Shown: in pieces, positions 1 to 64,000 of the stretch
How the letters are laid out: each line of letters starts with the position of its first letter
How positions within the stretch are numbered: position 1 is the stretch's first letter
Source: a virus
Length of the DNA stretch: 64,000 bases
Virus record (IMG/VR): IMGVR_UViG_3300035670_000101
Span: 1-64,000 of that record
Direction: 5' to 3' (one strand)
Notes under the pieces: model-generated
The model's input: only the letters and a program-made list of their open reading frames with translations
Database searches by the model: none
Told to the model about the DNA's origin: nothing
Made by a program: the position numbers and the translations under genes

Positions 1-74
1 TCAGATTGGTAACGAATAAATTTAAATAAATATTGGAGTTTTACAATTCGTTGAACTCATAGTTGGAGAATAAA

Positions 75-458
75 ATGTCAGATAATTATAAAATTGTAGA
101 AATTAAAGATACGAAATATGTCCTAGAGCCTTTTCTTGGTAAGAAGGGATTTAAGATTAAACAGAAAGTTGTACGTCTTTTAGCACCTGTACTTAAAGAA
201 GTTGGTACACTAAAAGAAGATAATACAATCCTAGAATATTTATCTGTAGCTGTACAATCAGTTATGGAGCATTCAGATGATGATTCTTTATTTAACTTAA
301 TTGAAGAACTTCTAACAGGTGCTAAAACAGAATCGGGTAAGATTGACTTTGACACTGAGTTCTCTCAAAACTATGTAACTCTCTATAAACTTGTTGCTGA
401 AATTGTTCTTTACAACTACAAAGATGTTTTTTCGGAACTCGGTATGAATGTGGGTTAA
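75..458 (+). CDS. Tail assembly chaperone (upstream frame)
   Basis: 127 aa acidic, helix-rich protein directly upstream of the tape measure gene, the usual place of the tail assembly chaperone that coats the tape measure during tail building. ATG 75 is chosen because GGAG lies 7 nt upstream; an in-frame TTG at 63 overlaps that ribosome site. A second frame (-1) is open from 401 and overlaps the 3' end, as in lambda G/GT-type pairs. Function rests on position and architecture, not on a recognised motif. Confidence 0.75.
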   Translation: MSDNYKIVEIKDTKYVLEPFLGKKGFKIKQKVVRLLAPVLKEVGTLKEDNTILEYLSVAVQSVMEHSDDDSLFNLIEELLTGAKTESGKIDFDTEFSQNYVTLYKLVAEIVLYNYKDVFSELGMNVG

Positions 459-526
459 CAGTCCCAGAAAATTCATCATCGAGGGTAAATCCTAACGAGT
501 TAAGGAAGTTAGAACAAGATTGGTCA

Positions 527-715
527 ATGCCTGTTGAGTGGTTAATTATCTTACAACAAGAAAAGATTGATGTTGTTGCAACGTACAATCAATTAAAAAA
601 CATGTCAGTTGACGAAGTTCAAGATGTTCTTGAAGCTTTAGATATGCGTAAGATGTATAAGATTGAAGAAATCAGAATCCAAAAAGAACAAGAAGCTAAG
701 AATAATAGGAAGTAG
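527..715 (+). CDS. Tail assembly chaperone, -1 frame extension
   Basis: 62 aa counted from the first ATG, but that ATG has no ribosome site at proper distance (AAGGA is about 20 nt upstream). The frame is open from 401, so it is better read as the C-terminal part of a -1 frameshift product made near the six-T run at 427-432. The protein is lysine/glutamate rich with a tryptophan-containing segment just before the ATG. It ends 5 nt before the tape measure start, as T extensions do. Confidence 0.6.
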   Translation: MPVEWLIILQQEKIDVVATYNQLKNMSVDEVQDVLEALDMRKMYKIEEIRIQKEQEAKNNRK

Positions 716-720
716 GGATT

Positions 721-2748
721 ATGGCTCAAACTGAATTAACAAGAATGTTTGCATCACTTGGGTTCAAAGTTGATGATACTGGTGCTGCACAGTTTGAATC
801 AAGATTGCGTACTCTACGTGAAAACTCTGCAATGTTCGCTCGTAACTTAGGTGTTGTTGCTAATAAACTCACCTTAGTTAAAAAGAAAGTTGATGCTCTT
901 AATAGGAGTTTAGCTTCTGATAGTAAAAGCTCTAAGAGTAAGAACAACAAAGGTATGTCTGAAAGCTATAGCCGTTTAGCTAATTACGTTGAACGTGTTG
1001 AACAATCACACAAGAGTATTACAACACACGAACCTGTCCTTGTTAAAGCTTTAAATAACATTCGTACTACAGTATGGAAAGGTAGTAATGCTTGGGAAGT
1101 ATATCGTAAGAATGTTTCTTCTGCTAACAACGAGATGCGTAGCTTTAAACAGTCTATGGCTGACATGCGTAGAGGTACTGGTAGCGTTGCTGTAAACAAC
1201 AAGTATTATGGTGGTAGTCAAACCTCACCTAGACCCTCTGTAGCTCACCCACCACAGTCACCTACAAGTGCTGCTGGTGGAGCAATGATGTTCGGTGCGT
1301 TAGGTGGGGGCGTTAAGGACTTCTTCCGTAGTATGACTCCAGCTACAGCTATTGCTGGTGGATTAGTTTCTGCTGGTTTTGCAGCTAAAGAAGTTGTTCA
1401 ACGTGGTCGTGAAATGACCAAAATGAATAATGTTCTTCTAATGGCAGCTAGTGGTCAAGAACAATATGCGGAAGCACTTCAGTTTGTAAATAAAGAATCT
1501 CATCGTCTTGGTCAAAGCACTCAAGAGCTGGGCATGGCTTTTGGTAAAGTCTTACAATCAGCTCGTGGTAAAATGAAGTATGAGGATATTGAAAAAGTAT
1601 TCACAGGCTTTGGTGAGTTGATGACAGCTATGGGTGCTAACGTAGATGACCAGAAAGGTATCTATCGTGCATTCGGGCAAATGCTTACTAAAGGTAAGAT
1701 TGAAGCTGAAGAAGAAGGTCAAATGGCTGAACGTGGTCTTCCAGCTAAAGAGTTGATTAAACAATCAGCTATGGAAGTCTATGGTGTTGATAGTGCTGGT
1801 TACGAGAAGATGCGTCAGAAAGGCGCAGTTAAGGTTGAAGATATTGCTGTAAACCTCTCAAATAGAATGAGAGCTATGGCAAATAACAACGATGCCTTAA
1901 ACAAAATGCTTCAAACATCTGCTGTTGCTCAACAACGCTTCATGAACGCTATTGACAAATTAGCACAAACAATCATGAGTAGTGGGTTAGATAAAGCGTT
2001 ATTCTACGTGTTCTCTGGAATGGCTAAAATCCTAGAAGTTATTGAACCGATGATTAAAGGTTTTGGTGCAATGGCTAAGGGTTTGGGTGATTTAACTAAG
2101 GTTTACTTCAGCTTTGCTAACGAAAACAAAACTTTGATGTTAGGTATTCTAGCAACATTATTGATGATTGTCAGATTTACAAAAGCTAGTGAAAAAGCTG
2201 GTGTTGTTACAAGAATATTGTCAGGTGATATTACCAAGTTGAATGGTAAGTATCTTGCTCTTGCTGGAAGAGTTGCTAAGACAACCTTAGTTGTTTGGGC
2301 TTTATTTGAAGCGATGTCTGCTTTAGAAAGAAGTAACTCTGGTGAGGTGAATTGGGTAACTCTGCTTGGCGCTCAATTCCAAATCTTATACGGTACAATT
2401 GACCTTGCAGCAGCTAGGATTGAAAACTTCTTCTTAAAGCTCAAGTATTACGCTAAAAACCCAATGCAATTGTTTGGTGCAGATAGTACATTTAGAGCTT
2501 CTGAGATGATACCCGGCATTGGTGTTCTTAAGTATGCCAAAAACGCACTGAGAAAGATGGAAGATAGATTCAATCCAAGACAAGAACCAGACAAGGATAG
2601 GTTTCCGAGCACTCTACCTGACTTCCAAGAACCTAAGAGTTCTAACAACACGGTTAATATCTTACTTAAAGATCAAGCAGGGAATATTCTGGATCGAGGT
2701 TCGGCAAGACTTGGGGATTTAAGTCCTCTAACACTAACACAACCTTAA
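721..2748 (+). CDS. Tail tape measure protein
   Basis: 675 aa. It sets tail length and lies inside the tail tube. Residues 1-170 are basic and helical; a glycine-rich linker (about 185-205) precedes a region (about 225-360) resembling the tape-measure domain family, including an E-E-E-G-Q-M stretch typical of its core. Hydrophobic segments near 475-495 and 515-545 could act in membrane passage at DNA ejection. At about 0.15 nm per residue the length suggests a tail of roughly 100 nm (inference). It follows the chaperone pair and precedes baseplate genes. Confidence 0.9.
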   Translation: MAQTELTRMFASLGFKVDDTGAAQFESRLRTLRENSAMFARNLGVVANKLTLVKKKVDALNRSLASDSKSSKSKNNKGMSESYSRLANYVERVEQSHKSITTHEPVLVKALNNIRTTVWKGSNAWEVYRKNVSSANNEMRSFKQSMADMRRGTGSVAVNNKYYGGSQTSPRPSVAHPPQSPTSAAGGAMMFGALGGGVKDFFRSMTPATAIAGGLVSAGFAAKEVVQRGREMTKMNNVLLMAASGQEQYAEALQFVNKESHRLGQSTQELGMAFGKVLQSARGKMKYEDIEKVFTGFGELMTAMGANVDDQKGIYRAFGQMLTKGKIEAEEEGQMAERGLPAKELIKQSAMEVYGVDSAGYEKMRQKGAVKVEDIAVNLSNRMRAMANNNDALNKMLQTSAVAQQRFMNAIDKLAQTIMSSGLDKALFYVFSGMAKILEVIEPMIKGFGAMAKGLGDLTKVYFSFANENKTLMLGILATLLMIVRFTKASEKAGVVTRILSGDITKLNGKYLALAGRVAKTTLVVWALFEAMSALERSNSGEVNWVTLLGAQFQILYGTIDLAAARIENFFLKLKYYAKNPMQLFGADSTFRASEMIPGIGVLKYAKNALRKMEDRFNPRQEPDKDRFPSTLPDFQEPKSSNNTVNILLKDQAGNILDRGSARLGDLSPLTLTQP

Positions 2749-2757
2749 GGAGAGATA

Positions 2758-3588
2758 ATGATTTACAGTCTTAGGATTGCCTCTACAGATGAGATCATCT
2801 CCTTTAGTAGTGTTACAGATTTTAGTGAAAACCTTTCCGCAACTGTTACAATGCACGAAACAGAAGTTGGTTTTCCTATCTCTGATAATTTAGTGTTCTC
2901 CAACCCTGAGTTTTCGATCTCAGGGGTGTTCTCTTACTACAATAGTATGAATAGAGAGATTATCCTCGTAGATGGTGAGTTTGTTGTTAGGGACGAAAGT
3001 AACAGCCCTGTTGAAACTCACATCGACATTGAGAAGAAGATTAGAAACATTTATGAATCCAAGCAACCTTTCTCAATTATTAAGTCTACAAGTTTAGATG
3101 ATATTAGTGGAACAGAAGTTGATCGTATTGATAGCTGTGTAATGCGAGGTTTGGTTTTTAATACAACTGCTGATAGACATGGTGCTGTATTCCCTTCGAT
3201 GCAAATTGTTCAGGTTAGACAAGCTACAGTTTTAGAAGAAGATGTTCCAAACGCAATCCCTCAGATTGTACCTATCTTAAATCAAAATGCAACGAGTACA
3301 ACAGCAAAACAAGCAACTGAGTCTGTAACTGATAAACCACCTAATGAACCAGCAACAAGTCAAACAGCAGCAGATAAGGCGGTTAAAGGTGATCCGGAGG
3401 CAATCAAGAGATTATCAAAAGCTATGAGTGAAGCTGAATCTAAAATGGTTCAAGCAAACTTATGGAAGTCAATCAATGCTCAGATAAAATCAGGAAACAC
3501 TAAAGCTTACGAATGGGATGTTCTTCCAAGCCCTAACACTGGCGGATGGGTAATAATCAAACCAGAGAACGTTTATAGGGGTCAATAA
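2758..3588 (+). CDS. Dit-like / tail hub-associated protein
   Basis: 276 aa structural protein immediately after the tape measure. The N-terminal 140 residues are beta-rich and resemble Dit-like N-terminal domains found at this point of myovirus tail operons. Residues about 160-225 are a low-complexity Thr/Ala/Gln/Lys linker; the last 40 residues form a separate small domain with conserved-looking Trp and Pro. Start ATG follows AAGGAGAGATA. The family call is from position and general pattern. Confidence 0.55.
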   Translation: MIYSLRIASTDEIISFSSVTDFSENLSATVTMHETEVGFPISDNLVFSNPEFSISGVFSYYNSMNREIILVDGEFVVRDESNSPVETHIDIEKKIRNIYESKQPFSIIKSTSLDDISGTEVDRIDSCVMRGLVFNTTADRHGAVFPSMQIVQVRQATVLEEDVPNAIPQIVPILNQNATSTTAKQATESVTDKPPNEPATSQTAADKAVKGDPEAIKRLSKAMSEAESKMVQANLWKSINAQIKSGNTKAYEWDVLPSPNTGGWVIIKPENVYRGQ

Positions 3589-3590
3589 CA

Positions 3591-3974
3591 ATGACAGTTG
3601 ATGTTACTTACATTGAGTTAAAAAACTTCTCTAAATATGTATGTCCAGTTGATATATTCGGTGTACCTTGTTTATTAACAGCATCTTATAACAGTCGTAA
3701 AGGTCAAAGGTTAATCTCTTTAACTTCTTACGATGGTGAGATTGTTTATCTAAAACCAACATTCATTACCAACTTAGATAGGGTGTTCTTAAACTTTAAT
3801 ATGCTTCTAAATGAGTTGGATGTTTACGTAACTCTTGAAGCATTAACCGTTAATGGTGTTAAGCAAACCTCTACAGATTATTTAAATTGGAGTCGTAGTT
3901 ACAGACTTGCTTTTGTATCGCTACCACCAACAGAGAGGTTGGAAGGTTTTAGAAACCTAAGTGATGCTGAATAA
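3591..3974 (+). CDS. Baseplate plug-like protein
   Basis: 127 aa beta-rich protein starting 2 nt after the previous stop. In myophages with this gene order a small baseplate plug protein (DUF6983-type) lies between the Dit-like protein and the hub; length and the central strand pattern (YDGEIVYLKP) fit. No catalytic motif is seen. Translation is probably coupled to the upstream gene. Confidence 0.5.
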   Translation: MTVDVTYIELKNFSKYVCPVDIFGVPCLLTASYNSRKGQRLISLTSYDGEIVYLKPTFITNLDRVFLNFNMLLNELDVYVTLEALTVNGVKQTSTDYLNWSRSYRLAFVSLPPTERLEGFRNLSDAE

Positions 3975-4005
3975 CCTATAAAACCTCATTATTTTTGGAG
4001 AACAA

Positions 4006-5268
4006 ATGAGAATACAATCGGGAAGATTATGTAAACTTGAATTTACAAACCTTGTGACAAAAAAGAAGTTTACTATTGATCAGAAGTTGCGTATCTCATT
4101 TGAGTTCTTTAAGAGTGCTGATGAGAATACAAATTCATCAACAGGTAAGATCACAATCTTTGGCTTAACACAAGCTACAGCAGAAAAACTTGGTGGTTAT
4201 GTAAACAATAACTTCCAAACTGAAGTTGGTTTAAGTGTTGGTTATGAAGGAGATAAAGATAACTTTCAAACGTTGTTTTATGCTGGTGTAACTTCTGAGA
4301 TTAAGTACACTAAAGGTCAAGGTACTTCTGAAACTACAATGAATGTTAGTGCTAACTTTAGAAGTTTTAGACTTGGCACAGTTCAAAGTAAACAATATGT
4401 TAATACCTCGATTGAGGAATTGTTGAAAGATATTGGTGAAGTATTTGGAGGGGAGTTCTCACTAAAACTTACACCAGATCAGGAACAGAACTCTACTGAA
4501 ATTCTCAAGATACTGCAACAAACAACTGTTTTGAATTGGTCTTTCTCAGGAACTCTTGGTGATTATCTTAAGAAGATTTGTGACAACTTTGGACTATCTT
4601 ATCATACAGAAGTTTTTGAAGATGGTAAAAGACACTACATGTTCTACATATCAGATCAAAGTTATGTTGGGTTTTATACACCATTAATTGAAGCTATTAA
4701 AGCTAACAAAAAGGTTCAACTTTCAGCAGACAATAAGACAGAGAATTACAAGAAAGAAAGCATGAGAGTTCTTTATGAGGATAAAGATTCAAAGACAGCA
4801 GTTGTTCTTGGTTATGAAACTGGATTAGTTGAGCAACCATACTTAGATAGTAGGAATGTTAAAGTTCCTTATGACACTAAGGTTTCAGAAAGTCTTGTTG
4901 TAGAAAGAAAAGCAATCAAAGCTGTTGTTGATAAAAAGACTGGCGAGCAAAAGAAAGATAAAGAAGGTAATTTGCGTTGGACTAAACCTCCAAAGAAGAT
5001 CACTGTTTATCGTAGATTCTTAGCTGCTAAAGCTCTTATCAATCCAGACATCAAACCTTTTGGCATGGTGAGGATTGACACAGGTAATCCTAGAACAGAT
5101 GGGTTGTATCGTGTTCGTAATTGTAAGTTTACAGGGGATACTCACGGACAAGCTTGGTACGTTGAGATGGAGCTTGAAGATACATCAGACTTTACTCCAG
5201 AATTTAAACGTAAAGCCTTAGCTGGTGAAGATCAAGAAATAGAAGTGTTAGGTGGAGATGAAGAATAA
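4006..5268 (+). CDS. Baseplate hub protein (gpD/gp27-like)
   Basis: 420 aa. The N-terminal half has the beta-rich pattern of phage hub proteins (GKITIFGLT, then GYEGD and LFYAGVTSEI, typical of the first hub domain); residues about 130-215 look like the helical inserted domain. A lysine-rich loop lies around 300-330. It would form the trimeric hub that carries the spike. ATG follows TTTTTGGAGAACAA; the stop abuts the spike gene ATG (TAAATG). Confidence 0.75.
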   Translation: MRIQSGRLCKLEFTNLVTKKKFTIDQKLRISFEFFKSADENTNSSTGKITIFGLTQATAEKLGGYVNNNFQTEVGLSVGYEGDKDNFQTLFYAGVTSEIKYTKGQGTSETTMNVSANFRSFRLGTVQSKQYVNTSIEELLKDIGEVFGGEFSLKLTPDQEQNSTEILKILQQTTVLNWSFSGTLGDYLKKICDNFGLSYHTEVFEDGKRHYMFYISDQSYVGFYTPLIEAIKANKKVQLSADNKTENYKKESMRVLYEDKDSKTAVVLGYETGLVEQPYLDSRNVKVPYDTKVSESLVVERKAIKAVVDKKTGEQKKDKEGNLRWTKPPKKITVYRRFLAAKALINPDIKPFGMVRIDTGNPRTDGLYRVRNCKFTGDTHGQAWYVEMELEDTSDFTPEFKRKALAGEDQEIEVLGGDEE

Positions 5269-5856
5269 ATGGAAGTTTCATTAGAGAGTATTCTTAAATC
5301 TTTTATCTCATTCAATATTAATCAAATCAACACTTGCATGGTTGGTGAGGTTGTTAACACAGATAACCTTAGTAATGGTTTTATTGATGTACAACCACTT
5401 GTAAATAAGCGTGGTGGTAATTACGACACTTACGAGTACCCTGTTATCTCCTACGTCCCTGTTGTCATGCCAGCAACCACAACAGCAGGGATTATTCTCC
5501 CTGTTAAACGTGGTGACACTGTACTCCTTGTAATTGGTCAACATTGTTTCGATCAATTTAAACTTGGTGTAAAAGTTCCTCATGACACTTTAGATTTAAG
5601 ACGTTTTGATATTTCAGATGCAGTTGCTTTTGTTGGTTTTAATACAACACAAGACAGTGTGTGGAATACAGACAACCACAAGAAAGATTACTCGGAAGAT
5701 TCTCTTAAAGTTTACAATAATCTTGGTACAGATCAAGAGTGCTCAATGTCATTAACCAACAAAGGGGATATTGATGTTGATTGCAATACCTTTAGAGTTA
5801 GTGCTAAAAAGAAGATTGAATTAGTTGCCCCTATGATTAGTGAGAATGGAGTGTAA
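5269..5856 (+). CDS. Baseplate spike, Gp138-type OB-fold
   Basis: 195 aa. The N-terminal 110 residues match the Gp138 N-terminal OB-fold pattern: an early V-G-E-V-V strand, D-V-Q-P-L, a V-P-V-V-M-P turn, then G-D-T-V-L-L-V. The C-terminal part is short-stranded and lacks a large enzymatic domain, so it is a simple membrane-piercing tip. It starts directly after the hub gene, its expected partner. Confidence 0.75.
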   Translation: MEVSLESILKSFISFNINQINTCMVGEVVNTDNLSNGFIDVQPLVNKRGGNYDTYEYPVISYVPVVMPATTTAGIILPVKRGDTVLLVIGQHCFDQFKLGVKVPHDTLDLRRFDISDAVAFVGFNTTQDSVWNTDNHKKDYSEDSLKVYNNLGTDQECSMSLTNKGDIDVDCNTFRVSAKKKIELVAPMISENGV

Positions 5857-5858
5857 GT

Positions 5859-6779
5859 GTGATTACAATATGTACGAATACTCCAATACCTGATTTAGAA
5901 GATTTAAGGGAGCAAGTTAACAAGTCTATAGAAGATTTGATTGATCAATTCCCGTCTTTTAATGATGTTCTTGAATACTTGAGAAAACTGTACTTAGAGC
6001 CTATTGCATCAATATTGCCAACCATTAGAAATATTATCTATGAAGGGTATAGCAATATAACCCAAGAGATTAATGAGATTGTTGAGGGTATTAAACACTA
6101 CCAAGACATTATAACAATGGGTGGTATATTTGAAAAACTTGTAAGTGTTATAGGTGGGGTGTTGGATGACCTAATTCCACCTATACCAATCCTAAACATA
6201 CCATTTACTACAGTTCTAAAGATGGACGCAGAAGCATTGTATGATGCAGTTAAGCAAGCAATAATCAATGCAATTGACCTCCCTTTTATAACCCTACCTT
6301 TATTTGAAGGTTTTAGAAGCCTTGCTCAAGAAGTTGTTTATACGGTTAAAACAATATTGATTGGTTATAAAAACATATTGATAAACACAATGAAAGAGAT
6401 GATTAGTCAGGTTTTGGAAATCTTAGAAATTGTTGCAACATTACCAAGTCTTTTAGTTGTTCCGACAGCGAAAGAAGTTATGGACGCTATTTTAGACATG
6501 TTTCCAGAGTACAAGAGTATTGTTGAAGTTATTAAGAAAACAGGACACACAGTTGAACAACTTTTAAATATGACTCAACCAAACAGTCCAAGTTTTAAAG
6601 AAAAGTTTATCGCTTTTTACTCAAACACTTCGACACAAATTGCAGAAAGGGTTAACCAAACTGTAGACTACATATCTTCCTTGAACTTTAAAATGCTAGT
6701 TGACTTCATTAAAAACACATTAAAACAACTAGGAATAGAGTTTCCAGTATTTTGTTTCACTTTAGGGGTTTCTCAGTAA
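5859..6779 (+). CDS. Tail-region protein of unknown function
   Basis: 306 aa, mostly amphipathic helix with many Ile/Leu/Val and a Pro-rich turn (about 100-115). No signal peptide or catalytic motif seen. The GTG start follows TGGAG by a few bases, 2 nt after the spike stop; the stop overlaps the next start (TAATG). Its place between spike and gp25-like genes implies a baseplate or tail role, possibly an assembly factor. I do not recognise the family. Confidence 0.7.
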   Translation: MITICTNTPIPDLEDLREQVNKSIEDLIDQFPSFNDVLEYLRKLYLEPIASILPTIRNIIYEGYSNITQEINEIVEGIKHYQDIITMGGIFEKLVSVIGGVLDDLIPPIPILNIPFTTVLKMDAEALYDAVKQAIINAIDLPFITLPLFEGFRSLAQEVVYTVKTILIGYKNILINTMKEMISQVLEILEIVATLPSLLVVPTAKEVMDAILDMFPEYKSIVEVIKKTGHTVEQLLNMTQPNSPSFKEKFIAFYSNTSTQIAERVNQTVDYISSLNFKMLVDFIKNTLKQLGIEFPVFCFTLGVSQ

Positions 6780-7189
6780 TGGATTATAAACTTACAAACG
6801 GTAAACTCTCATTGTTGGGTGGAGATATTCAACTGACTTCTGATTACTTTGATAGTATTGCACAAAGACTTTATATTCGACTTAAATCAAACTATGGTAA
6901 ATGGTTTTTAGATACAACTTACGGTGTTGATTACTACGGTAAAATCTTTGGTAAGGTTAGAAATAAAACTCGTGTCGATCTCTTGCTTAAAGATGAAATC
7001 TTAAAAGAAGAAAATGTTGTTAGAATTACTCGATTCATTTCAACAATTGATAATAGAACACGTAACTACAGTTGTGAATTTACAGTTCAGTTGGTTGGTA
7101 TTTCAGCAGAAACTCAATACAGAATTATTACAACACAAAATGGTTTTGCCCTTTTAACACAAAACGATAAATACATTACAACACCTTAA
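6779..7189 (+). CDS. gp25-like baseplate wedge protein
   Basis: 136 aa. The pattern IAQRLYIRLKSNYGKWFLD followed by YGVDYYGKIFG is typical of the gp25/W family (GPW_gp25), where the segment after helix one reads W-x-x-D-x-x-x-G. It would form part of the wedge core with baseplate J. Start chosen at ATG 6779, overlapping the upstream TAA, with AGGGG about 10 nt upstream; an earlier in-frame start at 6752 lies inside the previous gene. Confidence 0.8.
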   Translation: MDYKLTNGKLSLLGGDIQLTSDYFDSIAQRLYIRLKSNYGKWFLDTTYGVDYYGKIFGKVRNKTRVDLLLKDEILKEENVVRITRFISTIDNRTRNYSCEFTVQLVGISAETQYRIITTQNGFALLTQNDKYITTP

Positions 7190-7215
7190 CTAGATGGATA
7201 TTGGAGAATACTAAA

Positions 7216-8670
7216 TTGGCAAAATTTACAGAGAATGGTTTTGAGATTGATGGGTTAGTTCAAATCAGAGAAAGGTTAACAAACAGTGCTAATGCTAAGT
7301 TTGAACCACTACTGAACGGTCAAACATTATCAACAGATGATAGTAGTGTTATTGGTAGACAGCTTGGTATTTTATCAGAATCATTGGCACTACAAGAAGA
7401 AGCTTTACAAGCTGTAGTTGCATCTTTTGACCCACAACAAGCAGCAGGGAGTGTTCTAGATGATCTTGTTTACCTAACATTGGGTGATCACCGTTTAGAT
7501 TCTGATCCAGCTTTCGGGTTACTTATTGTTTTTGGTACAGTTGGTAGTGTTATATATGAAGGTGCTAGTGCAAGAAGCAGAGTAACGGGTGATGTATTCA
7601 ACCTAGATAACCCTGTTATTTTTAATACTACAGCTTGTAATGGTGTTGAGTTTGATGTGGTTTTAAGCTCCGTAGAGAGCGTTTATAGATTAACCTATGG
7701 TGTTGAAGGTAAACCATCAGAAAACCCTCCTATCGAGCTTCTATCGCTTCCTACTGATACTAAAGAAACATTAGCTGCACGTATTGCTCAAACAATAAAT
7801 TCACAAACATCTGACCTCGTAGCTACAGTTACCAACTCAAACAAAGTTAATGTCTATATTAGAAATAGAGTGGATGTGGGATTCTTTAACACAACAACAA
7901 ACCTACCTATTGAATCTTCTTACATGCCTGTATATTCAACAAGTGCAACATACACGGCAGTTTCTCAAGATGCTGATACAGTTACTCAGATTAATAGCGG
8001 TGCAACTTCTGGGTGGTTGAATGTAACAAATCCTTACGCAACAGCAGAAAGTACACCTGTCGAGAGCGATACAGACTTACGATATCGTTGGAGATTATCT
8101 AAAGCTTCAAATGCTTTTGGTGACTATGATGCAATGTTGTCTTCTCTCCTAAGAGTGCGTGGTGTTAAGTTTGTAAACATTCAGCAAAACATTACATCAC
8201 AACCTAATGGTGAGAGAATTAATCAGGGTGTAAGTGTAGTTGTACAAGGTGGTAATGGTCAAGCTGTTGCTAACGAGGTGTTCAGAAATCTACCTATTGG
8301 CACAGTTACAAATGGCACAGAGGAATATTTTGTTTCCGATATTACGGGTACAAATCATTCTGTAAAATTATCAAGACCAAACTTAATTCCTATTAAAATT
8401 TCAATGTCTGTTAAGGCTCTACCAAACTTCCCTACAAATGGTAAGAATATGATCAAGCAAGCAATTGTTGATTACTTCAACTCATTAGATGTTGGTGAAG
8501 ATATTCTGTATTCTCGTCTATTTGATCCTATCAACACAATTCAAGGATTTAGTGCAAACAATTTAAGAATTGGTAAAGTTTCAGGTAATCTTGGTGTTGA
8601 TGATATTGTTCTTAAGTTTAATGAACTTGCAACAATACGCCCAGAAGATATTCTAATTGGTGGTAGTTAA
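7216..8670 (+). CDS. Baseplate J-like protein
   Basis: 484 aa. A long beta-rich wedge protein with the characteristic N-terminal segment (S-V-I-G-R-Q-L-G, then GSVLDDLVYL) and a central D-T-D-L-R-Y-R-W stretch with the following S-N-A-F-G-D-Y found in the baseplate J family. The start is TTG 7216, since TTGGAG sits 9 nt upstream; the in-frame TTG at 7201 is the ribosome site itself. It sits between gp25-like and DUF2612 genes, the standard order. Confidence 0.85.
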   Translation: MAKFTENGFEIDGLVQIRERLTNSANAKFEPLLNGQTLSTDDSSVIGRQLGILSESLALQEEALQAVVASFDPQQAAGSVLDDLVYLTLGDHRLDSDPAFGLLIVFGTVGSVIYEGASARSRVTGDVFNLDNPVIFNTTACNGVEFDVVLSSVESVYRLTYGVEGKPSENPPIELLSLPTDTKETLAARIAQTINSQTSDLVATVTNSNKVNVYIRNRVDVGFFNTTTNLPIESSYMPVYSTSATYTAVSQDADTVTQINSGATSGWLNVTNPYATAESTPVESDTDLRYRWRLSKASNAFGDYDAMLSSLLRVRGVKFVNIQQNITSQPNGERINQGVSVVVQGGNGQAVANEVFRNLPIGTVTNGTEEYFVSDITGTNHSVKLSRPNLIPIKISMSVKALPNFPTNGKNMIKQAIVDYFNSLDVGEDILYSRLFDPINTIQGFSANNLRIGKVSGNLGVDDIVLKFNELATIRPEDILIGGS

Positions 8671-8671
8671 T

Positions 8672-9307
8672 ATGACAGTAGATTTTATTGATTACACAAC
8701 TCTAGCAAGAACCAGATACACGGATTTGTTTAAAGGTGATGAGGTGTGGGGTACGCTAATCACCTCTCAAACAGAAGTTATTAATTTTTACCAGCAACAA
8801 TACTTAGATTTCATTAAGAATGTTTTTAACATTGATAACAGTTTTGGTAAAGGTTTAGACTTCATTGGTGCTTTAGTCAAACAACCAAGAATACTTGTAG
8901 ATTTTAATCAGGGTGTGCACTTTGGGTTTGAAGGGAGCTACAAGAGTGGAACTTTTGGTACTGTTGCTGACCCATCTGTAGGTGCTCCGTTCTTTTCTAA
9001 ACTAACTACAAACCAAGTTTCAGGTAAAGTGTTAAGTGATGAAGAATATCGTAGAGTTATTAAAGCCAGAATAATCTATAACAATTCAAATTGTAGGACA
9101 AATGAGTTCTTAAGGATTGTTGAACTTCTAAGCTACTCCACACAGAACAGTGTTTCTTGGGATAGACATGGTGTAATCAACTTAAACATTGTTGAAGATG
9201 GTATTGGGTTGTTGTCTTATTTCATTTCAAGAACTTGGTCAAATGATAGAATCTTACCAATACCTCTTGGTTATCGACTAGAACAGAAATACATCGGAAC
9301 AGAATAA
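8672..9307 (+). CDS. DUF2612-type tail protein (gpI position)
   Basis: 211 aa. Contains the DUF2612 pattern: a Y-x-x-F-x-x-x-F helix, then GKGLDFIGALVKQPR and later S-G-x-x-L-S-D-E-E-Y-R-x-x-I-K-A-R-I. Members follow baseplate J and probably link the wedge to tail fibres, like P2 gpI. ATG 8672 lies right after the upstream stop; GGTGG is the only weak ribosome site. Confidence 0.75.
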   Translation: MTVDFIDYTTLARTRYTDLFKGDEVWGTLITSQTEVINFYQQQYLDFIKNVFNIDNSFGKGLDFIGALVKQPRILVDFNQGVHFGFEGSYKSGTFGTVADPSVGAPFFSKLTTNQVSGKVLSDEEYRRVIKARIIYNNSNCRTNEFLRIVELLSYSTQNSVSWDRHGVINLNIVEDGIGLLSYFISRTWSNDRILPIPLGYRLEQKYIGTE

Positions 9308-9322
9308 ATTGGAGAATAATAA

Positions 9323-10345
9323 ATGGCGTTAATTCCAAAGCCTAATGTTACTATTAGATGGGCTGAAGGTGGAAACCAATTAGAACCCGCATCAGAAGTT
9401 CAAGAGCTTGGTTTTGTTGTAGAGAAACCTCCTTATGAGGTTGTTAACTGGTTACACAATAAACACGATACTGCTGTAGCTTACTTATACCAAGAGGGTT
9501 TTCCTGATTGGGATGTTGAAACAGAATACTCAAATACATCTTACATAAAGTATGATGGCGTTATTTACAAAGCAAAATTGCAAAACACTGGTAAACAACC
9601 TGATGTTGAACCTGATAATTGGGAGGTTGCTTTTGCTAACTACCAAGACTACTTAGACCTATATCAAGACCTACAAGATACAAAGAATGTTTCAGGACAT
9701 GCTGATAACTTAGTCTATAAAGATACCCCTGTAATGACAGGTAAGGCTGTTGGTACATCATTCTCAGTTAATTCTGGTATTGGTACTAATGACGGTTATC
9801 AGTTTAATAGCCACAGTCGAGATGGTTTATTCCACAACGGCACAAACCCTGTTGTTTTAAATGACGGTACAACAGTTGCTTCATTTAGTGGAAACATTAA
9901 CACTCCATCAGCTAAAGATGTTGTAACTTTTGATATGCTACAGAAGTATCTTGAGCTTTACAAGGTTGGTGATTTGTATTTAACCTCCGAGGTTGGTAAT
10001 CCATCAACAAGACTTGGTTATGGTTCTTGGGTTCGTTATGCCGAAGGTAGAGCATTAGTCGGTTACAGTAGTAATGTAACAACATCTGTCCCTGATTGGG
10101 TTAAGGTTGCTGGAAACACTTTCGGTTCTTATGAGCATAAACTGACCATCCCAGAGATGCCGAAACACAATCACAGACAGAATGGGTCTACGGATGGTGG
10201 TAGTGCCACAGGTTATCAAATTGACTATAATAACTCCCCACAATACCAAGTAACAAATGTATTTTCTGAGGATTCTGGTGGTGATCAGCCTCACAATAAC
10301 GTTCAGCCTTCAATAGTAATTTATGTGTGGCGCAGAGTTTCATAA
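9323..10345 (+). CDS. Tail fibre with collar-type C-terminus
   Basis: 340 aa. Residues about 55-100 (Y-S-N-T-S-Y-I-K-Y-D-G-V-I-Y, ending W-E-V-A-F) resemble a small carbohydrate-binding repeat used in chitinases and fibres. The C-terminus has the collar signature: EMPKHNH, then a Gly/Ser-rich loop and NNVQPSIVIYVWRR, as in short tail fibres. It probably attaches to the DUF2612 protein and contacts the cell surface. Confidence 0.8.
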   Translation: MALIPKPNVTIRWAEGGNQLEPASEVQELGFVVEKPPYEVVNWLHNKHDTAVAYLYQEGFPDWDVETEYSNTSYIKYDGVIYKAKLQNTGKQPDVEPDNWEVAFANYQDYLDLYQDLQDTKNVSGHADNLVYKDTPVMTGKAVGTSFSVNSGIGTNDGYQFNSHSRDGLFHNGTNPVVLNDGTTVASFSGNINTPSAKDVVTFDMLQKYLELYKVGDLYLTSEVGNPSTRLGYGSWVRYAEGRALVGYSSNVTTSVPDWVKVAGNTFGSYEHKLTIPEMPKHNHRQNGSTDGGSATGYQIDYNNSPQYQVTNVFSEDSGGDQPHNNVQPSIVIYVWRRVS

Positions 10346-10360
10346 AGATAAGGGGATAAA

Positions 10361-10789
10361 ATGGAAGCAAACACAACAGGAATTGGAGCGATTATAGCGG
10401 TATTGCATTGGTTGCTTCCAACCCTTATTGGTAGTGCTTTAGCTGTTTGGTATCGTAGAAAGGATGTTGTATGGGGCGATAAGAGAAACATTGAGAAGTT
10501 TATCATCTCCGTAATAGGCTTTTGTGCAATCCTTGTAGGTGTTGCAATGGGTGGTGCTTTAGGTAGTGGTGTTATCGAAATACTAAACATAAGTATCTAC
10601 GGTTTTAGTTTTTTAATCTACATCTTATGTGGTTTATCAGCACTAAAGATTTTAGATTTATTTATGAAGAATATTGATGTTTGGTTAAACATTGTTATCT
10701 CAGGGATTACAGATATGGTTGAAGGGATCGTAGATAAACTAACAGGTAAATTCAAGACGAAGAACAAAGATAGGAATGATGGTGCATAA
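10361..10789 (+). CDS. Holin-like membrane protein
   Basis: 142 aa with three hydrophobic segments (about 5-25, 47-70, 78-102) and a charged, lysine-rich tail. Segment 2-3 with G-F-x-x-x-I-Y and GLSALKIL resembles known phage holin families. It lies directly upstream of a second membrane protein and the endolysin, so it likely forms the timed hole in the inner membrane. Start ATG after AAGGGGATAAA. Confidence 0.7.
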   Translation: MEANTTGIGAIIAVLHWLLPTLIGSALAVWYRRKDVVWGDKRNIEKFIISVIGFCAILVGVAMGGALGSGVIEILNISIYGFSFLIYILCGLSALKILDLFMKNIDVWLNIVISGITDMVEGIVDKLTGKFKTKNKDRNDGA

Positions 10790-11101
10790 ATGTTAATTTA
10801 TATTTCAATTATTCAAATCTGTTTGATTATTCAAGCTGCACTTCTTTTCTCTTGTGAACTTACTCCTGTATTCTCAGACCATCCTGTTAATGTTCTTCTG
10901 CGAACCGTATTAGCTATTTGCTTAGTGGCATTGTCTTATTATGCTCAACTTCTGATAGCAACACCATACGTTGTTGTTTACTTAGTTTTCCTAATTGTTG
11001 TAGCGTTGACTGTTTTTGGATTTAAGTACCTTGCACACGAATATACAAGAAGAAGTAGAAAACTCAAAAGACTTGAAAGAATGAAAGGTGTAAAGAAATG
11101 A
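10790..11101 (+). CDS. Small membrane protein of the lysis cassette
   Basis: 103 aa, three hydrophobic segments (about 3-22, 34-55, 61-82) and a strongly basic tail. It begins at the base after the holin-like stop and overlaps the endolysin start by 4 nt (ATGA). It may be a second holin, an antiholin or a holin partner; the sequence cannot tell which. Confidence 0.65.
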   Translation: MLIYISIIQICLIIQAALLFSCELTPVFSDHPVNVLLRTVLAICLVALSYYAQLLIATPYVVVYLVFLIVVALTVFGFKYLAHEYTRRSRKLKRLERMKGVKK

Positions 11102-11640
11102 AAATGACTTCTGGCGGTTTTAATATATTAAGAAATCACTTTGGAAAACTAAACCAAGATCAAGTAAATAATATAAATCTGATTATTGATTTCTGCAACA
11201 AACATTTTCTTGAGTACAACCAAGCAGCATATGTTCTAGCAACAGCTTGGCATGAAACAAATCAAACAATGCTCCCTGTAATTGAAGCTTATTGGTTGTC
11301 TGAAGATTGGCGCAAGAAAAACCTTAGATATTATCCTTGGTATGGTCGAGGTTATGTTCAACTAACTTGGGAATACAATTATAGAAAAGCTGATCAAAAA
11401 CTTGGTTTAAATGGTGCTATGTTGAAAGACCCATCTCTTGCTCAAGTCCCTAGATACGCAGCAGAAATCCTTGTTCTTGGTAGTAAAGAGGGTTGGTTTA
11501 CAGGAAAGAAGCTTTCTGATTATATTGGTAAGGTTAATAAAGACTACAAGCAAGCACGAAGGATTATTAATGGGTTGGATAAAGCCCAGAAAATTGCCGA
11601 GGAAGCTGTGATTTTTGAAAAAGCTCTCAGATCATGGTAA
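11098..11640 (+). CDS. Endolysin, GH19 (chitinase-like) fold
   Basis: 180 aa single-domain lysin. Catalytic-type Glu sits in A-T-A-W-H-E-T-N (E53), and the family hallmark W-Y-G-R-G-Y-V-Q-L-T-W occurs at about 81-91, followed by N-Y. No signal peptide or SAR helix is seen, so release should depend on the upstream holin. It would cut peptidoglycan glycan strands. Start ATG overlaps the upstream gene. Confidence 0.85.
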   Translation: MKMTSGGFNILRNHFGKLNQDQVNNINLIIDFCNKHFLEYNQAAYVLATAWHETNQTMLPVIEAYWLSEDWRKKNLRYYPWYGRGYVQLTWEYNYRKADQKLGLNGAMLKDPSLAQVPRYAAEILVLGSKEGWFTGKKLSDYIGKVNKDYKQARRIINGLDKAQKIAEEAVIFEKALRSW

Positions 11641-11692
11641 TAGTAAAAACAAATACAAAATATTAAAATAAAAACTAGGAGAGACAATAAGA

Positions 11693-14158
11693 ATGTCTAC
11701 ATTAAGAATATCTGATGCACCTTTACTACCAGATGTTGAAGGAACAGAAAAAATCCCTACGGGTGGTCGTGGTGATTATGCAATATCTGTAGATCAAATT
11801 AAAGGTCACATCTTTCAGGATATTGGGAAAGAACTTGTTGGGTTAGGTAATGTAGACAATACGTCTGACCTAGACAAACCAGTTAGTACAGCTCAACAAG
11901 CAGCTTTAAACCTAAAAGCTGATAAAACTTACGTTGACACCAACTTGGATTTAAAAGCTGATAAGACAAATGTGTATACACGATCTGAAACAACCTTAGC
12001 ATTAAGTCAAAAAGCTGACCTTGTTGATGGTGTTGTTCCTGAAAACCAAATACCAAGTTCTTTTAATGATGTTTTAGAATTTACAACACCTAACCTACCT
12101 ATCGTTGGTGAAAGTGGGAAAATCTACGTTACAACAGATAATAATAAAACTTGGCGTTGGGGTGGGAATAAATATGTAGAAATTTCCGGCTGGAATCCTG
12201 ATTCAGTTTCTAAAACCTCAACTTTACCAACATATTATACAAAAGAAGCAGGTGTTGATTCAGTCACAGGTGTTACCGATGGTGCGTACTATAATGTGCG
12301 CTCAACGGAAGATGATACGATGTTGGTTGAGTATCAGAATGTTGGGGGTGTGGGCACACCGTCTGGAAAGTCATATCCTAGCAATATGACCAAATGGGAT
12401 GCTTCAGCAATTTTTGATGGGGATAAAAACCAGCATGAGTTAAACAATTTTTTCAAGAGTCAAAAGTTAATTGACACGCGTTTATATGGACTAAAAGTCA
12501 ATACAGGTGAAGATCAAACCGCAGCTATTCATGCAGCCTTTGCAGATAATCCTAATAACCAGTATTTCTATATTCCAAAGGGTGTTGTAAAAGCTAACGT
12601 TGTGTTTCCACGCGCTTATATGTATCTTGTTGGTGATGGCTTATTAAACACAATTATTGAGCCATTCGACTTAACAAAGTCACCAGTCAATTTCAACAAA
12701 AAGCTTTACGCAGGATTGACTGACTTGACAGTTCAAGCTAGTCAACAGTTTACAGGTGAGAGCTTGGTTAATGCACAAGAAGTTCGCTACATGCACCTTG
12801 AGAACTTTGACGTCCGCAAGACTAAACTGGCAGAAGAAACTCATTCATATCAAACTATATTGATCGACAACAGAGCTATCGCGGGATCGTGGACAGGCTA
12901 CAATAGACTGCATAACGTTCGGGCGGTTTACGGAGCTTATGGTTATCTTGCAGACGTTGATAAGCTAAACTCAGTTCTCAGCATCAAAGATAGTCTTTTT
13001 AGTTTTAATGGTTATTTTAATATTAAGACATCTGCCTCGAACTCGACAATAATCAACTGTGACATTGCGAATGGCGGGAAGTTGCAACCTGCTGGTGTTT
13101 ATGACGAAACACAGTATGGTGGAGCGTATATCAAAGGGGACAACTCGGTAATCTTGGGTGTATGGCATGAGATTAATGCTCAAGCGAGCCCATCGTATAA
13201 TTCCAACAACTTGTACATTCACCCTGACTCGTGGAACATCACACATAATTTTGCGCGTGATACACGCGGGACAAACAATGTTCGTGTTTACACACAATCG
13301 CAGGGACAGCTACAGGATGTAAACACTGCCGATAGGTCATTAAATGACGGTCAAGGTAGAGCCAGACCGCAGCAATTAATCAAGAACGGTAACTTTGCTC
13401 ACTGGGATTCTTCCCTAAATAGACCTAAGGGTTGGTCTGGTTACTTCAGTGGAACATGGACACAGGAAACTACTGACCTGCCTAAAGGGTATAACGCTGG
13501 ACTCAAAGTTGTATCAGATGTTGCAGGCGTATGTGGTATCTACCAAGCAATATACAACCCTACAGACCTATCTAACTCATATATCAAAGATATTAGCAAG
13601 TGGATTGGACGAGAGATTAGCGTTTCTTTTTGGGTTAAAAATATCGGTACGTCTGAGACAGCTATTCGCGGGGGGATTTCGATAGACTTGTCTAATGTAT
13701 ATTTCTCAAGCGGGACGTATATATCTACCACTAAGGTTGGAGAGTTTACCAAGGTGGTCTTAGCAATCAAGGTTACTGGTTCTGAGGAAAGGATTTGGGC
13801 AGGTATTCGGGTTTCTGGCGTGGGCGAGGGAATGATTGTTGCTGGATACTCGGTAGCAGACGACTGTAGAGTTAATGACTCTCAGGCAAAAACAATCACC
13901 GAAGATGGTGGCGAAGTCTTTGGGAGCCTAGAGGTTCGCGGCACATTAACAAACAATGGTGTGCAACCAGTGTTCCAACCTACCGCAGTAACCACAACGG
14001 GTTTAACAAACGCCACTGGCTCAATCAACACGGTTGGAAAGTTTGCAGGGAAGCAGGTGTTTAATAACACGAACTCGCTGATGTACTACGCTTTAGGTTC
14101 TAGCGCAACAAGTGCATGGAAATCATTTGATAGTACAAATACAATCACTCCAGCATAA
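11693..14158 (+). CDS. Tailspike / putative capsule depolymerase
   Basis: 821 aa. The N-terminus has a short anchor and two K-A-D-K-type coiled repeats (about 75-120) common in Acinetobacter and enterobacterial fibres. A small D-V-L-E-F ... G-K-I-Y-V domain (about 125-165) follows. The central part (about 260-530) has the irregular strand-turn rhythm of a right-handed beta-helix pectate-lyase-like fold. From about 560 a carbohydrate-binding-like domain begins with N-G-N-F-A-H-W-D. The DNA after about 12250 is visibly richer in G+C than neighbouring genes, suggesting an exchanged receptor-binding module. Substrate cannot be read from sequence. Confidence 0.8.
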   Translation: MSTLRISDAPLLPDVEGTEKIPTGGRGDYAISVDQIKGHIFQDIGKELVGLGNVDNTSDLDKPVSTAQQAALNLKADKTYVDTNLDLKADKTNVYTRSETTLALSQKADLVDGVVPENQIPSSFNDVLEFTTPNLPIVGESGKIYVTTDNNKTWRWGGNKYVEISGWNPDSVSKTSTLPTYYTKEAGVDSVTGVTDGAYYNVRSTEDDTMLVEYQNVGGVGTPSGKSYPSNMTKWDASAIFDGDKNQHELNNFFKSQKLIDTRLYGLKVNTGEDQTAAIHAAFADNPNNQYFYIPKGVVKANVVFPRAYMYLVGDGLLNTIIEPFDLTKSPVNFNKKLYAGLTDLTVQASQQFTGESLVNAQEVRYMHLENFDVRKTKLAEETHSYQTILIDNRAIAGSWTGYNRLHNVRAVYGAYGYLADVDKLNSVLSIKDSLFSFNGYFNIKTSASNSTIINCDIANGGKLQPAGVYDETQYGGAYIKGDNSVILGVWHEINAQASPSYNSNNLYIHPDSWNITHNFARDTRGTNNVRVYTQSQGQLQDVNTADRSLNDGQGRARPQQLIKNGNFAHWDSSLNRPKGWSGYFSGTWTQETTDLPKGYNAGLKVVSDVAGVCGIYQAIYNPTDLSNSYIKDISKWIGREISVSFWVKNIGTSETAIRGGISIDLSNVYFSSGTYISTTKVGEFTKVVLAIKVTGSEERIWAGIRVSGVGEGMIVAGYSVADDCRVNDSQAKTITEDGGEVFGSLEVRGTLTNNGVQPVFQPTAVTTTGLTNATGSINTVGKFAGKQVFNNTNSLMYYALGSSATSAWKSFDSTNTITPA

Positions 14159-14160
14159 AT

Positions 14161-14183
14161 AAAAGCCCTTCGGGGCTTTTTTA
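14161..14183 (+). terminator. Intrinsic terminator after tailspike
   Basis: AAAGCCC-TTCG-GGGCTTT stem with UUCG-type tetraloop followed by a T run, immediately after the tailspike stop. It closes the late tail and lysis operon. Confidence 0.9.
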
Positions 14184-14198
14184 TTATTCACAAGAAAG

Positions 14199-14338
14199 TG
14201 CTACTATAAGAAAAACTTATATCGGGGTTCGGCGTGGAGTATTTTACAAAGAGCTTATATACCTAACAGTCTGTTTAGTGAGTGTAATTAAAGAATGAAT
14301 ATCAACAACCCACTGAGAGTAATCTTGGTGGGTTTTTC
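14199..14338 (+). ncRNA. Possible small RNA between two terminators
   Basis: The interval has an extended -10 (TGCTACTAT, 14199-14207), a G-rich segment near 14223, and ends in a clear terminator. No good -35 is visible and the only ORF (from 14295) has no ribosome site. A transcript of about 125 nt is possible; it is an inference from signals only. Confidence 0.3.
14307..14338 (+). terminator. Intrinsic terminator
   Basis: ACCCAC / GTGGGT stem with inner AGA/TCT pairing and a following T5 run. It insulates the initiator gene from upstream transcription. Confidence 0.75.
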
Positions 14339-14350
14339 TTTTTGTCAAAA

Positions 14351-14400
14351 GTTTTTATTTCCTTTTAGTTCAATAAACATGTTTTTATTTCCTTTCAGGT
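14351..14400 (+). repeat. 20-nt direct repeat pair upstream of initiator
   Basis: Two copies of a pyrimidine-rich 20-mer (GTTTTTATTTCCTTT core) at 14351-14370 and 14381-14400, 30 bp apart and 18/20 identical. They sit just upstream of the promoter for the O-like gene and are spaced about three helical turns. Confidence 0.7.
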
Positions 14401-14428
14401 TTACATTCACACTTAACAGTGGTAAATT
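14400..14428 (+). promoter_or_regulatory. Promoter of initiator gene with overlapping iteron
   Basis: TTTACA, 17 bp, TAAATT. The -10 is covered by a copy of the GTGGTAAATTT motif (14419-14429) that recurs inside the gene, so the initiator may repress its own promoter. Confidence 0.6.
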
Positions 14429-14459
14429 TAACACACTTTAATTTATTCGGAGATTTACA

Positions 14460-15383
14460 ATGAGTGTCAATGCTACACGTTTTGCGTGGGAATGCGATTT
14501 ATCAAAAACAACAAAGAGAAGTGCTAAACGCCTTGTTCTTTTAGCTTTAGCAGATCGTACAAATAAAGAGAACACTTGCTTCCCATCAATTGCAAGAGTT
14601 GTTAAGGATACTGGTATGGATAGAAAGACTGTTATGAATACAATCAATGACCTTATTACTCTAGGTCTTATATCAGATACAGGTGAACGTAAAGGAGGAA
14701 CTAATCAAGTTCGAGTGTTAAAGATTAATGTTGTTAAACAAGGAAGTTATCCACAGGGAGATCAAGAATCATCAAATAAACAGGGTGGAATTTACAAAGA
14801 AACAGTGGTAAATTTACCAATAAACGGTGTGGAATTTCCTAGTAACGGTGGTAAATTTGGGACACAGAATCTAAAACAATCTTTAATTAAATCTAAAAAT
14901 AATCTTAACAGTGAAAAAGATTTTAATCTAGATGAAGAAATTGTTTTAAAACCAAAACAACTGGATTTTATTGATAGTAGTGAAATCATTGTTGAAAGTG
15001 TACGTGAGAGCTTAAAAACAGCACATAACAGCTTGAATACAGAGGTAGGTGGTACGTATGTACCTGAACAACAAAACAACGCTATAGATAGCATCTACGA
15101 AGACGTAGATACCTTACACAGCGATATGCAGAAACCTAAGAAACAACAAGACAAAAGTTCTTGGATTCCAAAACACTTGTACGCTGAACACATGAAACAG
15201 AAGCGTCTTGATGAACAACTTAATAAAGAACCCTTCATCCCTAAGAGCATGATTAAAGGGTGGGAAGATGGTATGAAAGGAAACCCTAATGCGACAAAAG
15301 GTATTCCTGATCACTTGTTAAACAATCCAACTCTTGCTAAGATATTGAAGATGAAAGGCAAGAGCACAAACAACAGTGTTTGA
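14460..15383 (+). CDS. O-like replication initiator with winged HTH
   Basis: 307 aa. Residues about 20-95 form an HTH_36-like winged helix (S-I-A-R-V-V, D-R-K-T-V, then L-I-T-L-G-L-I-S), as in lambda O-type and plasmid initiators. The middle is low-complexity and polar, encoded by the iteron array, and the C-terminal part is charged and likely binds the helicase or its loader. A DnaA box and four iterons lie inside the gene at 14747-14858, followed by an AT-rich stretch, as in lambda ori. ATG follows TTCGGAGATTTACA. Confidence 0.75.
   Translation: MSVNATRFAWECDLSKTTKRSAKRLVLLALADRTNKENTCFPSIARVVKDTGMDRKTVMNTINDLITLGLISDTGERKGGTNQVRVLKINVVKQGSYPQGDQESSNKQGGIYKETVVNLPINGVEFPSNGGKFGTQNLKQSLIKSKNNLNSEKDFNLDEEIVLKPKQLDFIDSSEIIVESVRESLKTAHNSLNTEVGGTYVPEQQNNAIDSIYEDVDTLHSDMQKPKKQQDKSSWIPKHLYAEHMKQKRLDEQLNKEPFIPKSMIKGWEDGMKGNPNATKGIPDHLLNNPTLAKILKMKGKSTNNSV
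14747..14940. other. Candidate replication origin inside initiator gene
   Basis: A perfect DnaA box TTATCCACA (14747-14755) precedes four related motifs: GTGGAATTT (14785), GTGGTAAATTT (14805), GTGGAATTT (14829) and GTGGTAAATTT (14848). Their spacing is 19-24 bp, about two helical turns. A very AT-rich tract follows to about 14940. A fifth copy lies in the promoter at 14419. The layout matches lambda-type origins; function is inference. Confidence 0.7.
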
Positions 15384-15400
15384 TGTATTTAGGAGATGTC

Positions 15401-15658
15401 ATGGATAAAGTGGTAGAGTATAAAATTGAAAGACGTATTGAAGATGTTGTAAAGAATCGCAAGTGGTTATTCTTCTGTGAATACGAGAAAACTCCTGTTT
15501 GGTGTTTGGTTAAGTACACTTCAGGTACTCGTTATGAGTTTGACACTTATGGACATTGTGATCTTTTGGATTACCATCACCAAGAGGTTTTACTTAAATC
15601 TCAAGATGAAGATTACATTAAACAAGAGTTTAAGAATTTTACGGAGGGTTTAAAATGA
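15401..15658 (+). CDS. Hypothetical protein
   Basis: 85 aa, unrecognised. ATG 15401 is preceded by AGGAG; the in-frame TTG at 15380 overlaps the upstream gene. It is mixed charge with a W-W-/C-L-V strand region. It overlaps the next gene by 4 nt, so it is part of a tightly coupled set running to 17953. Confidence 0.75.
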   Translation: MDKVVEYKIERRIEDVVKNRKWLFFCEYEKTPVWCLVKYTSGTRYEFDTYGHCDLLDYHHQEVLLKSQDEDYIKQEFKNFTEGLK

Positions 15659-15972
15659 TTAAAGATTTAATTGGGAAGTATTGTTTGGTTTACATGACAC
15701 CAAGTAAGACTGAATTTAGACCAGAGATTAGCGTTATTACAGGTGTTAGTAAAAACTATCCAGACAGCTATGTGACGTTAGATAATGATGTAAATGGTGG
15801 TTATCACATTCGATCACTTTTGAGTTCTGATAATAAGAAAACATTAGAGGAAGTTTTAAAGGTGCAAGAGGTTTATCTAAAAGAACTAAGTGACTTGCGA
15901 AACAAGATTCACAACTTAAAGAAAGAGCACTCGGTTGTTATGAGTAAGATGGTTAAGGAGATTAAAGCTTGA
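15655..15972 (+). CDS. Hypothetical protein with C-terminal coiled coil
   Basis: 105 aa. The N-terminal half is beta-like (Y-C-L-V-Y-M-T-P). Residues about 62-100 have heptad-like Leu/Lys/Glu spacing typical of a coiled coil. Start ATG overlaps the upstream TGA after a GGAGGG site. Function unknown. Confidence 0.75.
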   Translation: MIKDLIGKYCLVYMTPSKTEFRPEISVITGVSKNYPDSYVTLDNDVNGGYHIRSLLSSDNKKTLEEVLKVQEVYLKELSDLRNKIHNLKKEHSVVMSKMVKEIKA

Positions 15973-16199
15973 AAGATAAAAGAACACTTATAGATAAAAT
16001 CTTGTCTGAATATTGCGACTATCTTGGTGTAACTTGGACAGACTTACATGAGGAAGCTTTCTGTGTTCAACACAAAAGAGGATATTGGTTATATATTTGG
16101 TATGACGAGTATGATCACATACCTGTATCTATTTATTTGAAGGAGCTTGAGTCTTTAATGTATGAGGGTGTACTTAACATTAAGGAGATTAAAGAATGA
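15969..16199 (+). CDS. Hypothetical protein, aromatic-rich
   Basis: 76 aa with a TTG start that overlaps the upstream TGA (TTGA), AAGGAG 8 nt upstream. Rich in Tyr, Trp and acidic residues in the middle. No recognised family. Confidence 0.7.
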   Translation: MKDKRTLIDKILSEYCDYLGVTWTDLHEEAFCVQHKRGYWLYIWYDEYDHIPVSIYLKELESLMYEGVLNIKEIKE

Positions 16200-16396
16200 A
16201 TCATGGTTGGTATGAAATTATGGATCGTATTCATATTATTCAGAATACGTTAGATGACAATGTAAGAAACCATCGAGAATCTGATGAACAGCTACGACAT
16301 TTGATTGATGCAGCACAAGAGATGCTAAGTGAAGCGTATAATTATGCTGGAATTAAGTGGGATGAAAGTTTTAGAGATTTTGAGGAGGGTTATTAA
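16196..16396 (+). CDS. Hypothetical helical protein
   Basis: 66 aa, helical and acidic, unrecognised. ATG overlaps the upstream TGA; the stop overlaps the next ATG (TAATG), so expression is translationally coupled. Confidence 0.7.
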   Translation: MNHGWYEIMDRIHIIQNTLDDNVRNHRESDEQLRHLIDAAQEMLSEAYNYAGIKWDESFRDFEEGY

Positions 16397-16617
16397 TGAG
16401 TGGATATGGTAAAGCAAAGAAGTTTATAAACAAACACGGTATTGAGTTTACTTTGAAATGGTTAAGTGAGAATATCGCACACACTCCGACACATGGTAAG
16501 TACGTTGATATTGATAATGAGTTAAATCCAAAGGGCATCATCAGCACAAATTATTATGGTGGATTCCATGTAGAGCATTTAGTTAAACTTAGTGGTTATA
16601 AGTTTAGTGTTGGATGA
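16396..16617 (+). CDS. Hypothetical protein
   Basis: 73 aa, unrecognised. Strong GAGGAGGG ribosome site before TTATTAATG. Contains two G-Y-x-K/F-like turns and several His. It lies directly upstream of the TV-Pol-like gene. Confidence 0.7.
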   Translation: MSGYGKAKKFINKHGIEFTLKWLSENIAHTPTHGKYVDIDNELNPKGIISTNYYGGFHVEHLVKLSGYKFSVG

Positions 16618-16654
16618 TGTTATTTATCATTGAGGAGGGTGTCTAACGACATGT

Positions 16655-17953
16655 ATGATTGAATTAAAAACAATACCGAAAGAGGAGCGTAACAGTATCA
16701 TCTGTAACTTGGAATACTTCTCTTTCTTAATATGGAGAAAAGACACTTGTTTGAAATCTGCACACAAAACCCTTATTGATATTGTAGGTAAGAAATTTGA
16801 ACAAGAACTTTGGGTTGTCCTTACACACATTGGTCAGGCAATTAGATATGGTACAGACGGATATAGAATTTCATTTAATGATCATCACTATTCTTCGGCA
16901 AACAAACGATTTAATGTTAAACTATCATCAAGAAGGATGAAAGAGTTACTGTGTATTTTACATTGTAAAGATTTTATAAAGTTCTACTTAGGGTTTTATC
17001 ACAAGAATGTCGATAGCGAACTTAGTGCTGTAATTATCAATGAGAGAATATTAAACCTTCTCAACATTCCCTTGTTAAAATCTCAAGGTGTTAAGCGAGA
17101 AGAACCTAAAGATGATATTGAGGTTGTTAATGATGAGCTAACAGTTGTTACTAAATCTTATAATGTGTCTACAGGGCAGATGAAAAAACGTAAATCAATT
17201 GTATTTAAAGAGACCAGAGGCATGACAGGTATTACCGAATTAAAGAGAAACTTAAAGGCTTATAACAGCCTTATTGAGAAACACAAAACAACCATTGATT
17301 TAGGTGATGGAGATAAAGAGTGTAACAATATTATCTACAAACGTAGATTCCAGAACAATCTTCACACTTGTGGTAGATATTACACTAAGTCTGTATTTCA
17401 GACGTTACCAAGTGAGTGTAGAAAGTCTATTAAGATTGATGGGGAGGATACGGTAGAGTTAGATATTAAATCAGCTCATTGTACGTTCCTTAGTACGTTA
17501 GATGGAATCACTCTACCAGATGATTTCGATTCTTACACAATTCCTAAGCTGATTGAATTAGGGGTGAGTAGAGATTTCACTAAAGGGATGTTGTTTCCCT
17601 TACTCTTCTCTAAGAATAAAGCTAGTGCTATAAAAGGTATTAGATTAAAACTTAAAGAGTATGGATTATCACATCTTAGTGCTGAGTATATGATTGAATG
17701 TTTTGTTGAGCATAATCCGTTTATTGAGGAATACTTATTCTCTGAACAGTTGTATGGTGAGTTACAATATATTGATGCTTCTATTGCTACATTAGTTATT
17801 GATCACTTTACAGAGAAAGGTATTGTTGTATTGTGCTACCACGATAGCTTTGTTATTCAGAAGATGTATAAAGACCAATTGTATTCTAAGATAGAAGATA
17901 GTTACTTAGAAGTATTAGGTGATACAACTAACTTAGTCATAAGAGAAGTTTAA
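16655..17953 (+). CDS. TV-Pol-like family A / T7-RNAP-related polymerase
   Basis: 432 aa. A G-R-Y-Y-x-x-S-V-F-Q-T-L-P segment (about 246-258) leads to motif A, V-E-L-D-I-K-S-A-H, with D270. Motif B-like R306-x-x-x-K310 follows, and motif C is Y-H-D-S-F-V-I (H396, D397, S398). The HDSF form of motif C is shared with T7-type RNA polymerases and the TV-Pol family (transposon-virus polymerases) rather than with phage Pol I (HDE). The N-terminal 200 residues show no exonuclease motifs. It sits after the O-like origin gene, so a role in priming or initiation is plausible. Start ATG is 15 nt after GAGGAGGG, a rather long spacing. Confidence 0.7.
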   Translation: MIELKTIPKEERNSIICNLEYFSFLIWRKDTCLKSAHKTLIDIVGKKFEQELWVVLTHIGQAIRYGTDGYRISFNDHHYSSANKRFNVKLSSRRMKELLCILHCKDFIKFYLGFYHKNVDSELSAVIINERILNLLNIPLLKSQGVKREEPKDDIEVVNDELTVVTKSYNVSTGQMKKRKSIVFKETRGMTGITELKRNLKAYNSLIEKHKTTIDLGDGDKECNNIIYKRRFQNNLHTCGRYYTKSVFQTLPSECRKSIKIDGEDTVELDIKSAHCTFLSTLDGITLPDDFDSYTIPKLIELGVSRDFTKGMLFPLLFSKNKASAIKGIRLKLKEYGLSHLSAEYMIECFVEHNPFIEEYLFSEQLYGELQYIDASIATLVIDHFTEKGIVVLCYHDSFVIQKMYKDQLYSKIEDSYLEVLGDTTNLVIREV

Positions 17954-18166
17954 TCTTTATCTACCACTTCTGCTGATAGAGTATTATACATCGTTATAGT
18001 GCTCTATATAATACTAATAGTAATAACCTAGTAGGGTACTATAGGTATTATAACAAGGGATTGTTTGAATAGTGTTGTAAGTGTATGATAGTGTTTAGTA
18101 AATCAGAAAGTATGGGGAGGGGTATTCTCCTATTTTTTTGGTATTATCAGTTTTTTAAGTTATGAT
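17954..18166. other. Gene-free AT-rich spacer with stem-loops
   Basis: No gene seen. It holds an 8-bp inverted repeat (AGTATTAT ... ATAATACT) near 17977-18013, several TA-rich near-repeats, and a weak GGAG/CTCC hairpin with T7 run (18117-18139) that may terminate the polymerase transcript. Confidence 0.55.
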
Positions 18167-18195
18167 TTGACACCTCCTTAGTATGTGTGCATAAT
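18167..18195 (+). promoter_or_regulatory. Sigma70-type promoter
   Basis: TTGACA, 17 bp, CATAAT. An all-A/T near-palindrome (18195-18216) covers the predicted start and recurs downstream of the -10 at 55027, so it may be an operator. Confidence 0.8.
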
Positions 18196-18226
18196 TAATT
18201 TAATATTTAATTAAATGGGTGTTTTG

Positions 18227-18376
18227 ATGTTATATGATAAATTTGATAACAGTAAAAAACTTTGCTACAGGTGTTTGAATTTCGATACACCTAAAATAAA
18301 GAAAGGTAAGGATAAGTGGTACAGACATTACTTTGTTTGTTGTAAGAAATGTGGTTGCAAGGTTTTCTTTAGTTGA
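18227..18376 (+). CDS. Mini zinc-ribbon protein
   Basis: 49 aa. Two cysteine groups, C-Y-R-C near residues 13-16 and C-C-K-K-C-G-C near the C-terminus, could bind one zinc. It is the first gene after the 18167 promoter and is basic, so nucleic-acid or protein binding is possible. Only a weak GGGTG ribosome site is seen before ATG 18227. Confidence 0.6.
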   Translation: MLYDKFDNSKKLCYRCLNFDTPKIKKGKDKWYRHYFVCCKKCGCKVFFS

Positions 18377-18387
18377 TTGGAGTTACA

Positions 18388-18531
18388 ATGTTTATTGTTA
18401 AAGAAGAAAAGAGTTATGGTGACACTATTCGTGTTGATTATGTGAGTGAACGAGTAGCTAAACTTTTCAATTACGATAGGGAGAAGATTCCACATTACTT
18501 GTGTGGTTTTTATATTAAGGTGAGTAAGTAA
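18388..18531 (+). CDS. Hypothetical small protein
   Basis: 47 aa, unrecognised, preceded by TTGGAGTTAC. Its TAA overlaps the next ATG. Mixed charge, no motifs. Confidence 0.65.
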   Translation: MFIVKEEKSYGDTIRVDYVSERVAKLFNYDREKIPHYLCGFYIKVSK

Positions 18532-18965
18532 TGAAAAAGACTAACACAGTGATTCACATTGATGCTGATAAATTCTACAATATGGTTTGGGACGGGTTTA
18601 TGAACTTCCAAGACTTTATCTTAGAGAAGGGTGGAGCTAATCTTACAGTTGAAGAAGCTTACAATGAATTATTGAAAGCATATGAGAGTAAAACTTTGTT
18701 TGGTAAATTATTCTGTAGGAAGTTGAAAACTCTTGAGGAATACTCTAAAGATTACAGTCCAAGTAAAAACTACAAGGATTATTTGAATCGTTACGAGCAT
18801 TTCTATGACACTGATCAAAGGTTCTTGCGTCTAGAGCGTGTTACATCAAGTGTTATTAAAAACAATGTTGTTATTGATGTGTCAATTTCTGATTACGATT
18901 TTGTTTTAAATTGGATTGACAATAGTGATGATTTCAATGTACAGTACAATTCATGGATTTACTGA
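18531..18965 (+). CDS. Hypothetical protein
   Basis: 144 aa, unrecognised. Rich in aromatic and charged residues; starts by TAATG overlap with the upstream gene. The C-terminus is acidic with an N-W-I-D-N-S motif-like end. No membrane segment. Confidence 0.75.
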   Translation: MKKTNTVIHIDADKFYNMVWDGFMNFQDFILEKGGANLTVEEAYNELLKAYESKTLFGKLFCRKLKTLEEYSKDYSPSKNYKDYLNRYEHFYDTDQRFLRLERVTSSVIKNNVVIDVSISDYDFVLNWIDNSDDFNVQYNSWIY

Positions 18966-19004
18966 TTGCATCAGCAAGAATTATTAAACAAGTTAATACG
19001 ATAC

Positions 19005-19020
19005 GCTAACTTGAGTTAGC
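19005..19020 (+). other. Short perfect hairpin in intergenic gap
   Basis: GCTAAC-ttga-GTTAGC with no T tract, between 18965 and 19046. It could be an RNA processing or stability element. Confidence 0.45.
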
Positions 19021-19045
19021 TTCACAGATTAAGAAAAGGTGTTAA

Positions 19046-19228
19046 ATGAATAAACAACAATTTACTAAAGCTGTTATTAAAGAGTATCAAGAACAGACAG
19101 GCGATTACATTGCAAAAGACGATTACCAATATGAACCAATCGTAAGTAAGGTTCATATGCTATTTCATAAGGGCGTTTCTATTGAAGAAGCTGTAGATGA
19201 GTTAGATAAGTTTATTGATAATATGTGA
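19046..19228 (+). CDS. Hypothetical small protein
   Basis: 60 aa, unrecognised. Helical, acidic C-terminal half with E-E-A-V-D-E-L. ATG follows AAAAGGTGTTAA. Confidence 0.7.
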   Translation: MNKQQFTKAVIKEYQEQTGDYIAKDDYQYEPIVSKVHMLFHKGVSIEEAVDELDKFIDNM

Positions 19229-19252
19229 GAGATAGAAGTCAGGAGTGTATAA

Positions 19253-19504
19253 ATGATCAACGGTCAAGACAAAGAGTATAAAGAGATTCAGAAGTTCTTT
19301 GAGGGGTTACAACAAGTAGGTGGTTGTCTTAAACGATTACAACTTGAAGATAATTCTTACTTCATTGATATGCGTAACAGTGAGTTTGAATATATTACAA
19401 ATGTTATTGAATTAACTAACACACATAACTTTAAGAAGTTTTATAATCGTTTAGATGATCATACATTCATCTTAGGCGGTGTTAAAGTTCGGAGAGGTGT
19501 TTAG
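19253..19504 (+). CDS. Hypothetical protein
   Basis: 83 aa, unrecognised, with AGGAG before ATG 19253. Starts M-I-N-G-Q-D-K and ends basic (K-V-R-R). Its stop lies 1 nt before the next start. Confidence 0.7.
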   Translation: MINGQDKEYKEIQKFFEGLQQVGGCLKRLQLEDNSYFIDMRNSEFEYITNVIELTNTHNFKKFYNRLDDHTFILGGVKVRRGV

Positions 19505-19505
19505 G

Positions 19506-19907
19506 ATGGGTAATAAACTGTATTTTTGCTACAACACCCATTTACCAGTAACTTACGAAGAAGCAGTTAATTCTCATTATAGACCTATCCTAGAGTTTTC
19601 AAAGGATACTGAGGTTGTTTTAAAGAGTAATGGTTGTACTCCAAGCTTCTACAAGGACGGATTTACAAAACAGTTTTACAATGGAGAGTGGGTTGATTCA
19701 TTTGATAAAGATGTTTTCCCAATTCGTAACCCAAGTTACACTAAGTTAGTGTGGTCTAAAGGTTGTGAATATAAAAGTGTTGCAGATATTGACAATGAGA
19801 TTTACAGCTTAAATAATCGTATTAGTAAGTTGATGTGTGAAGTGGAATCGTTAGAGCTAAAGAAGGCGAAATATTTAGAGGCAATTAAATTACTAGGAGA
19901 AAATTAA
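19506..19907 (+). CDS. Hypothetical protein with C-terminal coiled coil
   Basis: 133 aa, unrecognised. ATG 19506 is preferred because GGAGAGG lies upstream; the longer frame from 19479 starts inside the upstream gene. The last 40 residues look like a coiled coil (N-R-I-S-K-L, then V-E-S-L-E-L-K-K-A). Confidence 0.7.
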   Translation: MGNKLYFCYNTHLPVTYEEAVNSHYRPILEFSKDTEVVLKSNGCTPSFYKDGFTKQFYNGEWVDSFDKDVFPIRNPSYTKLVWSKGCEYKSVADIDNEIYSLNNRISKLMCEVESLELKKAKYLEAIKLLGEN

Positions 19908-20170
19908 TGTACACACTCTACGAAGCTAGTTTCTGGCAGTTCAACCCACACACAAACCAAGAGTTTAATCGTAAGTACACATGTGCTTGGGAACATACAG
20001 CTAAAGATGCTAAAGGTGAGGTTATGAGTGAGGTTCAGAGTTGGTTGTCTGAAACAACAAAAGATTGCCCTCGTAGTGTGGAGGTTGTGAAGAAGTGTTA
20101 TAATACAATATTTCCAAGCATCCCTTTTAATGCAGATAGTGAAGAAGTTGTTTGGGAGTTTAAGGATTGA
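19907..20170 (+). CDS. Hypothetical protein
   Basis: 87 aa, unrecognised, Trp-rich (five Trp). TAATG overlap with upstream gene after AGGAGAAAAT. Its TGA overlaps the TTG start of the deaminase gene. Confidence 0.7.
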   Translation: MYTLYEASFWQFNPHTNQEFNRKYTCAWEHTAKDAKGEVMSEVQSWLSETTKDCPRSVEVVKKCYNTIFPSIPFNADSEEVVWEFKD

Positions 20171-20577
20171 AAGAGAAATACAAGCAAGCCTTTATGGATA
20201 TGACTGAGGTGTTCTCTAAGACCTCTGAGGCGCGTAGATTGAAGGTGGGTGCTACCATAGTACAGGATGGAAGAATCATCTCTCTAGCGATCAATGGTAC
20301 ACCTACAGGGTGGTATACAAATGTGTGTGAGGATGAAAACGGGGAGACGAGCTGGTCAGTGTTTCACGCAGAAAGGCAAGCATTAAATAAACTTCGTAAG
20401 AGTCATGAGAGTTGTGTTGGTGCTTCAATGTTCATTACACATAGTCCTTGTAAGTTATGTAGTTTGGAGATTATTGATTCAGGTATTAAAGAAGTGTTCT
20501 ACAAATACGACTACAGGGATTCAACTGGTGTAGAGTTGCTAAAGAAGTATGGGATAAGAGTTGAAAAGATGAATTGA
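20167..20577 (+). CDS. dCMP/cytidine deaminase-like protein
   Basis: 136 aa. Zinc-deaminase signature: H67-A-E69 (proton shuttle Glu) and P-C95-K-L-C98. Likely converts dCMP to dUMP, feeding ThyX (40087). TTG start overlaps the upstream TGA with TAAGGA nearby. Family fold and size fit deoxycytidylate deaminases; substrate is inferred. Confidence 0.85.
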   Translation: MKEKYKQAFMDMTEVFSKTSEARRLKVGATIVQDGRIISLAINGTPTGWYTNVCEDENGETSWSVFHAERQALNKLRKSHESCVGASMFITHSPCKLCSLEIIDSGIKEVFYKYDYRDSTGVELLKKYGIRVEKMN

Positions 20578-20582
20578 GGGTA

Positions 20583-20611
20583 TTGTAAATATCCTTAGAG
20601 TTGTGTAGAAT
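20583..20611 (+). promoter_or_regulatory. Sigma70-type promoter
   Basis: TTGTAA, 17 bp, TAGAAT, 28 nt upstream of the next gene start. Confidence 0.55.
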
Positions 20612-20638
20612 TGGTTCATTAGTTTTAGGAGAATAACA

Positions 20639-20824
20639 GTGAAAGTTGATTTTGATGGTTATAACATCTATTATAAAGATGATGATAGTTTATATATTTG
20701 GTGTTGTGTAGATGAGGATACGTTAGAAACAGAATACTATTTATATGTTGATGGCGTTTCTGATTACCCTTATGTATTTCTACGTGACGCTCATGCAGCA
20801 GCTTTAAGAATTTTGAATGGATAA
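20639..20824 (+). CDS. Hypothetical acidic protein
   Basis: 61 aa, GTG start after AGGAGAATAACA. Very acidic and tyrosine-rich in the first 40 residues. Unrecognised. Confidence 0.65.
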   Translation: MKVDFDGYNIYYKDDDSLYIWCCVDEDTLETEYYLYVDGVSDYPYVFLRDAHAAALRILNG

Positions 20825-20857
20825 TTTTAGCAATTGTTTTAATAGATAAACTTTATG

Positions 20858-20884
20858 ACACCACATAATTCGTGGTGTTTTTAT
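20858..20884 (+). terminator. Intrinsic terminator
   Basis: ACACCAC-ATAATTC-GTGGTGT stem followed by TTTTATTT, upstream of the helicase gene. Confidence 0.8.
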
Positions 20885-20916
20885 TTGAGTTGTAATTAAA
20901 TTTCTGGAGAAAGGTT

Positions 20917-22668
20917 TTGAGTTACGAATTTAAGGTTAAGAAAGGAGGTTCAGAGTTGAATATCAGCACACCAAAAGAGACAGTTGACGAAGTTCTTGGT
21001 TATGGATTTCATGGCAATCGTGAGCGAGGGATTACTAAAACAACTTGTGAAAAGTTTGGTGTTCGTGCTTCCGTAAGTGAAAAAGATGGAAAAACAGTAA
21101 CAGCATACTACTTCCCCTCACATAATGCTAAAGGTGAAGTTACGGGATATATGAAGCAAGATGTGACCTTACCGAAGGAAGGGAAAGGTCATTGGTCTGC
21201 TGTAGGAAATGTTAAGATTGGTAATAAGCTTTTTGGTCAGAATATTGCAGAATCTATTGGGCGAAAGCACACCAACTTTACTGTAACTGAAGGACAGTGG
21301 GATTGTTTATCTGTTTATCAAGCACAACTAGCATCTGTTAAAGATACTAAATATGAGGGTCAAGAACCTTTTGTTGTTTCTATTCCACTAGGGACAAAGA
21401 ATGCGACAGAAGCACTTCTGCACAACAAAGATTTTGTACTCTCCTTTGATAGTATGACTGTGTTCTTTGATGATGATGAAGCAACTCCTATGGAGAAGCA
21501 GAAAGGTGTTCTAAAGGGTAAAGAGGCTAAAGATGAGGTTGCTTCGGCATTTATTGGCGATATTAAGTTGTTCTCAATCCAACCCTCACACGGATATAAG
21601 GATGCTTCGGATTACCTTCAAGATGCTAAAGGTGTTTTTGAGAACAGACAAAAGGCAGAAGATGCCTTAGCAAAGCTTGTTCAATTTGATCGAAAACCTC
21701 TAGTGACTGAGAAGATTGCACAAGCAGGGTCAATCTCTTTAGATGAACTTTGTGAGCCTATTCAGACTGGCATTGAAATTACAAGCTTCCCAAAACTTTC
21801 TGAAATGCTTTATGGGTGGCGTACAGGTGAGCTTACTGTTGTGACCGCGAGGAGCGGTGCAGGAAAGACTACTGGCATGACTAAGATTGCTGAGGATGCT
21901 ATCAATCAAGGTGAGCGAATGGGTCTGATCTACCTTGAGGAGAAAAATAAGCAAACCTTGCAGCGATTTGTCGCTTCACAACTTAAAGTAAGCTATAAGA
22001 AGTTTAAGCGAGACCCATTATCTGTTTCTTCTAAGGAAGACATTGAGAATGTTTATCAGCGATTTGTGGATAACAAACAAATTGTAATGCTTGACCATTT
22101 TGGTTCTTTACCAATTAAAGAGCTTATGGCTAAGATTAAGCACATGTATTTTGTGGAAGGTTGTCGATACATCTTGCTTGATCACTTGTCTATGGTAATC
22201 TCTGGAAGTGAAATTACAGACGAGCGTAAAGAGATTGATATTGTGATGACTGAAATTGCTGCTTTTTGTGCTGCTAATGATTGTGCTGTCATGCTTGTTG
22301 TCCACTTAAACCGACAAGGCAGTTCACATGTTCAACCTCCAAAGGGTAAGGAAAACGAACCTTTTTGGGTGCAAGTTACAAAGGAGACTATGCGTGGTTC
22401 GGGGAGTTTAGAGCAGATTGCATGGAATGTTTTGGGTTTAGAGCAAGAGATTATGCCAGATCGTAGTCGAGGGCGTGTTCGTTGGGTTGTATTGAAGAAC
22501 CGAGAGGGAGGTGACTTGGGTGTTGCAGATACGTTTAAGCTTAATGATACAGATTGGACTGTTATTCATTACGATGACGATGAGAACGTTAATGCAGTCA
22601 ACCCAGATGTTAAACCTGTTGTGTTTGCTAAACAATCTGAAGATATTGACGATGAGATTCCATTTTAA
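20917..22668 (+). CDS. TOPRIM-primase-like/DnaB-type helicase (T7 gp4B-like)
   Basis: 583 aa. The TOPRIM domain (about 120-215) has V-T-E-G-Q-W-D-C-L near 125 and F-F-D-D-D-E near 184-189. The RecA-type helicase domain has Walker A A-R-S-G-A-G-K-T-T near 311-319, Walker B I-L-L-D-H near 416-421, and L-V-V-H-L-N-R near 460. The N-terminal Cys4 zinc domain needed by T7 gp4A for primer site recognition is absent. The acidic tail ends D-D-E-I-P-F, like T7 partners that bind polymerase. TTG start with GGAGAAAGG upstream. It should unwind the fork. Confidence 0.9.
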   Translation: MSYEFKVKKGGSELNISTPKETVDEVLGYGFHGNRERGITKTTCEKFGVRASVSEKDGKTVTAYYFPSHNAKGEVTGYMKQDVTLPKEGKGHWSAVGNVKIGNKLFGQNIAESIGRKHTNFTVTEGQWDCLSVYQAQLASVKDTKYEGQEPFVVSIPLGTKNATEALLHNKDFVLSFDSMTVFFDDDEATPMEKQKGVLKGKEAKDEVASAFIGDIKLFSIQPSHGYKDASDYLQDAKGVFENRQKAEDALAKLVQFDRKPLVTEKIAQAGSISLDELCEPIQTGIEITSFPKLSEMLYGWRTGELTVVTARSGAGKTTGMTKIAEDAINQGERMGLIYLEEKNKQTLQRFVASQLKVSYKKFKRDPLSVSSKEDIENVYQRFVDNKQIVMLDHFGSLPIKELMAKIKHMYFVEGCRYILLDHLSMVISGSEITDERKEIDIVMTEIAAFCAANDCAVMLVVHLNRQGSSHVQPPKGKENEPFWVQVTKETMRGSGSLEQIAWNVLGLEQEIMPDRSRGRVRWVVLKNREGGDLGVADTFKLNDTDWTVIHYDDDENVNAVNPDVKPVVFAKQSEDIDDEIPF

Positions 22669-22673
22669 CATGT

Positions 22674-22695
22674 AGAGGGCTTGCGCCCTCTTTTC
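22674..22695 (+). terminator. Intrinsic terminator after helicase
   Basis: AGAGGGC-TTGC-GCCCTCT with T4 tail. A weak -35/-10 (TTGCGC, 17 bp, TATTAT at 22704) overlaps it and could start the polymerase transcript. Confidence 0.8.
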
Positions 22696-22731
22696 ATTTA
22701 CTGTATTATTTACATAAATTTAGGAGGGTTT

Positions 22732-24756
22732 ATGACCATTAACATTTTTGCAGCAGATATTGAAACATCTGGATTAACGCATCACCTTATCGAGCAAGGA
22801 AGTCAAGCAAAGTTGCACAACCTGTGTGCACATGACATAATCAGACAACAAACGCACCTGTTTGAAGGAAGTCAGCGAGACGACATTGAGAAGTTTTTAA
22901 GTCGTGAAATTATCATGGTGATGCACAATGGTATCTGTTACGATAAAAACGCCTTAAAAATTCTTGGGTACAATGTTGATAAAGTGCATTTCGTAGATAC
23001 ATTGGCATTGTCTTGGTATTTAGATTTAAATCGTGACAAACACGGATTGGAGAGTTACGGAGATGAGTTTGGTGTGCCTAAGCCTGAAATTAAAGATTGG
23101 AAGGACTTAACGCAAGAGGACTACAACCACCGTGTTCGTGAAGATGTGAAGATTCAATATCAAACGTATAAAAAGCTCAAAAGAATGTTTGAAGAGCTAT
23201 ACGGTGAAATGTCTGACTATGAGTTTTGTACTCACAAAGTTGTTAAATACTTAAACTTTAAGATGGAGCAGCTTTCAGAACAACAAGAGACACGTATTCA
23301 GGTAGATGTGAAGAAAGCTAAAGCTCTTGTTGATGAGTTAGCTGTTAAGCTTGAGGAAAAGGTATCTCAACTTGCAACCGTTATGCCTAAAGTGCCTGTC
23401 TACTCAAAACATACTAAACCGGCAAAGCCTTTTAAGAAGGATGGAAGTTTATCTGCAACAGGTTTGAAGTGGAAAGAGCTTTGTGAAAGGTCTGGAGTTG
23501 ACTTTGATTTTGAAGGTGAGATTAAAACTATCAAGGGATATAACGACCCAAACCCACAATCTCCTCAGCAAATCAAAGATTGGCTTTTTTCATTTGGTTG
23601 GTCTCCGAAAACATTCAAATATAGCAGAGAGGAAGATGGAACAGAGAAGCGTATACCACAAATATATGTTCAAGGTACAGGAGGTCAAATCTGTCCAAGC
23701 ATTGAAGAGTTGGCTGAGAAAATACCTGATGTAGGTGAGTTGGTTGGGATGGGTGTCATTAAACATCGAAAGGGTGCTGTTCAAGGGTTTTTGGACAGTT
23801 TAGTTTTTGATAATTATGTTGAAGCTGGTGCAAACGGTTTTACGAACACTCTGCGATTGAAACATAGGAAGCCTTGCGTCAACCTTCCATCTAGTCGTGT
23901 ATTGTATGGGGCTGAGGTTCGATCTTGTCTAATGGCTAGAAATGGTATGCTTCTGGGAGGTGCTGACCTAAGCTCTTTAGAAAATCGAATTAAGTTTAAC
24001 TTGCAGCTACCATATGATCGTGAGTATGTATTCTCGCAAATGTCAGAAGACTTTGATCCACACTTAGAGATTGCAAAAGAAGCTTTGCTACTGACAACAG
24101 CTCAAGTGAATTTTTATAAAATTGTTAAAGAAGGGTTTCCTGTCGAGAGATATACTTTAGATGAAGAGTTGAAAGATCTTCTAGAATACCCAGAAGATTT
24201 GAAAGCTGAACTTGTAAAAAAGATTTCTGAGATACGAGGTAAGGGAAAGTCTGCAAATTACGCGCTTCAGTATTCTTGCGGTATTAAGACATTGGCTCGT
24301 ACAGCAGGTGTTACAGAGAAGGTTGCAAAGCAAATGTATAAAGCTTACAAGAAGATGAATTGGTCTATTGATAAGATTGCCGAAGCTCAAGTTAGAAAGA
24401 AAGTGAGTCATGGAGAATATCAACTGAACCCTTTTAATGGTTTTTGGTATCACCTAAAGACAACGAAGGATTCCTTCTCAACTCTTGTGCAGGGCACTGG
24501 AAGTTACATCTTGGATTTGTGGTTAAGTTACCAATTTAAGCTCAGAAATTCAGACGCATATCAGTTTGAAGACAGTAGTGTAAAGCTTTTAGCGACATTT
24601 CACGATGAGCAAGTTATTGAATTTAAAGAGGAATTTAAGAGTGATGTAGAAAAGTTAATCTCAGATTCTTTGAAAAAAGTAAACAGTCGACTGAATCAAG
24701 AGATTGAGTTTGGTTGTGACATCCAGTTCGGAAAAACATACGCAGATATTCACTAA
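22732..24756 (+). CDS. Family A DNA polymerase (T7-like)
   Basis: 674 aa. The 3'-5' exonuclease domain has D9-I-E-T, H-N-G-x-x-Y-D near 63-69, and Y-x-x-x-x-x-E-D. Polymerase motifs: A, G-A-D-L-S-S-L-E-N-R near 410-419; B, G-K-G-K-S-A-N-Y-A-L-Q-Y near 502-513; C, F-H-D-E near 622. It is the replicative polymerase. ATG 22732 follows TAGGAGGGTTT; upstream in-frame TTG 22681 lies in the terminator. Confidence 0.95.
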   Translation: MTINIFAADIETSGLTHHLIEQGSQAKLHNLCAHDIIRQQTHLFEGSQRDDIEKFLSREIIMVMHNGICYDKNALKILGYNVDKVHFVDTLALSWYLDLNRDKHGLESYGDEFGVPKPEIKDWKDLTQEDYNHRVREDVKIQYQTYKKLKRMFEELYGEMSDYEFCTHKVVKYLNFKMEQLSEQQETRIQVDVKKAKALVDELAVKLEEKVSQLATVMPKVPVYSKHTKPAKPFKKDGSLSATGLKWKELCERSGVDFDFEGEIKTIKGYNDPNPQSPQQIKDWLFSFGWSPKTFKYSREEDGTEKRIPQIYVQGTGGQICPSIEELAEKIPDVGELVGMGVIKHRKGAVQGFLDSLVFDNYVEAGANGFTNTLRLKHRKPCVNLPSSRVLYGAEVRSCLMARNGMLLGGADLSSLENRIKFNLQLPYDREYVFSQMSEDFDPHLEIAKEALLLTTAQVNFYKIVKEGFPVERYTLDEELKDLLEYPEDLKAELVKKISEIRGKGKSANYALQYSCGIKTLARTAGVTEKVAKQMYKAYKKMNWSIDKIAEAQVRKKVSHGEYQLNPFNGFWYHLKTTKDSFSTLVQGTGSYILDLWLSYQFKLRNSDAYQFEDSSVKLLATFHDEQVIEFKEEFKSDVEKLISDSLKKVNSRLNQEIEFGCDIQFGKTYADIH

Positions 24757-24765
24757 GGAGATGAC

Positions 24766-25695
24766 TTGGCTGCTATTAAAAAATATGACTATGCTCAGAT
24801 TTGCTCTGAGCGAGGAGTAAAATACCTTTACGAAAAGAACCCTTACTTATATGTTGAGGATGAGTTTGGATTTACTCATAAAATTTCTAGGTGCGGTTTC
24901 GGTCTTGGAAGTGAGGTGGGTTTTAGAAGCTTAATAGGTGATAAAACTGAATACTTTAAAAAACTGTTCTACAAGAAGTTTAAGGATAAGATTGATGAGA
25001 GACTTTCCTTTGAAGGCTTTGAGTACAAGAAATCTTTACAGTACACTAATGTTACTTGTATTGTTCATGGAGCTTACCGAACGAAGCCAAACTGGTTATT
25101 AAACAGAGGACATCACTGTGAACAGTGTGCAGAAGAAACCCGTTCTGAGCGGAAGAAGCACAGCGAAGCGGATTTTATTACTCTGGCGAAAAACAAGCAT
25201 GGAGATAAATATGAGTATGATCTCGTTGTTTACGATGGCTGTAGAAAGCCTGTTCTTATTACATGCAAGGTTCACGGGTCGTTCTACCAAGTCCCTTACT
25301 ATCATCTCGCTGGAAACGGTTGTCCAGAATGTGGATACCTTCAAGGTGGGTATGGGGCGAAAGACTACGCTAGAGCTTGCCCAAGTGGAAGTTCAACATA
25401 TTTGATGAAACTTTGTAATGATTCTGAAATGTTCTATAAGATAGGTATTTCTAAAGATGCTAGAAAACGGGCTAAAATAATTTCGATGGGAACGGGATAC
25501 GAGGTTGATGTGTTGGCAGAGATGAGATTTGAAAATGCAGAAAAAGCCTTCTACGGAGAGAAGTACCTCCACGATATTTTTAAGTTTTGTTCTTACAGCC
25601 CACAGATTTTATTTCAAGGGTATACTGAGTGCTTCTCATATATCCCCGTGAAAGAGTTTGAAGAGCTTAAAAGAATTGCAGAAGTACAGTGTTGA
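24766..25695 (+). CDS. GIY-YIG-like endonuclease with zinc repeats
   Basis: 309 aa. Two zinc-knuckle repeats of the C-x-V-H-G-x-(Y/F) ... C-x-x-C type lie at about 100-125 and 165-190. The C-terminal 120 residues read Y-L-M-K-L ... F-Y-K-I-G-I-S-x-x-x-x-K-R, a T5orf172/GIY-YIG-like nuclease core, with a later E-x-x-x-H. TTG start after AAGGAGATGAC. Its position just behind the intact polymerase gene fits a free-standing homing endonuclease targeting a conserved gene. Confidence 0.65.
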   Translation: MAAIKKYDYAQICSERGVKYLYEKNPYLYVEDEFGFTHKISRCGFGLGSEVGFRSLIGDKTEYFKKLFYKKFKDKIDERLSFEGFEYKKSLQYTNVTCIVHGAYRTKPNWLLNRGHHCEQCAEETRSERKKHSEADFITLAKNKHGDKYEYDLVVYDGCRKPVLITCKVHGSFYQVPYYHLAGNGCPECGYLQGGYGAKDYARACPSGSSTYLMKLCNDSEMFYKIGISKDARKRAKIISMGTGYEVDVLAEMRFENAEKAFYGEKYLHDIFKFCSYSPQILFQGYTECFSYIPVKEFEELKRIAEVQC

Positions 25696-25723
25696 AATAG
25701 ATGATTAAAAAGGAGGTTTACAA

Positions 25724-25951
25724 ATCAACATCTACATCCTAACCACCGACAATCAACACTTCATAGTGGACGAGGGTTTATCGCCATCGGTCGCTACGAG
25801 GTTGTGTAAGAGATATAACGATACGTGGGTTTGTAGAGAGTCTGAAATGCACTTAAAGTGTATTAAAGGGTATTGTGTTTCAGATAAAGATGATTTAACA
25901 TTAGCTCATGTTAAGAAACTTGTTAGCAATCAGGTTAAGAAAACTTGTTAA
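25724..25951 (+). CDS. Hypothetical protein with apparent AUC start
   Basis: 75 aa, unrecognised. An ideal AGGAGG (25711-25716) is followed 7 nt later by ATC (25724), and this frame is open from there. The first usual start in frame is GTG 25766, which has no ribosome site. With the AUC start the protein begins with a strand-like (M)-N-I-Y-I-L. The C-terminus is basic. Confidence 0.6.
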   Translation: MNIYILTTDNQHFIVDEGLSPSVATRLCKRYNDTWVCRESEMHLKCIKGYCVSDKDDLTLAHVKKLVSNQVKKTC

Positions 25952-25972
25952 ACAACAATTTGGAGATTTAAA

Positions 25973-26362
25973 ATGACAGATGAAGACTTAGTTAACTCCC
26001 CTAAACACTACGCAACAGACCCCAGCGGTGTGGAGTGTATCCAGATCAAACGTAAAATGTCAGCAAACTTAGGAGATGCTTTCAAGTATTGTTGGCGTGT
26101 TGGTAAGAAGTGGGATGATAAACAAGACTTAGAGAAAGCCTTATGGTATATCAATGATGCCATTGAGCATGATGTCCCTGTTTGGTTAGACGATGGTGTT
26201 GATTTAGAAACTGAAGCATTAATCCAACAAGTCTTAAAACATCGTGAAGGGTGGCAATACATGCTTATTAATGCACTGTACTGGAGTGATCTAGAAGAAG
26301 CTAAACGAGCTGTAGAGATTGGTATTAACCAGCTAACAGATGTTAATAAATTTAATATTTAA
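25973..26362 (+). CDS. DUF3310-family protein
   Basis: 129 aa. S-P-K-H-Y at residues 10-14, then V-E-C-I-Q-I and A-F-K-Y-C-W-R-V-G-K-K and E-K-A-L-W-Y-I identify the DUF3310 family, common in phages near replication genes; role unknown. ATG follows TTTGGAGATTTAAA. Confidence 0.8.
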   Translation: MTDEDLVNSPKHYATDPSGVECIQIKRKMSANLGDAFKYCWRVGKKWDDKQDLEKALWYINDAIEHDVPVWLDDGVDLETEALIQQVLKHREGWQYMLINALYWSDLEEAKRAVEIGINQLTDVNKFNI

Positions 26363-26379
26363 TTATTTACTAAAAGGTA

Positions 26380-26408
26380 TTGACACACACATTCAGTTTG
26401 TCTACAAT
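26380..26408 (+). promoter_or_regulatory. Strong sigma70-type promoter of ssb-like gene
   Basis: TTGACA, 17 bp, TACAAT, preceded by an A/T-only tract that may act as an UP element. The start would give a leader of about 165 nt. Confidence 0.85.
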
Positions 26409-26437
26409 ACCTACTAACAGCGATAAACAATGTTGCT

Positions 26438-26550
26438 GATAAAACACCTAATTCAATTTAAGCTTCTAAAGTTTAATATTGTCTAGGTGTTTTATCTATT
26501 TATTAAAGTTGTAAAACACACAAGTCCATAAGTAACCGATATTGTTACTT
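26438..26550 (+). promoter_or_regulatory. Structured 5' leader of ssb-like gene
   Basis: A perfect 13-bp inverted repeat (26438-26450 with 26484-26496) and a second 7-bp hairpin (AAGTAAC / GTTACTT, 26530-26550) precede the AAGGAGAAG site. They could control translation or read-through. Confidence 0.6.
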
Positions 26551-26578
26551 GTTAAATATCTCAAAGGAGAAGAAACAA

Positions 26579-27520
26579 ATGTCAGGATTTAATTTAAAAC
26601 CTAAAGGTCAGCAATCAACTTCATTCTCAGATCAACCTAAAGTTGATTACAATGCAATTAATGAGCAAGTTGAAGCTGATAACCAACCAGCAATCATTTC
26701 TTTAATTGTTGACTTAGGTGTTCATACACCAGTAGAGAATGTTTCAGATAAGAATGAAACTGAGTTTGAAACCGAAGCAGAAGCTCAAGCTTACCTAAAG
26801 CGTATTGTTGAAATTAAAGGTGAGAAAGATGGTGCTAAGTTTAAGGTAATTCAAGTTGGTGACAAGTTTGTTGTTAACGGCAACATCTATCAACCTAAAG
26901 ATGGTCAGGAGATCGCTATCTTTGCAGACCTAGTTGACAATGTTGTTGATTATGGTGATGAGATTGGTAAGAAGCCTTATCGTATTGGTTTGAATAAAAC
27001 TTGGAAAGGTGAGCTTAAAGGCTTTTCCTTGAAAGCTGTACCACCTCAAAACGGTAATGTTTGGACATTTGCTGGTACGTCAATGTTAACTAAGATTGCT
27101 AATGCAACTAAAGAAACTGCTGTTATTGATGGTAGTGATGCTAACAAGCTTAATGATGTTGGTTGCTTCTTAGGTAAGTCAATCATGGCTGATATTCAAA
27201 AGAGTGAAGTGGGTGATAACATCTATGTTAACTTGAAAGGTATTGGTAGTGTGCCTAAAGCAATTGAGAAAGGGATTGATTACTCACTTGTTACACCAGT
27301 TGGTATTTCATTTGATACAGCTACAGTTGAAGATTTAAAAGCAGCTTGTCTACGTGGTAATATCTTGAAGAAGATCAAATCTGCTAACAACTATGCTGGT
27401 AGTCAGATTGAGAAAGCTATTAAAGAGCTTGAAGGTGATACAAGTTCGTATCATTCGAAACATAAAGAAGATTCGGCTTATGCTACACCGTCTAGCGATT
27501 ATGACGATGATGATTTCTAA
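26579..27520 (+). CDS. ssDNA-binding protein, gp2.5-like architecture
   Basis: 313 aa. A beta-rich central region fits an OB fold, and the C-terminus is a short acidic tail ending Y-D-D-D-D-F, the hallmark of phage SSBs that dock polymerase and helicase. A longer in-frame start (26549) is rejected since AAGGAGAAG precedes ATG 26579. Its strong own promoter suits an abundant protein. Confidence 0.7.
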   Translation: MSGFNLKPKGQQSTSFSDQPKVDYNAINEQVEADNQPAIISLIVDLGVHTPVENVSDKNETEFETEAEAQAYLKRIVEIKGEKDGAKFKVIQVGDKFVVNGNIYQPKDGQEIAIFADLVDNVVDYGDEIGKKPYRIGLNKTWKGELKGFSLKAVPPQNGNVWTFAGTSMLTKIANATKETAVIDGSDANKLNDVGCFLGKSIMADIQKSEVGDNIYVNLKGIGSVPKAIEKGIDYSLVTPVGISFDTATVEDLKAACLRGNILKKIKSANNYAGSQIEKAIKELEGDTSSYHSKHKEDSAYATPSSDYDDDDF

Positions 27521-27537
27521 TCAATCTTAATTAATTT

Positions 27538-27563
27538 AAGGAGCTTACTTCGGCAGGCTCTTT
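27538..27563 (+). terminator. Probable terminator after ssb-like gene
   Basis: AAGGAGC / GCTCTTT stem (one G-T pair) with 12-nt loop. Moderate, short T tail. Confidence 0.5.
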
Positions 27564-27671
27564 GTTAATGACCCTACTCCCCTCATTTTCCTTCTAAGAA
27601 AACGACATTAAACCGAGGGATGGAAGTCGGAGTGTTCGATACACTGTGGGGTCTCCATATAAGGAGTTTAT

Positions 27672-28229
27672 ATGATTTTAGAGCTTGAGTCACCTTTTGA
27701 TGCTTATTATCGAAAGGCTTATGTTAGAGTTGGGAAGGATGGTAGAAAACGAGTTGATCTTGTAAATACAGGCAAAGATAGAACAACTATATCATACGCC
27801 AGATACTTAGTTTGTGTTAAAATGGGCTACATCTTATCTTCAGATTTTGAAGTAGATCATATTAATAAAGATCGTACTGATGATAGATTGGAAAACTTAC
27901 AAATCATGTCAAAATTGGATCACAGAGAGAAGAGTAGAAAGGAAATGACTACAGGTAGGAATACTAGAGTCTTGACCTGTGTTATTTGTGGTTCAGAATT
28001 TGAAAGGGAGGTTAGGCAGATACGATACAAGAATAATCTTTGTAGTCGGAGCTGCAATGGTAAGATGTCGAACAATCTACAAGTCAAGGCTTTGAATACT
28101 GTCGATGTGGACTACATTAGGAAGCATTTTATTAAGAATGATAGGGTGTTTGGAATTGCTGGGCTTGCGAGAAAATTCGGAGTCAGTAAGGGTACAGTTG
28201 CTAAAGCACTATACGATATGAGTTATTAA
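27672..28229 (+). CDS. HNH homing-type endonuclease
   Basis: 185 aa. HNH core V-D-H-I-N-K-D-R-x-D-D-R-x-E-N-L at about 56-71, then a C-x-x-C ... C-x-x-x-C knuckle (about 100-127) and a C-terminal HTH (F-G-V-S-K-G-T-V). This nuclease plus DNA-reading module is typical of free-standing phage homing genes. The 150-nt leader has an AGTGT/ACACT hairpin. AAGGAG before ATG. Confidence 0.8.
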   Translation: MILELESPFDAYYRKAYVRVGKDGRKRVDLVNTGKDRTTISYARYLVCVKMGYILSSDFEVDHINKDRTDDRLENLQIMSKLDHREKSRKEMTTGRNTRVLTCVICGSEFEREVRQIRYKNNLCSRSCNGKMSNNLQVKALNTVDVDYIRKHFIKNDRVFGIAGLARKFGVSKGTVAKALYDMSY

Positions 28230-28242
28230 GGAACAAAACACA

Positions 28243-28623
28243 ATGGCTAGAAACCCTTATGACAATAGGCGTAGTACAGCAGTTGTCACAGTGAATAGTA
28301 GTTTCATTCTCCAAGAGTTTAAGAGGAATATCTCTAAAGGGTTTTATGGTGATAAGGAGCTTGAGCGTTTAACTCGTAAGTTGATTATGGAGTTATGGCG
28401 TAGAGACCCTGCATTACTGGAAGATATTACAACACTATCTCGTCAGAAGTATTCAGCTTATATGCAGAAGAATTATGGTGGTGTTAACTTCAAGAAAAAC
28501 CTTATTAAAGAGATTAATGAGAGAAAACTTAAACGCGCTCAAGAAGAAAATGAGAGACGTATTAAAGAGAATGAAGAAGAAGTTTTAAATTCAATTGATG
28601 AAATTTTAGGAGATATTGAATAA
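28243..28623 (+). CDS. Hypothetical protein with charged helical tail
   Basis: 126 aa, unrecognised. The first 25 residues are polar; the C-terminal 50 are Lys/Glu-rich and coiled-coil-like. TAATG overlap with the next small gene. Confidence 0.75.
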   Translation: MARNPYDNRRSTAVVTVNSSFILQEFKRNISKGFYGDKELERLTRKLIMELWRRDPALLEDITTLSRQKYSAYMQKNYGGVNFKKNLIKEINERKLKRAQEENERRIKENEEEVLNSIDEILGDIE

Positions 28624-28790
28624 TGTTGGTAGTGGGAGATATTGTTTATGATGAGCAAACAATCTGTGAAACATTTCACAGTTTAGATTTGAAACAACTT
28701 GAATATTTGTATGATGTTCTATCTATGATTATTGATAAACGTGTTATTGATGGAGATCACATTTCGCACCTAAATGTGGAGAATGAGTAA
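28623..28790 (+). CDS. Hypothetical small protein
   Basis: 55 aa, acidic, unrecognised. Linked to both neighbours by TAATG overlaps. Confidence 0.65.
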   Translation: MLVVGDIVYDEQTICETFHSLDLKQLEYLYDVLSMIIDKRVIDGDHISHLNVENE

Positions 28791-29011
28791 TGAGTATTCA
28801 GTATTTTGAAAGCCTTGTTCATTGTGTTGGTAAGGAGATTGCTAAAGAATCTTGGGTTAATGAAATTCGTAAGAAGTATGAGTTACCAGATTTTCTACCA
28901 CCAATGCACATGTTACCACAGCGAAAAGAAATCCTTAAAAGAATGCACCAGATGTATCCAGATGACTTGCATATTGCTAAAGAATTAATTAAAGAGATGG
29001 AGAAAGTGTAA
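28790..29011 (+). CDS. Hypothetical protein
   Basis: 73 aa, helical and unrecognised. TAATG overlaps at both ends place it in a coupled chain from 28243 to 29764. Confidence 0.7.
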   Translation: MSIQYFESLVHCVGKEIAKESWVNEIRKKYELPDFLPPMHMLPQRKEILKRMHQMYPDDLHIAKELIKEMEKV

Positions 29012-29196
29012 TGCGTGAAGGAAAATATAAAAACTACACTGAAGCAAGTAAGTTTATTTACGCAGAGATTCGTAAGTGTGAGAACCGAATCGCTGATGAG
29101 TTTGGATTACGTCACGGTGCTGTAGATTTTGATGATTGGGCGTATAAGATTGAATCAATGATTATTGATCAAATTGAATTTGAGGAAGATGAATAA
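29011..29196 (+). CDS. Hypothetical small protein
   Basis: 61 aa, unrecognised, acidic C-terminus. Coupled by TAATG to both neighbours. Confidence 0.65.
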   Translation: MREGKYKNYTEASKFIYAEIRKCENRIADEFGLRHGAVDFDDWAYKIESMIIDQIEFEEDE

Positions 29197-29369
29197 TGAG
29201 CGATGTAAAGTTGTATACAGTGCATAGGAGTATCACAACAAGCTTTACTGTAGAGGTTGAGACAGATAACCCTGACTTTGTTCGAGAATTAGCTTATAAG
29301 AAAGTAGAACGTGATTACGGCTACTTTGATGAGTGGGATGTTGAAGAGATTACAGAGGGAGATGAATAA
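29196..29369 (+). CDS. Hypothetical small acidic protein
   Basis: 57 aa, alternating strand pattern (K-L-Y-T-V, T-S-F-T-V-E-V) and acidic end. Coupled by TAATG overlaps. Unrecognised. Confidence 0.65.
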   Translation: MSDVKLYTVHRSITTSFTVEVETDNPDFVRELAYKKVERDYGYFDEWDVEEITEGDE

Positions 29370-29764
29370 TGAGCACATCTTACCGAGCACAATTAATTGT
29401 TGGTACAAGTTATGATGACATTCAATGGTCTGATTTAACTGAATATGCACAACAATATATAATCTCTGAATTTATTAAACATAATTCACCTGTAGATGAA
29501 GATGAATTAGATGAAGAAAGTGTTGTGTATTTTGAAGATTCAGCGCGAGAGTGGTTTTACGAAAACATGCACGAATTTCTTGCAGAGGATTTTGGGTTGC
29601 AAATTACAGGCAATTACTTTCAAGGTTGGTTTAATAAAGTAGGTGTAAGTGTTTCTTTGCATGATCTCGAATCAATCTCAGATAATGTCGATAAAGCACG
29701 AGAGGAGTTTGATAAGTGGTTTAAGGTTCAACCAACAATCAGCAATGAAGTTACAGTTTATTAA
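29369..29764 (+). CDS. Hypothetical acidic protein
   Basis: 131 aa, strongly acidic (D-E-D-E-L-D-E-E near 44-51), with several Trp. Unrecognised; the charge suggests a DNA mimic is conceivable but nothing else supports that. Confidence 0.7.
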   Translation: MSTSYRAQLIVGTSYDDIQWSDLTEYAQQYIISEFIKHNSPVDEDELDEESVVYFEDSAREWFYENMHEFLAEDFGLQITGNYFQGWFNKVGVSVSLHDLESISDNVDKAREEFDKWFKVQPTISNEVTVY

Positions 29765-29779
29765 ATAAGGAGAGAAATA

Positions 29780-30190
29780 GTGAGTTTTATTGAAATTACA
29801 ACAGAGCAGTTAGTTAACTCTGTTAAGCAAGAGTTTCAGCGTGGTGATGAAGTCTTTCATCGTAAAACAGCAGGACGACCTTCTGCTAAAGAAAAAGATA
29901 CACAAAGTATGGATGATATTCTGTTATCAAAAGAGAAACGTGAAGCTCTGGTATTTCAGATTAAACGTTTAGCTAAAGATATTGAGTTACAAAAGCAACG
30001 TGCTGAAGGGTTACGTGAAGATATTAAAGCTAGTGCTGAGAACTTAGGGTTATCTGTTGCTAAGTTTAAAAGTTTAATTTCTGATTACGACAGTGGTAAT
30101 TTAACAGACATTATTCAAGAGAAAACTTCTTATGTAGATGTCCTTGAGGTTGTTAAAGAATTGACAGATCAGGATATCAGTGTTCGCTGA
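29780..30190 (+). CDS. Hypothetical coiled-coil protein
   Basis: 136 aa, GTG start after AGGAGAGAAATA. The central region (about 50-95) has long Lys/Glu/Gln helices. Unrecognised. The next gene starts 13 nt after its stop. Confidence 0.7.
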   Translation: MSFIEITTEQLVNSVKQEFQRGDEVFHRKTAGRPSAKEKDTQSMDDILLSKEKREALVFQIKRLAKDIELQKQRAEGLREDIKASAENLGLSVAKFKSLISDYDSGNLTDIIQEKTSYVDVLEVVKELTDQDISVR

Positions 30191-30203
30191 GAGGGTAAAG
30201 AGT

Positions 30204-30401
30204 ATGAAACGCAAGCATTTAAGCAATAAGAACCTACCATTACGGACAAGCATCATAATTCCGTTCCTTGTGTATATGTTCTTTGACTTTTACGCACTAC
30301 CTATGTGGGGTTTTGCAATCTACATGACCTTATGGGTGATTGCTTTTATTGTTGTTCTTATTGCAAACCTGTCAGCCGAACAAGTTGAGTTAAAAGATTA
30401 A
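30204..30401 (+). CDS. Small two-TM membrane protein
   Basis: 65 aa. Basic N-terminus (M-K-R-K-H) then two hydrophobic segments (about 17-35 and 38-56). ATG 30204 follows GAGAGGGTAAAGA; the frame extends to 30180 but there without a ribosome site. Function unknown. Confidence 0.65.
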   Translation: MKRKHLSNKNLPLRTSIIIPFLVYMFFDFYALPMWGFAIYMTLWVIAFIVVLIANLSAEQVELKD

Positions 30402-30437
30402 CCTAAAGGTTTCTGAAAGTCTTGAATTTAATTCAAA

Positions 30438-30466
30438 AGCCCTAAGAGAAATCTTGGGGTTTATTT
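30438..30466 (+). terminator. Intrinsic terminator
   Basis: CCCTAAGA-GAAA-TCTTGGGG stem with GAAA loop and T-rich tail. Confidence 0.75.
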
Positions 30467-30488
30467 ATTTTCATAAAGGAGAAAGTTT

Positions 30489-31424
30489 TTGAAAAGTTTT
30501 GAAGACTACGATTTTGATAGTTTTGACTATAGTAAGAAATACCACTTACACATAGATTTTGATACACCTATTTTTGCAAATGCAGTAGCTTCTAGTAAAG
30601 ACGTTTGTGTTGTAACATTAAAGAAAAATGGTAAGAAAAAGGTGTTTGATAATTTTGACGAGTTTTATAAAACATTTGAGGATAAATACTCAAAGAAATA
30701 TCACCTATGGGATTTTGATATACCTTTAATCGCATTTTCTATCACTGGTGTTAATAATCAACTTAATGAAATGATTTCACACTCTTGGGTTGGTGACTAC
30801 ACATTGTACATTGGTGGTAAGAGTAACTTCAGAAAAGACTTGTACCCAGAGTATAAAGGGAATCGCCAGAAGTCGCCAGCTATGCGTAAAGTGTTAGTTG
30901 ACTATGTTCTACACAAATACAAAGATAAGGTTAAACAAGCAGAAAATGAAGAGGCAGAAGACTATTGTTTGTCTGAAGTGTTGAAAGATGTTAGTGGTAA
31001 TATTGTTGGATATTGTGATAAGGATTTAACAACACAATCAGCATTCTTCTTTAATTACAAGAATCAAGACAAGGGTGTTTTCTTTATTAATGAAGACCAA
31101 GCTTTCTTTAATCTATGTTGCCAGATTTTACATGGTGACAGGGCAACAGATAACATACGTGGTATTGACTTTGTTTCTGAGGAGGTTAAATCTAAGTACA
31201 GTATTAAGTCCAAATCTATTGGAGAAGCTACTACTGAGAAGATATTGAGTGATGTGCAGCATGATAAACAGTTAATGAAAGAACGTGTTGTTGACGTTTA
31301 TAAACTATCCTATGGTGATCAATGGAAAGAGAAGCTTCAATTTACCGGAAGTTTGGTGTTTATTAGTAAGCGACCTAAAGAGTATTTTGATGTAGATAAA
31401 TTTACTAAAGGATTGCAGTGTTGA
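30489..31424 (+). CDS. 5'-3' exonuclease (T7 gp6/FEN-like)
   Basis: 311 aa. FEN-family landmarks: L-H-I-D-F-D near 19-24; F-R-x-x-x-x-P-E-Y-K-x-N-R near 112-124; E-A-E-D near 155; G-Y-C-D-K-D-L near 173-179; G-D-R-A-T-D-N-I-R-G near 216. It likely removes RNA primers and degrades 5' ends. TTG start after AAAGGAGAAAG. Its stop overlaps the next start. Confidence 0.85.
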   Translation: MKSFEDYDFDSFDYSKKYHLHIDFDTPIFANAVASSKDVCVVTLKKNGKKKVFDNFDEFYKTFEDKYSKKYHLWDFDIPLIAFSITGVNNQLNEMISHSWVGDYTLYIGGKSNFRKDLYPEYKGNRQKSPAMRKVLVDYVLHKYKDKVKQAENEEAEDYCLSEVLKDVSGNIVGYCDKDLTTQSAFFFNYKNQDKGVFFINEDQAFFNLCCQILHGDRATDNIRGIDFVSEEVKSKYSIKSKSIGEATTEKILSDVQHDKQLMKERVVDVYKLSYGDQWKEKLQFTGSLVFISKRPKEYFDVDKFTKGLQC

Positions 31425-31996
31425 GTATTGATGATAAAGTAAAGAAAATTCTTGAAGAAAATTCTGAGATATGGAAAACTGAGAGCGCATACTTCTCATA
31501 CATTCGAGGTTGTATTCGGTTAGCTTGGTCTAAAAACCCTGTGAAACTTAAACTGTTGAAGAAGGTTAAAAAGCAAATTCCAAACCCTAACTACGGTAAA
31601 CCAAGAAACACCAAACTGACAGTTATGGGTGCTGAGTGTGAGATTTGCAATAAAGACTTTCCAATGAAAGAGATTGAGGTTGATCACAAAAATGGTGGGA
31701 CATATTCTCTAAAGCAGGTTGCTGATATACAAGGTTTCTTTGAGAGTATTTGCATTGTTTCAGAAGATGACTTGCGTGTTGTGTGTAAATCTTGTCATGG
31801 TGCATTAACTTACGCTGCAAGAAATAATATCTCTTTTGAAGAAGCTGAGTTGAAAAAGAAAGTTATTAATATCTGTAAAGATAAACAACTTTTAATTGAC
31901 ACTCTAGTTGCTATTGGTGTAGACTCAATACCTAAGACCAAGAAAGGTCAGGAAGAGTTATTGTATAAATTATTGTTGGAGAGTAAGGGTGAGTGA
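31421..31996 (+). CDS. HNH nuclease
   Basis: 191 aa from TTG 31421 (overlapping TGA) or 192 aa from GTG 31418. C-E-I-C near 69-72, V-D-H-K-N-G-G near 83-89 and C-K-S-C-H near 127-131 form an HNH/zinc core. Because it is tightly coupled to the exonuclease, it may be a replication or recombination nuclease and not a mobile gene; the sequence does not decide. Confidence 0.7.
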   Translation: MSIDDKVKKILEENSEIWKTESAYFSYIRGCIRLAWSKNPVKLKLLKKVKKQIPNPNYGKPRNTKLTVMGAECEICNKDFPMKEIEVDHKNGGTYSLKQVADIQGFFESICIVSEDDLRVVCKSCHGALTYAARNNISFEEAELKKKVINICKDKQLLIDTLVAIGVDSIPKTKKGQEELLYKLLLESKGE

Positions 31997-32168
31997 AGAT
32001 AAGAGTTTTTCTGTTAGTATTTACTATAGTGGTTCTTATTACATTGATGTTCAGGCTGAGAACAAGGTTGAAGCTAAGAACATTGCGATTGAATTATTAA
32101 GAGACGAAGCTGACATTGGTTTCTCAGTTGAATCTGTAGATGTTTTTGAAATTGGAGAGTCAGAATGA
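31989..32168 (+). CDS. Hypothetical small protein
   Basis: 59 aa, GTG start overlapping the HNH stop. The pattern S-x-S-I-Y-Y-S-G-x-Y-Y-I-D-V-x-A-E-N-x-x-E-A resembles small phage DUFs with one beta-beta-alpha unit. Overlaps the next ATG by 4 nt. Confidence 0.6.
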   Translation: MSEDKSFSVSIYYSGSYYIDVQAENKVEAKNIAIELLRDEADIGFSVESVDVFEIGESE

Positions 32169-32332
32169 GTGAAGAAAAAACGATAAAGTTCAAAAGTGGA
32201 GCTTGTATTGAGTTTTTCGGGGAAGATAATGGTTGTTCTTTTGTTGGGTTTAATTCTTCTACCGAACATCTTGGTGATATTGATGCCGAGGATGATAAGT
32301 GTTGTGATGAAATAGATAAGTATGGAGAGTGA
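32165..32332 (+). CDS. Hypothetical small acidic protein
   Basis: 55 aa, acidic, three Cys near the C-terminus (D-K-C-C-D). ATGA overlap upstream; its 3' end overlaps the start of the next gene. Confidence 0.55.
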   Translation: MSEEKTIKFKSGACIEFFGEDNGCSFVGFNSSTEHLGDIDAEDDKCCDEIDKYGE

Positions 32333-33278
32333 TTTGGAAAAATCGTGGCATAAGCAAGCGTTAGAGCTAAGATCGCAGGGTTTTAGCTCTCGTTATATTG
32401 CAGAGAAATTATTAGGTCGTAAGAGTGCTAAATCATCGGTAAATGACATGTTCAAACGATATGACGCTTTGAATGAAGTTGTTGATGTTAGTAAAACAAA
32501 GATTTTATATTTCGACTTAGAGAGTAGCTTGGCAGAAGCTTTAACATTCCAGTTTTGGCAAACTAACATCCCTTACAGTCGAATCACCAAACAGACCCAC
32601 TTGTTATCAGCTCAATGGGCTTTCAACAACGAGGAAGTTCAAGGTATTCGAGTAACACCAGAACAGGTTAAAACTGGTGATGACCTAGATATTGTTGTTA
32701 AAGTTATTGAAGCAATCAATCAAGCTGATGTTGTTGTAACGTTTAACGGTAAGAAGTTTGATATTAAGTTGCTAAACACTCGTGCAATCTTCTGGGGTTT
32801 GCCACCTATCAAACCTGTTAAACACATTGACTTGTTTGAACAAGCTAAACGAAACTTCAAGTTTCCAAGCAACTCTATGCAAAACATTAGTATGTACTTA
32901 GGTTTGGATGGTAAGATCGCTACAGGTGGTACTCATCTCTGGGAGCGTTGTGCTAACTGGAAAGACTACCAGCAATGTAACAATGCACTTGAGGAGATGT
33001 TAATTTACGGAAAACAGGATATTGAAGCTACTCGTGATCTCCATAAGCGTTTTCAAGGTTGGATGAAGAATACACCTAACTTGGGTACAATTGCTAACGA
33101 TGTAGAAAATACTAAGTCACTACGTTGTGTACATTGTGCTAGTGAAAACATCTTTAAGATGGATAAAAATTCTTACACATCTGTAAGCAGTTTTGATCTT
33201 TATCGTTGTGGTGAAGAAGATTGTCGTGGTGTTAGTCGCATTACAAAGAATGGTAAGAATTTAGTTGGAGTTGTTTAA
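32322..33278 (+). CDS. DEDD-type RNase H-like exonuclease
   Basis: 318 aa. Residues 1-50 form an HTH-like segment (Q-G-F-S-S-R-Y-I-A-E-K-L). The nuclease core has Y-F-D-L-E-S near 62-67, T-F-N-G-K-K-F-D near 139-146 and Y-G-K-Q-D near 228-232, the D-E/D/Y-x-x-x-D set of YprB/RNase_H_2 proteins. A C-terminal C-V-H-C ... C-G-E-E-D-C ribbon (about 268-300) follows. TTG 32334 is an alternative start with GGAGAG upstream. Confidence 0.75.
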   Translation: MESDLEKSWHKQALELRSQGFSSRYIAEKLLGRKSAKSSVNDMFKRYDALNEVVDVSKTKILYFDLESSLAEALTFQFWQTNIPYSRITKQTHLLSAQWAFNNEEVQGIRVTPEQVKTGDDLDIVVKVIEAINQADVVVTFNGKKFDIKLLNTRAIFWGLPPIKPVKHIDLFEQAKRNFKFPSNSMQNISMYLGLDGKIATGGTHLWERCANWKDYQQCNNALEEMLIYGKQDIEATRDLHKRFQGWMKNTPNLGTIANDVENTKSLRCVHCASENIFKMDKNSYTSVSSFDLYRCGEEDCRGVSRITKNGKNLVGVV

Positions 33279-33949
33279 TGGAGAATATTTTGAATACAGA
33301 ACAAATCGTTATCAATAATACATTTCGTGACTACTATTACGAAGTTTTAACACCTAAAGTTGTATTGTTTAACACCTTAGTTGGTGGTGACTTTAAAACC
33401 TTAAATGAAGAAGATAAAGCTTCACGTATTGATTTACAGATTGATATTGTATCTGAAGAGCTTATTAAAGAGTATGCTGTATTCTTTGCTAAAGATCAGA
33501 TTGAAGAGTTGGATGCTATTGCAGATGTGTTGTTTACAGTGTCTTATTTACAATATCAACTTAAGGTGTGTGATGAACAATTCTTAACTGAATTAGACAT
33601 TAACCATGATCGTTTACAATTCTTAATGTCACAAATTGGATTGTTCTTTGATAGTATGTATACACACTTCGACTTAGATATTATTATTAAGGCTACAGAC
33701 TTGGTTGTAGAGAATAATATGTTAAAGTTTACAACTGATAAAGAAGCTTTTGCTAAGTGGAAATCTCCAGCTAAAGAAAATCTAACCCCAAGTGAGCAGA
33801 CGGTTGACGGTGTAACTTACTACTGTTTAGTTAATGAGAATGGGAAGGTGAGAAAAAAACGAGGATTTAAAATTATGGATTTAACACCACTAGTTGAAGA
33901 TCAGAATATCCGTGATAATAGTTACGATGACAAGGCGGCTGTAAAATAA
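33278..33949 (+). CDS. MazG-like NTP pyrophosphohydrolase
   Basis: 223 aa. Helical, with E-E-L-x-x-E and E-E-L-D-A-I-A-D-V-L-F spacing (about 55-90) that gives the metal-binding Glu/Asp set of all-alpha NTP-PPases. The C-terminal part, with V-V-E-N-N-M-x-K-F, then V-N-E-N-G-K-V and a G-F-K-I-M-D-L-T-P end, matches phage phosphoribosyl-ATP-PPase-like proteins. It likely cleans aberrant dNTPs. TAATG coupling with the exonuclease gene. Confidence 0.7.
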   Translation: MENILNTEQIVINNTFRDYYYEVLTPKVVLFNTLVGGDFKTLNEEDKASRIDLQIDIVSEELIKEYAVFFAKDQIEELDAIADVLFTVSYLQYQLKVCDEQFLTELDINHDRLQFLMSQIGLFFDSMYTHFDLDIIIKATDLVVENNMLKFTTDKEAFAKWKSPAKENLTPSEQTVDGVTYYCLVNENGKVRKKRGFKIMDLTPLVEDQNIRDNSYDDKAAVK

Positions 33950-33950
33950 A

Positions 33951-34760
33951 ATGAGTGTTAAGTACGGTGCAGTTTACGCTGCTTTTGATAAAGAAAATAG
34001 AACTTTTTTGAACACGATGACAGGTTTCACGGATTGTAATTATTACGATCGTTGGAGAAATATGATGACTAGGGTTTATGGAAATTATGAAAAAACTAGA
34101 AGTACTTACGAAAATGTTGAGTGTTCTCCTAGTTTTTTGAACTTCTTTAATTTCAAATCTTGGATTGATAAAGAACCTTTTTCAAATTATACGGTTTCTG
34201 GAAACCCTTATCAATTGGACAAAGATTTACTTGGTTTCGGAAGGATGTATTCGGAAGAAACCTGTGCGTTCCTCCCTGCATGGTTGAATTCGACAATGCC
34301 ACGTGCTAATCAGAAATCGGATAAAGAAACCATGTATGTTAGTGTTAAAAGGGAGTCAGAACTAAAGACAACGTACACTTGTTTCCTAAAGACTGAGAGT
34401 GGTGGTAGTAAGTTTATTGGAGGTTTTACCGATCCAATTGTAGCAAACAAGTTTGCGATTTTCGTCAAAGCTAAGATTATGCAATACATTGGAGAAAACA
34501 TCGAAGGGTTGGTAAAACCAGAAGTTATTTATATGCTCTTAAACTTTGATTCTTGGCTACTGGAATCTGGGTTTAATTACGACCAAAACTTCAAACATCA
34601 CAGACTCGATGAGGTGTTGTTGTGGTACAAGAAACACTATGATATTGTAATGGAAGATGCGAAAAGGTCTACAAAAATTGTTGAACATATCGACAGTTGT
34701 GAATTTTGTAAATCTAGTGATGCTAAAATGCAACGTATAAGTGAAATTTCAGGGGGTTAA
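33951..34760 (+). CDS. Putative mobile AP2-like family protein (copy 1, divergent)
   Basis: 269 aa. Shares with the proteins at 46285, 49082 and 55261 the core W-x-x-M-x-x-R-x-Y, then L-D-K-D-L-L and Y-S-E-E-T-C-A-F-L-P (about residues 87-108). The AP2-like C-terminal part is eroded (F-I-G-G-F-T-D-P-x-x-A-N-K-F). It has an extra 70-residue C-terminus with a C-x-x-C pair. No complete HNH core is seen. Likely a homing-type gene inserted between MazG-like and unknown genes. Confidence 0.6.
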   Translation: MSVKYGAVYAAFDKENRTFLNTMTGFTDCNYYDRWRNMMTRVYGNYEKTRSTYENVECSPSFLNFFNFKSWIDKEPFSNYTVSGNPYQLDKDLLGFGRMYSEETCAFLPAWLNSTMPRANQKSDKETMYVSVKRESELKTTYTCFLKTESGGSKFIGGFTDPIVANKFAIFVKAKIMQYIGENIEGLVKPEVIYMLLNFDSWLLESGFNYDQNFKHHRLDEVLLWYKKHYDIVMEDAKRSTKIVEHIDSCEFCKSSDAKMQRISEISGG

Positions 34761-34768
34761 GGAAGATA

Positions 34769-35185
34769 ATGAGTAATAGTAAATACAAAGTGTCAGAAAA
34801 CAAGTATTCAGGGAACACTAAATGTATTAGTGGTTTTCGTAAATACTTCGATGCTGTAGCAAGTTTACATGATGTGATGATGATTGCTAATGAGTTAGAG
34901 TCTAATGATGCACTACCACACCCTAAAGATAGTGTTGAATTATTAGAGTACATCCTACACACATACTTCGGTTTTGATAAAGAAGTAGTGATGTTTGAGA
35001 ACTACGATGATGAAGGGAATAAAATCTTCCATTGGTACTCAGCACATCACTGTACGCATCGTTCTAAGCTCACTGGTGAGGTTGTACGCATGGATAGGTA
35101 TATTGGTGCGGAGCGTATTGATAAGGTCTGGTATGACACGGGAATGATGTCTACAGAGACATGGGGATTATACCGTGGGGTATAG
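34769..35185 (+). CDS. Hypothetical protein
   Basis: 138 aa, unrecognised. Middle region F-G-F-D-K-E-V-V then His-rich S-A-H-H-C-T-H-R. Followed by a terminator, so it ends this transcript. Confidence 0.7.
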   Translation: MSNSKYKVSENKYSGNTKCISGFRKYFDAVASLHDVMMIANELESNDALPHPKDSVELLEYILHTYFGFDKEVVMFENYDDEGNKIFHWYSAHHCTHRSKLTGEVVRMDRYIGAERIDKVWYDTGMMSTETWGLYRGV

Positions 35186-35246
35186 CAACATTCCTCACCT
35201 TGTTCGTCATTTATGTTATTAAGGGGGTATAACACCTCCTACTATT

Positions 35247-35272
35247 AAGGGTGTGTAACAGCACCCTTTTTC
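35247..35272 (+). terminator. Intrinsic terminator
   Basis: AAGGGTG-TGTAACAG-CACCCTT with T-rich tail, upstream of the RNR operon. Confidence 0.85.
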
Positions 35273-35324
35273 TCTTTTATAACAAATAAAGGGTTTTATT
35301 CATTAAAACCTATAAAGGGTAAAT

Positions 35325-35606
35325 ATGATTTATATTATTGGTGTGTTGTGGTTGTTATATAGTGGGTTCTGGTTTTACATTTTGAACGATGCTGTAAAGA
35401 ATGAATCGGAAGCTTTAATTGACGCTTGTGGTCAAGAGGCGTTTAATAAATATTTAAAAAATTACTTGATTCATAATGCTATTGTAGCTATCATTGCTCC
35501 TGTAGTTCACTTGTGGCAGTTATTCTTCTGGATTATGAAGAAGATTGTATTTGGAGCTATTGATTTGATTGGTAATGTTGTTAAAGTTGAAAAAGGGAAG
35601 AAGTGA
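35325..35606 (+). CDS. Small membrane protein
   Basis: 93 aa with N-terminal (about 1-22) and central (about 48-72) hydrophobic segments and a lysine-rich tail. Unrecognised. It lies immediately upstream of nrdA. Confidence 0.65.
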   Translation: MIYIIGVLWLLYSGFWFYILNDAVKNESEALIDACGQEAFNKYLKNYLIHNAIVAIIAPVVHLWQLFFWIMKKIVFGAIDLIGNVVKVEKGKK

Positions 35607-35607
35607 G

Positions 35608-37800
35608 TTGATTAAAGACGTAATTAAATCTGATGGTAGTATCGAAATTTTTGATTTAGATAAGTTGTCAAAGTGGGCTAAATATGCTGCTAAAGTTGGC
35701 GGTGATTGGTCTACATTAGCAATTGAAACTTTTACAAAATTACCAGAGTTGTGTCACAGTAAAGATATTCATCAAGCAATGATTGATGTTTGCTATAGTA
35801 AGCAAGACTTAACATACAGTCGAGTTGCTTCTCGTTTAGAAACAGCACAACTACGAAAGAACATTGAGCGAAGTTTTGACTTAAAGATTAACAAATGTTC
35901 TTTTAAAGATATTCGAGATAAGTTGGTTGATTCGGGTGTTTGGTGTAATGAAACTATCCCTGAATACTCACTAAAACAAGAAGAGTTGTTTGAAGAACTG
36001 CGTCAGGTAGATTTGGAATCTTGGCAAGTTAGTCAGTGGGTAGATAAATACCTATTGAAGATGAATGGTGTGACTGTAGAGATTCCTTCTGTTGCAGCCA
36101 TTGGTATCGGTTTAGGGTTACATGGTGATACTCAAGATGCTTACGATTTAGCAAGGGATATTATCTACTCACGAACAAACCTACCAACACCTGTTTTGAA
36201 TGGTATTCGTAACGGTGACTTTAATGGTGTTTCTTGTTGTGTTATCAGTGCTGGAGATAGTGTTGAAAGTATTGAGGTTGCACAACATTTAGCTGTACGA
36301 ATGACTGCTAAGAAGGCTGGTATTGGTGTTGAGTTTACTACTCGATCTAAAGGTTCTGGTGTTAAAGGTGGTCGAATTGAGCATCTTGGGAAACATCCAA
36401 TCTATAAGCATACCGATTCTGGTGTCAAGCAGTTTACGCAAGAGACGAGAGGCGGTAGTGCTACAGTGGGGTTTACCTGTATTGACCCCGAAGTCTACAA
36501 TATTGCTTTGTTTAAATCACAACGTATTGATATTGAGCAGCGATTAGATCGGTTAGATTACAGTTTTATCTTTAACGATGCTTTCTTAGATGCTGTTGTT
36601 AATCGTAAAGATTGGTACTTGTTTGACTACAACGATGCTAAGGTTGTTCACGCTGCTTTCTATACCCACTCTGTTAGTGAGTATAACTTCTTAGTTGAAG
36701 CTGTGGTTAAAAGTGGCGTTAAACATAAGAAAGTTCAAGCGTTAGATTTGATCAAACATGTTCTTATGATCAGACAAGAAACAGGACGCATGTATTTCTT
36801 TAATGTAAGTCGTGCTAATACACACACACCTTTCAATGGAATCATTAGACTTTCCAATTTGTGCCAAGAAATCTGTTTAGAAACAACACCTTACGAGAGT
36901 ATGGATGATTTGTATTTAGACAATGGAAACGGTGAAACGGCTTTCTGTTCATTAGGAGCTTTAGTTCCTGTGAATATTAAAGATGATGCAGAGTACAAAC
37001 GAGTAGCTTACACACTAGTTAAGACGATTAACAAGTTGATTGTTAAATGTCCTAAGATGACTAAGAATCATGAACGTACTATGTTAGAACGTATGTCATT
37101 GGGTATTGGTATTACAGGTTTGGCTGAATACTTATACAAACAAGGTTATGATTATGAGGGTAGTGAATCTAGTTTGGAGTTTGTGTCTGACCTTGCAGAA
37201 AAGCATTGCTTCTATTTATATCAAGCAAGTCAAAAACTTTCAGAAGAAACAGGGGTTGAAGTTAAGGGTGTTGATTTAAACTGGTTGCCTGTTGATACTA
37301 AAATAGGTAAATTTACACCTAAGATGGATTGGGAGAGTATTCGTGGTAAACCTCGCGTTAACTCTGTACTCGTTGCTCACATGCCAACAGAGAGTAGCGC
37401 ACTAGCTTCTGGTGTGACTAATGGGTTGTATCCACCTAGAAAGGTTATTATCAACAAGAAGTCTCGCAAGGGCGTTGTGCAGTTTATCTGTAAAGGCTTT
37501 AAAGAGGGTGTTAATCTTTTAGCTTGGGAAGTTGACAATATTGTGTTAAGTCGTTATTATTCGGCTGTACAAGATTGGTCAGATCAAGGTATTAGTGCTG
37601 ATACATACTTCGATCCGCGTAAGTTTGAAAATGGCAAGAAACCATTGTCTGTTTTATTGAAAGAATGGGTTGCACACTTCAAGCTTGGTAATAAGAGTAT
37701 GTATTATGTGAATACCTACGATGATGATGAGGTTAGTATCTTTGACTTGATTGAATCTGTAGAGATTGAAGAAGCTGATTGTGACGCTTGTACTTTATAA
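35608..37800 (+). CDS. nrdA: Ribonucleotide reductase class I large subunit
   Basis: 730 aa. A partial ATP-cone-like N-terminus precedes the catalytic barrel: N-L-P-T-P-V-L-N-G with C-C in G-V-S-C-C-V, N-L-C-Q-E-I-C-L-E, and M-P-T-E-S-S-A-L-A-S-G near 590. The C-terminal C-D-A-C pair is the redox shuttle reduced by glutaredoxin (38938). Start TTG 35608 with GGGAAG upstream; an upstream in-frame start would lie in the membrane protein gene. It makes dNDPs for replication. Confidence 0.95.
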   Translation: MIKDVIKSDGSIEIFDLDKLSKWAKYAAKVGGDWSTLAIETFTKLPELCHSKDIHQAMIDVCYSKQDLTYSRVASRLETAQLRKNIERSFDLKINKCSFKDIRDKLVDSGVWCNETIPEYSLKQEELFEELRQVDLESWQVSQWVDKYLLKMNGVTVEIPSVAAIGIGLGLHGDTQDAYDLARDIIYSRTNLPTPVLNGIRNGDFNGVSCCVISAGDSVESIEVAQHLAVRMTAKKAGIGVEFTTRSKGSGVKGGRIEHLGKHPIYKHTDSGVKQFTQETRGGSATVGFTCIDPEVYNIALFKSQRIDIEQRLDRLDYSFIFNDAFLDAVVNRKDWYLFDYNDAKVVHAAFYTHSVSEYNFLVEAVVKSGVKHKKVQALDLIKHVLMIRQETGRMYFFNVSRANTHTPFNGIIRLSNLCQEICLETTPYESMDDLYLDNGNGETAFCSLGALVPVNIKDDAEYKRVAYTLVKTINKLIVKCPKMTKNHERTMLERMSLGIGITGLAEYLYKQGYDYEGSESSLEFVSDLAEKHCFYLYQASQKLSEETGVEVKGVDLNWLPVDTKIGKFTPKMDWESIRGKPRVNSVLVAHMPTESSALASGVTNGLYPPRKVIINKKSRKGVVQFICKGFKEGVNLLAWEVDNIVLSRYYSAVQDWSDQGISADTYFDPRKFENGKKPLSVLLKEWVAHFKLGNKSMYYVNTYDDDEVSIFDLIESVEIEEADCDACTL

Positions 37801-37809
37801 ACAAACACC

Positions 37810-37831
37810 GCACCTCGAAAGGGGTGCTTTT
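37810..37831 (+). terminator. Hairpin between nrdA and nrdB
   Basis: GCACCTC-GAAA-GGGGTGC, then T4. It looks like a partial terminator that may set NrdA/NrdB ratio, since no new promoter is visible before nrdB. Confidence 0.65.
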
Positions 37832-37845
37832 AAATAGGAAAGTAA

Positions 37846-38928
37846 ATGACACGTACAGTATTTAATGAATCAAACACAGGACACATCACTAAAACATATC
37901 CGATGTTTTTTGGAGATAGTCTTGGTTTGGTTGATACAGTGAATGTAGTTAACAAAGAAATTGAAATGTTAAAGGAGAAACAGCGAGGTGGTCGTTGGTA
38001 TCCTACTGAGATTAGTTTATCTCAGGATAAGCAAGACATGGACAAAGCTCCAAAAGAAATTGTTGATATTATGAATTTAGCTATTTCTTGGCAACACACA
38101 ACAGATAGTGTTGCTGGTCGATCTATTGGTGCAATGTTACTACCACATGTCACTAACACTGAAGCTGAAGGAATGATTGGTGAGTGGAGTTGTATCGAGT
38201 TCATTCATGGTGAAGCTTATGTTCACATTGTAAAACAAACTCGCATGAACCCTGATCAAGCTTTAATTGACACTTACAAGAACATTCGTGTTTTGGCTCG
38301 TAGTAAGAAGATTATTGATGTATTTAACTCTTTGTATAATATGTCACATAATCTCCCATTACGTGAAAAGAAAAAGATCATGGCAAAAGCTCTTGTCACC
38401 ATTATGGCTATGGAATGTATTAGCTTTATGTCTTCTTTTGGTGTGACATTTGCTATTGCTGAGTTAGGTTACTTTCAAGGTATTGCTGAAACAGTGTCTA
38501 CTATCGCACGAGATGAATTGTATCATGGTCGTATGAGTTATGAGTTAATTAAGGCTACTCGTTATGTAGACGGTTGGAGTGATATTTACGATGAAGTCTT
38601 AGAGGAATGTTCAGAAGTTATTCACTCGATTACTAAGGGTGAACATGCTTGGAATGAATACCTGTTCTCAGAAGGTCGTAGCTTACCAAACCTAACGAGA
38701 AATAATTTAGATGAATTGAATTTGTACTTCCACAACTTTGTTTGTAACCTTGTTGGTATTAAAAACAATTTCGAGGTTGTTAAGGATCATCCGTGTAAAT
38801 TTATGGATAAGTACATTGATCGCTCTTTGTTGCAATTCGCATCTCAAGAGATTCAACACACTAGCTATCGTCAAGGTAGTGTTGTAGATGATTTGGACGA
38901 TGATTTAGATTTTGATTTTAATTTTTAA
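37846..38928 (+). CDS. nrdB: Ribonucleotide reductase class I small subunit
   Basis: 360 aa. Metal-site helices: W-S-C-I-E-F-I-H-G-E-A-Y-x-H-I (E and H ligands) and I-A-R-D-E-L-Y-H (second E/H set). A four-helix ferritin-like protein that supplies the radical to NrdA. The tail ends D-F-D-F-N-F, an acidic/aromatic end expected to dock on NrdA. AGGAAAG before ATG. Confidence 0.95.
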   Translation: MTRTVFNESNTGHITKTYPMFFGDSLGLVDTVNVVNKEIEMLKEKQRGGRWYPTEISLSQDKQDMDKAPKEIVDIMNLAISWQHTTDSVAGRSIGAMLLPHVTNTEAEGMIGEWSCIEFIHGEAYVHIVKQTRMNPDQALIDTYKNIRVLARSKKIIDVFNSLYNMSHNLPLREKKKIMAKALVTIMAMECISFMSSFGVTFAIAELGYFQGIAETVSTIARDELYHGRMSYELIKATRYVDGWSDIYDEVLEECSEVIHSITKGEHAWNEYLFSEGRSLPNLTRNNLDELNLYFHNFVCNLVGIKNNFEVVKDHPCKFMDKYIDRSLLQFASQEIQHTSYRQGSVVDDLDDDLDFDFNF

Positions 38929-38937
38929 GGGGAAGAA

Positions 38938-39156
38938 ATGATTACTGTATATTCTAAAGATTCTTGTGCTAAATGTGGTCAAGCGATTATGCTGCTAAAG
39001 ATGAAAGGTGTTGAACATGAAGTATTAAAGCTTGGTGTTGATTACGATTATGATAAAGCTGTAGAGCTTTCTAATGGTCAGAAGGAATTTCCTTTGATCT
39101 ATGTAGGGGGAAATCATCTAGGTGGACTAGAAGCTCTTAAACAGCACCTTTCATAA
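38938..39156 (+). CDS. Glutaredoxin-like protein
   Basis: 72 aa. Active site C-A-K-C at residues 10-13 after an M-I-T-V-Y strand, a cis-Pro in F-P-L-I-Y, and G-G-x-x-x-L-G-G. Probably the reductant for the C-terminal cysteines of NrdA. AAGGGGAAGAA before ATG. Confidence 0.9.
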   Translation: MITVYSKDSCAKCGQAIMLLKMKGVEHEVLKLGVDYDYDKAVELSNGQKEFPLIYVGGNHLGGLEALKQHLS

Positions 39157-39199
39157 AATCCATATAAAATAAATTTAAAAGGAATGTGACACATAGTTG

Positions 39200-39228
39200 T
39201 TGCCTTCCTTTCTTTTTATCTATATACT
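39200..39228 (+). promoter_or_regulatory. Sigma70-type promoter
   Basis: TTGCCT, 17 bp, TATACT, 33 nt before the next gene. Confidence 0.5.
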
Positions 39229-39261
39229 TTAATTATTCAAGAGAAACTATTAGGTGATAAA

Positions 39262-39546
39262 ATGAAACTAGAATTTAAGAAAGATAATTCATATGTTGGT
39301 CGTAGTGATCCATTTTGGGAGCACCCTTCTTGGGATTTACTATTAAAGACGGTTGAAGATGAGTGTGAGCTATATAAGATTAAAGAGTTTTTAGATTCTT
39401 TTGATGCTGAAATCAAATTTGTTTGGTTTGAAAACGATCCCTCTGTTTCAGAAGAAATTATAGATCAATATTTTGATGGCGATTGTGATGTATTAACAGG
39501 TTGGAATCCTATCGTACCAGATGGAAGTGGTTGGGTATTGTTATAA
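39262..39546 (+). CDS. Hypothetical acidic protein
   Basis: 94 aa, rich in Asp, Glu and Trp; unrecognised. No clear GGAG site (AGGTGATAAA). Confidence 0.65.
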   Translation: MKLEFKKDNSYVGRSDPFWEHPSWDLLLKTVEDECELYKIKEFLDSFDAEIKFVWFENDPSVSEEIIDQYFDGDCDVLTGWNPIVPDGSGWVLL

Positions 39547-39593
39547 ATTCATGATACTGAGGATGGTGCTGTGTCTTTATGGGGAAGAAATAA

Positions 39594-39767
39594 ATGTTAA
39601 TTGATAACTCAGATATGTTTTACGAAGATTTAGAGAAATACAAACGCCAACACCGAAAGCGTCAGAAAGATATGCGAGAAGTTAAACGTTTAACTCGTAG
39701 TGTTGAGAGATTCTTAAAGCAAAAGACTAATGTTGATGCTGAACAAAAGTATTACTGGGAGGTGTAA
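39594..39767 (+). CDS. Hypothetical basic small protein
   Basis: 57 aa, very basic in the middle (K-R-Q-H-R-K-R-Q-K), single helix likely. GGGGAAG before ATG; TAATG overlap with the next tiny frame. Confidence 0.65.
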   Translation: MLIDNSDMFYEDLEKYKRQHRKRQKDMREVKRLTRSVERFLKQKTNVDAEQKYYWEV

Positions 39768-39847
39768 TGTCCTACGTTCATTACGTGACAACACTCATGT
39801 GTGCGATCAAGCATTGTCACTGTCGCTCCAACGCACGTAATTCTTGA
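39767..39847 (+). CDS. Possible 26-aa microprotein
   Basis: Frame begins with a TAATG overlap after a strong GGGAGGTG site and encodes a Cys/His-containing peptide (K-H-C-H-C). The ribosome site is as good as those of neighbouring genes, but the length gives no statistical support. Confidence 0.35.
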   Translation: MSYVHYVTTLMCAIKHCHCRSNARNS

Positions 39848-39857
39848 TAGGTGTGAT

Positions 39858-40085
39858 ATGAATACAAGCAAAATTACAGGTAAATTAGTTGCCAATATTG
39901 AAACAGATGAGTATAGTATCAACCAACATATTGATCAATGTTTGCAGAAGATTGAAGATACTTGGTCTGATGTGTCTGTAGACTACTCTAGTGTAGAAGA
40001 ATACTTCTTAGAGTTGGTTGATGTTGATAGTTGGGTTAGTAAAAATTGGATCACATTTAGTGTAGAATTTAAGGAGAGTAAATAA
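39858..40085 (+). CDS. Hypothetical acidic protein
   Basis: 75 aa from ATG 39858 (AGGTG upstream); the longer frame to 39801 overlaps the microprotein. Acidic with V-D-V-D-S-W. Unrecognised. It ends 1 nt before thyX. Confidence 0.65.
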   Translation: MNTSKITGKLVANIETDEYSINQHIDQCLQKIEDTWSDVSVDYSSVEEYFLELVDVDSWVSKNWITFSVEFKESK

Positions 40086-40086
40086 G

Positions 40087-40749
40087 GTGTTTGATTTTAA
40101 TAAAGTGCGTGTTATTGGTGTGACTCAGCCTGTCGTTGATTTTATACCAGACAGTGAGGGTATTTTGAGTTACGCTGCTCGTGTTAGTAGTCCGAACAAC
40201 CAAGAGAATTTTGACACAGCAAACAAGCTGTTAGACTATTGTGTTCGTAATAAGCACTATTCAGTGTTTGAGACTTGTTCTGTAACAATGGAGATTGAAA
40301 CTCCTCGTGACATTGCTCGTCAGATTCTACGACATCGTTCTTTCTCATTCCAAGAGTTTAGTCAACGGTATGCTCAGTCCACACAATTTATTGAACGTGA
40401 GTGTCGTTTGCAGGACACTAAAAACCGTCAGAACAGTTTTGAAACTAATGATGCACAGTTGCAAGATAAGTGGAAAGAACTTCAAGAGCAAGTCCGTGTT
40501 ACAGCTCAGAACAACTATGAAACTGCATTATCACTCGGTATTGCAAAAGAGGTTGCTCGTGTGTTATTACCGGAAGGTTTAACTATGAGTAAAATGTATA
40601 TGCAAGGTAGCGTCAGAAGTTACCTCCACTTCATTCAAGTTCGTGATGATGAGGGGGTAGCCCAGAAGGAAGTTGTTGATGTAGCTCGTAAGGTTAAAGA
40701 TGAGTTGCTAAAATACTTCCCAAGCTTGTCTGGACAGTTGAGTAAATAA
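40087..40749 (+). CDS. thyX: FAD-dependent thymidylate synthase
   Basis: 220 aa. ThyX signature R-H-R-S-F-S-F-Q-E-F-S-Q-R-Y near 82-95, then a helical C-terminal half with R-S-Y-L-H-F. Makes dTMP from dUMP with methylene-THF and FAD. GTG start after GGAGAG. It works downstream of the deaminase at 20167. Confidence 0.95.
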   Translation: MFDFNKVRVIGVTQPVVDFIPDSEGILSYAARVSSPNNQENFDTANKLLDYCVRNKHYSVFETCSVTMEIETPRDIARQILRHRSFSFQEFSQRYAQSTQFIERECRLQDTKNRQNSFETNDAQLQDKWKELQEQVRVTAQNNYETALSLGIAKEVARVLLPEGLTMSKMYMQGSVRSYLHFIQVRDDEGVAQKEVVDVARKVKDELLKYFPSLSGQLSK

Positions 40750-40790
40750 ATTTAAGGGTGTAATACTAAGATGATTCTTCATCAAAGGTG

Positions 40791-40818
40791 TTGCACTCTT
40801 TTTTGTTGTGTGTATAAT
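40791..40818 (+). promoter_or_regulatory. Sigma70-type promoter
   Basis: TTGCAC, 16 bp, TATAAT, 32 nt upstream of ATG 40850. Confidence 0.75.
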
Positions 40819-40849
40819 TGAATACATATTAACTTAATTGGATACTGAC

Positions 40850-41158
40850 ATGGAAACTAAAGAACTTTTACTTAAAGAGTTGAAAAACATAAACCCTAAT
40901 AAGTGTGATATTAAGATCAGTCGTAATACTGATTACTCTCTTTTATTTAGCACAACAAGTCAATCCTTAAAGTGTGTAACTTACATCTCCATTATTAGTG
41001 ATTGTCTTACAGCTACTATTTCTAGTAATGATGGTGCGTCTTTTTCTATTTACAATAAAGGTAACGTATTAGATTCTAAGAGTTATTGTATCGAATGTGA
41101 AGGGTTGTTCAAAGAGGTTTATGATGCTATCAAACATTTGTTAATTGTTGATGTGTAG
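40850..41158 (+). CDS. Hypothetical protein
   Basis: 102 aa from ATG 40850; in-frame TTG 40838 is possible. Ser/Thr- and Cys-containing, unrecognised. First gene of a run of small genes to 42444. Confidence 0.65.
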   Translation: METKELLLKELKNINPNKCDIKISRNTDYSLLFSTTSQSLKCVTYISIISDCLTATISSNDGASFSIYNKGNVLDSKSYCIECEGLFKEVYDAIKHLLIVDV

Positions 41159-41175
41159 GGTGGGGGGTAGTTTAA

Positions 41176-41373
41176 ATGAGTGATGATAATAATACACAAA
41201 AACAACGAGTGTTTGAAGTTGGTGAGTGGTGTAGGGTAACTAAAGGTTTTTATCGTAATCATAAATGTTGGTGTTCATATAAAATTGATTGCGATGTTAT
41301 TGGAAGTATGTTTTACTTAGAATCACTAGGGACATACTTTAGTGAAGATTATATTACGTTTAATGTTGAATGA
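41176..41373 (+). CDS. Hypothetical small protein
   Basis: 65 aa, three Cys and several aromatic residues (G-E-W-C-R-V-T-K-G-F-Y), unrecognised. GGGGGG-type purine site 9-14 nt upstream of ATG. Confidence 0.65.
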   Translation: MSDDNNTQKQRVFEVGEWCRVTKGFYRNHKCWCSYKIDCDVIGSMFYLESLGTYFSEDYITFNVE

Positions 41374-41394
41374 TTTAAATTTAGGAGAGTTAAA

Positions 41395-41568
41395 ATGGCT
41401 AAACAAAAGCAAGATAACAAGACTGTTGATATTGAGCTGTTAATCCTACGAGATAAGATTGAAGAGCTTATTGATAAGTATGAAAGTAATTCGAACGGAA
41501 TGGATATTATTACTCAAACGTGGTGTCAATCAATTACTATAGACTTGAAAGGGTTATTGGAGAATTAG
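41395..41568 (+). CDS. Hypothetical small helical protein
   Basis: 57 aa, helical middle (L-R-D-K-I-E-E-L-I-D-K), unrecognised. AGGAGAG before ATG; its TAG abuts the next ATG. Confidence 0.7.
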   Translation: MAKQKQDNKTVDIELLILRDKIEELIDKYESNSNGMDIITQTWCQSITIDLKGLLEN

Positions 41569-41952
41569 ATGAATATTAAACTGAAAGACAATTGGGTGCT
41601 AACAAAGAACCCTAACAATATTATTCTTGGTAAAGTTACTAAGCGGAAGAATAAACTTGGAGAGATGGAAGATCACATTCAAAACATTGGGTACTATACA
41701 ACCCCATTTAACGCTGTTTTAGGCTACTTAAAGTACGGTATTAGGGATAGTAGTGCTGAGAGCTTTACAGAGCTAGAACAAGCTTACAATGAGCTTATCG
41801 CTAGTGTTTCTAAGGGTGTTGGTGAATGGTGTAGTGAGCAAGATAAGATTCAAACTTTAGAGCTAGAGAATAAGACTTTGAAGAGTAAACTTGATTTGTT
41901 GCAACACATGTATGATAGCTTAAGGTTTAGATTGGATGGGTTGGAACAGTGA
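41569..41952 (+). CDS. Hypothetical protein with coiled-coil end
   Basis: 127 aa. The N-terminal half resembles small phage proteins of the form W-V-L-T-K-N-P-x-N ... K-V-T-K-R-K; the last 40 residues are coiled coil. TTGGAG lies 10 nt upstream. Unrecognised. Confidence 0.7.
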   Translation: MNIKLKDNWVLTKNPNNIILGKVTKRKNKLGEMEDHIQNIGYYTTPFNAVLGYLKYGIRDSSAESFTELEQAYNELIASVSKGVGEWCSEQDKIQTLELENKTLKSKLDLLQHMYDSLRFRLDGLEQ

Positions 41953-42260
41953 GAAAAGACTTTAGAGATTGTGAAGATGATGGTTCAAAGCATGTGTTTT
42001 TGGTTGGCACGGCTGTTGTCTTTTCATTTGTGATATTCCTACCACTACTCTTTATTTGGGGTTCTAGTAACAGCAGTTCGAGTGTTGATGATTTAAAACC
42101 TAAACTTTTAGATACGAACTCAATAGGTTGTTCAAAGTATCGTTACAAAGGTAGTGAGTATTGGGTTTGTCCTAAAGAGTTGAACATTAATTCTGTAGAG
42201 GTTACTTATCGTAACGGTAGAACCTCTAGAACTGAGTTGGAACCTGTTTTACAAGAATAG
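41949..42260 (+). CDS. Single-TM membrane protein
   Basis: 103 aa, GTG start overlapping the upstream TGA. One hydrophobic helix (about 16-38) follows a charged N-terminus; the rest is outside with two Cys (S-K-Y-R-Y ... W-V-C). Unknown role. Confidence 0.65.
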   Translation: MRKDFRDCEDDGSKHVFLVGTAVVFSFVIFLPLLFIWGSSNSSSSVDDLKPKLLDTNSIGCSKYRYKGSEYWVCPKELNINSVEVTYRNGRTSRTELEPVLQE

Positions 42261-42282
42261 GTGTTAAGTAGGAGGGTTTAGG

Positions 42283-42444
42283 ATGTTGAAAAGTGAGGTT
42301 TTATTTGATGGAAACTTGATCTATGTAAACGGCTTGGTTATTGAGCGTGGAAAGTTTGATTATTATGTGACGAACAGTGATGAAGATGTTTTACTGGAGT
42401 GGGTTTCTATTGAGGAAGCTGTGAAGTTTTGTTTGGAGCAATAA
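42283..42444 (+). CDS. Hypothetical small protein
   Basis: 53 aa, unrecognised. GGAGGGTTTAGG before ATG. Beta-like N-terminus, acidic. Confidence 0.65.
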   Translation: MLKSEVLFDGNLIYVNGLVIERGKFDYYVTNSDEDVLLEWVSIEEAVKFCLEQ

Positions 42445-42449
42445 AACTA

Positions 42450-42478
42450 TTGACCATTTAAAACAACTCTGCTATCTT
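42450..42478 (+). promoter_or_regulatory. Sigma70-type promoter
   Basis: TTGACC, 17 bp, TATCTT, 34 nt upstream of the next ATG. Confidence 0.7.
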
Positions 42479-42511
42479 ACTCTCATACACAAACATATCA
42501 GGAGAAACACA

Positions 42512-42805
42512 ATGAACATCAATGAAATTACATTTGAAGTGAAAGCTGTAGAGGGTACAGAGTTGTTCGAATACAAATTTAAGAATGTACCAGATTATGA
42601 AACTATTACTTTCTACATGGATGAAGATGTAAATGCTACAACCCTTGAGGAATTACTTGCGGGTTTGAGTATTATTAACCCACATCATTTCCGTAGTATG
42701 TCTGGTGCATATAACACACCCTTAGGGCGATTAATGATTAATGGTGATCATAATCTTGGTAGTTATGAAGCATTATTAGAAGTTGTTGAGATGTACTCTG
42801 AATAA
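42512..42805 (+). CDS. Hypothetical protein
   Basis: 97 aa, acidic, unrecognised. Single gene between its own promoter and a terminator, with AGGAGAAACACA site. Probably well expressed. Confidence 0.75.
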   Translation: MNINEITFEVKAVEGTELFEYKFKNVPDYETITFYMDEDVNATTLEELLAGLSIINPHHFRSMSGAYNTPLGRLMINGDHNLGSYEALLEVVEMYSE

Positions 42806-42828
42806 TAATATGCCAACTATGTAACACA

Positions 42829-42850
42829 GGGAGCTATAAGCTCCTTTTTT
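42829..42850 (+). terminator. Intrinsic terminator
   Basis: GGAGCT-ATA-AGCTCC with T6 tail. Confidence 0.9.
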
Positions 42851-42954
42851 AATGTCTGTAAGAAAGCTAATGGGTAAATCTTTGTGTTTGCGATACACAG
42901 ACAACAAGTTGTATAACCGTTTGTCGGTTGTTTGTAAAATGGTTAAAAAACATA

Positions 42955-42983
42955 TTGCACAATTTAAAGTTTAGTTTTATATT
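42955..42983 (+). promoter_or_regulatory. Sigma70-type promoter
   Basis: TTGCAC, 17 bp, TATATT, upstream of the 310-aa gene. Confidence 0.7.
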
Positions 42984-43047
42984 TAATTCATACCAGCAAT
43001 ACTTCAAAGAAGTTTGTAATGTAAATAAAAATTAGGAGTAATACATC

Positions 43048-43980
43048 ATGGTTAAAACATTAAACAAAACAAATGTAGCAGCAAAAGACATTAAGCAATT
43101 CCTCATGTCAGGTGAAGCTAAAGTAGATTTCCTGAACAATGGTAAAGATATGGTTTATCGTATCGAAGGAGTTGAAGATTTAGATGTTGCTGCACAGGGA
43201 TTCATCATTGATCGTGGAGAAGTTAAATATCCTAAGCTTAGTAACGATACTGTGTATATTGGAAGCAGGGATGGATTCTCATCCATCAACATCTCTTTTA
43301 AAACCTTAATCTGCTTACTTAATGGTTATCTACCTAAAGGTGGTCAAGTGTTAAGTTTGAAAGATAACAAGTTTGGATATGCTCCACACAACTTAGTGTT
43401 AAGAAATAAGTTTACTGATGAAATTTCACCAATAGACATTCTTGAGAAAGTTGGAAGTGTTCAGGCTGAAGATTCTGAGAGTGCTGGAGACACTAACACT
43501 AGCGAAGATAATAACCCTAGTGAAAACATTAACCTCATTGGTGAATACACAATGTACACCAAGAAAGAAGTTGTGAAGGAATATGTGACAGAAGATGGTG
43601 CTGCATTTCCAACCAAAGAACTTGCTGAGTGGCATCAAGAGAATGTTGCAGAAGCTAAGAACCTTGCTCAAGTTGTCTTGGACTACAATGGTGGTTATCA
43701 ATTAGCTGAAAAGGTATTCCAAGAGAAAGTGAAATACAATAAAGCTAAACCTTATGAGCACTTCCGTGATGTAATGGATGCTAATGATGGTGTGGTTGAA
43801 CGTGATTCTAAAGAGGTTGTTAAGTTTAATCCTTTCACCATAGGTGGCGTACCACATTTTGCATACTTGTTCAGTAATAAGCAATACACGCAAACTAAGG
43901 CTGATGAGATCATTGATATGCTGAAGTTAGCTCAAGAGGTGTATGAAAACTTAGAGAAGTTATCTAAAGAAACTGTATGA
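43048..43980 (+). CDS. Hypothetical two-domain protein
   Basis: 310 aa, unrecognised. Residues 1-135 look like one globular domain; a Ser/Asp/Asn/Glu linker (about 138-162) joins a helical second domain (about 168-310). It has its own promoter and terminator, as for ssb, so it may be abundant. ATTAGGAG before ATG. Confidence 0.75.
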   Translation: MVKTLNKTNVAAKDIKQFLMSGEAKVDFLNNGKDMVYRIEGVEDLDVAAQGFIIDRGEVKYPKLSNDTVYIGSRDGFSSINISFKTLICLLNGYLPKGGQVLSLKDNKFGYAPHNLVLRNKFTDEISPIDILEKVGSVQAEDSESAGDTNTSEDNNPSENINLIGEYTMYTKKEVVKEYVTEDGAAFPTKELAEWHQENVAEAKNLAQVVLDYNGGYQLAEKVFQEKVKYNKAKPYEHFRDVMDANDGVVERDSKEVVKFNPFTIGGVPHFAYLFSNKQYTQTKADEIIDMLKLAQEVYENLEKLSKETV

Positions 43981-44002
43981 CATTCTACTGACATACCTCT
44001 AT

Positions 44003-44026
44003 GACCTCACTTGTTGGGGTCTTTTT
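44003..44026 (+). terminator. Intrinsic terminator
   Basis: GACC...GGTC-based stem followed by T5. The next 186 nt to 44213 hold no gene that I can see. Confidence 0.65.
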
Positions 44027-44212
44027 GTGCAGACAATAAATGTTCATTGTTGTGTGTTATATTTTAATTTAAAATTTTATTAATTTATTTTGTGAAAGGT
44101 ATTGCTTCAAATAATGAATAGTGATTTAATAGTTTTCAAGGGGATGGGGATAATAAGAACAGGGTTGAACTTCTGTTAACCAGCCTAAAAATAAATTTAT
44201 TGGAGATGTATT

Positions 44213-44470
44213 TTGAATACTCAGCTAAACGTAAGTGAAATGATTGAAGGGTTTGTTTCGGATTCAATTTTTGATGAGATTAAAACTTTACACAAAGAGA
44301 ATAAAACTTTAATTGAGATTATCGAGGATTTACCTAATTACTCTATTGCTTGCAAACAAACTATGGTGTCTGTTAAGTCGAAGAATGAAAAACGTATTGA
44401 CGATTTATACAGACAATTACATAAGAATGGTGTATTTGTAAAAGAGCAGTTGACTATCCCTTCAAATTAA
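44213..44470 (+). CDS. Hypothetical protein
   Basis: 85 aa, TTG start after TTGGAGATG. Helical, basic C-terminus. Unrecognised. Followed by an A/T-only near-palindrome (44464-44487) like those at 18195 and 55033. Confidence 0.65.
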   Translation: MNTQLNVSEMIEGFVSDSIFDEIKTLHKENKTLIEIIEDLPNYSIACKQTMVSVKSKNEKRIDDLYRQLHKNGVFVKEQLTIPSN

Positions 44471-44529
44471 TTTAATATTTAATTAAATACAAAGCATAAA
44501 TATTTTTGCAAACATTGGAGTAATATTAA

Positions 44530-44793
44530 ATGAACAAGATTCAAATGATGAAAACTTTGATAGATTCAACTAAAGGGCGGTTTTTCGTAATAAATTTCGT
44601 AAAATCGAATGGTGAGGTTCGTAAGATGTTAACTCGAACTGGGGTTTCTAAAGGTGTGAAAGGTACAGGCTTACCAAACACTAAAGAGAATATCTTACGT
44701 GCTTATGATCTAAGTATTGGTCAATGGCGCAGTATTAACCTAGAAACTGTTCAGAAGATTAAATGCGGTAAGGTTTTGTTTGAGGAGTTATAA
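44530..44793 (+). CDS. SH3-like small protein (WYL/DUF-like pattern)
   Basis: 87 aa. The pattern F-F-V-I-N-F-V-K-S-N-G-E-V-R-K-M then I-L-R-A-Y-D and Y-R-S-I-N-like end is seen in small phage proteins of unknown role. TTGGAGTAAT before ATG. Basic, so nucleic-acid contact is possible. Confidence 0.6.
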   Translation: MNKIQMMKTLIDSTKGRFFVINFVKSNGEVRKMLTRTGVSKGVKGTGLPNTKENILRAYDLSIGQWRSINLETVQKIKCGKVLFEEL

Positions 44794-44795
44794 GG

Positions 44796-44966
44796 ATGAA
44801 ACGTAAATTAGAGAATGGTGACTTAGTTAAAACGTCAAACTTAGGTGATTTATACTTTGTTTGTGAGAATGATGATTATGCTGTACTGGAGGATTTAAAT
44901 GGGGTTACTTACAACGTAGATCATGGAGAGTATTGGTTGGAAGGTTTATTTGAGGGGAATGTGTGA
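44796..44966 (+). CDS. Hypothetical small acidic protein
   Basis: 56 aa. N-terminal G-D-L-V-K-T then strand-rich; acidic. Unrecognised. GGAG at 44784-44787 lies within the upstream gene end. Confidence 0.65.
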   Translation: MKRKLENGDLVKTSNLGDLYFVCENDDYAVLEDLNGVTYNVDHGEYWLEGLFEGNV

Positions 44967-45015
44967 TGGTTCCTGTTGAGCTGTTAATCCCGAATAGTAA
45001 AGAGCTAAAGAAATG
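44965..45015 (+). CDS. Possible 16-aa coupling peptide
   Basis: A TGATG start and an ATGA stop tie this tiny frame to both neighbours. It may only be a translational relay; no other support. Confidence 0.2.
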
Positions 45016-45399
45016 AAAGAAATTAAGAATGAGCTAGATGTTTGGTGTGCGTTCCAGAATGGTGAAAAACTTCACCTTGAAGATGTTGCTATGGCTATGT
45101 ATGGAGTGGATGTTAGCTCTTACATAAAAACGGTGAAAAGGAATGATTTAAATCGATTCAGGGTTAATAAGGTTGGTTGTGATGGTACAGCAGCACTCAC
45201 ACTGCAAACCCTGCATGAAATGATAGAGCCTCTTTTAAATCAAAGAGTATGGGATAAAGATAAAGGCGATCCAAATGGCTCTGAGATTGATGTTGTTTAC
45301 TACTGCTCTCCAATTGAGTACACAATGGAGATGAAAGACAATATGACTCAGATTGACAAATTTTATATCAATTATACCAGCGAGTTTATTTACAAATGA
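45013..45399 (+). CDS. Hypothetical protein
   Basis: 128 aa, unrecognised, mixed helix and strand. Overlaps by 4 nt with tiny frames on both sides. Confidence 0.65.
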   Translation: MKEIKNELDVWCAFQNGEKLHLEDVAMAMYGVDVSSYIKTVKRNDLNRFRVNKVGCDGTAALTLQTLHEMIEPLLNQRVWDKDKGDPNGSEIDVVYYCSPIEYTMEMKDNMTQIDKFYINYTSEFIYK

Positions 45400-45458
45400 A
45401 TAAATATACCCTTATCACAGTGTTAGATTTTGATATGAAATTAATGGAGGTGGAATAA
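45396..45458 (+). CDS. Possible 20-aa peptide
   Basis: Frame with ATGA and TAATG overlaps to its neighbours. It carries the GGAGG site for the next gene near its end, so it may act as a relay. Confidence 0.25.
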   Translation: MNKYTLITVLDFDMKLMEVE

Positions 45459-45700
45459 TGAACCTAAAGAATATTAAAAAAATCGTTCAAGATAGCCCAT
45501 CTTGGGCGTACAGTTACAATCCAGATACCAAGAAATACTACACTAAGTATGAAAGTTGTTTAAACGACATAACCATTAAAGATCTGAAAGAAAAAGGTAT
45601 TCGCCTTATTGATAAGAAGTACAACATGTTGTATTGGATGTTCATTATTTTTAATGTTTTTCTTATAGTGGTGTTATATGGTGTTGGTGCTTACAAATGA
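45458..45700 (+). CDS. Small membrane protein
   Basis: 80 aa, soluble basic N-terminus and one C-terminal hydrophobic helix (about 55-76). ATGGAGGTGGA precedes the start. Unrecognised. Confidence 0.65.
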   Translation: MNLKNIKKIVQDSPSWAYSYNPDTKKYYTKYESCLNDITIKDLKEKGIRLIDKKYNMLYWMFIIFNVFLIVVLYGVGAYK

Positions 45701-45786
45701 ACAAACAAAAACTAATAGCGCTGATATTTTTATTACCGTTTGCACTAGCAATTATTTATGTAGGATTGATGATTTATGGATTTTGA
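45697..45786 (+). CDS. 29-aa single-TM protein
   Basis: A basic start (M-N-K-Q-K) followed by one hydrophobic helix covering the rest. ATGA overlap with the previous membrane protein and overlap with the next gene suggest real coupled translation. Confidence 0.5.
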   Translation: MNKQKLIALIFLLPFALAIIYVGLMIYGF

Positions 45787-46042
45787 TTATTATTTTAAAA
45801 AGTATGATGAAGAATACGGTTTCAATGACAGTGAGTTATGTGGTTTTGAAATTGGATTTGAAGCTGGTCAGCAAAGCAAACAAGAAGAAGTTAACAAACG
45901 TCAAGCGCAGCTTGATAAGCTTCAAAAGGAGATTGATGCGCTTCGAGAAATGGTTAAAAAGTTAATAGATAATACGGTTCTTAGCATTGATGATGAATTG
46001 GAAGATCAGGCAAATAACTTGCTGAGAGGAAATCAGAAATGA
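45776..46042 (+). CDS. Hypothetical coiled-coil protein
   Basis: 88 aa. Aromatic/acidic N-terminus, G-F-E-I-G-F-E-A-G, then coiled coil (about 38-70). Overlaps the next ATG by 4 nt. Unrecognised. Confidence 0.65.
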   Translation: MDFDYYFKKYDEEYGFNDSELCGFEIGFEAGQQSKQEEVNKRQAQLDKLQKEIDALREMVKKLIDNTVLSIDDELEDQANNLLRGNQK

Positions 46043-46284
46043 CCCCAGAACAAATGCAAAAAATTGTAGATAGTGCACCTATTGATGCGACCGATATTGA
46101 CCATACTGGCGCATACTGGAAAGACGACCTGATGATGGTTGATGACAAATATCAGGAGGATGATAGAGGTTGGGCTTTGATTAAATGGCGGTTAAGTCAT
46201 TTACGCACCCAACTCAATAAACATAACACGTCAGACCTAGAACCTACGAATGTTCCACACGACACAGTTGTTTTGGAGGAGTAA
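46039..46284 (+). CDS. Hypothetical protein
   Basis: 81 aa, acidic, His/Trp containing, unrecognised. Its stop abuts the next ATG. Confidence 0.65.
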   Translation: MTPEQMQKIVDSAPIDATDIDHTGAYWKDDLMMVDDKYQEDDRGWALIKWRLSHLRTQLNKHNTSDLEPTNVPHDTVVLEE

Positions 46285-46872
46285 ATGAAGGGTGGCAATA
46301 GATTGGTTTATGGTTTTGGTATTACAGACATTCCTTCAGGAAAAAATGGAAATCACTCTCGGGAGTATATGCTTTGGAAGGGTATGATAAGAAGATGTTA
46401 CGCTTCCAATAGGTCTGTATTCTCAGATAACTATTTGGAATGTACGGTTTCAGATGATTTTAAGCTGTTCTCTAAATTCTCAAGCTGGTATAACAACCAG
46501 AAGGGATCATCCATAGATGGGTGGTGTGTCGACAAAGACCTTTTGGTTAAGGGGAATAAAATTTACTCCCCAGAAACTTGCGTTTTTCTTCCTAGGGAAA
46601 TAAATACCGCCATCACTACTAGCAACAATAAAAGAGGTGATATGCCAATAGGTGTGTTTTTTAATAAAAAACTTGGGAAATACTCAGCCACCGTCAGCTC
46701 AATGGGAAAGAGCAACTATTTAGGCTTGTTTAATACACCAGATCAAGCGTTTTTTGCCTACAAGTCCAAAAAAGAGGAGTTAATGGCTGGATTAGCTAAA
46801 AAGTACATCGATCAATTGTCTGAAAAAGCATACAACGCATTGATAGGATTCAACGTCGACATAAGCGACTAA
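46285..46872 (+). CDS. Putative mobile AP2-like family protein (copy 2)
   Basis: 195 aa. Residues about 28-108 carry W-x-G-M-I-R-R-C-Y, D-D-F-K-L-F, V-D-K-D-L-L-V-K-G-N-K and Y-S-P-E-T-C-V-F-L-P. The C-terminus reads P-I-G-V-F-F-N-K-K-L-G-K-Y-S-A ... L-G-L-F-N-T-x-x-x-A-F-x-A-Y, the AP2/ERF-like DNA-binding pattern. Probably a homing-type DNA-binding or nuclease protein. Last + strand gene before a convergent junction. TTGGAGGAG before ATG. Confidence 0.65.
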   Translation: MKGGNRLVYGFGITDIPSGKNGNHSREYMLWKGMIRRCYASNRSVFSDNYLECTVSDDFKLFSKFSSWYNNQKGSSIDGWCVDKDLLVKGNKIYSPETCVFLPREINTAITTSNNKRGDMPIGVFFNKKLGKYSATVSSMGKSNYLGLFNTPDQAFFAYKSKKEELMAGLAKKYIDQLSEKAYNALIGFNVDISD

Positions 46873-46876
46873 ACTC

Positions 46877-46905
46877 AAGCCTCCCTAACGAGGCTTTTCT
46901 TTTGT
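46877..46905 (+). terminator. Intrinsic terminator
   Basis: AAGCCTC-CCTAAC-GAGGCTT with T-rich tail; ends the long + strand early/middle block. Confidence 0.85.
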
Positions 46906-46926
46906 TATTAAAAACTCCCCTGTCCC

Positions 46927-47331
46927 TCACTCCTTATCCTCTCTGAAATACCCCATCAAAGCTACTACAGCCCAGATTACTAGCCCTATAGTGAATACAA
47001 CCCCGTACATCGTTGTACCAGCTTGAAATCCGTAAGCAAAGTTTAACAGGTAGGACAGTACCAGACACCCAAATAGAAGCCCTATATGGAACTTATCATC
47101 CTCCTCACGGTGTCTTTCTCTGCGCATCTCACTACGATCTTTACGTGTTGACCCTACCTTAACTCTGGAGTCATCACTGATGTATTGATATTCAGGGTTT
47201 TTATTCTCTCTGTACTCAAATTCGTAAGATGCCAAGTCATTAGATTTTGTTCTAAGGTTATTTCTGTTAGGTGGGTTTCTGTTAGAATTACTGTTCGCAA
47301 CATTTCTTTTTTGATATGTTTTAGTAGGCAT
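46927..47331 (-). CDS. Two-TM membrane protein with disordered N-terminus
   Basis: 134 aa. About 80 residues are polar, Asn/Arg-rich and likely disordered in the cytoplasm; two hydrophobic helices (about 82-100 and 107-127) follow. Its ribosome site AGGAG is inside the stem of the terminator at 47333-47356. Unrecognised. Confidence 0.65.
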   Translation of the reverse strand: MPTKTYQKRNVANSNSNRNPPNRNNLRTKSNDLASYEFEYRENKNPEYQYISDDSRVKVGSTRKDRSEMRRERHREEDDKFHIGLLFGCLVLSYLLNFAYGFQAGTTMYGVVFTIGLVIWAVVALMGYFREDKE

Positions 47332-47332
47332 G

Positions 47333-47356
47333 AAAAAAGCTCCTATTGTGAGGAGC
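47333..47356 (-). terminator. Terminator hairpin overlapping a ribosome site
   Basis: On the - strand GCTCCT-CACAAT-AGGAGC then T6. The 3' arm AGGAG is also the ribosome site for the ATG at 47331, 8 nt downstream. Confidence 0.8.
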
Positions 47357-47458
47357 GTATTTTAATATCTCCCCTTTTATTATTATTTAACAACAATTGA
47401 AACATTGTTGGATTTATAACTCAATAGGGAGTTTGTTAATACAGTAATTATGTTGTAA

Positions 47459-47848
47459 TTACAAGTATGAGAATTGTTTTACTCTATTCACATTGTATTC
47501 ATCCTCTTGTTTATCTGGAATGTACGGAGAATAAACCTTGTAATGCTCTGTGAACATTTCTAAAATCCATTGGTATACATGCCACTCTATTTTAAATCCT
47601 TGATTAAGAAGTATGTGTTTCACGTTGTCTAACTCTAAATGTGTACGACACTTAATAGGTTTTCTTGATGTTATGTAAACGTGACCAACTTTCTTTTGAT
47701 ATGTTATGTAAATACAACAACCATAGGATTCAAGAAAACAATATTCTTTACCTTTCTTTGCTACATAGCAATATAGTCGCTGACTACACCCATAAGTCCA
47801 AACTGTGTACCAGTCCCATCCAAGCAGGTGTGATAATTCACTGTACAT
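47459..47848 (-). CDS. Hypothetical protein
   Basis: 129 aa, unusually rich in Tyr, Cys and Trp (C-S-Q-R-L-Y-C-Y, Y-G-C-C-I-Y). Unrecognised. ATGGGGAAATAA precedes the ATG. Confidence 0.7.
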   Translation of the reverse strand: MYSELSHLLGWDWYTVWTYGCSQRLYCYVAKKGKEYCFLESYGCCIYITYQKKVGHVYITSRKPIKCRTHLELDNVKHILLNQGFKIEWHVYQWILEMFTEHYKVYSPYIPDKQEDEYNVNRVKQFSYL

Positions 47849-47859
47849 TTATTTCCCCA

Positions 47860-48222
47860 TTAGTATTTATAAACCTTAACCAACATACCAGCATCTTCAG
47901 ATAGTTTGATCACAGACTTTGTACCTTTACTAACTTGATCCCAAAAAGCGATCAAACACCCTTCACCGTGTTCGTTAGCATAATCTTTCATTTCCGAGTT
48001 TATAACAAAACCAGCTCTTTTACCCAACCCTCTCCAATCTGGAATAAAATATTCAACTCTAACACCATTCTCTAGTGCCCACCTTTCACCTAATGAATCA
48101 GCACCTCTCGCTTTACCACAAACAATACATTCAATGTTAATCTTCTGCTGTGCTTTCTTCATGATCTTACACAATCTCTCGTAGTCATTAAAATCACGAC
48201 CACCAGCTATAATAACCCTCAT
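47860..48222 (-). CDS. SLOG-family protein (YspA / DUF2493-like)
   Basis: 120 aa. N-terminal M-R-V-I-I-A-G-G-R-D-F, then G-x-A-R-G-A-D-S-L-G and W-A-L-E-N-G-V are the Rossmann-like SLOG features of YspA/cpYpsA proteins. Such proteins bind nucleotide-derived ligands or bases; in phages the role is not established. TAATG coupling with the upstream gene. Confidence 0.8.
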   Translation of the reverse strand: MRVIIAGGRDFNDYERLCKIMKKAQQKINIECIVCGKARGADSLGERWALENGVRVEYFIPDWRGLGKRAGFVINSEMKDYANEHGEGCLIAFWDQVSKGTKSVIKLSEDAGMLVKVYKY

Positions 48223-48479
48223 TAAATCTCACCTCTCAATAATAAAAACTCATGATTTGTAACTTCACAATTTAAATCGGTATTACTTTCAACCATAGCT
48301 TTTAAAGTTTCTAACTCTGAAATCCTATTCTCATATTTACAACTATCCATTGCTTTAAGTGAGAAAGGGTTTCCTTGCTGCCACCATTTTAAATTAAGTT
48401 TATCAAGCTCTTTTTGATACTTATTAATCTCTGCAATACAACTTTGGATAACTAATTCATTACTTAAGTAAATCTTCAT
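48222..48479 (-). CDS. Hypothetical helical protein
   Basis: 85 aa, coiled-coil-like, unrecognised. GGAG precedes ATG 48479, which overlaps the upstream TGA. Confidence 0.7.
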   Translation of the reverse strand: MKIYLSNELVIQSCIAEINKYQKELDKLNLKWWQQGNPFSLKAMDSCKYENRISELETLKAMVESNTDLNCEVTNHEFLLLRGEI

Positions 48480-48913
48480 TCTTCATAATCTCCAATAAGG
48501 TCATAACTACTAGAAAACAAGTTAAATTCTTCAGCAAGGTAATCCCTAACATCATTCTGTGAGTTAAATGTTTTGTAGGTGTCAAAGTATTCATCACTCA
48601 GCGTATAATCATATTGAGACTCTACGGTAAACTTCTTAATCTCTGAAGGTTTGTTGTTTAAGACTTTAACATCCTCCCCGTAAATAGCTTTCAACTCCTT
48701 GTCTTCAAGGGTCTTTGATAAGACTAAGAATCTAGGACGTTTAGAGATGAGTTCATCAATGTAGTTATTGATTTCATCCATTGTGTTAAAACTCTTTCCT
48801 GTTAGTGTATGAATATACTTTGGGTTAATCTCACACACTTCTAATTTTAAATCTTCAAACTTACGCTCAAAACGAAGGTTTTTATATACACCAACTTTAT
48901 TAAATTCTTTCAT
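48476..48913 (-). CDS. Hypothetical protein
   Basis: 145 aa from ATG 48913, which has AGGAG upstream; the frame extends to 48961 without a site. Tyr/Asp-rich end. Unrecognised. Confidence 0.7.
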   Translation of the reverse strand: MKEFNKVGVYKNLRFERKFEDLKLEVCEINPKYIHTLTGKSFNTMDEINNYIDELISKRPRFLVLSKTLEDKELKAIYGEDVKVLNNKPSEIKKFTVESQYDYTLSDEYFDTYKTFNSQNDVRDYLAEEFNLFSSSYDLIGDYEE

Positions 48914-49081
48914 TCTATATTCTCCTATGTAAAAACAAATACACCCTGCACATTTCTGCATAAGGTGTTAACTCACTTTTAGACTAAATTAACCCTGCTA
49001 AAGATAATAACAACTTCTTAAGCTCTTTACCACTCATATCTTTAATTAAATCCTTACTCTCCAGCAACATATGATAACTAG

Positions 49082-49837
49082 TTAATCATCAAAACCCACC
49101 TCATATTTCATCAACGCTTCGTAAACCCTGTCATCAATTTCACCTTTCCATTTTTCAGCCACAGATTTAATGTAAGCTTCTTTATGTGTCTTATAGGCTA
49201 TAAACGCATCCTCTTTTGTGGTGAATGCACCGAGATTTTTTAAACTTGTGCGTCTGTGGAGGTTCGCGGTAAATTTCCCCACCTTTTTGTGATACGAAAC
49301 TCCTATGGGGTAACTTCCTCTTGTCGAACCAGCCTTTATAAATAAACTATTCACCTCTCGTGGAACAAAACAACAAGTTTCTTCTGAATAAATTTTATTT
49401 CCTTTAACCAGAATATCTTTATCCAAATGCCAACCTTCTTGATCAAAACCTTTCTGATTTAAACACCAAGACTTAAATTTCTTGTAAATTTTAAAATCAT
49501 CAGATGTTATGCATTGTTCGTAAGTAGGGAATTTGTAAAGCTCTTTTTTGTTATAACAACGTCTTAACATGCCAACCCATATTCCGTAAGCTTTGTCGTG
49601 CCTTCCATTTAAAGTTACCCTCTCTTCTCCAACAATACCTACACCATGAACACTTGGAATAGACCAGTCTTTTACACTACCTGCTACAATTTGACTCATA
49701 CTAGCTTTTGTTTTAAAATTAGTTTCTACAAATCTCACGTATACATTACGTGCATTTACATAATCAACTATCTCTAAAATTCCGCTACAATTTGTTTCGT
49801 ATTTTTGACCATTTCGCTCTTTTGCCTTATTTTTCAA
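49082..49837 (-). CDS. Putative mobile AP2-like family protein (copy 3)
   Basis: 251 aa from TTG 49837 (AGGAGAG upstream); the frame reaches GTG 49861. It has an extra N-terminal SH3-like part (about 1-75), then the family core W-V-G-M-L-R-R-C-Y, L-D-K-D-I-L-V-K-G-N-K, Y-S-E-E-T-C-C-F-V-P and the AP2-like tail P-I-G-V-S-Y-H-K-K-V-G-K-F-T-A ... L-G-A-F-T-T. It is the most complete copy. Unlike the others it is on the - strand. Confidence 0.65.
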   Translation of the reverse strand: MKNKAKERNGQKYETNCSGILEIVDYVNARNVYVRFVETNFKTKASMSQIVAGSVKDWSIPSVHGVGIVGEERVTLNGRHDKAYGIWVGMLRRCYNKKELYKFPTYEQCITSDDFKIYKKFKSWCLNQKGFDQEGWHLDKDILVKGNKIYSEETCCFVPREVNSLFIKAGSTRGSYPIGVSYHKKVGKFTANLHRRTSLKNLGAFTTKEDAFIAYKTHKEAYIKSVAEKWKGEIDDRVYEALMKYEVGFDD

Positions 49838-49867
49838 TTTAACTCTCCTATAAATACTCACACATAA

Positions 49868-49900
49868 TAAAAGGGAACTAACTAAAAGTCAATTCCCTTT
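49868..49900 (-). terminator. Intrinsic terminator (- strand)
   Basis: AAAGGGAA / TTCCCTTT stem with T-rich tail, downstream of the 50142 gene. Confidence 0.7.
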
Positions 49901-49938
49901 GGTGAGATTTCACTGTAATTTGATAAAAGTTTAGTTTA

Positions 49939-50142
49939 CTAAAGGCTCAGCTTGCTGAAGGCTTTCCTCACACAGTAACTCCTACAATAACTGGTAACAA
50001 AGAAGATTAATTGCAGTTGCAAGGATTGCTGTAAATCCATCCCGAAGAAATACAAGATGATTAGAGCAATGATGTTACCTAGAATAATCTGTGTTAGAGT
50101 TTCTAGGTGTATTAAGTGTGTTTTAATGAAAGTGTTTTTGAT
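49939..50142 (-). CDS. Small membrane protein with apparent AUC start
   Basis: 67 aa. A clear phage-type pattern K-T-H-L-I-H-L-E-T-L, G-N-I-I-A-L-I-I-L-Y-F-F-G, L-Q-L-Q-L-I-F-F-V-x-S-Y and a basic tail gives two membrane helices. The frame begins at ATC 50142, 6 nt after AGGAG; no ATG, GTG or TTG lies near the start. It resembles small two-TM phage proteins of unknown function. Confidence 0.65.
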   Translation of the reverse strand: MKNTFIKTHLIHLETLTQIILGNIIALIILYFFGMDLQQSLQLQLIFFVTSYCRSYCVRKAFSKLSL

Positions 50143-50158
50143 TACTGTCTCCTATAAA

Positions 50159-50548
50159 TTAAAGGTATTGCTCGTGTATAACAGATTCATTAACAATCAC
50201 TACAGATTCGTGAGAGTAGTAACCATTATGTTCGTTGTAACAAACAAGTTGAAAATCCCCCTTACTTGTAAACACAGTGAAGAACAAACAACTCCCTTCG
50301 TAAAGGTCTAGGTGACAGAGGTCAATAGTCTCCAACGCTTTATTTGTTACTCGACCATCTAAGTATTCAGCACCAATAAAGTAATCTAGATCATCCTGAG
50401 ATGTAACATAACCCCATTGTTCACAACACTGACCTTCATTGTCGATACCAACTTTAATTTTTACACCATCTTTTAAAGTGATAATAAAACCTTCAAAAGT
50501 TGTGTATTTGTGTTTAAATGTTGTTTCTTCGATGTTTAAAATTTTCAT
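50159..50548 (-). CDS. Hypothetical protein (DUF7448-like pattern)
   Basis: 129 aa. The pattern G-I-D-N-E-G-Q-C-C-E-Q-W-G-Y then F-I-G-A-E-Y is shared by a family of small phage proteins of unknown role. AGGAGAAAGAA before ATG. Confidence 0.65.
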   Translation of the reverse strand: MKILNIEETTFKHKYTTFEGFIITLKDGVKIKVGIDNEGQCCEQWGYVTSQDDLDYFIGAEYLDGRVTNKALETIDLCHLDLYEGSCLFFTVFTSKGDFQLVCYNEHNGYYSHESVVIVNESVIHEQYL

Positions 50549-50557
50549 TTCTTTCTC

Positions 50558-50806
50558 CTAATACTTATAATCTACGTCAACACCCTTAAATCTTTCAGGA
50601 TTAACTTTCTGTTGGTAAATAACATTTAACCATAAGTCAAACATTCCCTCAACACGATCACTATCATACTCCCAATAATTCGATAGTGTTGGGTTGTTGA
50701 AAACTTTATCCAGAATCCAATGGTCATCAGGGTAAGAATCTTGCACCCAATCTTCAAATGCTGATACAAAAGCTTCGTTATACTTCATCTCATATCGAAT
50801 TAGCAT
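50558..50806 (-). CDS. Hypothetical protein
   Basis: 82 aa, acidic and Trp-rich, unrecognised. GGGGAGGTATAA before ATG. Confidence 0.65.
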   Translation of the reverse strand: MLIRYEMKYNEAFVSAFEDWVQDSYPDDHWILDKVFNNPTLSNYWEYDSDRVEGMFDLWLNVIYQQKVNPERFKGVDVDYKY

Positions 50807-51040
50807 TTATACCTCCCCACTAAAATATCGTTCAATCATCTTCAAACAATCATACCAACCTTGATCATATGCATTCTTAATGCCAGCAAGTTCTTGGTTT
50901 TCAATATGCCAAGAAACATAACTTGGTAAACTATGTTTGAAATTATCTTCAATGTAATAAAATACATCACCACCCTTAAGTTTATTAATCTCCCAAGAGT
51001 GTTGCTTGAAGAATAATTCTAAATCTTTATTAATGTTCAT
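50807..51040 (-). CDS. Hypothetical protein
   Basis: 77 aa, Tyr/Trp-containing, unrecognised. AGGTGGAAA before ATG; overlaps the upstream gene by 11 nt. Confidence 0.65.
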   Translation of the reverse strand: MNINKDLELFFKQHSWEINKLKGGDVFYYIEDNFKHSLPSYVSWHIENQELAGIKNAYDQGWYDCLKMIERYFSGEV

Positions 51041-51326
51041 TTTCCACCTTTTTAAAATATCGTAGCATTAATGTTGATTCAGGATAACCTGATTTTTCCA
51101 GAATAACACCTAGAGGAGTTTTAAGATTAATATTCTCATTGAAGTAGTCAATCATCTGCTCACAAGAATCTAAGTAAGAAATCTTACTGTCAAAACTCCT
51201 ACCAAAGAAACTTCCAGCAATCCATTCAGTTGTTACAGAGAAGTCCCCGTTGAGTGGACAAATATGTATATGATGCTCACTATCTGGTAACTCTTTGATT
51301 AAAGTCAGTAGGGTATTACTATTCAT
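51030..51326 (-). CDS. Hypothetical protein
   Basis: 98 aa, unrecognised, H-H-I-H-I near residue 19. AGGAGAAATGAA before ATG, ATGA overlap with the upstream gene. Confidence 0.65.
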   Translation of the reverse strand: MNSNTLLTLIKELPDSEHHIHICPLNGDFSVTTEWIAGSFFGRSFDSKISYLDSCEQMIDYFNENINLKTPLGVILEKSGYPESTLMLRYFKKVENEH

Positions 51327-51523
51327 TTCATTTCTCCTAATAAACTGACAGTAGTCTTTAATTTACCTGTTAAGAAATCAACAAATTCCTTTTGATCTTG
51401 AACAACAGTATAATCTGAAATTGTACACATTGTATGATAATCAAACTCTAAACTTTCTAGCTTCTCAACTTCTTCTTTAAGCTTCTCTGCACGTTGAATC
51501 AATTGTGTTAGTACATCTTTCAT
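51323..51523 (-). CDS. Hypothetical coiled-coil protein
   Basis: 66 aa, N-terminal coiled coil (A-E-K-L-K-E-E-V-E-K-L), unrecognised. First gene after the structured leader and promoter at 51686-51714. Confidence 0.7.
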   Translation of the reverse strand: MKDVLTQLIQRAEKLKEEVEKLESLEFDYHTMCTISDYTVVQDQKEFVDFLTGKLKTTVSLLGEMK

Positions 51524-51536
51524 TTTGTTTCTCCAA

Positions 51537-51680
51537 GTACCGTCAGGTGTGTGGTTAGCACCACAGGTACACTCCTAATATAATTTGAGGGATACCCCCT
51601 CGCGCAGAGGGGTTTCTCTCGTACCGATAGGTATACTGCTCACACAGAGAGTACACCGCTCGCACATTTGCGTTTGTATG
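51537..51680 (-). promoter_or_regulatory. Multi-hairpin leader of the - strand operon
   Basis: Contains TGTGGT/ACCACA (51550-51565) enclosed by GTACC/GGTAC, a CCCCTC/GAGGGG stem (51596-51612) and two related 15-nt words at about 51631 and 51651. It is G+C-richer than its surroundings. It lies between promoter and first gene, so it is transcribed as 5' leader. Confidence 0.55.
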
Positions 51681-51685
51681 AACAC

Positions 51686-51714
51686 AATATATCAATAATT
51701 ATTGAAGTTTGCAA
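51686..51714 (-). promoter_or_regulatory. Sigma70-type promoter (- strand)
   Basis: On the - strand TTGCAA, 17 bp, TATATT, driving the genes from 51523 leftwards. Confidence 0.75.
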
Positions 51715-51727
51715 GGGGTGTTTACTA

Positions 51728-52492
51728 TTAATCTATCACACCAAGTTCTCGAAGCTCTTTCAACCAGTATTTAACTGTTCGTAAACTTACACCAAGTATA
51801 TCTGCCATCTCTTGATTTGTTTTACCATCATCCTCAGCGTACAGTTGATACAGTTGAAACTTCTTAGGTTTCTTAACAACCTTTCTGACATCCAAAAGTC
51901 TATTCTTTAAGATACTTACATCATCTTCAATTTGTGCTGTTTTCTGTGTAATGGTTGACTCAAAATTACTTTGGCGATCTTGTAATGCAGAAACAACATC
52001 CTCAAGAGCTTTTAATCTCTCTCTTTGATCACTATCACTTTTCACTTTATAGATCATCTTGATGGTTTGCATTGGTGTTTTCTGTTTCTTAACATCACGT
52101 CTACCTAACAATTTCTCTTTCATTAACATCTTCTGAGTAGGGTGATCCATGTGCTTCTCCATAACAAGAACAGCAGGGAAAAATTGCTTATGCTTATTCT
52201 CATCGAAAAACTTAACATCTTCTGCACACTCTAATGAAAGATTGACAATATCTTCTAGGCTGTGTTCATAAGTGTCAACTTCTAAGTTACCTAACCAGAT
52301 TTTATCGACACAATCAAAAACTTTGTCATTCTTTTCTGGATCATAAAACTGCCTAAGAATATTTACGTTTTCCATACTCAGCGATTTTAGTTTCGCATAG
52401 TTTAAGGAAAGTTTCTTTATCTGTTCCTTTTTATACTCTTCACTAAAAACATTTTCATTGAAATCTTTAATATCAAAATCTTTATCTGTCAC
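51728..52492 (-). CDS. HTH protein with central coiled coil
   Basis: 254 aa, GTG start overlapping the helicase TGA, with GGAGG upstream. Residues about 155-205 are coiled coil; the C-terminal 35 form an HTH (T-N-Q-E-M-A-D-I-L-G-V-S-L-R-T-V-K-Y-W). It could be a regulator or a DNA-bound partner of the helicase gene before it. Confidence 0.7.
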   Translation of the reverse strand: MTDKDFDIKDFNENVFSEEYKKEQIKKLSLNYAKLKSLSMENVNILRQFYDPEKNDKVFDCVDKIWLGNLEVDTYEHSLEDIVNLSLECAEDVKFFDENKHKQFFPAVLVMEKHMDHPTQKMLMKEKLLGRRDVKKQKTPMQTIKMIYKVKSDSDQRERLKALEDVVSALQDRQSNFESTITQKTAQIEDDVSILKNRLLDVRKVVKKPKKFQLYQLYAEDDGKTNQEMADILGVSLRTVKYWLKELRELGVID

Positions 52493-54009
52493 TGAATTTC
52501 CTCCACCACTTCTTTTAAATTTAAATCAATATCATAAGCATGTAAGAAATCAAACGGGAGTTCAAGTGTATTAATTGCTCGTGTACATGCAACGTAAAAC
52601 AAGTTTACTTCCTGTTGATTATACTTCTCCATACCTTTTTCCAAAGTAATAACCTCACAATTAAAGTCACTATGAATCTTAACCTGTTTCCACTCCATCC
52701 CTTTACTCTTATGTGCTGTAGTTAATAAAACATCATACTTAATAAAAGGTTTCTTACTGTCTTCAATCAGCATATCAAGAGCTTTAGAGTATGTGTGTGT
52801 TTTATGGTTAGTCACAATGTTAACAAGACGTTTAATCTCTGGTTGATCACCAGCATCTTCAAGCATATCATCCCAACTGGAATACACATTAATCTCTTCA
52901 TCTTTAACTTTACTTTTATCACCTTTGAACAAATAATAAGAACTCCAAATCATACTCTGGAACTTCTTAGGATCAATCTCACATTTAACTTTCTTACCAA
53001 GAGAAATATAATTAATAGCTTCCTCTAACAAAGCACCATTAGTACGAAAGATAACAGTATAAGGAAATTCTTTATCTACAAATGAAACAACACTAGAAAT
53101 ACTCTCCAACCCTTTAACTTGTATTTCATTGTTAATTACTTTACTAGCAACATTAGCAATAGCTTCCCCATAACGAAAAGATTTAGACAATAAGAATGTA
53201 GGAGCATCCTGAATCATTTCCATAGCATTAACAGCTTGTCTAAAAGCATAAATACTCTGATAAGTATCACCAACATAAACAACCTTACAATCTGTTTGTT
53301 GTTTAATAATATCTAACACTACAGGACTACTATCTTGAGCTTCATCCAGATAAATAATTTCATAAGGAAGTTTAGGTTTAGACAATTGATATAACTTCTG
53401 GTATGTATCATGATCAGCTTTAACTAAACTTTTAGGGTTAACTTTATCTAACCAAAACTGCTTACTTACATCAACAATAACATCTAGTAACTTAATCTTA
53501 TTAGCTTTAGTACATTTATCTAAATACTTATCAACATCATTAGGGATATGTTTAATCTCTACTTGTTCATCAGCACTATTCTGGTATCTATTAATAGTTG
53601 ACTTAACTAATGTTGCAATAGTGGTAGAAGATAAAAACTCATCTTTCTTCATTTTAAAATCTTTAATCTTGTACAGATTAGCAATCTCTTTAGAGGTTCT
53701 TCCTCTGTTAACATAAGAGGTGTCATAGGGAGTATTAATCTTATGAGCTAACATCTTACCATAGACACCATAAGCTAAAGAGTGTACAGTCTTACAGGAA
53801 GTGTGTTTAGGGAATGTTTCTGAAGCTATAGTAGCATTCTGTTTGTTAAAGCAAACATATAAACTACTAACAGGGTTATCCTCTGCCAATAATCTTAGTG
53901 TACTACTCTTACCACTTCCAGCTACAGCATTAACTTTAATAACTTTATGTTGTTTGAAGGATTCTAAGATTAGCTTCTGCTCATCCGTTGGTGTAAACTT
54001 AATAGACAT
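52489..54009 (-). CDS. UvrD/PcrA-like SF1 helicase
   Basis: 506 aa. Motifs: I A-V-A-G-S-G-K-S-S-T (28-37), II Y-L-D-E-A-Q-D (about 217-223), III V-G-D-T-Y-Q-S-I-Y-A-F-R, IV S-F-R-Y-G, V T-T-A-H-K-S-K-G-M-E-W, VI F-Y-V-A-C-T-R-A. A compact SF1A helicase, likely in recombination or fork restart, possibly middle-time. CGGAGAAAC before ATG. Confidence 0.9.
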   Translation of the reverse strand: MSIKFTPTDEQKLILESFKQHKVIKVNAVAGSGKSSTLRLLAEDNPVSSLYVCFNKQNATIASETFPKHTSCKTVHSLAYGVYGKMLAHKINTPYDTSYVNRGRTSKEIANLYKIKDFKMKKDEFLSSTTIATLVKSTINRYQNSADEQVEIKHIPNDVDKYLDKCTKANKIKLLDVIVDVSKQFWLDKVNPKSLVKADHDTYQKLYQLSKPKLPYEIIYLDEAQDSSPVVLDIIKQQTDCKVVYVGDTYQSIYAFRQAVNAMEMIQDAPTFLLSKSFRYGEAIANVASKVINNEIQVKGLESISSVVSFVDKEFPYTVIFRTNGALLEEAINYISLGKKVKCEIDPKKFQSMIWSSYYLFKGDKSKVKDEEINVYSSWDDMLEDAGDQPEIKRLVNIVTNHKTHTYSKALDMLIEDSKKPFIKYDVLLTTAHKSKGMEWKQVKIHSDFNCEVITLEKGMEKYNQQEVNLFYVACTRAINTLELPFDFLHAYDIDLNLKEVVEEIQ

Positions 54010-54049
54010 TTGTGTGTTTCTCCGTAGAAATGTTTTGATAATAAATTAT

Positions 54050-54078
54050 AGTATAACACTTTAGGATTTATAAAACAA
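54050..54078 (-). promoter_or_regulatory. Sigma70-type promoter of helicase operon (- strand)
   Basis: On the - strand TTGTTT, 17 bp, TATACT, with an overlapping TATAAT 5 nt downstream. Confidence 0.65.
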
Positions 54079-55003
54079 GGTAGAGTGCAGAAAAAGGGCA
54101 AAAAAAATTCAAATTTTCTTATATAATATAAATTATAGTAGAGAAATATTTTTAGTGTACCTTGCTTTTAAGGTTTTATAATCACTAACAGGAGTTATAA
54201 GGTTCTTGAAAGAGTCTTCTTATTATTTGTACATAATATCTCTTAAAATATGTAACTATATTGTAACTAGAAGAATAGTGATATAAAAATCCTCCTATTA
54301 TATAGCAATAGAAATAATAAGAGTATGTTATTGTTATAGTTAGTAATAGTATTAATAAAGACAATAATGGAATATGTTATTATATTAAAGATATGAATAA
54401 AGAGTTAAGATATTAGCACAAATAGTGATATAAGAATATTATTAGAATTAGTGTAACATTAGCGGTTGTTAGGGATTATTATAGAGGTTTACAACAACCA
54501 TGTAAGTATTACCAGTAGTGCTTCTTTAAGGGTTTAACAATAATCTTTATAACCCTTGTAGGGGTGTTCTTAGGGTTCTCTTATGGTATAGAGTAAACTT
54601 TATAAAACAACTATGGTGTTAAACATGACACTAGAATACATTACTACTATGTTACAAATTCTCTGTAACATAACCTTATAAAATTCACTAACAGGGAACA
54701 CCCTACCTTTTATCTAAAAGAACCTTAAAGGGAGAGGGATTGTTTGCAGCAGACAAAATCCCTAAAACTATAGTATTATTGTGCTGTATTGTTGTTGGTG
54801 CTCAACGTCCGTAGGACAGTATTCTAAACAGTGGTATGCACAGTATAGTCTTCTTAAGAGTAATTCTTTAAAGTGTTCCCTTTAGTGAATCTCCAACTAA
54901 AGCCTACATTCGTAGTCTTTGTTGTATATTGTGTTGTAACATTCAAACTTCATTGCATTCGTTTTCATTAACAACATACACCAGAATTAATTGTTGTTTA
55001 GTG
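54079..55003. other. Gene-free very AT-rich region between divergent promoters
   Basis: About 0.9 kb without a credible ORF on either strand. The left third is nearly all A/T with TA-rich near-repeats. The right part has hairpins: AAGGGTT/AACCCTT (54528-54557), AGGGATT/AATCCCT with inner TTG/CAA (54735-54763), and GTCC/GGAC near 54808. Both flanking promoters point outward, so it is upstream of both. A second origin or regulatory/packaging site is possible. Confidence 0.6.
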
Positions 55004-55032
55004 TTGACTTCTTTTTGTTGCTAAAGTATATT
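55004..55032 (+). promoter_or_regulatory. Sigma70-type promoter
   Basis: TTGACT, 17 bp, TATATT, followed by a perfect A/T palindrome of 18 bp (TAATTTAAT/ATTAAATTA) at the start site. Confidence 0.8.
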
Positions 55033-55064
55033 TAATTTAATATTAAATTATATAAGGATCTAAA

Positions 55065-55250
55065 GTGATAACAGATGTTGTATTAACTATAGCTGTAGTA
55101 GTATTTGTTTGGTGCTTAAGTTTTATTAGTGTTATGTTTCTCCTACTATCAGATGCAGATTATAAAACTAAGAATAGTTATAGTACTATGGTGCTAGGTG
55201 TTATAGTGTTGGTGTTGTTTCTCTACTGTGGTTATATGTTGTTTGTTTAA
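55065..55250 (+). CDS. Two-TM membrane protein
   Basis: 61 aa, GTG start after AAGGATC. Hydrophobic helices about 4-28 and 43-60 with a polar loop. First gene after the 55004 promoter. Unrecognised. Confidence 0.65.
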   Translation: MITDVVLTIAVVVFVWCLSFISVMFLLLSDADYKTKNSYSTMVLGVIVLVLFLYCGYMLFV

Positions 55251-55260
55251 GGAGTTTAAA

Positions 55261-55857
55261 ATGGGTGGTAAGTGGAATCGTTGGGTAACCCCAACTCGTG
55301 ATGTTGTAGATGGTAAGAATGTTGTTCGTAAAGGGTATACTCAATGGGCTGGTATGTTCAATAGGGCTAAAGGTCAGAAGTATTATGAAGAAGTAGGTAT
55401 TAGTGAGATGTTTAAATCTTATGATTTATGGCATGACTGGGCTGTAGATCAGAAAGGTTTCTTAAATAAGGAAACTAATGGTAAGATATGGTCTATTGAT
55501 AAAGATATTATTGGTGATAGTACAATATACTCAGAAGATGTTTGTGTGTTTGTTCCAGCAATTATTAATTGTCTTTTTATTAAGAGTAAGAATAAATCTA
55601 AAGTTGGTAGACTTGGTGTTAGAAAGGTTGAAAGAGTATCCGTTCCTGATAAGTATGAAGCGAGGTTGGCAGCGTATTGTACTCACATTGGAACATTTGA
55701 CACAGTAGATGAGGCATATAAAGCTTACTTGTCTGCTAGGTTGATGTACTCCAAAGAGTTATTTAATCTATATGGTGACACAGTAGATGATAGGGTATGG
55801 GATTCTTTGTTTAAGTCGTGTGAATATTCTGATATTCCAGATATTCTCAATATTTAG
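55261..55857 (+). CDS. Putative mobile AP2-like family protein (copy 4)
   Basis: 198 aa from ATG 55261 (AAGGAG upstream). The family core is recognisable but diverged: Y-T-Q-W-A-G-M-F-N-R, S-I-D-K-D-I-I and Y-S-E-D-V-C-V-F-V-P. The AP2-like part R-L-G-V-R-K ... Y-E-A-R-L-A-A ... I-G-T-F-D-T-V-D-E-A-Y-K-A-Y is kept. The Cys in the R-C-Y motif is lost. Confidence 0.6.
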   Translation: MGGKWNRWVTPTRDVVDGKNVVRKGYTQWAGMFNRAKGQKYYEEVGISEMFKSYDLWHDWAVDQKGFLNKETNGKIWSIDKDIIGDSTIYSEDVCVFVPAIINCLFIKSKNKSKVGRLGVRKVERVSVPDKYEARLAAYCTHIGTFDTVDEAYKAYLSARLMYSKELFNLYGDTVDDRVWDSLFKSCEYSDIPDILNI

Positions 55858-55864
55858 AACAAAG

Positions 55865-55898
55865 TGCCTCAACTTTCGAAGCTTAGGGGGCTATTTTA
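55865..55898 (+). terminator. Probable terminator
   Basis: CCT..CTT-TCG-AAG..AGG imperfect stem followed by TATTTTATATTT. Confidence 0.45.
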
Positions 55899-55915
55899 TA
55901 TTTAGGAGATTAAGA

Positions 55916-56134
55916 TTGATTACTACGATATTAGCTACGGCGTTTGTAATTGTTGGCAGTGGTTTGATGATTGGTGCTACAATACTGTATGCTTATATCG
56001 TTATCACTCGGAAAGATTTTAACAGTTGGGACTGTAGAGATGTTATTAAACTTATTTTAATTACTTTAATATCTGTTGTTTTTGTTGCTACTGTTTCAGT
56101 GGTGGTAGAATACTTTAAGCACTTAATATCTTAA
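55916..56134 (+). CDS. Two-TM membrane protein
   Basis: 72 aa from TTG 55916 with TAGGAG upstream; the frame runs back to 55787 inside the previous gene. Hydrophobic helices at about 1-27 and 43-63. Unrecognised. Confidence 0.55.
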   Translation: MITTILATAFVIVGSGLMIGATILYAYIVITRKDFNSWDCRDVIKLILITLISVVFVATVSVVVEYFKHLIS

Positions 56135-56636
56135 TGGTATTAGGTGTTTTCTTTTGTCTGCTATACGTGTAGGTTGTTAGAAAAAATTTTGAATTTGGGA
56201 ATTTTTGAAAAATATTTTTAGTGGGTGAAACCCCAGATTCCGAGGAGTATAGGGTGGGTTAAAATGACTACCCAGTAGAAACTCACCAGTCATTTCATTT
56301 TGGTCAGAGCTTACCGTTTATCCCCTATTTTTACTAAAAAATAACAAAAATCACTGTTTTACCGCTTGTTTTTATACCCGTTTCTGTGCTATTCACACGC
56401 ACGTTCCTTTATACGACATTCAAAACGTACTGATTAATGCAATAACACTGCATTGGTAAGCTATAACACTTCTTTGGATGTGATTAATGATAAAAGACAG
56501 GTAGAAATTCCCCTAAATAAACTTATTTAGTAAGCTATTCATAAAATATTTAATAAAATAAACAATTAAATAACCTTTTATTTCATGTATTTACCAGTAT
56601 TTTTAGTATTATTTTAAAATTAATTGAATAAAGTTC
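56135..56636. other. Gene-free stretch with inverted and tandem repeats
   Basis: No gene seen. An 8-bp perfect inverted repeat (AAATGACT/AGTCATTT, 56262-56295) sits in a G+C-richer patch. At 56430-56489 two TAACACT-type words 21 bp apart are flanked by two copies of TGATTAATG, an iteron-like layout. Confidence 0.5.
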
Positions 56637-56664
56637 TTGCAATGATTCTTAAATTTGCTAATAT
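56637..56664 (+). promoter_or_regulatory. Sigma70-type promoter
   Basis: TTGCAA, 16 bp, TAATAT, 40 nt upstream of the next ATG. Confidence 0.65.
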
Positions 56665-56704
56665 GAACTCATACCGAAGCAAGTAGCTTAAAAGGAGAAA
56701 CATT

Positions 56705-56911
56705 ATGTTTAAATTTACAGACCGAGCTGATTTTATTTTTATCGTAGAATGGTTAGCTCATAACAATATTAATATCAATGACTGTGATGATATTGATAGT
56801 TTATATGATGAATGTTTAGAATTTTTAAAACGTTTTGAAGTATCACCACATTATTTACAAAGTACAAGCTATTTGCAAGCTGTGAAAGATTATCTAAACA
56901 GCACCAAATAA
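56705..56911 (+). CDS. Hypothetical small protein
   Basis: 68 aa, acidic, unrecognised. AAAAGGAGAAACATT before ATG. First gene of a block of very small genes to 59246. Confidence 0.7.
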   Translation: MFKFTDRADFIFIVEWLAHNNININDCDDIDSLYDECLEFLKRFEVSPHYLQSTSYLQAVKDYLNSTK

Positions 56912-56948
56912 ACACAAATTTAATTTAAAACTTTTTGGAGAAAACAAC

Positions 56949-57326
56949 ATGTCAAACTTTACACTTAATTCAGTTCTAGATTCTATCCGTTCTGATGTTG
57001 AAGATGTTCTACGCAATGTTGCAGATAATGATTTACGTGATATGACAGCTTCAGACGTATGCGATTTATTAGATGAAAATAGTTATTATGCACCTGAAGT
57101 TATTTACTATGCAGATGGATGGGAGGTTGTAGCGGGATCGTCATTTAATGATTATGAGCCAATGGATACATTAGACTTTTCAGGTTGTGACAATGCTTTA
57201 GAATGCATCATGCTCGAAGCTAGAATGATCATTGATAGCGTTTATTACAATGAACGTGAAGCGATTGCTCAGGAAGTTTTGGAAGGCTTGCAAGAAATGT
57301 TACCTGATGAAAGTGATGATGAATAA
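56949..57326 (+). CDS. Hypothetical acidic protein
   Basis: 125 aa, strongly acidic throughout, mostly helical (A-S-D-V-C-D-L-L-D-E-N). Unrecognised; charge pattern would allow a DNA-mimic or inhibitor role but that is speculation. TTTTGGAGAAAA before ATG. Confidence 0.7.
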   Translation: MSNFTLNSVLDSIRSDVEDVLRNVADNDLRDMTASDVCDLLDENSYYAPEVIYYADGWEVVAGSSFNDYEPMDTLDFSGCDNALECIMLEARMIIDSVYYNEREAIAQEVLEGLQEMLPDESDDE

Positions 57327-57407
57327 TTAATTTAAATCAACTGTGCATTGTATTATTATTTAGTATGATGCACACAATTTAAAATTAAATTTTAAAAGGT
57401 ATATATT

Positions 57408-57629
57408 ATGAATAAGCTAGACAACGTTAAACCAAATGAATTAAAACAAGCTATCACGACACGTTATAAACGCCCTGATTTGGTTTATAAGCACATCAAG
57501 CGCAATCTTAGTAATTTACTACAATGTAACTATGTAGAGTGGTCATTGAAAGGCAATACATTATATATACGTGCAGATTATAACGGCGATATACAAAAGA
57601 GAAGCTTTAGACTCATTGGCATTAATTAA
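57408..57629 (+). CDS. Hypothetical basic protein
   Basis: 73 aa, basic, helix then strand-rich end (L-Y-I-R-A-D-Y-N-G-D). Weak AAAAGG site. Unrecognised. Confidence 0.65.
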   Translation: MNKLDNVKPNELKQAITTRYKRPDLVYKHIKRNLSNLLQCNYVEWSLKGNTLYIRADYNGDIQKRSFRLIGIN

Positions 57630-57686
57630 TTTTTATTAATCTATATAAGGTTTTATTCCACCACATTACATAAAAGGTAATACACT

Positions 57687-57830
57687 ATGAAACATTATCA
57701 TATCATTCATGACGGTTTAATCTATTGTGTCGATGTTTACGCAGCATCTAAAAAACAAGCTATTGCTCAATACAGACAGCAATGGAAACTTGAAGGTAAA
57801 CGTATTAATTTACAATGTTGGGAAGTTTAA
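57687..57830 (+). CDS. Hypothetical small protein
   Basis: 47 aa; Y-C-V-D-V-Y-A-A-S-K-K-Q-A-I-A-Q-Y gives one strand-helix unit. AAAAGG site 12 nt upstream. Unrecognised. Confidence 0.6.
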   Translation: MKHYHIIHDGLIYCVDVYAASKKQAIAQYRQQWKLEGKRINLQCWEV

Positions 57831-57833
57831 GCC

Positions 57834-58004
57834 ATGAATTATTCAGATATTACACAAGCTTTAAAAGACAATGTAAAAGTATTTTGGATCAACCCAGCTT
57901 ATAAAGTGTTTTTACAAAATGGTGAGTTATTCGTTATATATGTATGCAACGATTACATGACTAAACTGAATGAATCAGAATATACAGAATGCTTTAAAGG
58001 ATAA
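57834..58004 (+). CDS. Hypothetical small protein
   Basis: 56 aa, 3 nt after the previous stop, with GGGAAG inside the end of that gene. Unrecognised. Confidence 0.6.
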   Translation: MNYSDITQALKDNVKVFWINPAYKVFLQNGELFVIYVCNDYMTKLNESEYTECFKG

Positions 58005-58010
58005 ATAACC

Positions 58011-58208
58011 ATGACCTACTCATTAAACAATATTAATAAATGTGATGTCACTGCAATCGAAGTTATTTATAAAGGAGGTAAACGGCGCTTGTTCAATCTT
58101 AAAAATAAAGTTTATCGTTATGATGCTTTAGACTTACAAACTAAACTTGAGAATTATGACAATGTGTTCCGTGTGAATTGTCATACAACGTTAAACAAGT
58201 GTTTTTAA
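58011..58208 (+). CDS. Hypothetical small basic protein
   Basis: 65 aa, 6 nt after the previous stop (AAAGGATAAATAACC before ATG). Basic, strand-rich. Unrecognised. Confidence 0.6.
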   Translation: MTYSLNNINKCDVTAIEVIYKGGKRRLFNLKNKVYRYDALDLQTKLENYDNVFRVNCHTTLNKCF

Positions 58209-58222
58209 AGGATATATAAGCC

Positions 58223-58429
58223 ATGTTAATCATTAACCGTTATAAATGTCCAATTAGTGGTAAAACATCCGTATGCGCGCATAAGGTTAATAATATGAAG
58301 GTTATTAAATCATATAAGCCTTGTGATGAATCATTTGTTGAGTTACTAACACAAGGACATAAACAGTTTTTATTATGTGATGTACCAAGCTATAGCTTGT
58401 TATCTAAAATTAATATTGTTAAGAGTTAA
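58223..58429 (+). CDS. Hypothetical small protein with four Cys
   Basis: 68 aa; Cys at K-C-P, V-C-A-H, P-C-D and L-C-D could form a metal site, but spacing is irregular. AAAGGATATATAAGCC before ATG. Unrecognised. Confidence 0.6.
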   Translation: MLIINRYKCPISGKTSVCAHKVNNMKVIKSYKPCDESFVELLTQGHKQFLLCDVPSYSLLSKINIVKS

Positions 58430-58446
58430 TAAAAGGAAATTAAACC

Positions 58447-58671
58447 ATGTTATATCAAATACAAGTTAAAGCAGATAATCAGCGTGTTTATAGAAAGTTA
58501 TCCGTTAAGATGAGATCAATTGAAGCACTAAAGAACGATCTGGAATCTTATGTAATTATGTATGCTGAAGACAATCAGGTTAACTGGCACACTGTTTCAG
58601 CTCAAATTATAGATGAAGGTGGTAATATGATATTTGAAAGGTTGTCTAATGCGGTGGTCAACAAAGGTTAA
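58447..58671 (+). CDS. Hypothetical small protein
   Basis: 74 aa, strand-helix-strand pattern (Y-Q-I-Q-V-K-A, I-E-A-L-K-N-D). AAAAGGAAATTAAACC before ATG. Unrecognised. Confidence 0.65.
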   Translation: MLYQIQVKADNQRVYRKLSVKMRSIEALKNDLESYVIMYAEDNQVNWHTVSAQIIDEGGNMIFERLSNAVVNKG

Positions 58672-58690
58672 TCTTAAGGAGAATATGAAA

Positions 58691-58879
58691 ATGAGTAATT
58701 TAGAATCAATATATGAGATGACAAACACACCAGATAAAAGAGAAGCACTAGAGAATCTAACAGACAGTGAAAAGTTAGACATTATTAAACAATTAACCGA
58801 CTCTAAAAGCTTTGTTGAAATGCTGTACTATATAGAGTCTGCTCAGGAGGATTCACAATGGTGTCAATCTTATAGATAA
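58691..58879 (+). CDS. Hypothetical small protein
   Basis: 62 aa from ATG 58691, about 9 nt after AAGGAG; ATG 58685 is too close to the site. Acidic, helical. Unrecognised. Confidence 0.6.
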   Translation: MSNLESIYEMTNTPDKREALENLTDSEKLDIIKQLTDSKSFVEMLYYIESAQEDSQWCQSYR

Positions 58880-58903
58880 ATTAAATATTTTATTAAATAA
58901 GTG

Positions 58904-58932
58904 TTGACTCATTTTAAGAATATCGCTATTAT
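58904..58932 (+). promoter_or_regulatory. Sigma70-type promoter
   Basis: TTGACT, 17 bp, TATTAT, preceded by an A/T-only tract (possible UP element). Confidence 0.8.
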
Positions 58933-58970
58933 ATCTACATAGACAGCAAACAAGCTAAAAGGAATACAAC

Positions 58971-59246
58971 ATGATCTTATTTAATCAAGCTATTAAACAC
59001 AACGTAAACGCTGAAGAACGTAAACTTCTTAAATCTATCCTTAAAAAACGCCGTAGCCAATTCTGTGATGATGAAGTATTAAACATCTCTTTTAAATATG
59101 AGTCACCTAATAGATGGTTTGAAGATAAAGGGATGAACTATGTTGAGTGGCAAGTCGTTTCAGTATTTCATATCGAAATGGGTATATGGAAAAAAGAAGA
59201 AATAGAAGAATGGCATTATAATTGGTACTATGGTTATAACAATTAA
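58971..59246 (+). CDS. Hypothetical protein
   Basis: 91 aa. Basic first half (K-K-R-R-S), then Trp/Tyr-rich acidic end (W-H-Y-N-W-Y-Y-G-Y). Stands alone between its own promoter and a strong terminator. AAAAGGAATACAAC before ATG. Confidence 0.75.
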   Translation: MILFNQAIKHNVNAEERKLLKSILKKRRSQFCDDEVLNISFKYESPNRWFEDKGMNYVEWQVVSVFHIEMGIWKKEEIEEWHYNWYYGYNN

Positions 59247-59261
59247 TAAACAGCAAGAATC

Positions 59262-59288
59262 ATGCCAGCATTTAAGCTGGCTTTTTTG
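59262..59288 (+). terminator. Intrinsic terminator
   Basis: GCCAGC-ATTTAA-GCTGGC with T6; ends the + strand block. Confidence 0.9.
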
Positions 59289-59742
59289 TACCTGTAATTT
59301 ACTAATCATTATAACTAATATCATTATTAATTAAACTTATAATAAACTTACTAAACTTTCTTTGTTATTATTTATTATTATCTATTGTTTTTAACTTCAG
59401 TTTGTGTTAAGTGACTTTCAAATATCACCCTTATGGGGTAGCTATCAATTCAACTTTATAGCATCACGTTAAACGCTGTTTTAAGCTCATTCTAGCTACT
59501 TTATGATATAACGGTACATAGGTATATATACGTGCTTTAAAATGCCGCTACGGGGCTTATATGAAGATATACGTGGATATTCTAGAATAGGGAAAGGCTT
59601 TACTATTGAGACCAGTGCGCCATGTTTAATACTAAAATAGATATATGACACTTTTCATAAACCCCTTACCCACTCCTAAACACACTCCAGATATTTTACC
59701 TCTTAGAAAACATCCTTGTTCCCTAAAAACGCACTCTAAAAA
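59289..59742. other. Gene-free convergent spacer
   Basis: About 450 nt with no credible ORF, lying between convergent blocks. I see AT-rich sequence, a short GCC/GGC hairpin near 59552 and, at its right end, a word (TCTAAAAATTATTTTC) repeated at 60193. Nothing else is recognised. Confidence 0.5.
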
Positions 59743-60156
59743 TTATTTTCTAAAATTTCTTACTTGTACCAAATCCCCATCAATCCAATCATAACTTTCT
59801 TCCATGTAATCACTGCCTAATGATATAAAGTGCAGATGTCTGCGATACTCAACATCAAGACAAGAAAAGGGCATTACAACTTCCACCTTATTGTTTTCAA
59901 CTAACTCTTGGATAGTTTTAGATGACATACCCATCACACTAAAATACTTTACGCCAGATATCTTCTCAAACTCACAAACTAGGTTAGACCACCAACCACC
60001 TTCTTTTTTAGTGACCTTAACCATACACCCCACATAAATAGACTCACCATTACAATCCAAAACAGAGGTATCTGTTCCGATAACCCCGTAAGAACTGTAA
60101 CCCCTATACTCCAATGTTGGCTCTCCTTCAATAACCCTTGCTAAATGCAATTTCAT
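59743..60156 (-). CDS. Hypothetical protein (KOW/SH3-like pattern)
   Basis: 137 aa. D-C-N-G-E-S-I-Y-V-G-C-M-V-K-V-T-K and later D-G-D-L-V-Q-V suggest small beta-barrel modules, as in the neighbours at 60547 and 61009. GGAGGTTAT before ATG. Function unknown. Confidence 0.7.
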   Translation of the reverse strand: MKLHLARVIEGEPTLEYRGYSSYGVIGTDTSVLDCNGESIYVGCMVKVTKKEGGWWSNLVCEFEKISGVKYFSVMGMSSKTIQELVENNKVEVVMPFSCLDVEYRRHLHFISLGSDYMEESYDWIDGDLVQVRNFRK

Positions 60157-60196
60157 ATAACCTCCACTTAGTTAGATATAACCACTATCAAAATCT

Positions 60197-60442
60197 CTAA
60201 AAATTATTTTCCAAACTTTTTAATAACCCTACAGTGTACTTTACATCGACTATCATGTCATCGCTCAAGTGTGTATAAAAAGGGGAATTTTCGCCACGTT
60301 CCCTATTACTCACTCCTAAGATAATATGACCACAATCTGAATACATAAATCCATCGTAGTAGTCAACACCATAACGTTCCTTTTGATTGAGAAGTCTATC
60401 ACTACCAATGCACCACAAGGTTCTATTTTTAATCCTCTTCAT
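60197..60442 (-). CDS. Hypothetical protein
   Basis: 81 aa from ATG 60442 (GGAGAG upstream); GTG 60445 is possible. Tyr/Asp-rich, unrecognised. Confidence 0.65.
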   Translation of the reverse strand: MKRIKNRTLWCIGSDRLLNQKERYGVDYYDGFMYSDCGHIILGVSNRERGENSPFYTHLSDDMIVDVKYTVGLLKSLENNF

Positions 60443-60468
60443 CACTTCTCTCCAAGATATTCTACTTT

Positions 60469-60504
60469 TAAGAAAACCCTCCGCATTCCTAAAAACACGA
60501 GGGT
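60469..60504 (-). terminator. Probable terminator (- strand)
   Basis: ACCCTC / GAGGGT stem with a long A/T loop and TTTTCTT tail between 60547 and 60442. Confidence 0.55.
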
Positions 60505-60546
60505 AAAAATTTTCCGAAACAAATTTTATAAAATTGATAAAAATAT

Positions 60547-60783
60547 TTATCTGTTTGATGAAAGGAGTCTATTCTTCATTTCGGAAATCTCTGTGAATGT
60601 TGCTTTCCTGATAGTGTCCTCGAACACAAATCTTAGACTGCCCTTACGATCTTTTAAATCTAACAGAACAATGCAATCACGATTCCAATTCCACCCTCTC
60701 ACCTCATAAACACTGCCGTAAAGGTCTGGCAGTGCCTCACAAGATTTAAAACAAACCTTATCACCGATTTGGTAATTGCTCAT
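60547..60783 (-). CDS. Hypothetical SH3-like protein
   Basis: 78 aa from ATG 60783; ATGGAG lies upstream, and the longer frame has no site. Y-Q-I-G-D-K-V-C-F, then G-S-V-Y-E-V-R-G-W is a typical small-barrel pattern of phage accessory proteins. It overlaps the upstream gene by 23 nt. Confidence 0.65.
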   Translation of the reverse strand: MSNYQIGDKVCFKSCEALPDLYGSVYEVRGWNWNRDCIVLLDLKDRKGSLRFVFEDTIRKATFTEISEMKNRLLSSNR

Positions 60784-61012
60784 CAAACAACTCCATCTGA
60801 CCACTACAACTACGATAACCAAGCTCAACATCTGTTTTAGTTGCGTGAGATAAGTTCTCTGGAAGTTCACACAGTCCACACTTATTGAATGGTGTATTCA
60901 GTTCTTTACCAAGTAAATATTCACCACCAATATTATAACAGATGTAATACAGTTGATTATTCCACTTACGAATTACAGGGTCGTTTATTTTAAAATATGT
61001 ATATTCGCTCAT
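60761..61012 (-). CDS. Hypothetical protein
   Basis: 83 aa with four Cys, D-P-V-I-R-K-W-N start region. ATGA overlap with the upstream gene. Unrecognised. Confidence 0.65.
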   Translation of the reverse strand: MSEYTYFKINDPVIRKWNNQLYYICYNIGGEYLLGKELNTPFNKCGLCELPENLSHATKTDVELGYRSCSGQMELFDEQLPNR

Positions 61013-61323
61013 AATCGTCTCCCTGCTTTGATTTCTTCATCTGTTGCATGTCTTAGAGCATCCAATTTAAAATCATTCCCATTGGTAAATCTAACAAATC
61101 TACCCAGCTCTTTTAAGTCATCTCGAAAATAAGCAATCTCAAGAACAACATCGCCAAACAAGTGCGTATTTTCATGCTTGCAAACCACCTTATCCCCCTC
61201 TTCAAAAATATTGTGCTCCCTACGATACTCAAGAAGTTTCCTGAGTAAGAACTCATCAAATCCCCACTCCTCTCCTTCCAATTTAGCAGCCTCGTACCCA
61301 CCTAATCGCTCAATTAAACTCAT
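61009..61323 (-). CDS. Hypothetical protein
   Basis: 104 aa from ATG 61323 with GGAGAG upstream; the earlier ATG 61335 holds that site. Helical N-terminus (Y-E-A-A-K-L-E-G) then a barrel-like G-D-K-V-V-C-K-H segment. Unrecognised. Confidence 0.65.
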   Translation of the reverse strand: MSLIERLGGYEAAKLEGEEWGFDEFLLRKLLEYRREHNIFEEGDKVVCKHENTHLFGDVVLEIAYFRDDLKELGRFVRFTNGNDFKLDALRHATDEEIKAGRRL

Positions 61324-61343
61324 ATTGCTCTCCATAACACAGA

Positions 61344-61946
61344 TTATCCTTTCGGATAATATAATTGAACATACTCATCAAATGTTAATTCATCCTCATC
61401 CTCTGTAAAGAATGTTAAGTGATTAAAATCACTGACATAAGCCCTCCGAGTATCAGTTTCTAAGACTAAGTGACCAACTGCACCAGCATAATAGATATAA
61501 TTTACATGGTATAAGGTATCACCAAACAATACCTCACACCCCAACAATCTATTTAGTGTGAATTTGTCTTTTTTCTTGGTGTTATCTTTGTTTTGCTTCA
61601 CAGCTTTATAAACACTATCTATGAATTTTTCACCGAATACTTGCGCCCAAGCGATTGTGAAATTATTACTTAAAGTGTTATCACATCTGTTAGTTTCTCC
61701 AACCATCTCTTTCAACTCCTCTAAAGTTGCTTGTTCAAAGTTATCATCATCTAACCAACCTTCGGTGATCTCTCCATAATCCCAAGCACACAACCCATTA
61801 TATTTCGCCGCATCATCAGCACTGAAACCATCCTCTGCTTCATAACCAATCTTCCCTAACAACTCCACAGCTTGTAGAATATCTTGTGGAATAACACTAT
61901 GAAACTTTAGATTTTTAAACTCGTTTAACTCATTAAACCCTTTCAT
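61344..61946 (-). CDS. Hypothetical protein
   Basis: 200 aa, acidic. The helical first half ends in a Lys-rich linker (about 120-130) followed by a strand-rich segment. Unrecognised. GGAGGTGGTA before ATG; overlaps the upstream stop. Confidence 0.7.
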   Translation of the reverse strand: MKGFNELNEFKNLKFHSVIPQDILQAVELLGKIGYEAEDGFSADDAAKYNGLCAWDYGEITEGWLDDDNFEQATLEELKEMVGETNRCDNTLSNNFTIAWAQVFGEKFIDSVYKAVKQNKDNTKKKDKFTLNRLLGCEVLFGDTLYHVNYIYYAGAVGHLVLETDTRRAYVSDFNHLTFFTEDEDELTFDEYVQLYYPKG

Positions 61947-62179
61947 TTACCACCTCCAATAGCAACTAACACTTGACCAATAAACGCTAAAATAAATACA
62001 CCTAAACACCACCAATATTTCCAGTAGTGCAACCACTCACCTGTTAACCCTGACTGATTTAAACCCCACGCAACAACACTCAGGATAACAAACCAAATAG
62101 TTGTAGGGATTAACGCTAAGAAACTCACCAATCCAAAGAATGTAAAACCTATTTTAAAACCTTCTGCGAAATTACTCAT
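61943..62179 (-). CDS. Small membrane protein
   Basis: 78 aa with hydrophobic helices at about 8-36 and 52-75 (three segments possible). GGAGAAAAGTA before ATG. Unrecognised. Confidence 0.65.
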   Translation of the reverse strand: MSNFAEGFKIGFTFFGLVSFLALIPTTIWFVILSVVAWGLNQSGLTGEWLHYWKYWWCLGVFILAFIGQVLVAIGGGK

Positions 62180-62190
62180 TACTTTTCTCC

Positions 62191-62547
62191 TTAATAAAAA
62201 TCAACAAACCAACCTTTCCAACTGTGCTTCTTATACCTCTCGTTAAGAGCGGAGTGAAACTCATGCCAATAGAAATCATGTGTTCGTCCTTCATATGTCA
62301 CTCTAAAGCAATAGTCTGCTGCATTATTAACTTCACGCATATACAACTCATCCTTAACTGGATGACCATCAATATACTCAGACACAAAATATATATTTCT
62401 AATCTTAACCCCTGTTAAACTATAAACCTCATAAACAGCTTTAGTAACTTTATCTAAGATAACCTTGCGATCATTCTTAAACTGATCAATTTCTTTCTGC
62501 TCATCACTGATTCGCTCTTTAACTTTTTCTTTCCAATCATTACTCAT
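62191..62547 (-). CDS. Hypothetical protein
   Basis: 118 aa, charged helical N-terminus then strand-rich and His/Trp-containing. GAGAGAAAGAAA before ATG. Unrecognised. Confidence 0.7.
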   Translation of the reverse strand: MSNDWKEKVKERISDEQKEIDQFKNDRKVILDKVTKAVYEVYSLTGVKIRNIYFVSEYIDGHPVKDELYMREVNNAADYCFRVTYEGRTHDFYWHEFHSALNERYKKHSWKGWFVDFY

Positions 62548-62583
62548 TTTCTTTCTCTCATAAATTAATTATGCACACTAATT

Positions 62584-62985
62584 TCAGTTATGCACAGATG
62601 AAACACGATACGTCCCTTTACCATAAATCTCTGCAACAAACTCATCAGCTTCCTTGTATGATTTTACTGAGATGTATATTCTGTTCCCACAAGCATTACG
62701 GAATGAAAACTTACCCTTGTTACTAACTTCTGTAGGGTCTTGGTCTTGTGTTAGTACAGTGATTTTAACCTTCTGAACAACTGTTTTATCTTTAACAACA
62801 TTTGTCTTTTTATCTACGATTTGTTTAACAACTTTACGATTCCACCAACAAACCCCTCCCAATACCAACACTTCAGGATTCCATGCTTTCTCCTTTAGGA
62901 GAGCCTTTAGCTCTTTCTTCTGTTGCTGCTCTGTTTCGTATTCATTTAATGCTAATGCTGTTTTGAGTGCTAGTGCTAAAGACAT
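62584..62985 (-). CDS. Hypothetical protein
   Basis: 133 aa. Alanine/leucine-rich start (not a convincing signal peptide), helical linker, then a basic strand-rich domain ending G-K-G-T-Y-R-V. First gene after the 63027 promoter. AGGAAGAAACA before ATG. Confidence 0.7.
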   Translation of the reverse strand: MSLALALKTALALNEYETEQQQKKELKALLKEKAWNPEVLVLGGVCWWNRKVVKQIVDKKTNVVKDKTVVQKVKITVLTQDQDPTEVSNKGKFSFRNACGNRIYISVKSYKEADEFVAEIYGKGTYRVSSVHN

Positions 62986-63026
62986 TGTTTCTTCCTATTG
63001 TGTTACTAACTACGTTTCTTACAATC

Positions 63027-63055
63027 ATAATAAAGGAGTGCTAACGTTGTGTCAA
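63027..63055 (-). promoter_or_regulatory. Strong sigma70-type promoter (- strand)
   Basis: On the - strand TTGACA, 17 bp, TATTAT. It would drive the gene set 62985 to 59743. Confidence 0.85.
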
Positions 63056-63070
63056 CACCCCTTTTAAATA

Positions 63071-63484
63071 TTATTTCTTTTCTAAACTTTCCAACACCTC
63101 GATACCATCGCGCTGAAGTGTTCTCAACCCTCTAGCAAGATTTAGTACATTATGGTAAGAGTCTTTATACATCTTGATTTCGTTATCACGATCTTCAATA
63201 AGCTTCTTTAGATGCTCAGTGTACTCAAGGTTATCTTTGTACCAATATTCATCATAGTAGTCTTTCCACTTCTCCTTTTCTTTCTTAACTTCATCAACCC
63301 AAGATAAATCTTTTATTGTGTGTGCAGCATGGAAAGTGTTAGAAATATCACTATCTTTATTCATAAACACGAAACACCACCACATAAAGTAGATAACAAA
63401 CACTTTATGACGATTAACATCGTTAAACTCATGTCCGGAGTAGTAGTTAAGTCTAAACTTCTTATACCTCTCAATTAACAGCAT
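63071..63484 (-). CDS. Hypothetical coiled-coil protein
   Basis: 137 aa. A hydrophobic stretch (about 27-41) may be membrane-associated; the second half is Lys/Glu/Tyr-rich coiled coil. Overlaps the end of the inner-spanin frame; AGGAG lies 11 nt before ATG. Unrecognised. Confidence 0.65.
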   Translation of the reverse strand: MLLIERYKKFRLNYYSGHEFNDVNRHKVFVIYFMWWCFVFMNKDSDISNTFHAAHTIKDLSWVDEVKKEKEKWKDYYDEYWYKDNLEYTEHLKKLIEDRDNEIKMYKDSYHNVLNLARGLRTLQRDGIEVLESLEKK

Positions 63485-63770
63485 CTTTTAATTTCTCCTG
63501 TTTAGTGGTGTTAACACTCTTAACAACCTCCTCACCCCATTGTTTCAAGGTAATAACACTATTACCTAATTTGTCAGCTTCGACAGCGAAGTAGTCTTGT
63601 TCTGCAATGCACGTTTCGAGTAATCCTCCGATGGTAGATAAACGTTCGGCATTGGTGGTATCTTTGTCTCCACTGGAATTGGTACTACTATTGGTAGTGG
63701 TCGTGTATTGTTTGATTGCTTCTGACAACCTAGCATTACTACTGTTGAGAGAACTAATAGTGCTGTTAAT
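63471..63770 (-). pseudogene. Inner spanin (Rz) C-terminal part, behind an in-frame stop
   Basis: The frame continues from the upstream spanin part without shift after the TAA at 63771-63773. It encodes the usual Rz C-terminal pattern, I-x-x-L-L-E-x-C ... Y-F-A-V-E-A-D-K-L and L-K-Q-W-G. The outer-spanin gene overlaps it in another frame. Either a nonsense change, stop read-through, or internal initiation (TTG 63728) must explain it. Confidence 0.55.
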
Positions 63771-63781
63771 TTATTTTTCAC
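63566..63781 (-). CDS. Outer spanin (Rz1-like lipoprotein)
   Basis: 71 aa, GTG start with AAGGAG 10 nt upstream. Lipoprotein signal with lipobox V-M-L-G-C (Cys19), then a Pro-rich mature part (R-P-L-P-I-V-V-P-I-P), the standard Rz1 composition. It lies inside the Rz frame, as in embedded Rz/Rz1 pairs, and would link to Rz across the periplasm to fuse membranes at lysis. It is far from the holin/endolysin genes at 10361-11640. Confidence 0.75.
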   Translation of the reverse strand: MKNKLTALLVLSTVVMLGCQKQSNNTRPLPIVVPIPVETKIPPMPNVYLPSEDYSKRALQNKTTSLSKLTN

Positions 63782-64000
63782 GAACAGAATACTCCTTCTG
63801 AATTTGTGTTGTTTTCTCTACTAAAGATTGATAATCACGTAAAGATTTTTCTTGTGCTAAACGTAAAGATGTTTCACTATCAACTTGCAGTTGCTTTAGT
63901 GTAAGCTCATTCTCAATCTTAGTAACAAGGTGTTCGGCACGTTCTTGTTTATGTGCTATTGTTTCTTGCTCATACTTCTCTTGGTAATTGTTACCCCTAA
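63771..64000 (-). CDS. Inner spanin (Rz-like), N-terminal part, partial at window edge
   Basis: Open from the window end (about 75 aa visible) to TAA at 63771-63773. It is a long Lys/Glu/Gln coiled coil (Q-E-K-Y-E-Q-E, then A-E-H-L-V-T-K), the periplasmic rod of i-spanins; the N-terminal membrane anchor would be outside the window. The same frame resumes after the stop with the Rz C-terminal domain. Confidence 0.6.
   Translation of the reverse strand, partial: RGNNYQEKYEQETIAHKQERAEHLVTKIENELTLKQLQVDSETSLRLAQEKSLRDYQSLVEKTTQIQKEYSVREK

What the first reader, a model, noticed from the sequence alone, without database searches (positions are those of the whole stretch)
16655..17953. TV-Pol-like second polymerase next to the origin
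The protein has a single-subunit polymerase palm with V-E-L-D-I-K-S-A-H (motif A), R-x-x-x-K (motif B) and Y-H-D-S-F (motif C). The HDS form is that of T7-type RNA polymerases and the TV-Pol family described from transposons and viruses, not that of the replicative Pol A at 22732 (HDE). A phage with two palm polymerases, one beside an O-type origin, suggests a special initiation or priming mode.
Basis: partly seen in the sequence, partly recalled or inferred. Interest (0 to 1): 0.75.

Follow-up and report, generated by a model that had tools for sequence, protein, structure and literature searches.

The report
Phage origin-side winged-helix PolA-type polymerase
This phage gene really encodes a second, small DNA-polymerase-like enzyme next to a likely replication start site; the family was described in 2024 as divPolA2, but its front end now looks like a DNA-binding domain and its relatives turn up alone in tiny mobile elements, which suggests that it helps start DNA replication.

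Summary
Confirmed: 16655-17953 (+) encodes a 432-aa family-A palm polymerase. R241, R256, D270, R306, K310 and D397 are invariant in 31 of 31 relatives. An AlphaFold model (pLDDT 88) matches PolA-family DNA polymerases. The phage also has a normal PolA (22732). The family is not new: it is PHROG 4756, named divPolA2 by the 2024 paper PMC11348598, which suggested repair or RNA synthesis and found no known fold at its N-terminus.

New here: (1) the N-terminal domain is predicted to be a winged helix. (2) The gene lies 1.8 kb from a lambda-type origin (four iterons inside the O-like gene). In ICP1_2006_E the relative is ORF100, 58,951-60,618, and published data place the theta origin "near 60 kb". 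(3) Relatives occur beside integrases in small elements, and as the only plausible replication gene on a 3.5-kb, 503x-coverage contig with 4.7 x 40-bp repeats. (4) The phage's gp4-like helicase lacks the primase zinc domain.

Best reading: a site-binding polymerase that starts or primes replication (about 0.5); whether it makes RNA or DNA is open. TV-Pol membership could not be tested. Family-wide origin linkage is not established: the skew-based origin finder failed on ICP1. Verdict: new member of a known family, with a testable function.

The parts
16655..17953 (+). divPolA2-family polymerase gene, 432 aa (P0001)
   Evidence: ORF, PHROG 4756 E 4e-79; AF2 model pLDDT 88.4
16790..17038 (+). 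predicted winged-helix domain, residues 46-128 (a1-b1-a2-a3-b2-b3; wing residue G113 invariant in the phage proteins)
   Evidence: secondary structure of two models; Foldseek hits dominated by winged-helix proteins, best probability 0.90, E 0.04
17312..17950 (+). palm/fingers polymerase domain, residues 220-432
   Evidence: Foldseek PDB family-A polymerases, E 2e-5 to 1e-3
17453..17479 (+). motif A VELDIKSAH, catalytic D270, H275 at the steric-gate position
17570..17584 (+). motif B R306-x3-K310 (fingers O-helix)
   Evidence: invariant
17837..17851 (+). motif C YHDSF, catalytic D397
   Evidence: D397 invariant
14460..15383 (+). O-like replication initiator, 307 aa (P0003)
   Evidence: PHROG 6643 E 6e-32, HTH_36 E 3e-13
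14779..14858 (+). four iterons (AACRGNGKKRAATTT) spaced 21-22 bp inside the O-like gene, followed by AT-rich DNA: candidate origin; a fifth copy lies at 14415-14429
   Evidence: 5 matches, all in this region, 0.04 expected by chance; the motif was derived from these copies
20917..22668 (+). gp4-like TOPRIM-DnaB helicase without the N-terminal zinc domain (P0004)
   Evidence: PHROG 239 E 7e-124; starts at profile position 101 and has no CxxC before the TOPRIM motif
22732..24756 (+). regular PolA with 3'-5' exonuclease region (P0002)
   Evidence: Pfam DNA_pol_A E 6e-15, PHROG 17 E 8e-96

Best explanation
The protein is an active, exonuclease-free family-A palm polymerase of the divPolA2 family, with a winged-helix DNA-binding domain in front of the palm (fold predicted and catalytic residues invariant: shown by computation). 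Inferred: the winged helix binds a site at or near the element's own origin, and the palm then makes the first short strand there (a DNA or RNA primer), which the regular PolA and the gp4-like helicase extend. It would thus work like an initiator-primase rather than as the replicative or a general repair polymerase. In this phage the O-like protein and its iterons would open the origin and divPolA2 would supply the primer, which the gp4-like helicase probably cannot, because it lacks the primase zinc domain.
For: Palm fold and invariant catalytic residues. Winged helix in front of it. Gene 1.8 kb from an iteron-bearing O gene. ICP1_2006_E relative at 58,951-60,618, where published read coverage peaks at 'near the 60 kb position' as expected for a theta origin (PMC7145576); [quoted passage not shown] Relatives beside tyrosine integrases, twice beside tRNA genes, i.e. 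in the slot where known satellites carry a primase; the polymerase is the only plausible replication gene seen there. A 3,486-bp contig, coverage 503x, carries one such gene with 4.7 copies of a 40-bp repeat upstream. Window gp4 without zinc domain. Precedent: the family-A polymerase CcPol becomes a DNA primase with its partner MP (PMC7581432).
Against: No activity has been measured. 13 of 24 divPolA2 phages keep a gp4 with zinc domain, so divPolA2 is not simply a replacement primase. Neighbourhood varies and the O-like gene is not near divPolA2 elsewhere. A replication-fork fit to GC3 skew put the ICP1 origin at 17 kb, away from the mapped one, and did not place most other phages' origins at divPolA2, so origin linkage rests on two phages; even in the window the skew signal is only suggestive (circular-shift control 0.137). 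Several phages carry two or three copies. No conserved small partner gene upstream, unlike CcPol-MP. The winged-helix hits have weak E-values (0.04-0.3).
Confidence: 0.5

Rival explanations
1. A small single-subunit RNA polymerase: the winged helix recognises promoters and the T7-like palm transcribes a set of phage genes (or an origin transcript).
For: Motif C is HDS as in T7 RNA polymerase; most relatives have Met at the O-helix position of T7 M635; the 2024 paper reports Dali matches to mitochondrial and N4 RNA polymerases and proposes this; phage RNA polymerases appear low in the Foldseek list of viral models.
Against: All 50 PDB matches listed are family-A DNA polymerases; His, not Gly, at the steric-gate position and Asn/Phe/Tyr in place of Y639; a transcriptase alone does not explain a minimal element in which it is the only replication-type gene.
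Confidence: 0.2
2. An accessory DNA polymerase for repair, gap filling or lesion bypass, as the 2024 authors also suggested.
For: A regular replicative polymerase is present; no exonuclease; variable gene neighbourhood and variable copy number.
Against: DNA-binding-type N-terminal domain, position at the ICP1 origin and presence in minimal mobile elements are not expected of a repair enzyme.
Confidence: 0.2
3. The polymerase domain is vestigial and the protein is mainly a DNA-binding regulator.
For: High divergence (22-41% identity to the window protein in A3) and motif departures in single members such as FDE in phage 1.063.O.
Against: Both catalytic aspartates and the template and fingers Arg/Lys residues are invariant in 31/31.
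Confidence: 0.06

Closest known systems
divPolA2 (Yutin et al. 2024, PMC11348598; PHROG 4756)
   Same: Same family: barbavirus Barba18A and AUR84708, the protein modelled in that paper, align with it and all hit PHROG 4756; palm with motifs A-C, no exonuclease, second polymerase beside a regular one.
   Different: The paper reports the N-terminal domain as without detectable similarity; here it is predicted to be a winged helix. The paper's survey covered Caudoviricetes; here an element-borne clade is found too.
TV-Pol (Iyer et al. 2008, PMC2579912)
   Same: Small exonuclease-free family-A core, RxxxK, hairpin Arg, two Asp, found in viruses and mobile elements; proposed primase-polymerase.
   Different: TV-Pols are linked to D5-like helicases or carry a helical N-terminal domain; here a winged helix and a gp4/DnaB-type helicase elsewhere in the genome.
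CcPol-MP primase of SCCmec (PMC7581432, PMC10061031)
   Same: Family-A palm used for primer synthesis on a mobile element.
   Different: Needs a separate OB-fold partner from the neighbouring gene; divPolA2 has no conserved upstream partner and carries its own DNA-binding-type domain.
T7 RNA polymerase
   Same: HDS motif C and a related palm; T7 uses it to prime its origin (own knowledge).
   Different: No T7-type N-terminal domain; His at the Gly542 position.
Lambda-type origin (oriLambda in gene O)
   Same: Iterons inside the O-like gene followed by AT-rich DNA.
   Different: No lambda P-like partner was looked for; the phage has its own gp4-type helicase and two palm polymerases.

Membership tests
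divPolA2 | Sequence homology to barbavirus divPolA2 and AUR84708 | tested here: met
   All 19 members of A1, including Barba18A and AUR84708, hit PHROG 4756; the full model matches a Barba31A protein, E 3e-20
divPolA2 | Active family-A palm with motifs A, B and C | tested here: met
   Invariant D270, R306, K310, D397; fold
divPolA2 | No 3'-5' exonuclease domain; separate N-terminal globular domain | tested here: met
   Model: N-terminal winged helix, no exonuclease
divPolA2 | Encoded beside a regular DNA polymerase | tested here: met
   PolA at 22732
divPolA2 | No thumb domain homologous to other polymerases | tested here: inconclusive
   Helix 193-208 could be part of a thumb; no coordinates were compared
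TV-Pol | Hairpin Arg, two catalytic Asp, RxxxK in the fingers | tested here: met
   R241, D270, D397, R306-K310; these are shared by all family-A relatives
TV-Pol | Direct sequence relationship to known TV-Pols | tested here: inconclusive
   No TV-Pol sequence at hand; profile A1 found nothing in Ma-LMM01, without a positive control
TV-Pol | D5-like helicase fused or adjacent, or helical N-terminal domain with recombinase | tested here: inconclusive
   Window: N-terminal winged helix instead; the replicative helicase found is of gp4/DnaB type. No genome-wide D5 search was made. Element-borne relatives do sit beside integrases
PolA-SSB primase (CcPol-MP type) | Conserved partner gene next to the polymerase | tested here: not met
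   Upstream neighbours in 20 phages share no evident common protein (by eye); downstream genes were not compared systematically
PolA-SSB primase (CcPol-MP type) | Primer-independent synthesis | not testable with these tools
   needs enzyme assay
T7-type RNA polymerase | HDS motif C | tested here: met
   Ser after the invariant Asp in 16/19 of A1 and 11/11 of A3
T7-type RNA polymerase | Small residue at the Gly542 position and Tyr at Y639 | tested here: not met
   His (17/19 and 10/11); Asn/Tyr/Phe with Tyr in the minority

The most novel reading that the evidence does not exclude
divPolA2 is a self-contained initiator-primase unrelated to DnaG and archaeo-eukaryotic primases: one polypeptide that reads an origin with a winged helix and starts the first strand with a family-A palm. 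It is used by ICP1-like phages at their theta origin and is the sole replication protein of tiny integrative elements and plasmids.
Probability: 0.33. Interest if true: 0.82.

Novelty: new member of a known kind. Interest (0 to 1): 0.52.

Why it matters
The 2024 description left the role of divPolA2 open between repair and transcription. The winged-helix prediction, the position of ICP1 ORF100 at the published theta-origin peak and the minimal elements turn this into a direct test: does ORF100 start ICP1 replication? ICP1 is a well-studied phage whose complete replisome has not been characterised, and its satellite PLE uses ICP1 replication proteins, so an initiating polymerase would matter for that parasitism. 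It would also add a kind of primase to the very short list outside the DnaG and AEP families.

Tried and rejected
Pfam, NCBIfam and PDB sequence searches gave no relative; the weak zinc-ribbon hit (0.0014) is below its cut-off and was found in one of 19 members only. Hypothesis 'divPolA2 replaces the missing gp4 zinc domain in every phage': rejected, 13 of 24 keep it. Hypothesis 'a small upstream partner is conserved as in CcPol-MP': not seen. A nearby 53-aa zinc-ribbon ORF (18215-18376) as a detached primase zinc domain: relatives in two phages are not linked to divPolA2. 'Always next to an O-like gene': no. Fork-direction fit of GC3 skew as a general origin finder: fails on ICP1, so it was dropped for the family; in the window the fit (about 15 kb) beats free permutation but not circular shifts (13.7% reach it). 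Distance to cumulative GC-skew minima is non-random (mean rank 0.25 of ORFs, P <= 5e-5) but such minima mark divergent gene blocks and the phages are related, so it is not counted as origin evidence. PICMI satellites as carriers: their primase is DUF3987/DUF5906, another family. hhalign of A1 against the single PolA sequence and of A4 against the O-like protein was uninformative.

Full report
Observation. Pfam, NCBIfam and PDB sequence searches recognise nothing, but PHROG 4756, 'unknown function', covers it end to end with E 4e-79. tblastn finds it in 235 phage records, mostly phages of Vibrio, Rheinheimera, Aeromonas and Pseudoalteromonas, nearly all annotated as hypothetical. In an alignment of 19 divergent members the invariant residues are G113, R241, R256, D270, Y294, R306, K310 and D397: the metal aspartates of motifs A and C, the RxxxK of the fingers and the hairpin Arg that family-A polymerases use on the template. 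The six catalytic-site residues R241, R256, D270, R306, K310 and D397 hold in 31 of 31 proteins when element-borne relatives are added. An AlphaFold model made from the window protein and ten IMG/VR relatives has pLDDT 88.4 and pTM 0.85, and its PDB matches are family-A DNA polymerases (apicoplast Pol, Bst, Taq, T7 DNAP; best E 1.9e-5, probability 1.0).

What family it is. The paper on DNA polymerase swapping (PMC11348598) had already named this family divPolA2: an extra, exonuclease-free PolA in barbaviruses and other phages, sometimes in two or three copies, with an N-terminal domain without detectable similarity, and with repair or RNA synthesis as proposed roles. The protein modelled there (AUR84708) and the Barba18A protein align with P0001 and hit the same PHROG. 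So this is a new member of a published family. The window phage (a 93,394-base virus record) has one copy besides a regular PolA.

The N-terminal domain. Both the full model and a model of residues 1-150 (pLDDT 86.9) show helix 46-64, strand 69-72, helices 76-86 and 92-104 and strands 108-112 and 124-128, the order of a winged helix. Foldseek against the PDB returns mostly winged-helix DNA-binding proteins (PadR, SarA, MarR-like and ArsR-like regulators, Cdc6/Orc1 initiators), best probability 0.90, E 0.04. Each single E-value is weak; the agreement of the hits and the topology carry the claim. The wing glycine G113 is invariant in the phage proteins.

Origin context in the window. The O-like initiator gene (14460-15383, PHROG 6643) contains four 15-base iterons AACRGNGKKRAATTT at 14779, 14801, 14823 and 14844 with a fifth copy at 14415; there is no other match in the window and 0.04 are expected (with the caution that the motif was read from these copies). 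AT-rich DNA follows. This is the anatomy of a lambda-type origin, and divPolA2 begins 1.8 kb downstream. GC3 skew of + strand genes is about 0 before 14.4 kb and beyond 46 kb (nearly all of those lie beyond 75 kb) but +0.17 between 14.4 and 46 kb, and - strand genes have +0.28, as expected for one origin near 15 kb and a terminus near 46 kb; a fit gives 15 kb but circular shifts of the track reach the same gain in 13.7% of cases, so this is support, not proof. The gp4-like TOPRIM-helicase of the phage starts where T7 gp4 has already passed its zinc domain; from established knowledge of T7 gp4B such a protein unwinds DNA but makes no template-directed primers.

Origin context in ICP1. In ICP1_2006_E the divPolA2 relative is ORF100, 58,951-60,618. 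In the same isolate read coverage at 8 min peaks 'near the 60 kb position' with the profile of bidirectional theta replication (PMC7145576). Coverage was binned at 1 kb and the text gives no finer position. I found no paper on that ORF.

Beyond phages. A scan of bacterial genomes with the profile found relatives on a 3,486-bp contig of Chitinilyticum piscinae named with coverage 503x (L194) and in a Pseudoalteromonas contig (L193). L194 carries the 425-aa polymerase, 4.7 copies of a 40-bp repeat with 96% matches upstream and only small ORFs otherwise; its ends do not overlap, so circularity is unproven. Searches of 369 and 395 further genomes found it in a few. In three the gene lies close to a tyrosine integrase, twice with tRNA genes next to the integrase: small elements in which no other replication gene was seen. 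On a tree the six most divergent element proteins form their own group (97/98 support), while the Pseudoalteromonas one falls among the phages; some long branches make details unsure. By the displacement argument used for TV-Pols (PMC2579912), a gene that fills the primase slot of satellites is likely to do the primase's work.

Limits. Of 24 divPolA2 phages whose gp4 was found, 13 keep the zinc domain, so divPolA2 is not simply the missing primase. The O-like gene is not near divPolA2 in other phages. The fork fit fails on ICP1, the one phage with a mapped origin, and puts most other phages' origins elsewhere, so family-wide origin linkage is open. divPolA2 copies do lie downstream of divergent gene-block boundaries more than other ORFs (mean rank 0.25), which fits early genes as well.

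Nucleotide choice. At the steric-gate position of motif A the family has His (17/19 and 10/11), in the O-helix mostly Met and Asn, neither the DNA polymerase nor the T7 RNA polymerase pattern. Whether the product is DNA or RNA cannot be read from the sequence.

Verdict. The best-supported mechanism is a winged-helix family-A polymerase that starts or primes replication at its own element's origin (0.5); transcription (0.2) and repair (0.2) remain.

Noticed in passing
L194:1-3486 (Chitinilyticum piscinae contig, coverage 503x): Candidate small multicopy replicon: divPolA2-like gene 1096-2373, 4.7 x 40-bp tandem repeats 679-866, no other replication gene.
   Followed up: partly
L204:895-4921, L207:5637-8614, L205:4492-8271: Small integrative elements with a tyrosine integrase (beside tRNA genes in L204 and L207) and a divPolA2-like polymerase as the only replication gene seen.
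   Followed up: partly
L068 (phage 2L372X) versus L075 (phage phiA047): Phages with nearly identical divPolA2 proteins carry different gp4 primase-helicases, one with and one without the zinc domain, suggesting swapping of that gene.
   Followed up: no
window 18215-18376 (+): 53-aa zinc-ribbon ORF just after the polymerase; similar small ribbons in phages M1 and 2L372X, not next to divPolA2 there.
   Followed up: partly
window 33951-34760, 46285-46872, 49082-49861, 55228-55857: Four ORFs share a pattern around 'W..M..R.Y ... W.(V/L)DKD(I/L)...G...YS.ETC.F.P' and look like paralogues of a DNA-binding, possibly homing-associated family; seen by eye only.
   Followed up: no
L195:11782-12717 (Thioclava plasmid pTElox9): A divPolA2-like ORF of 311 aa that appears to lack most of the N-terminal domain lies directly beside an IS21 element; possibly truncated.
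   Followed up: no
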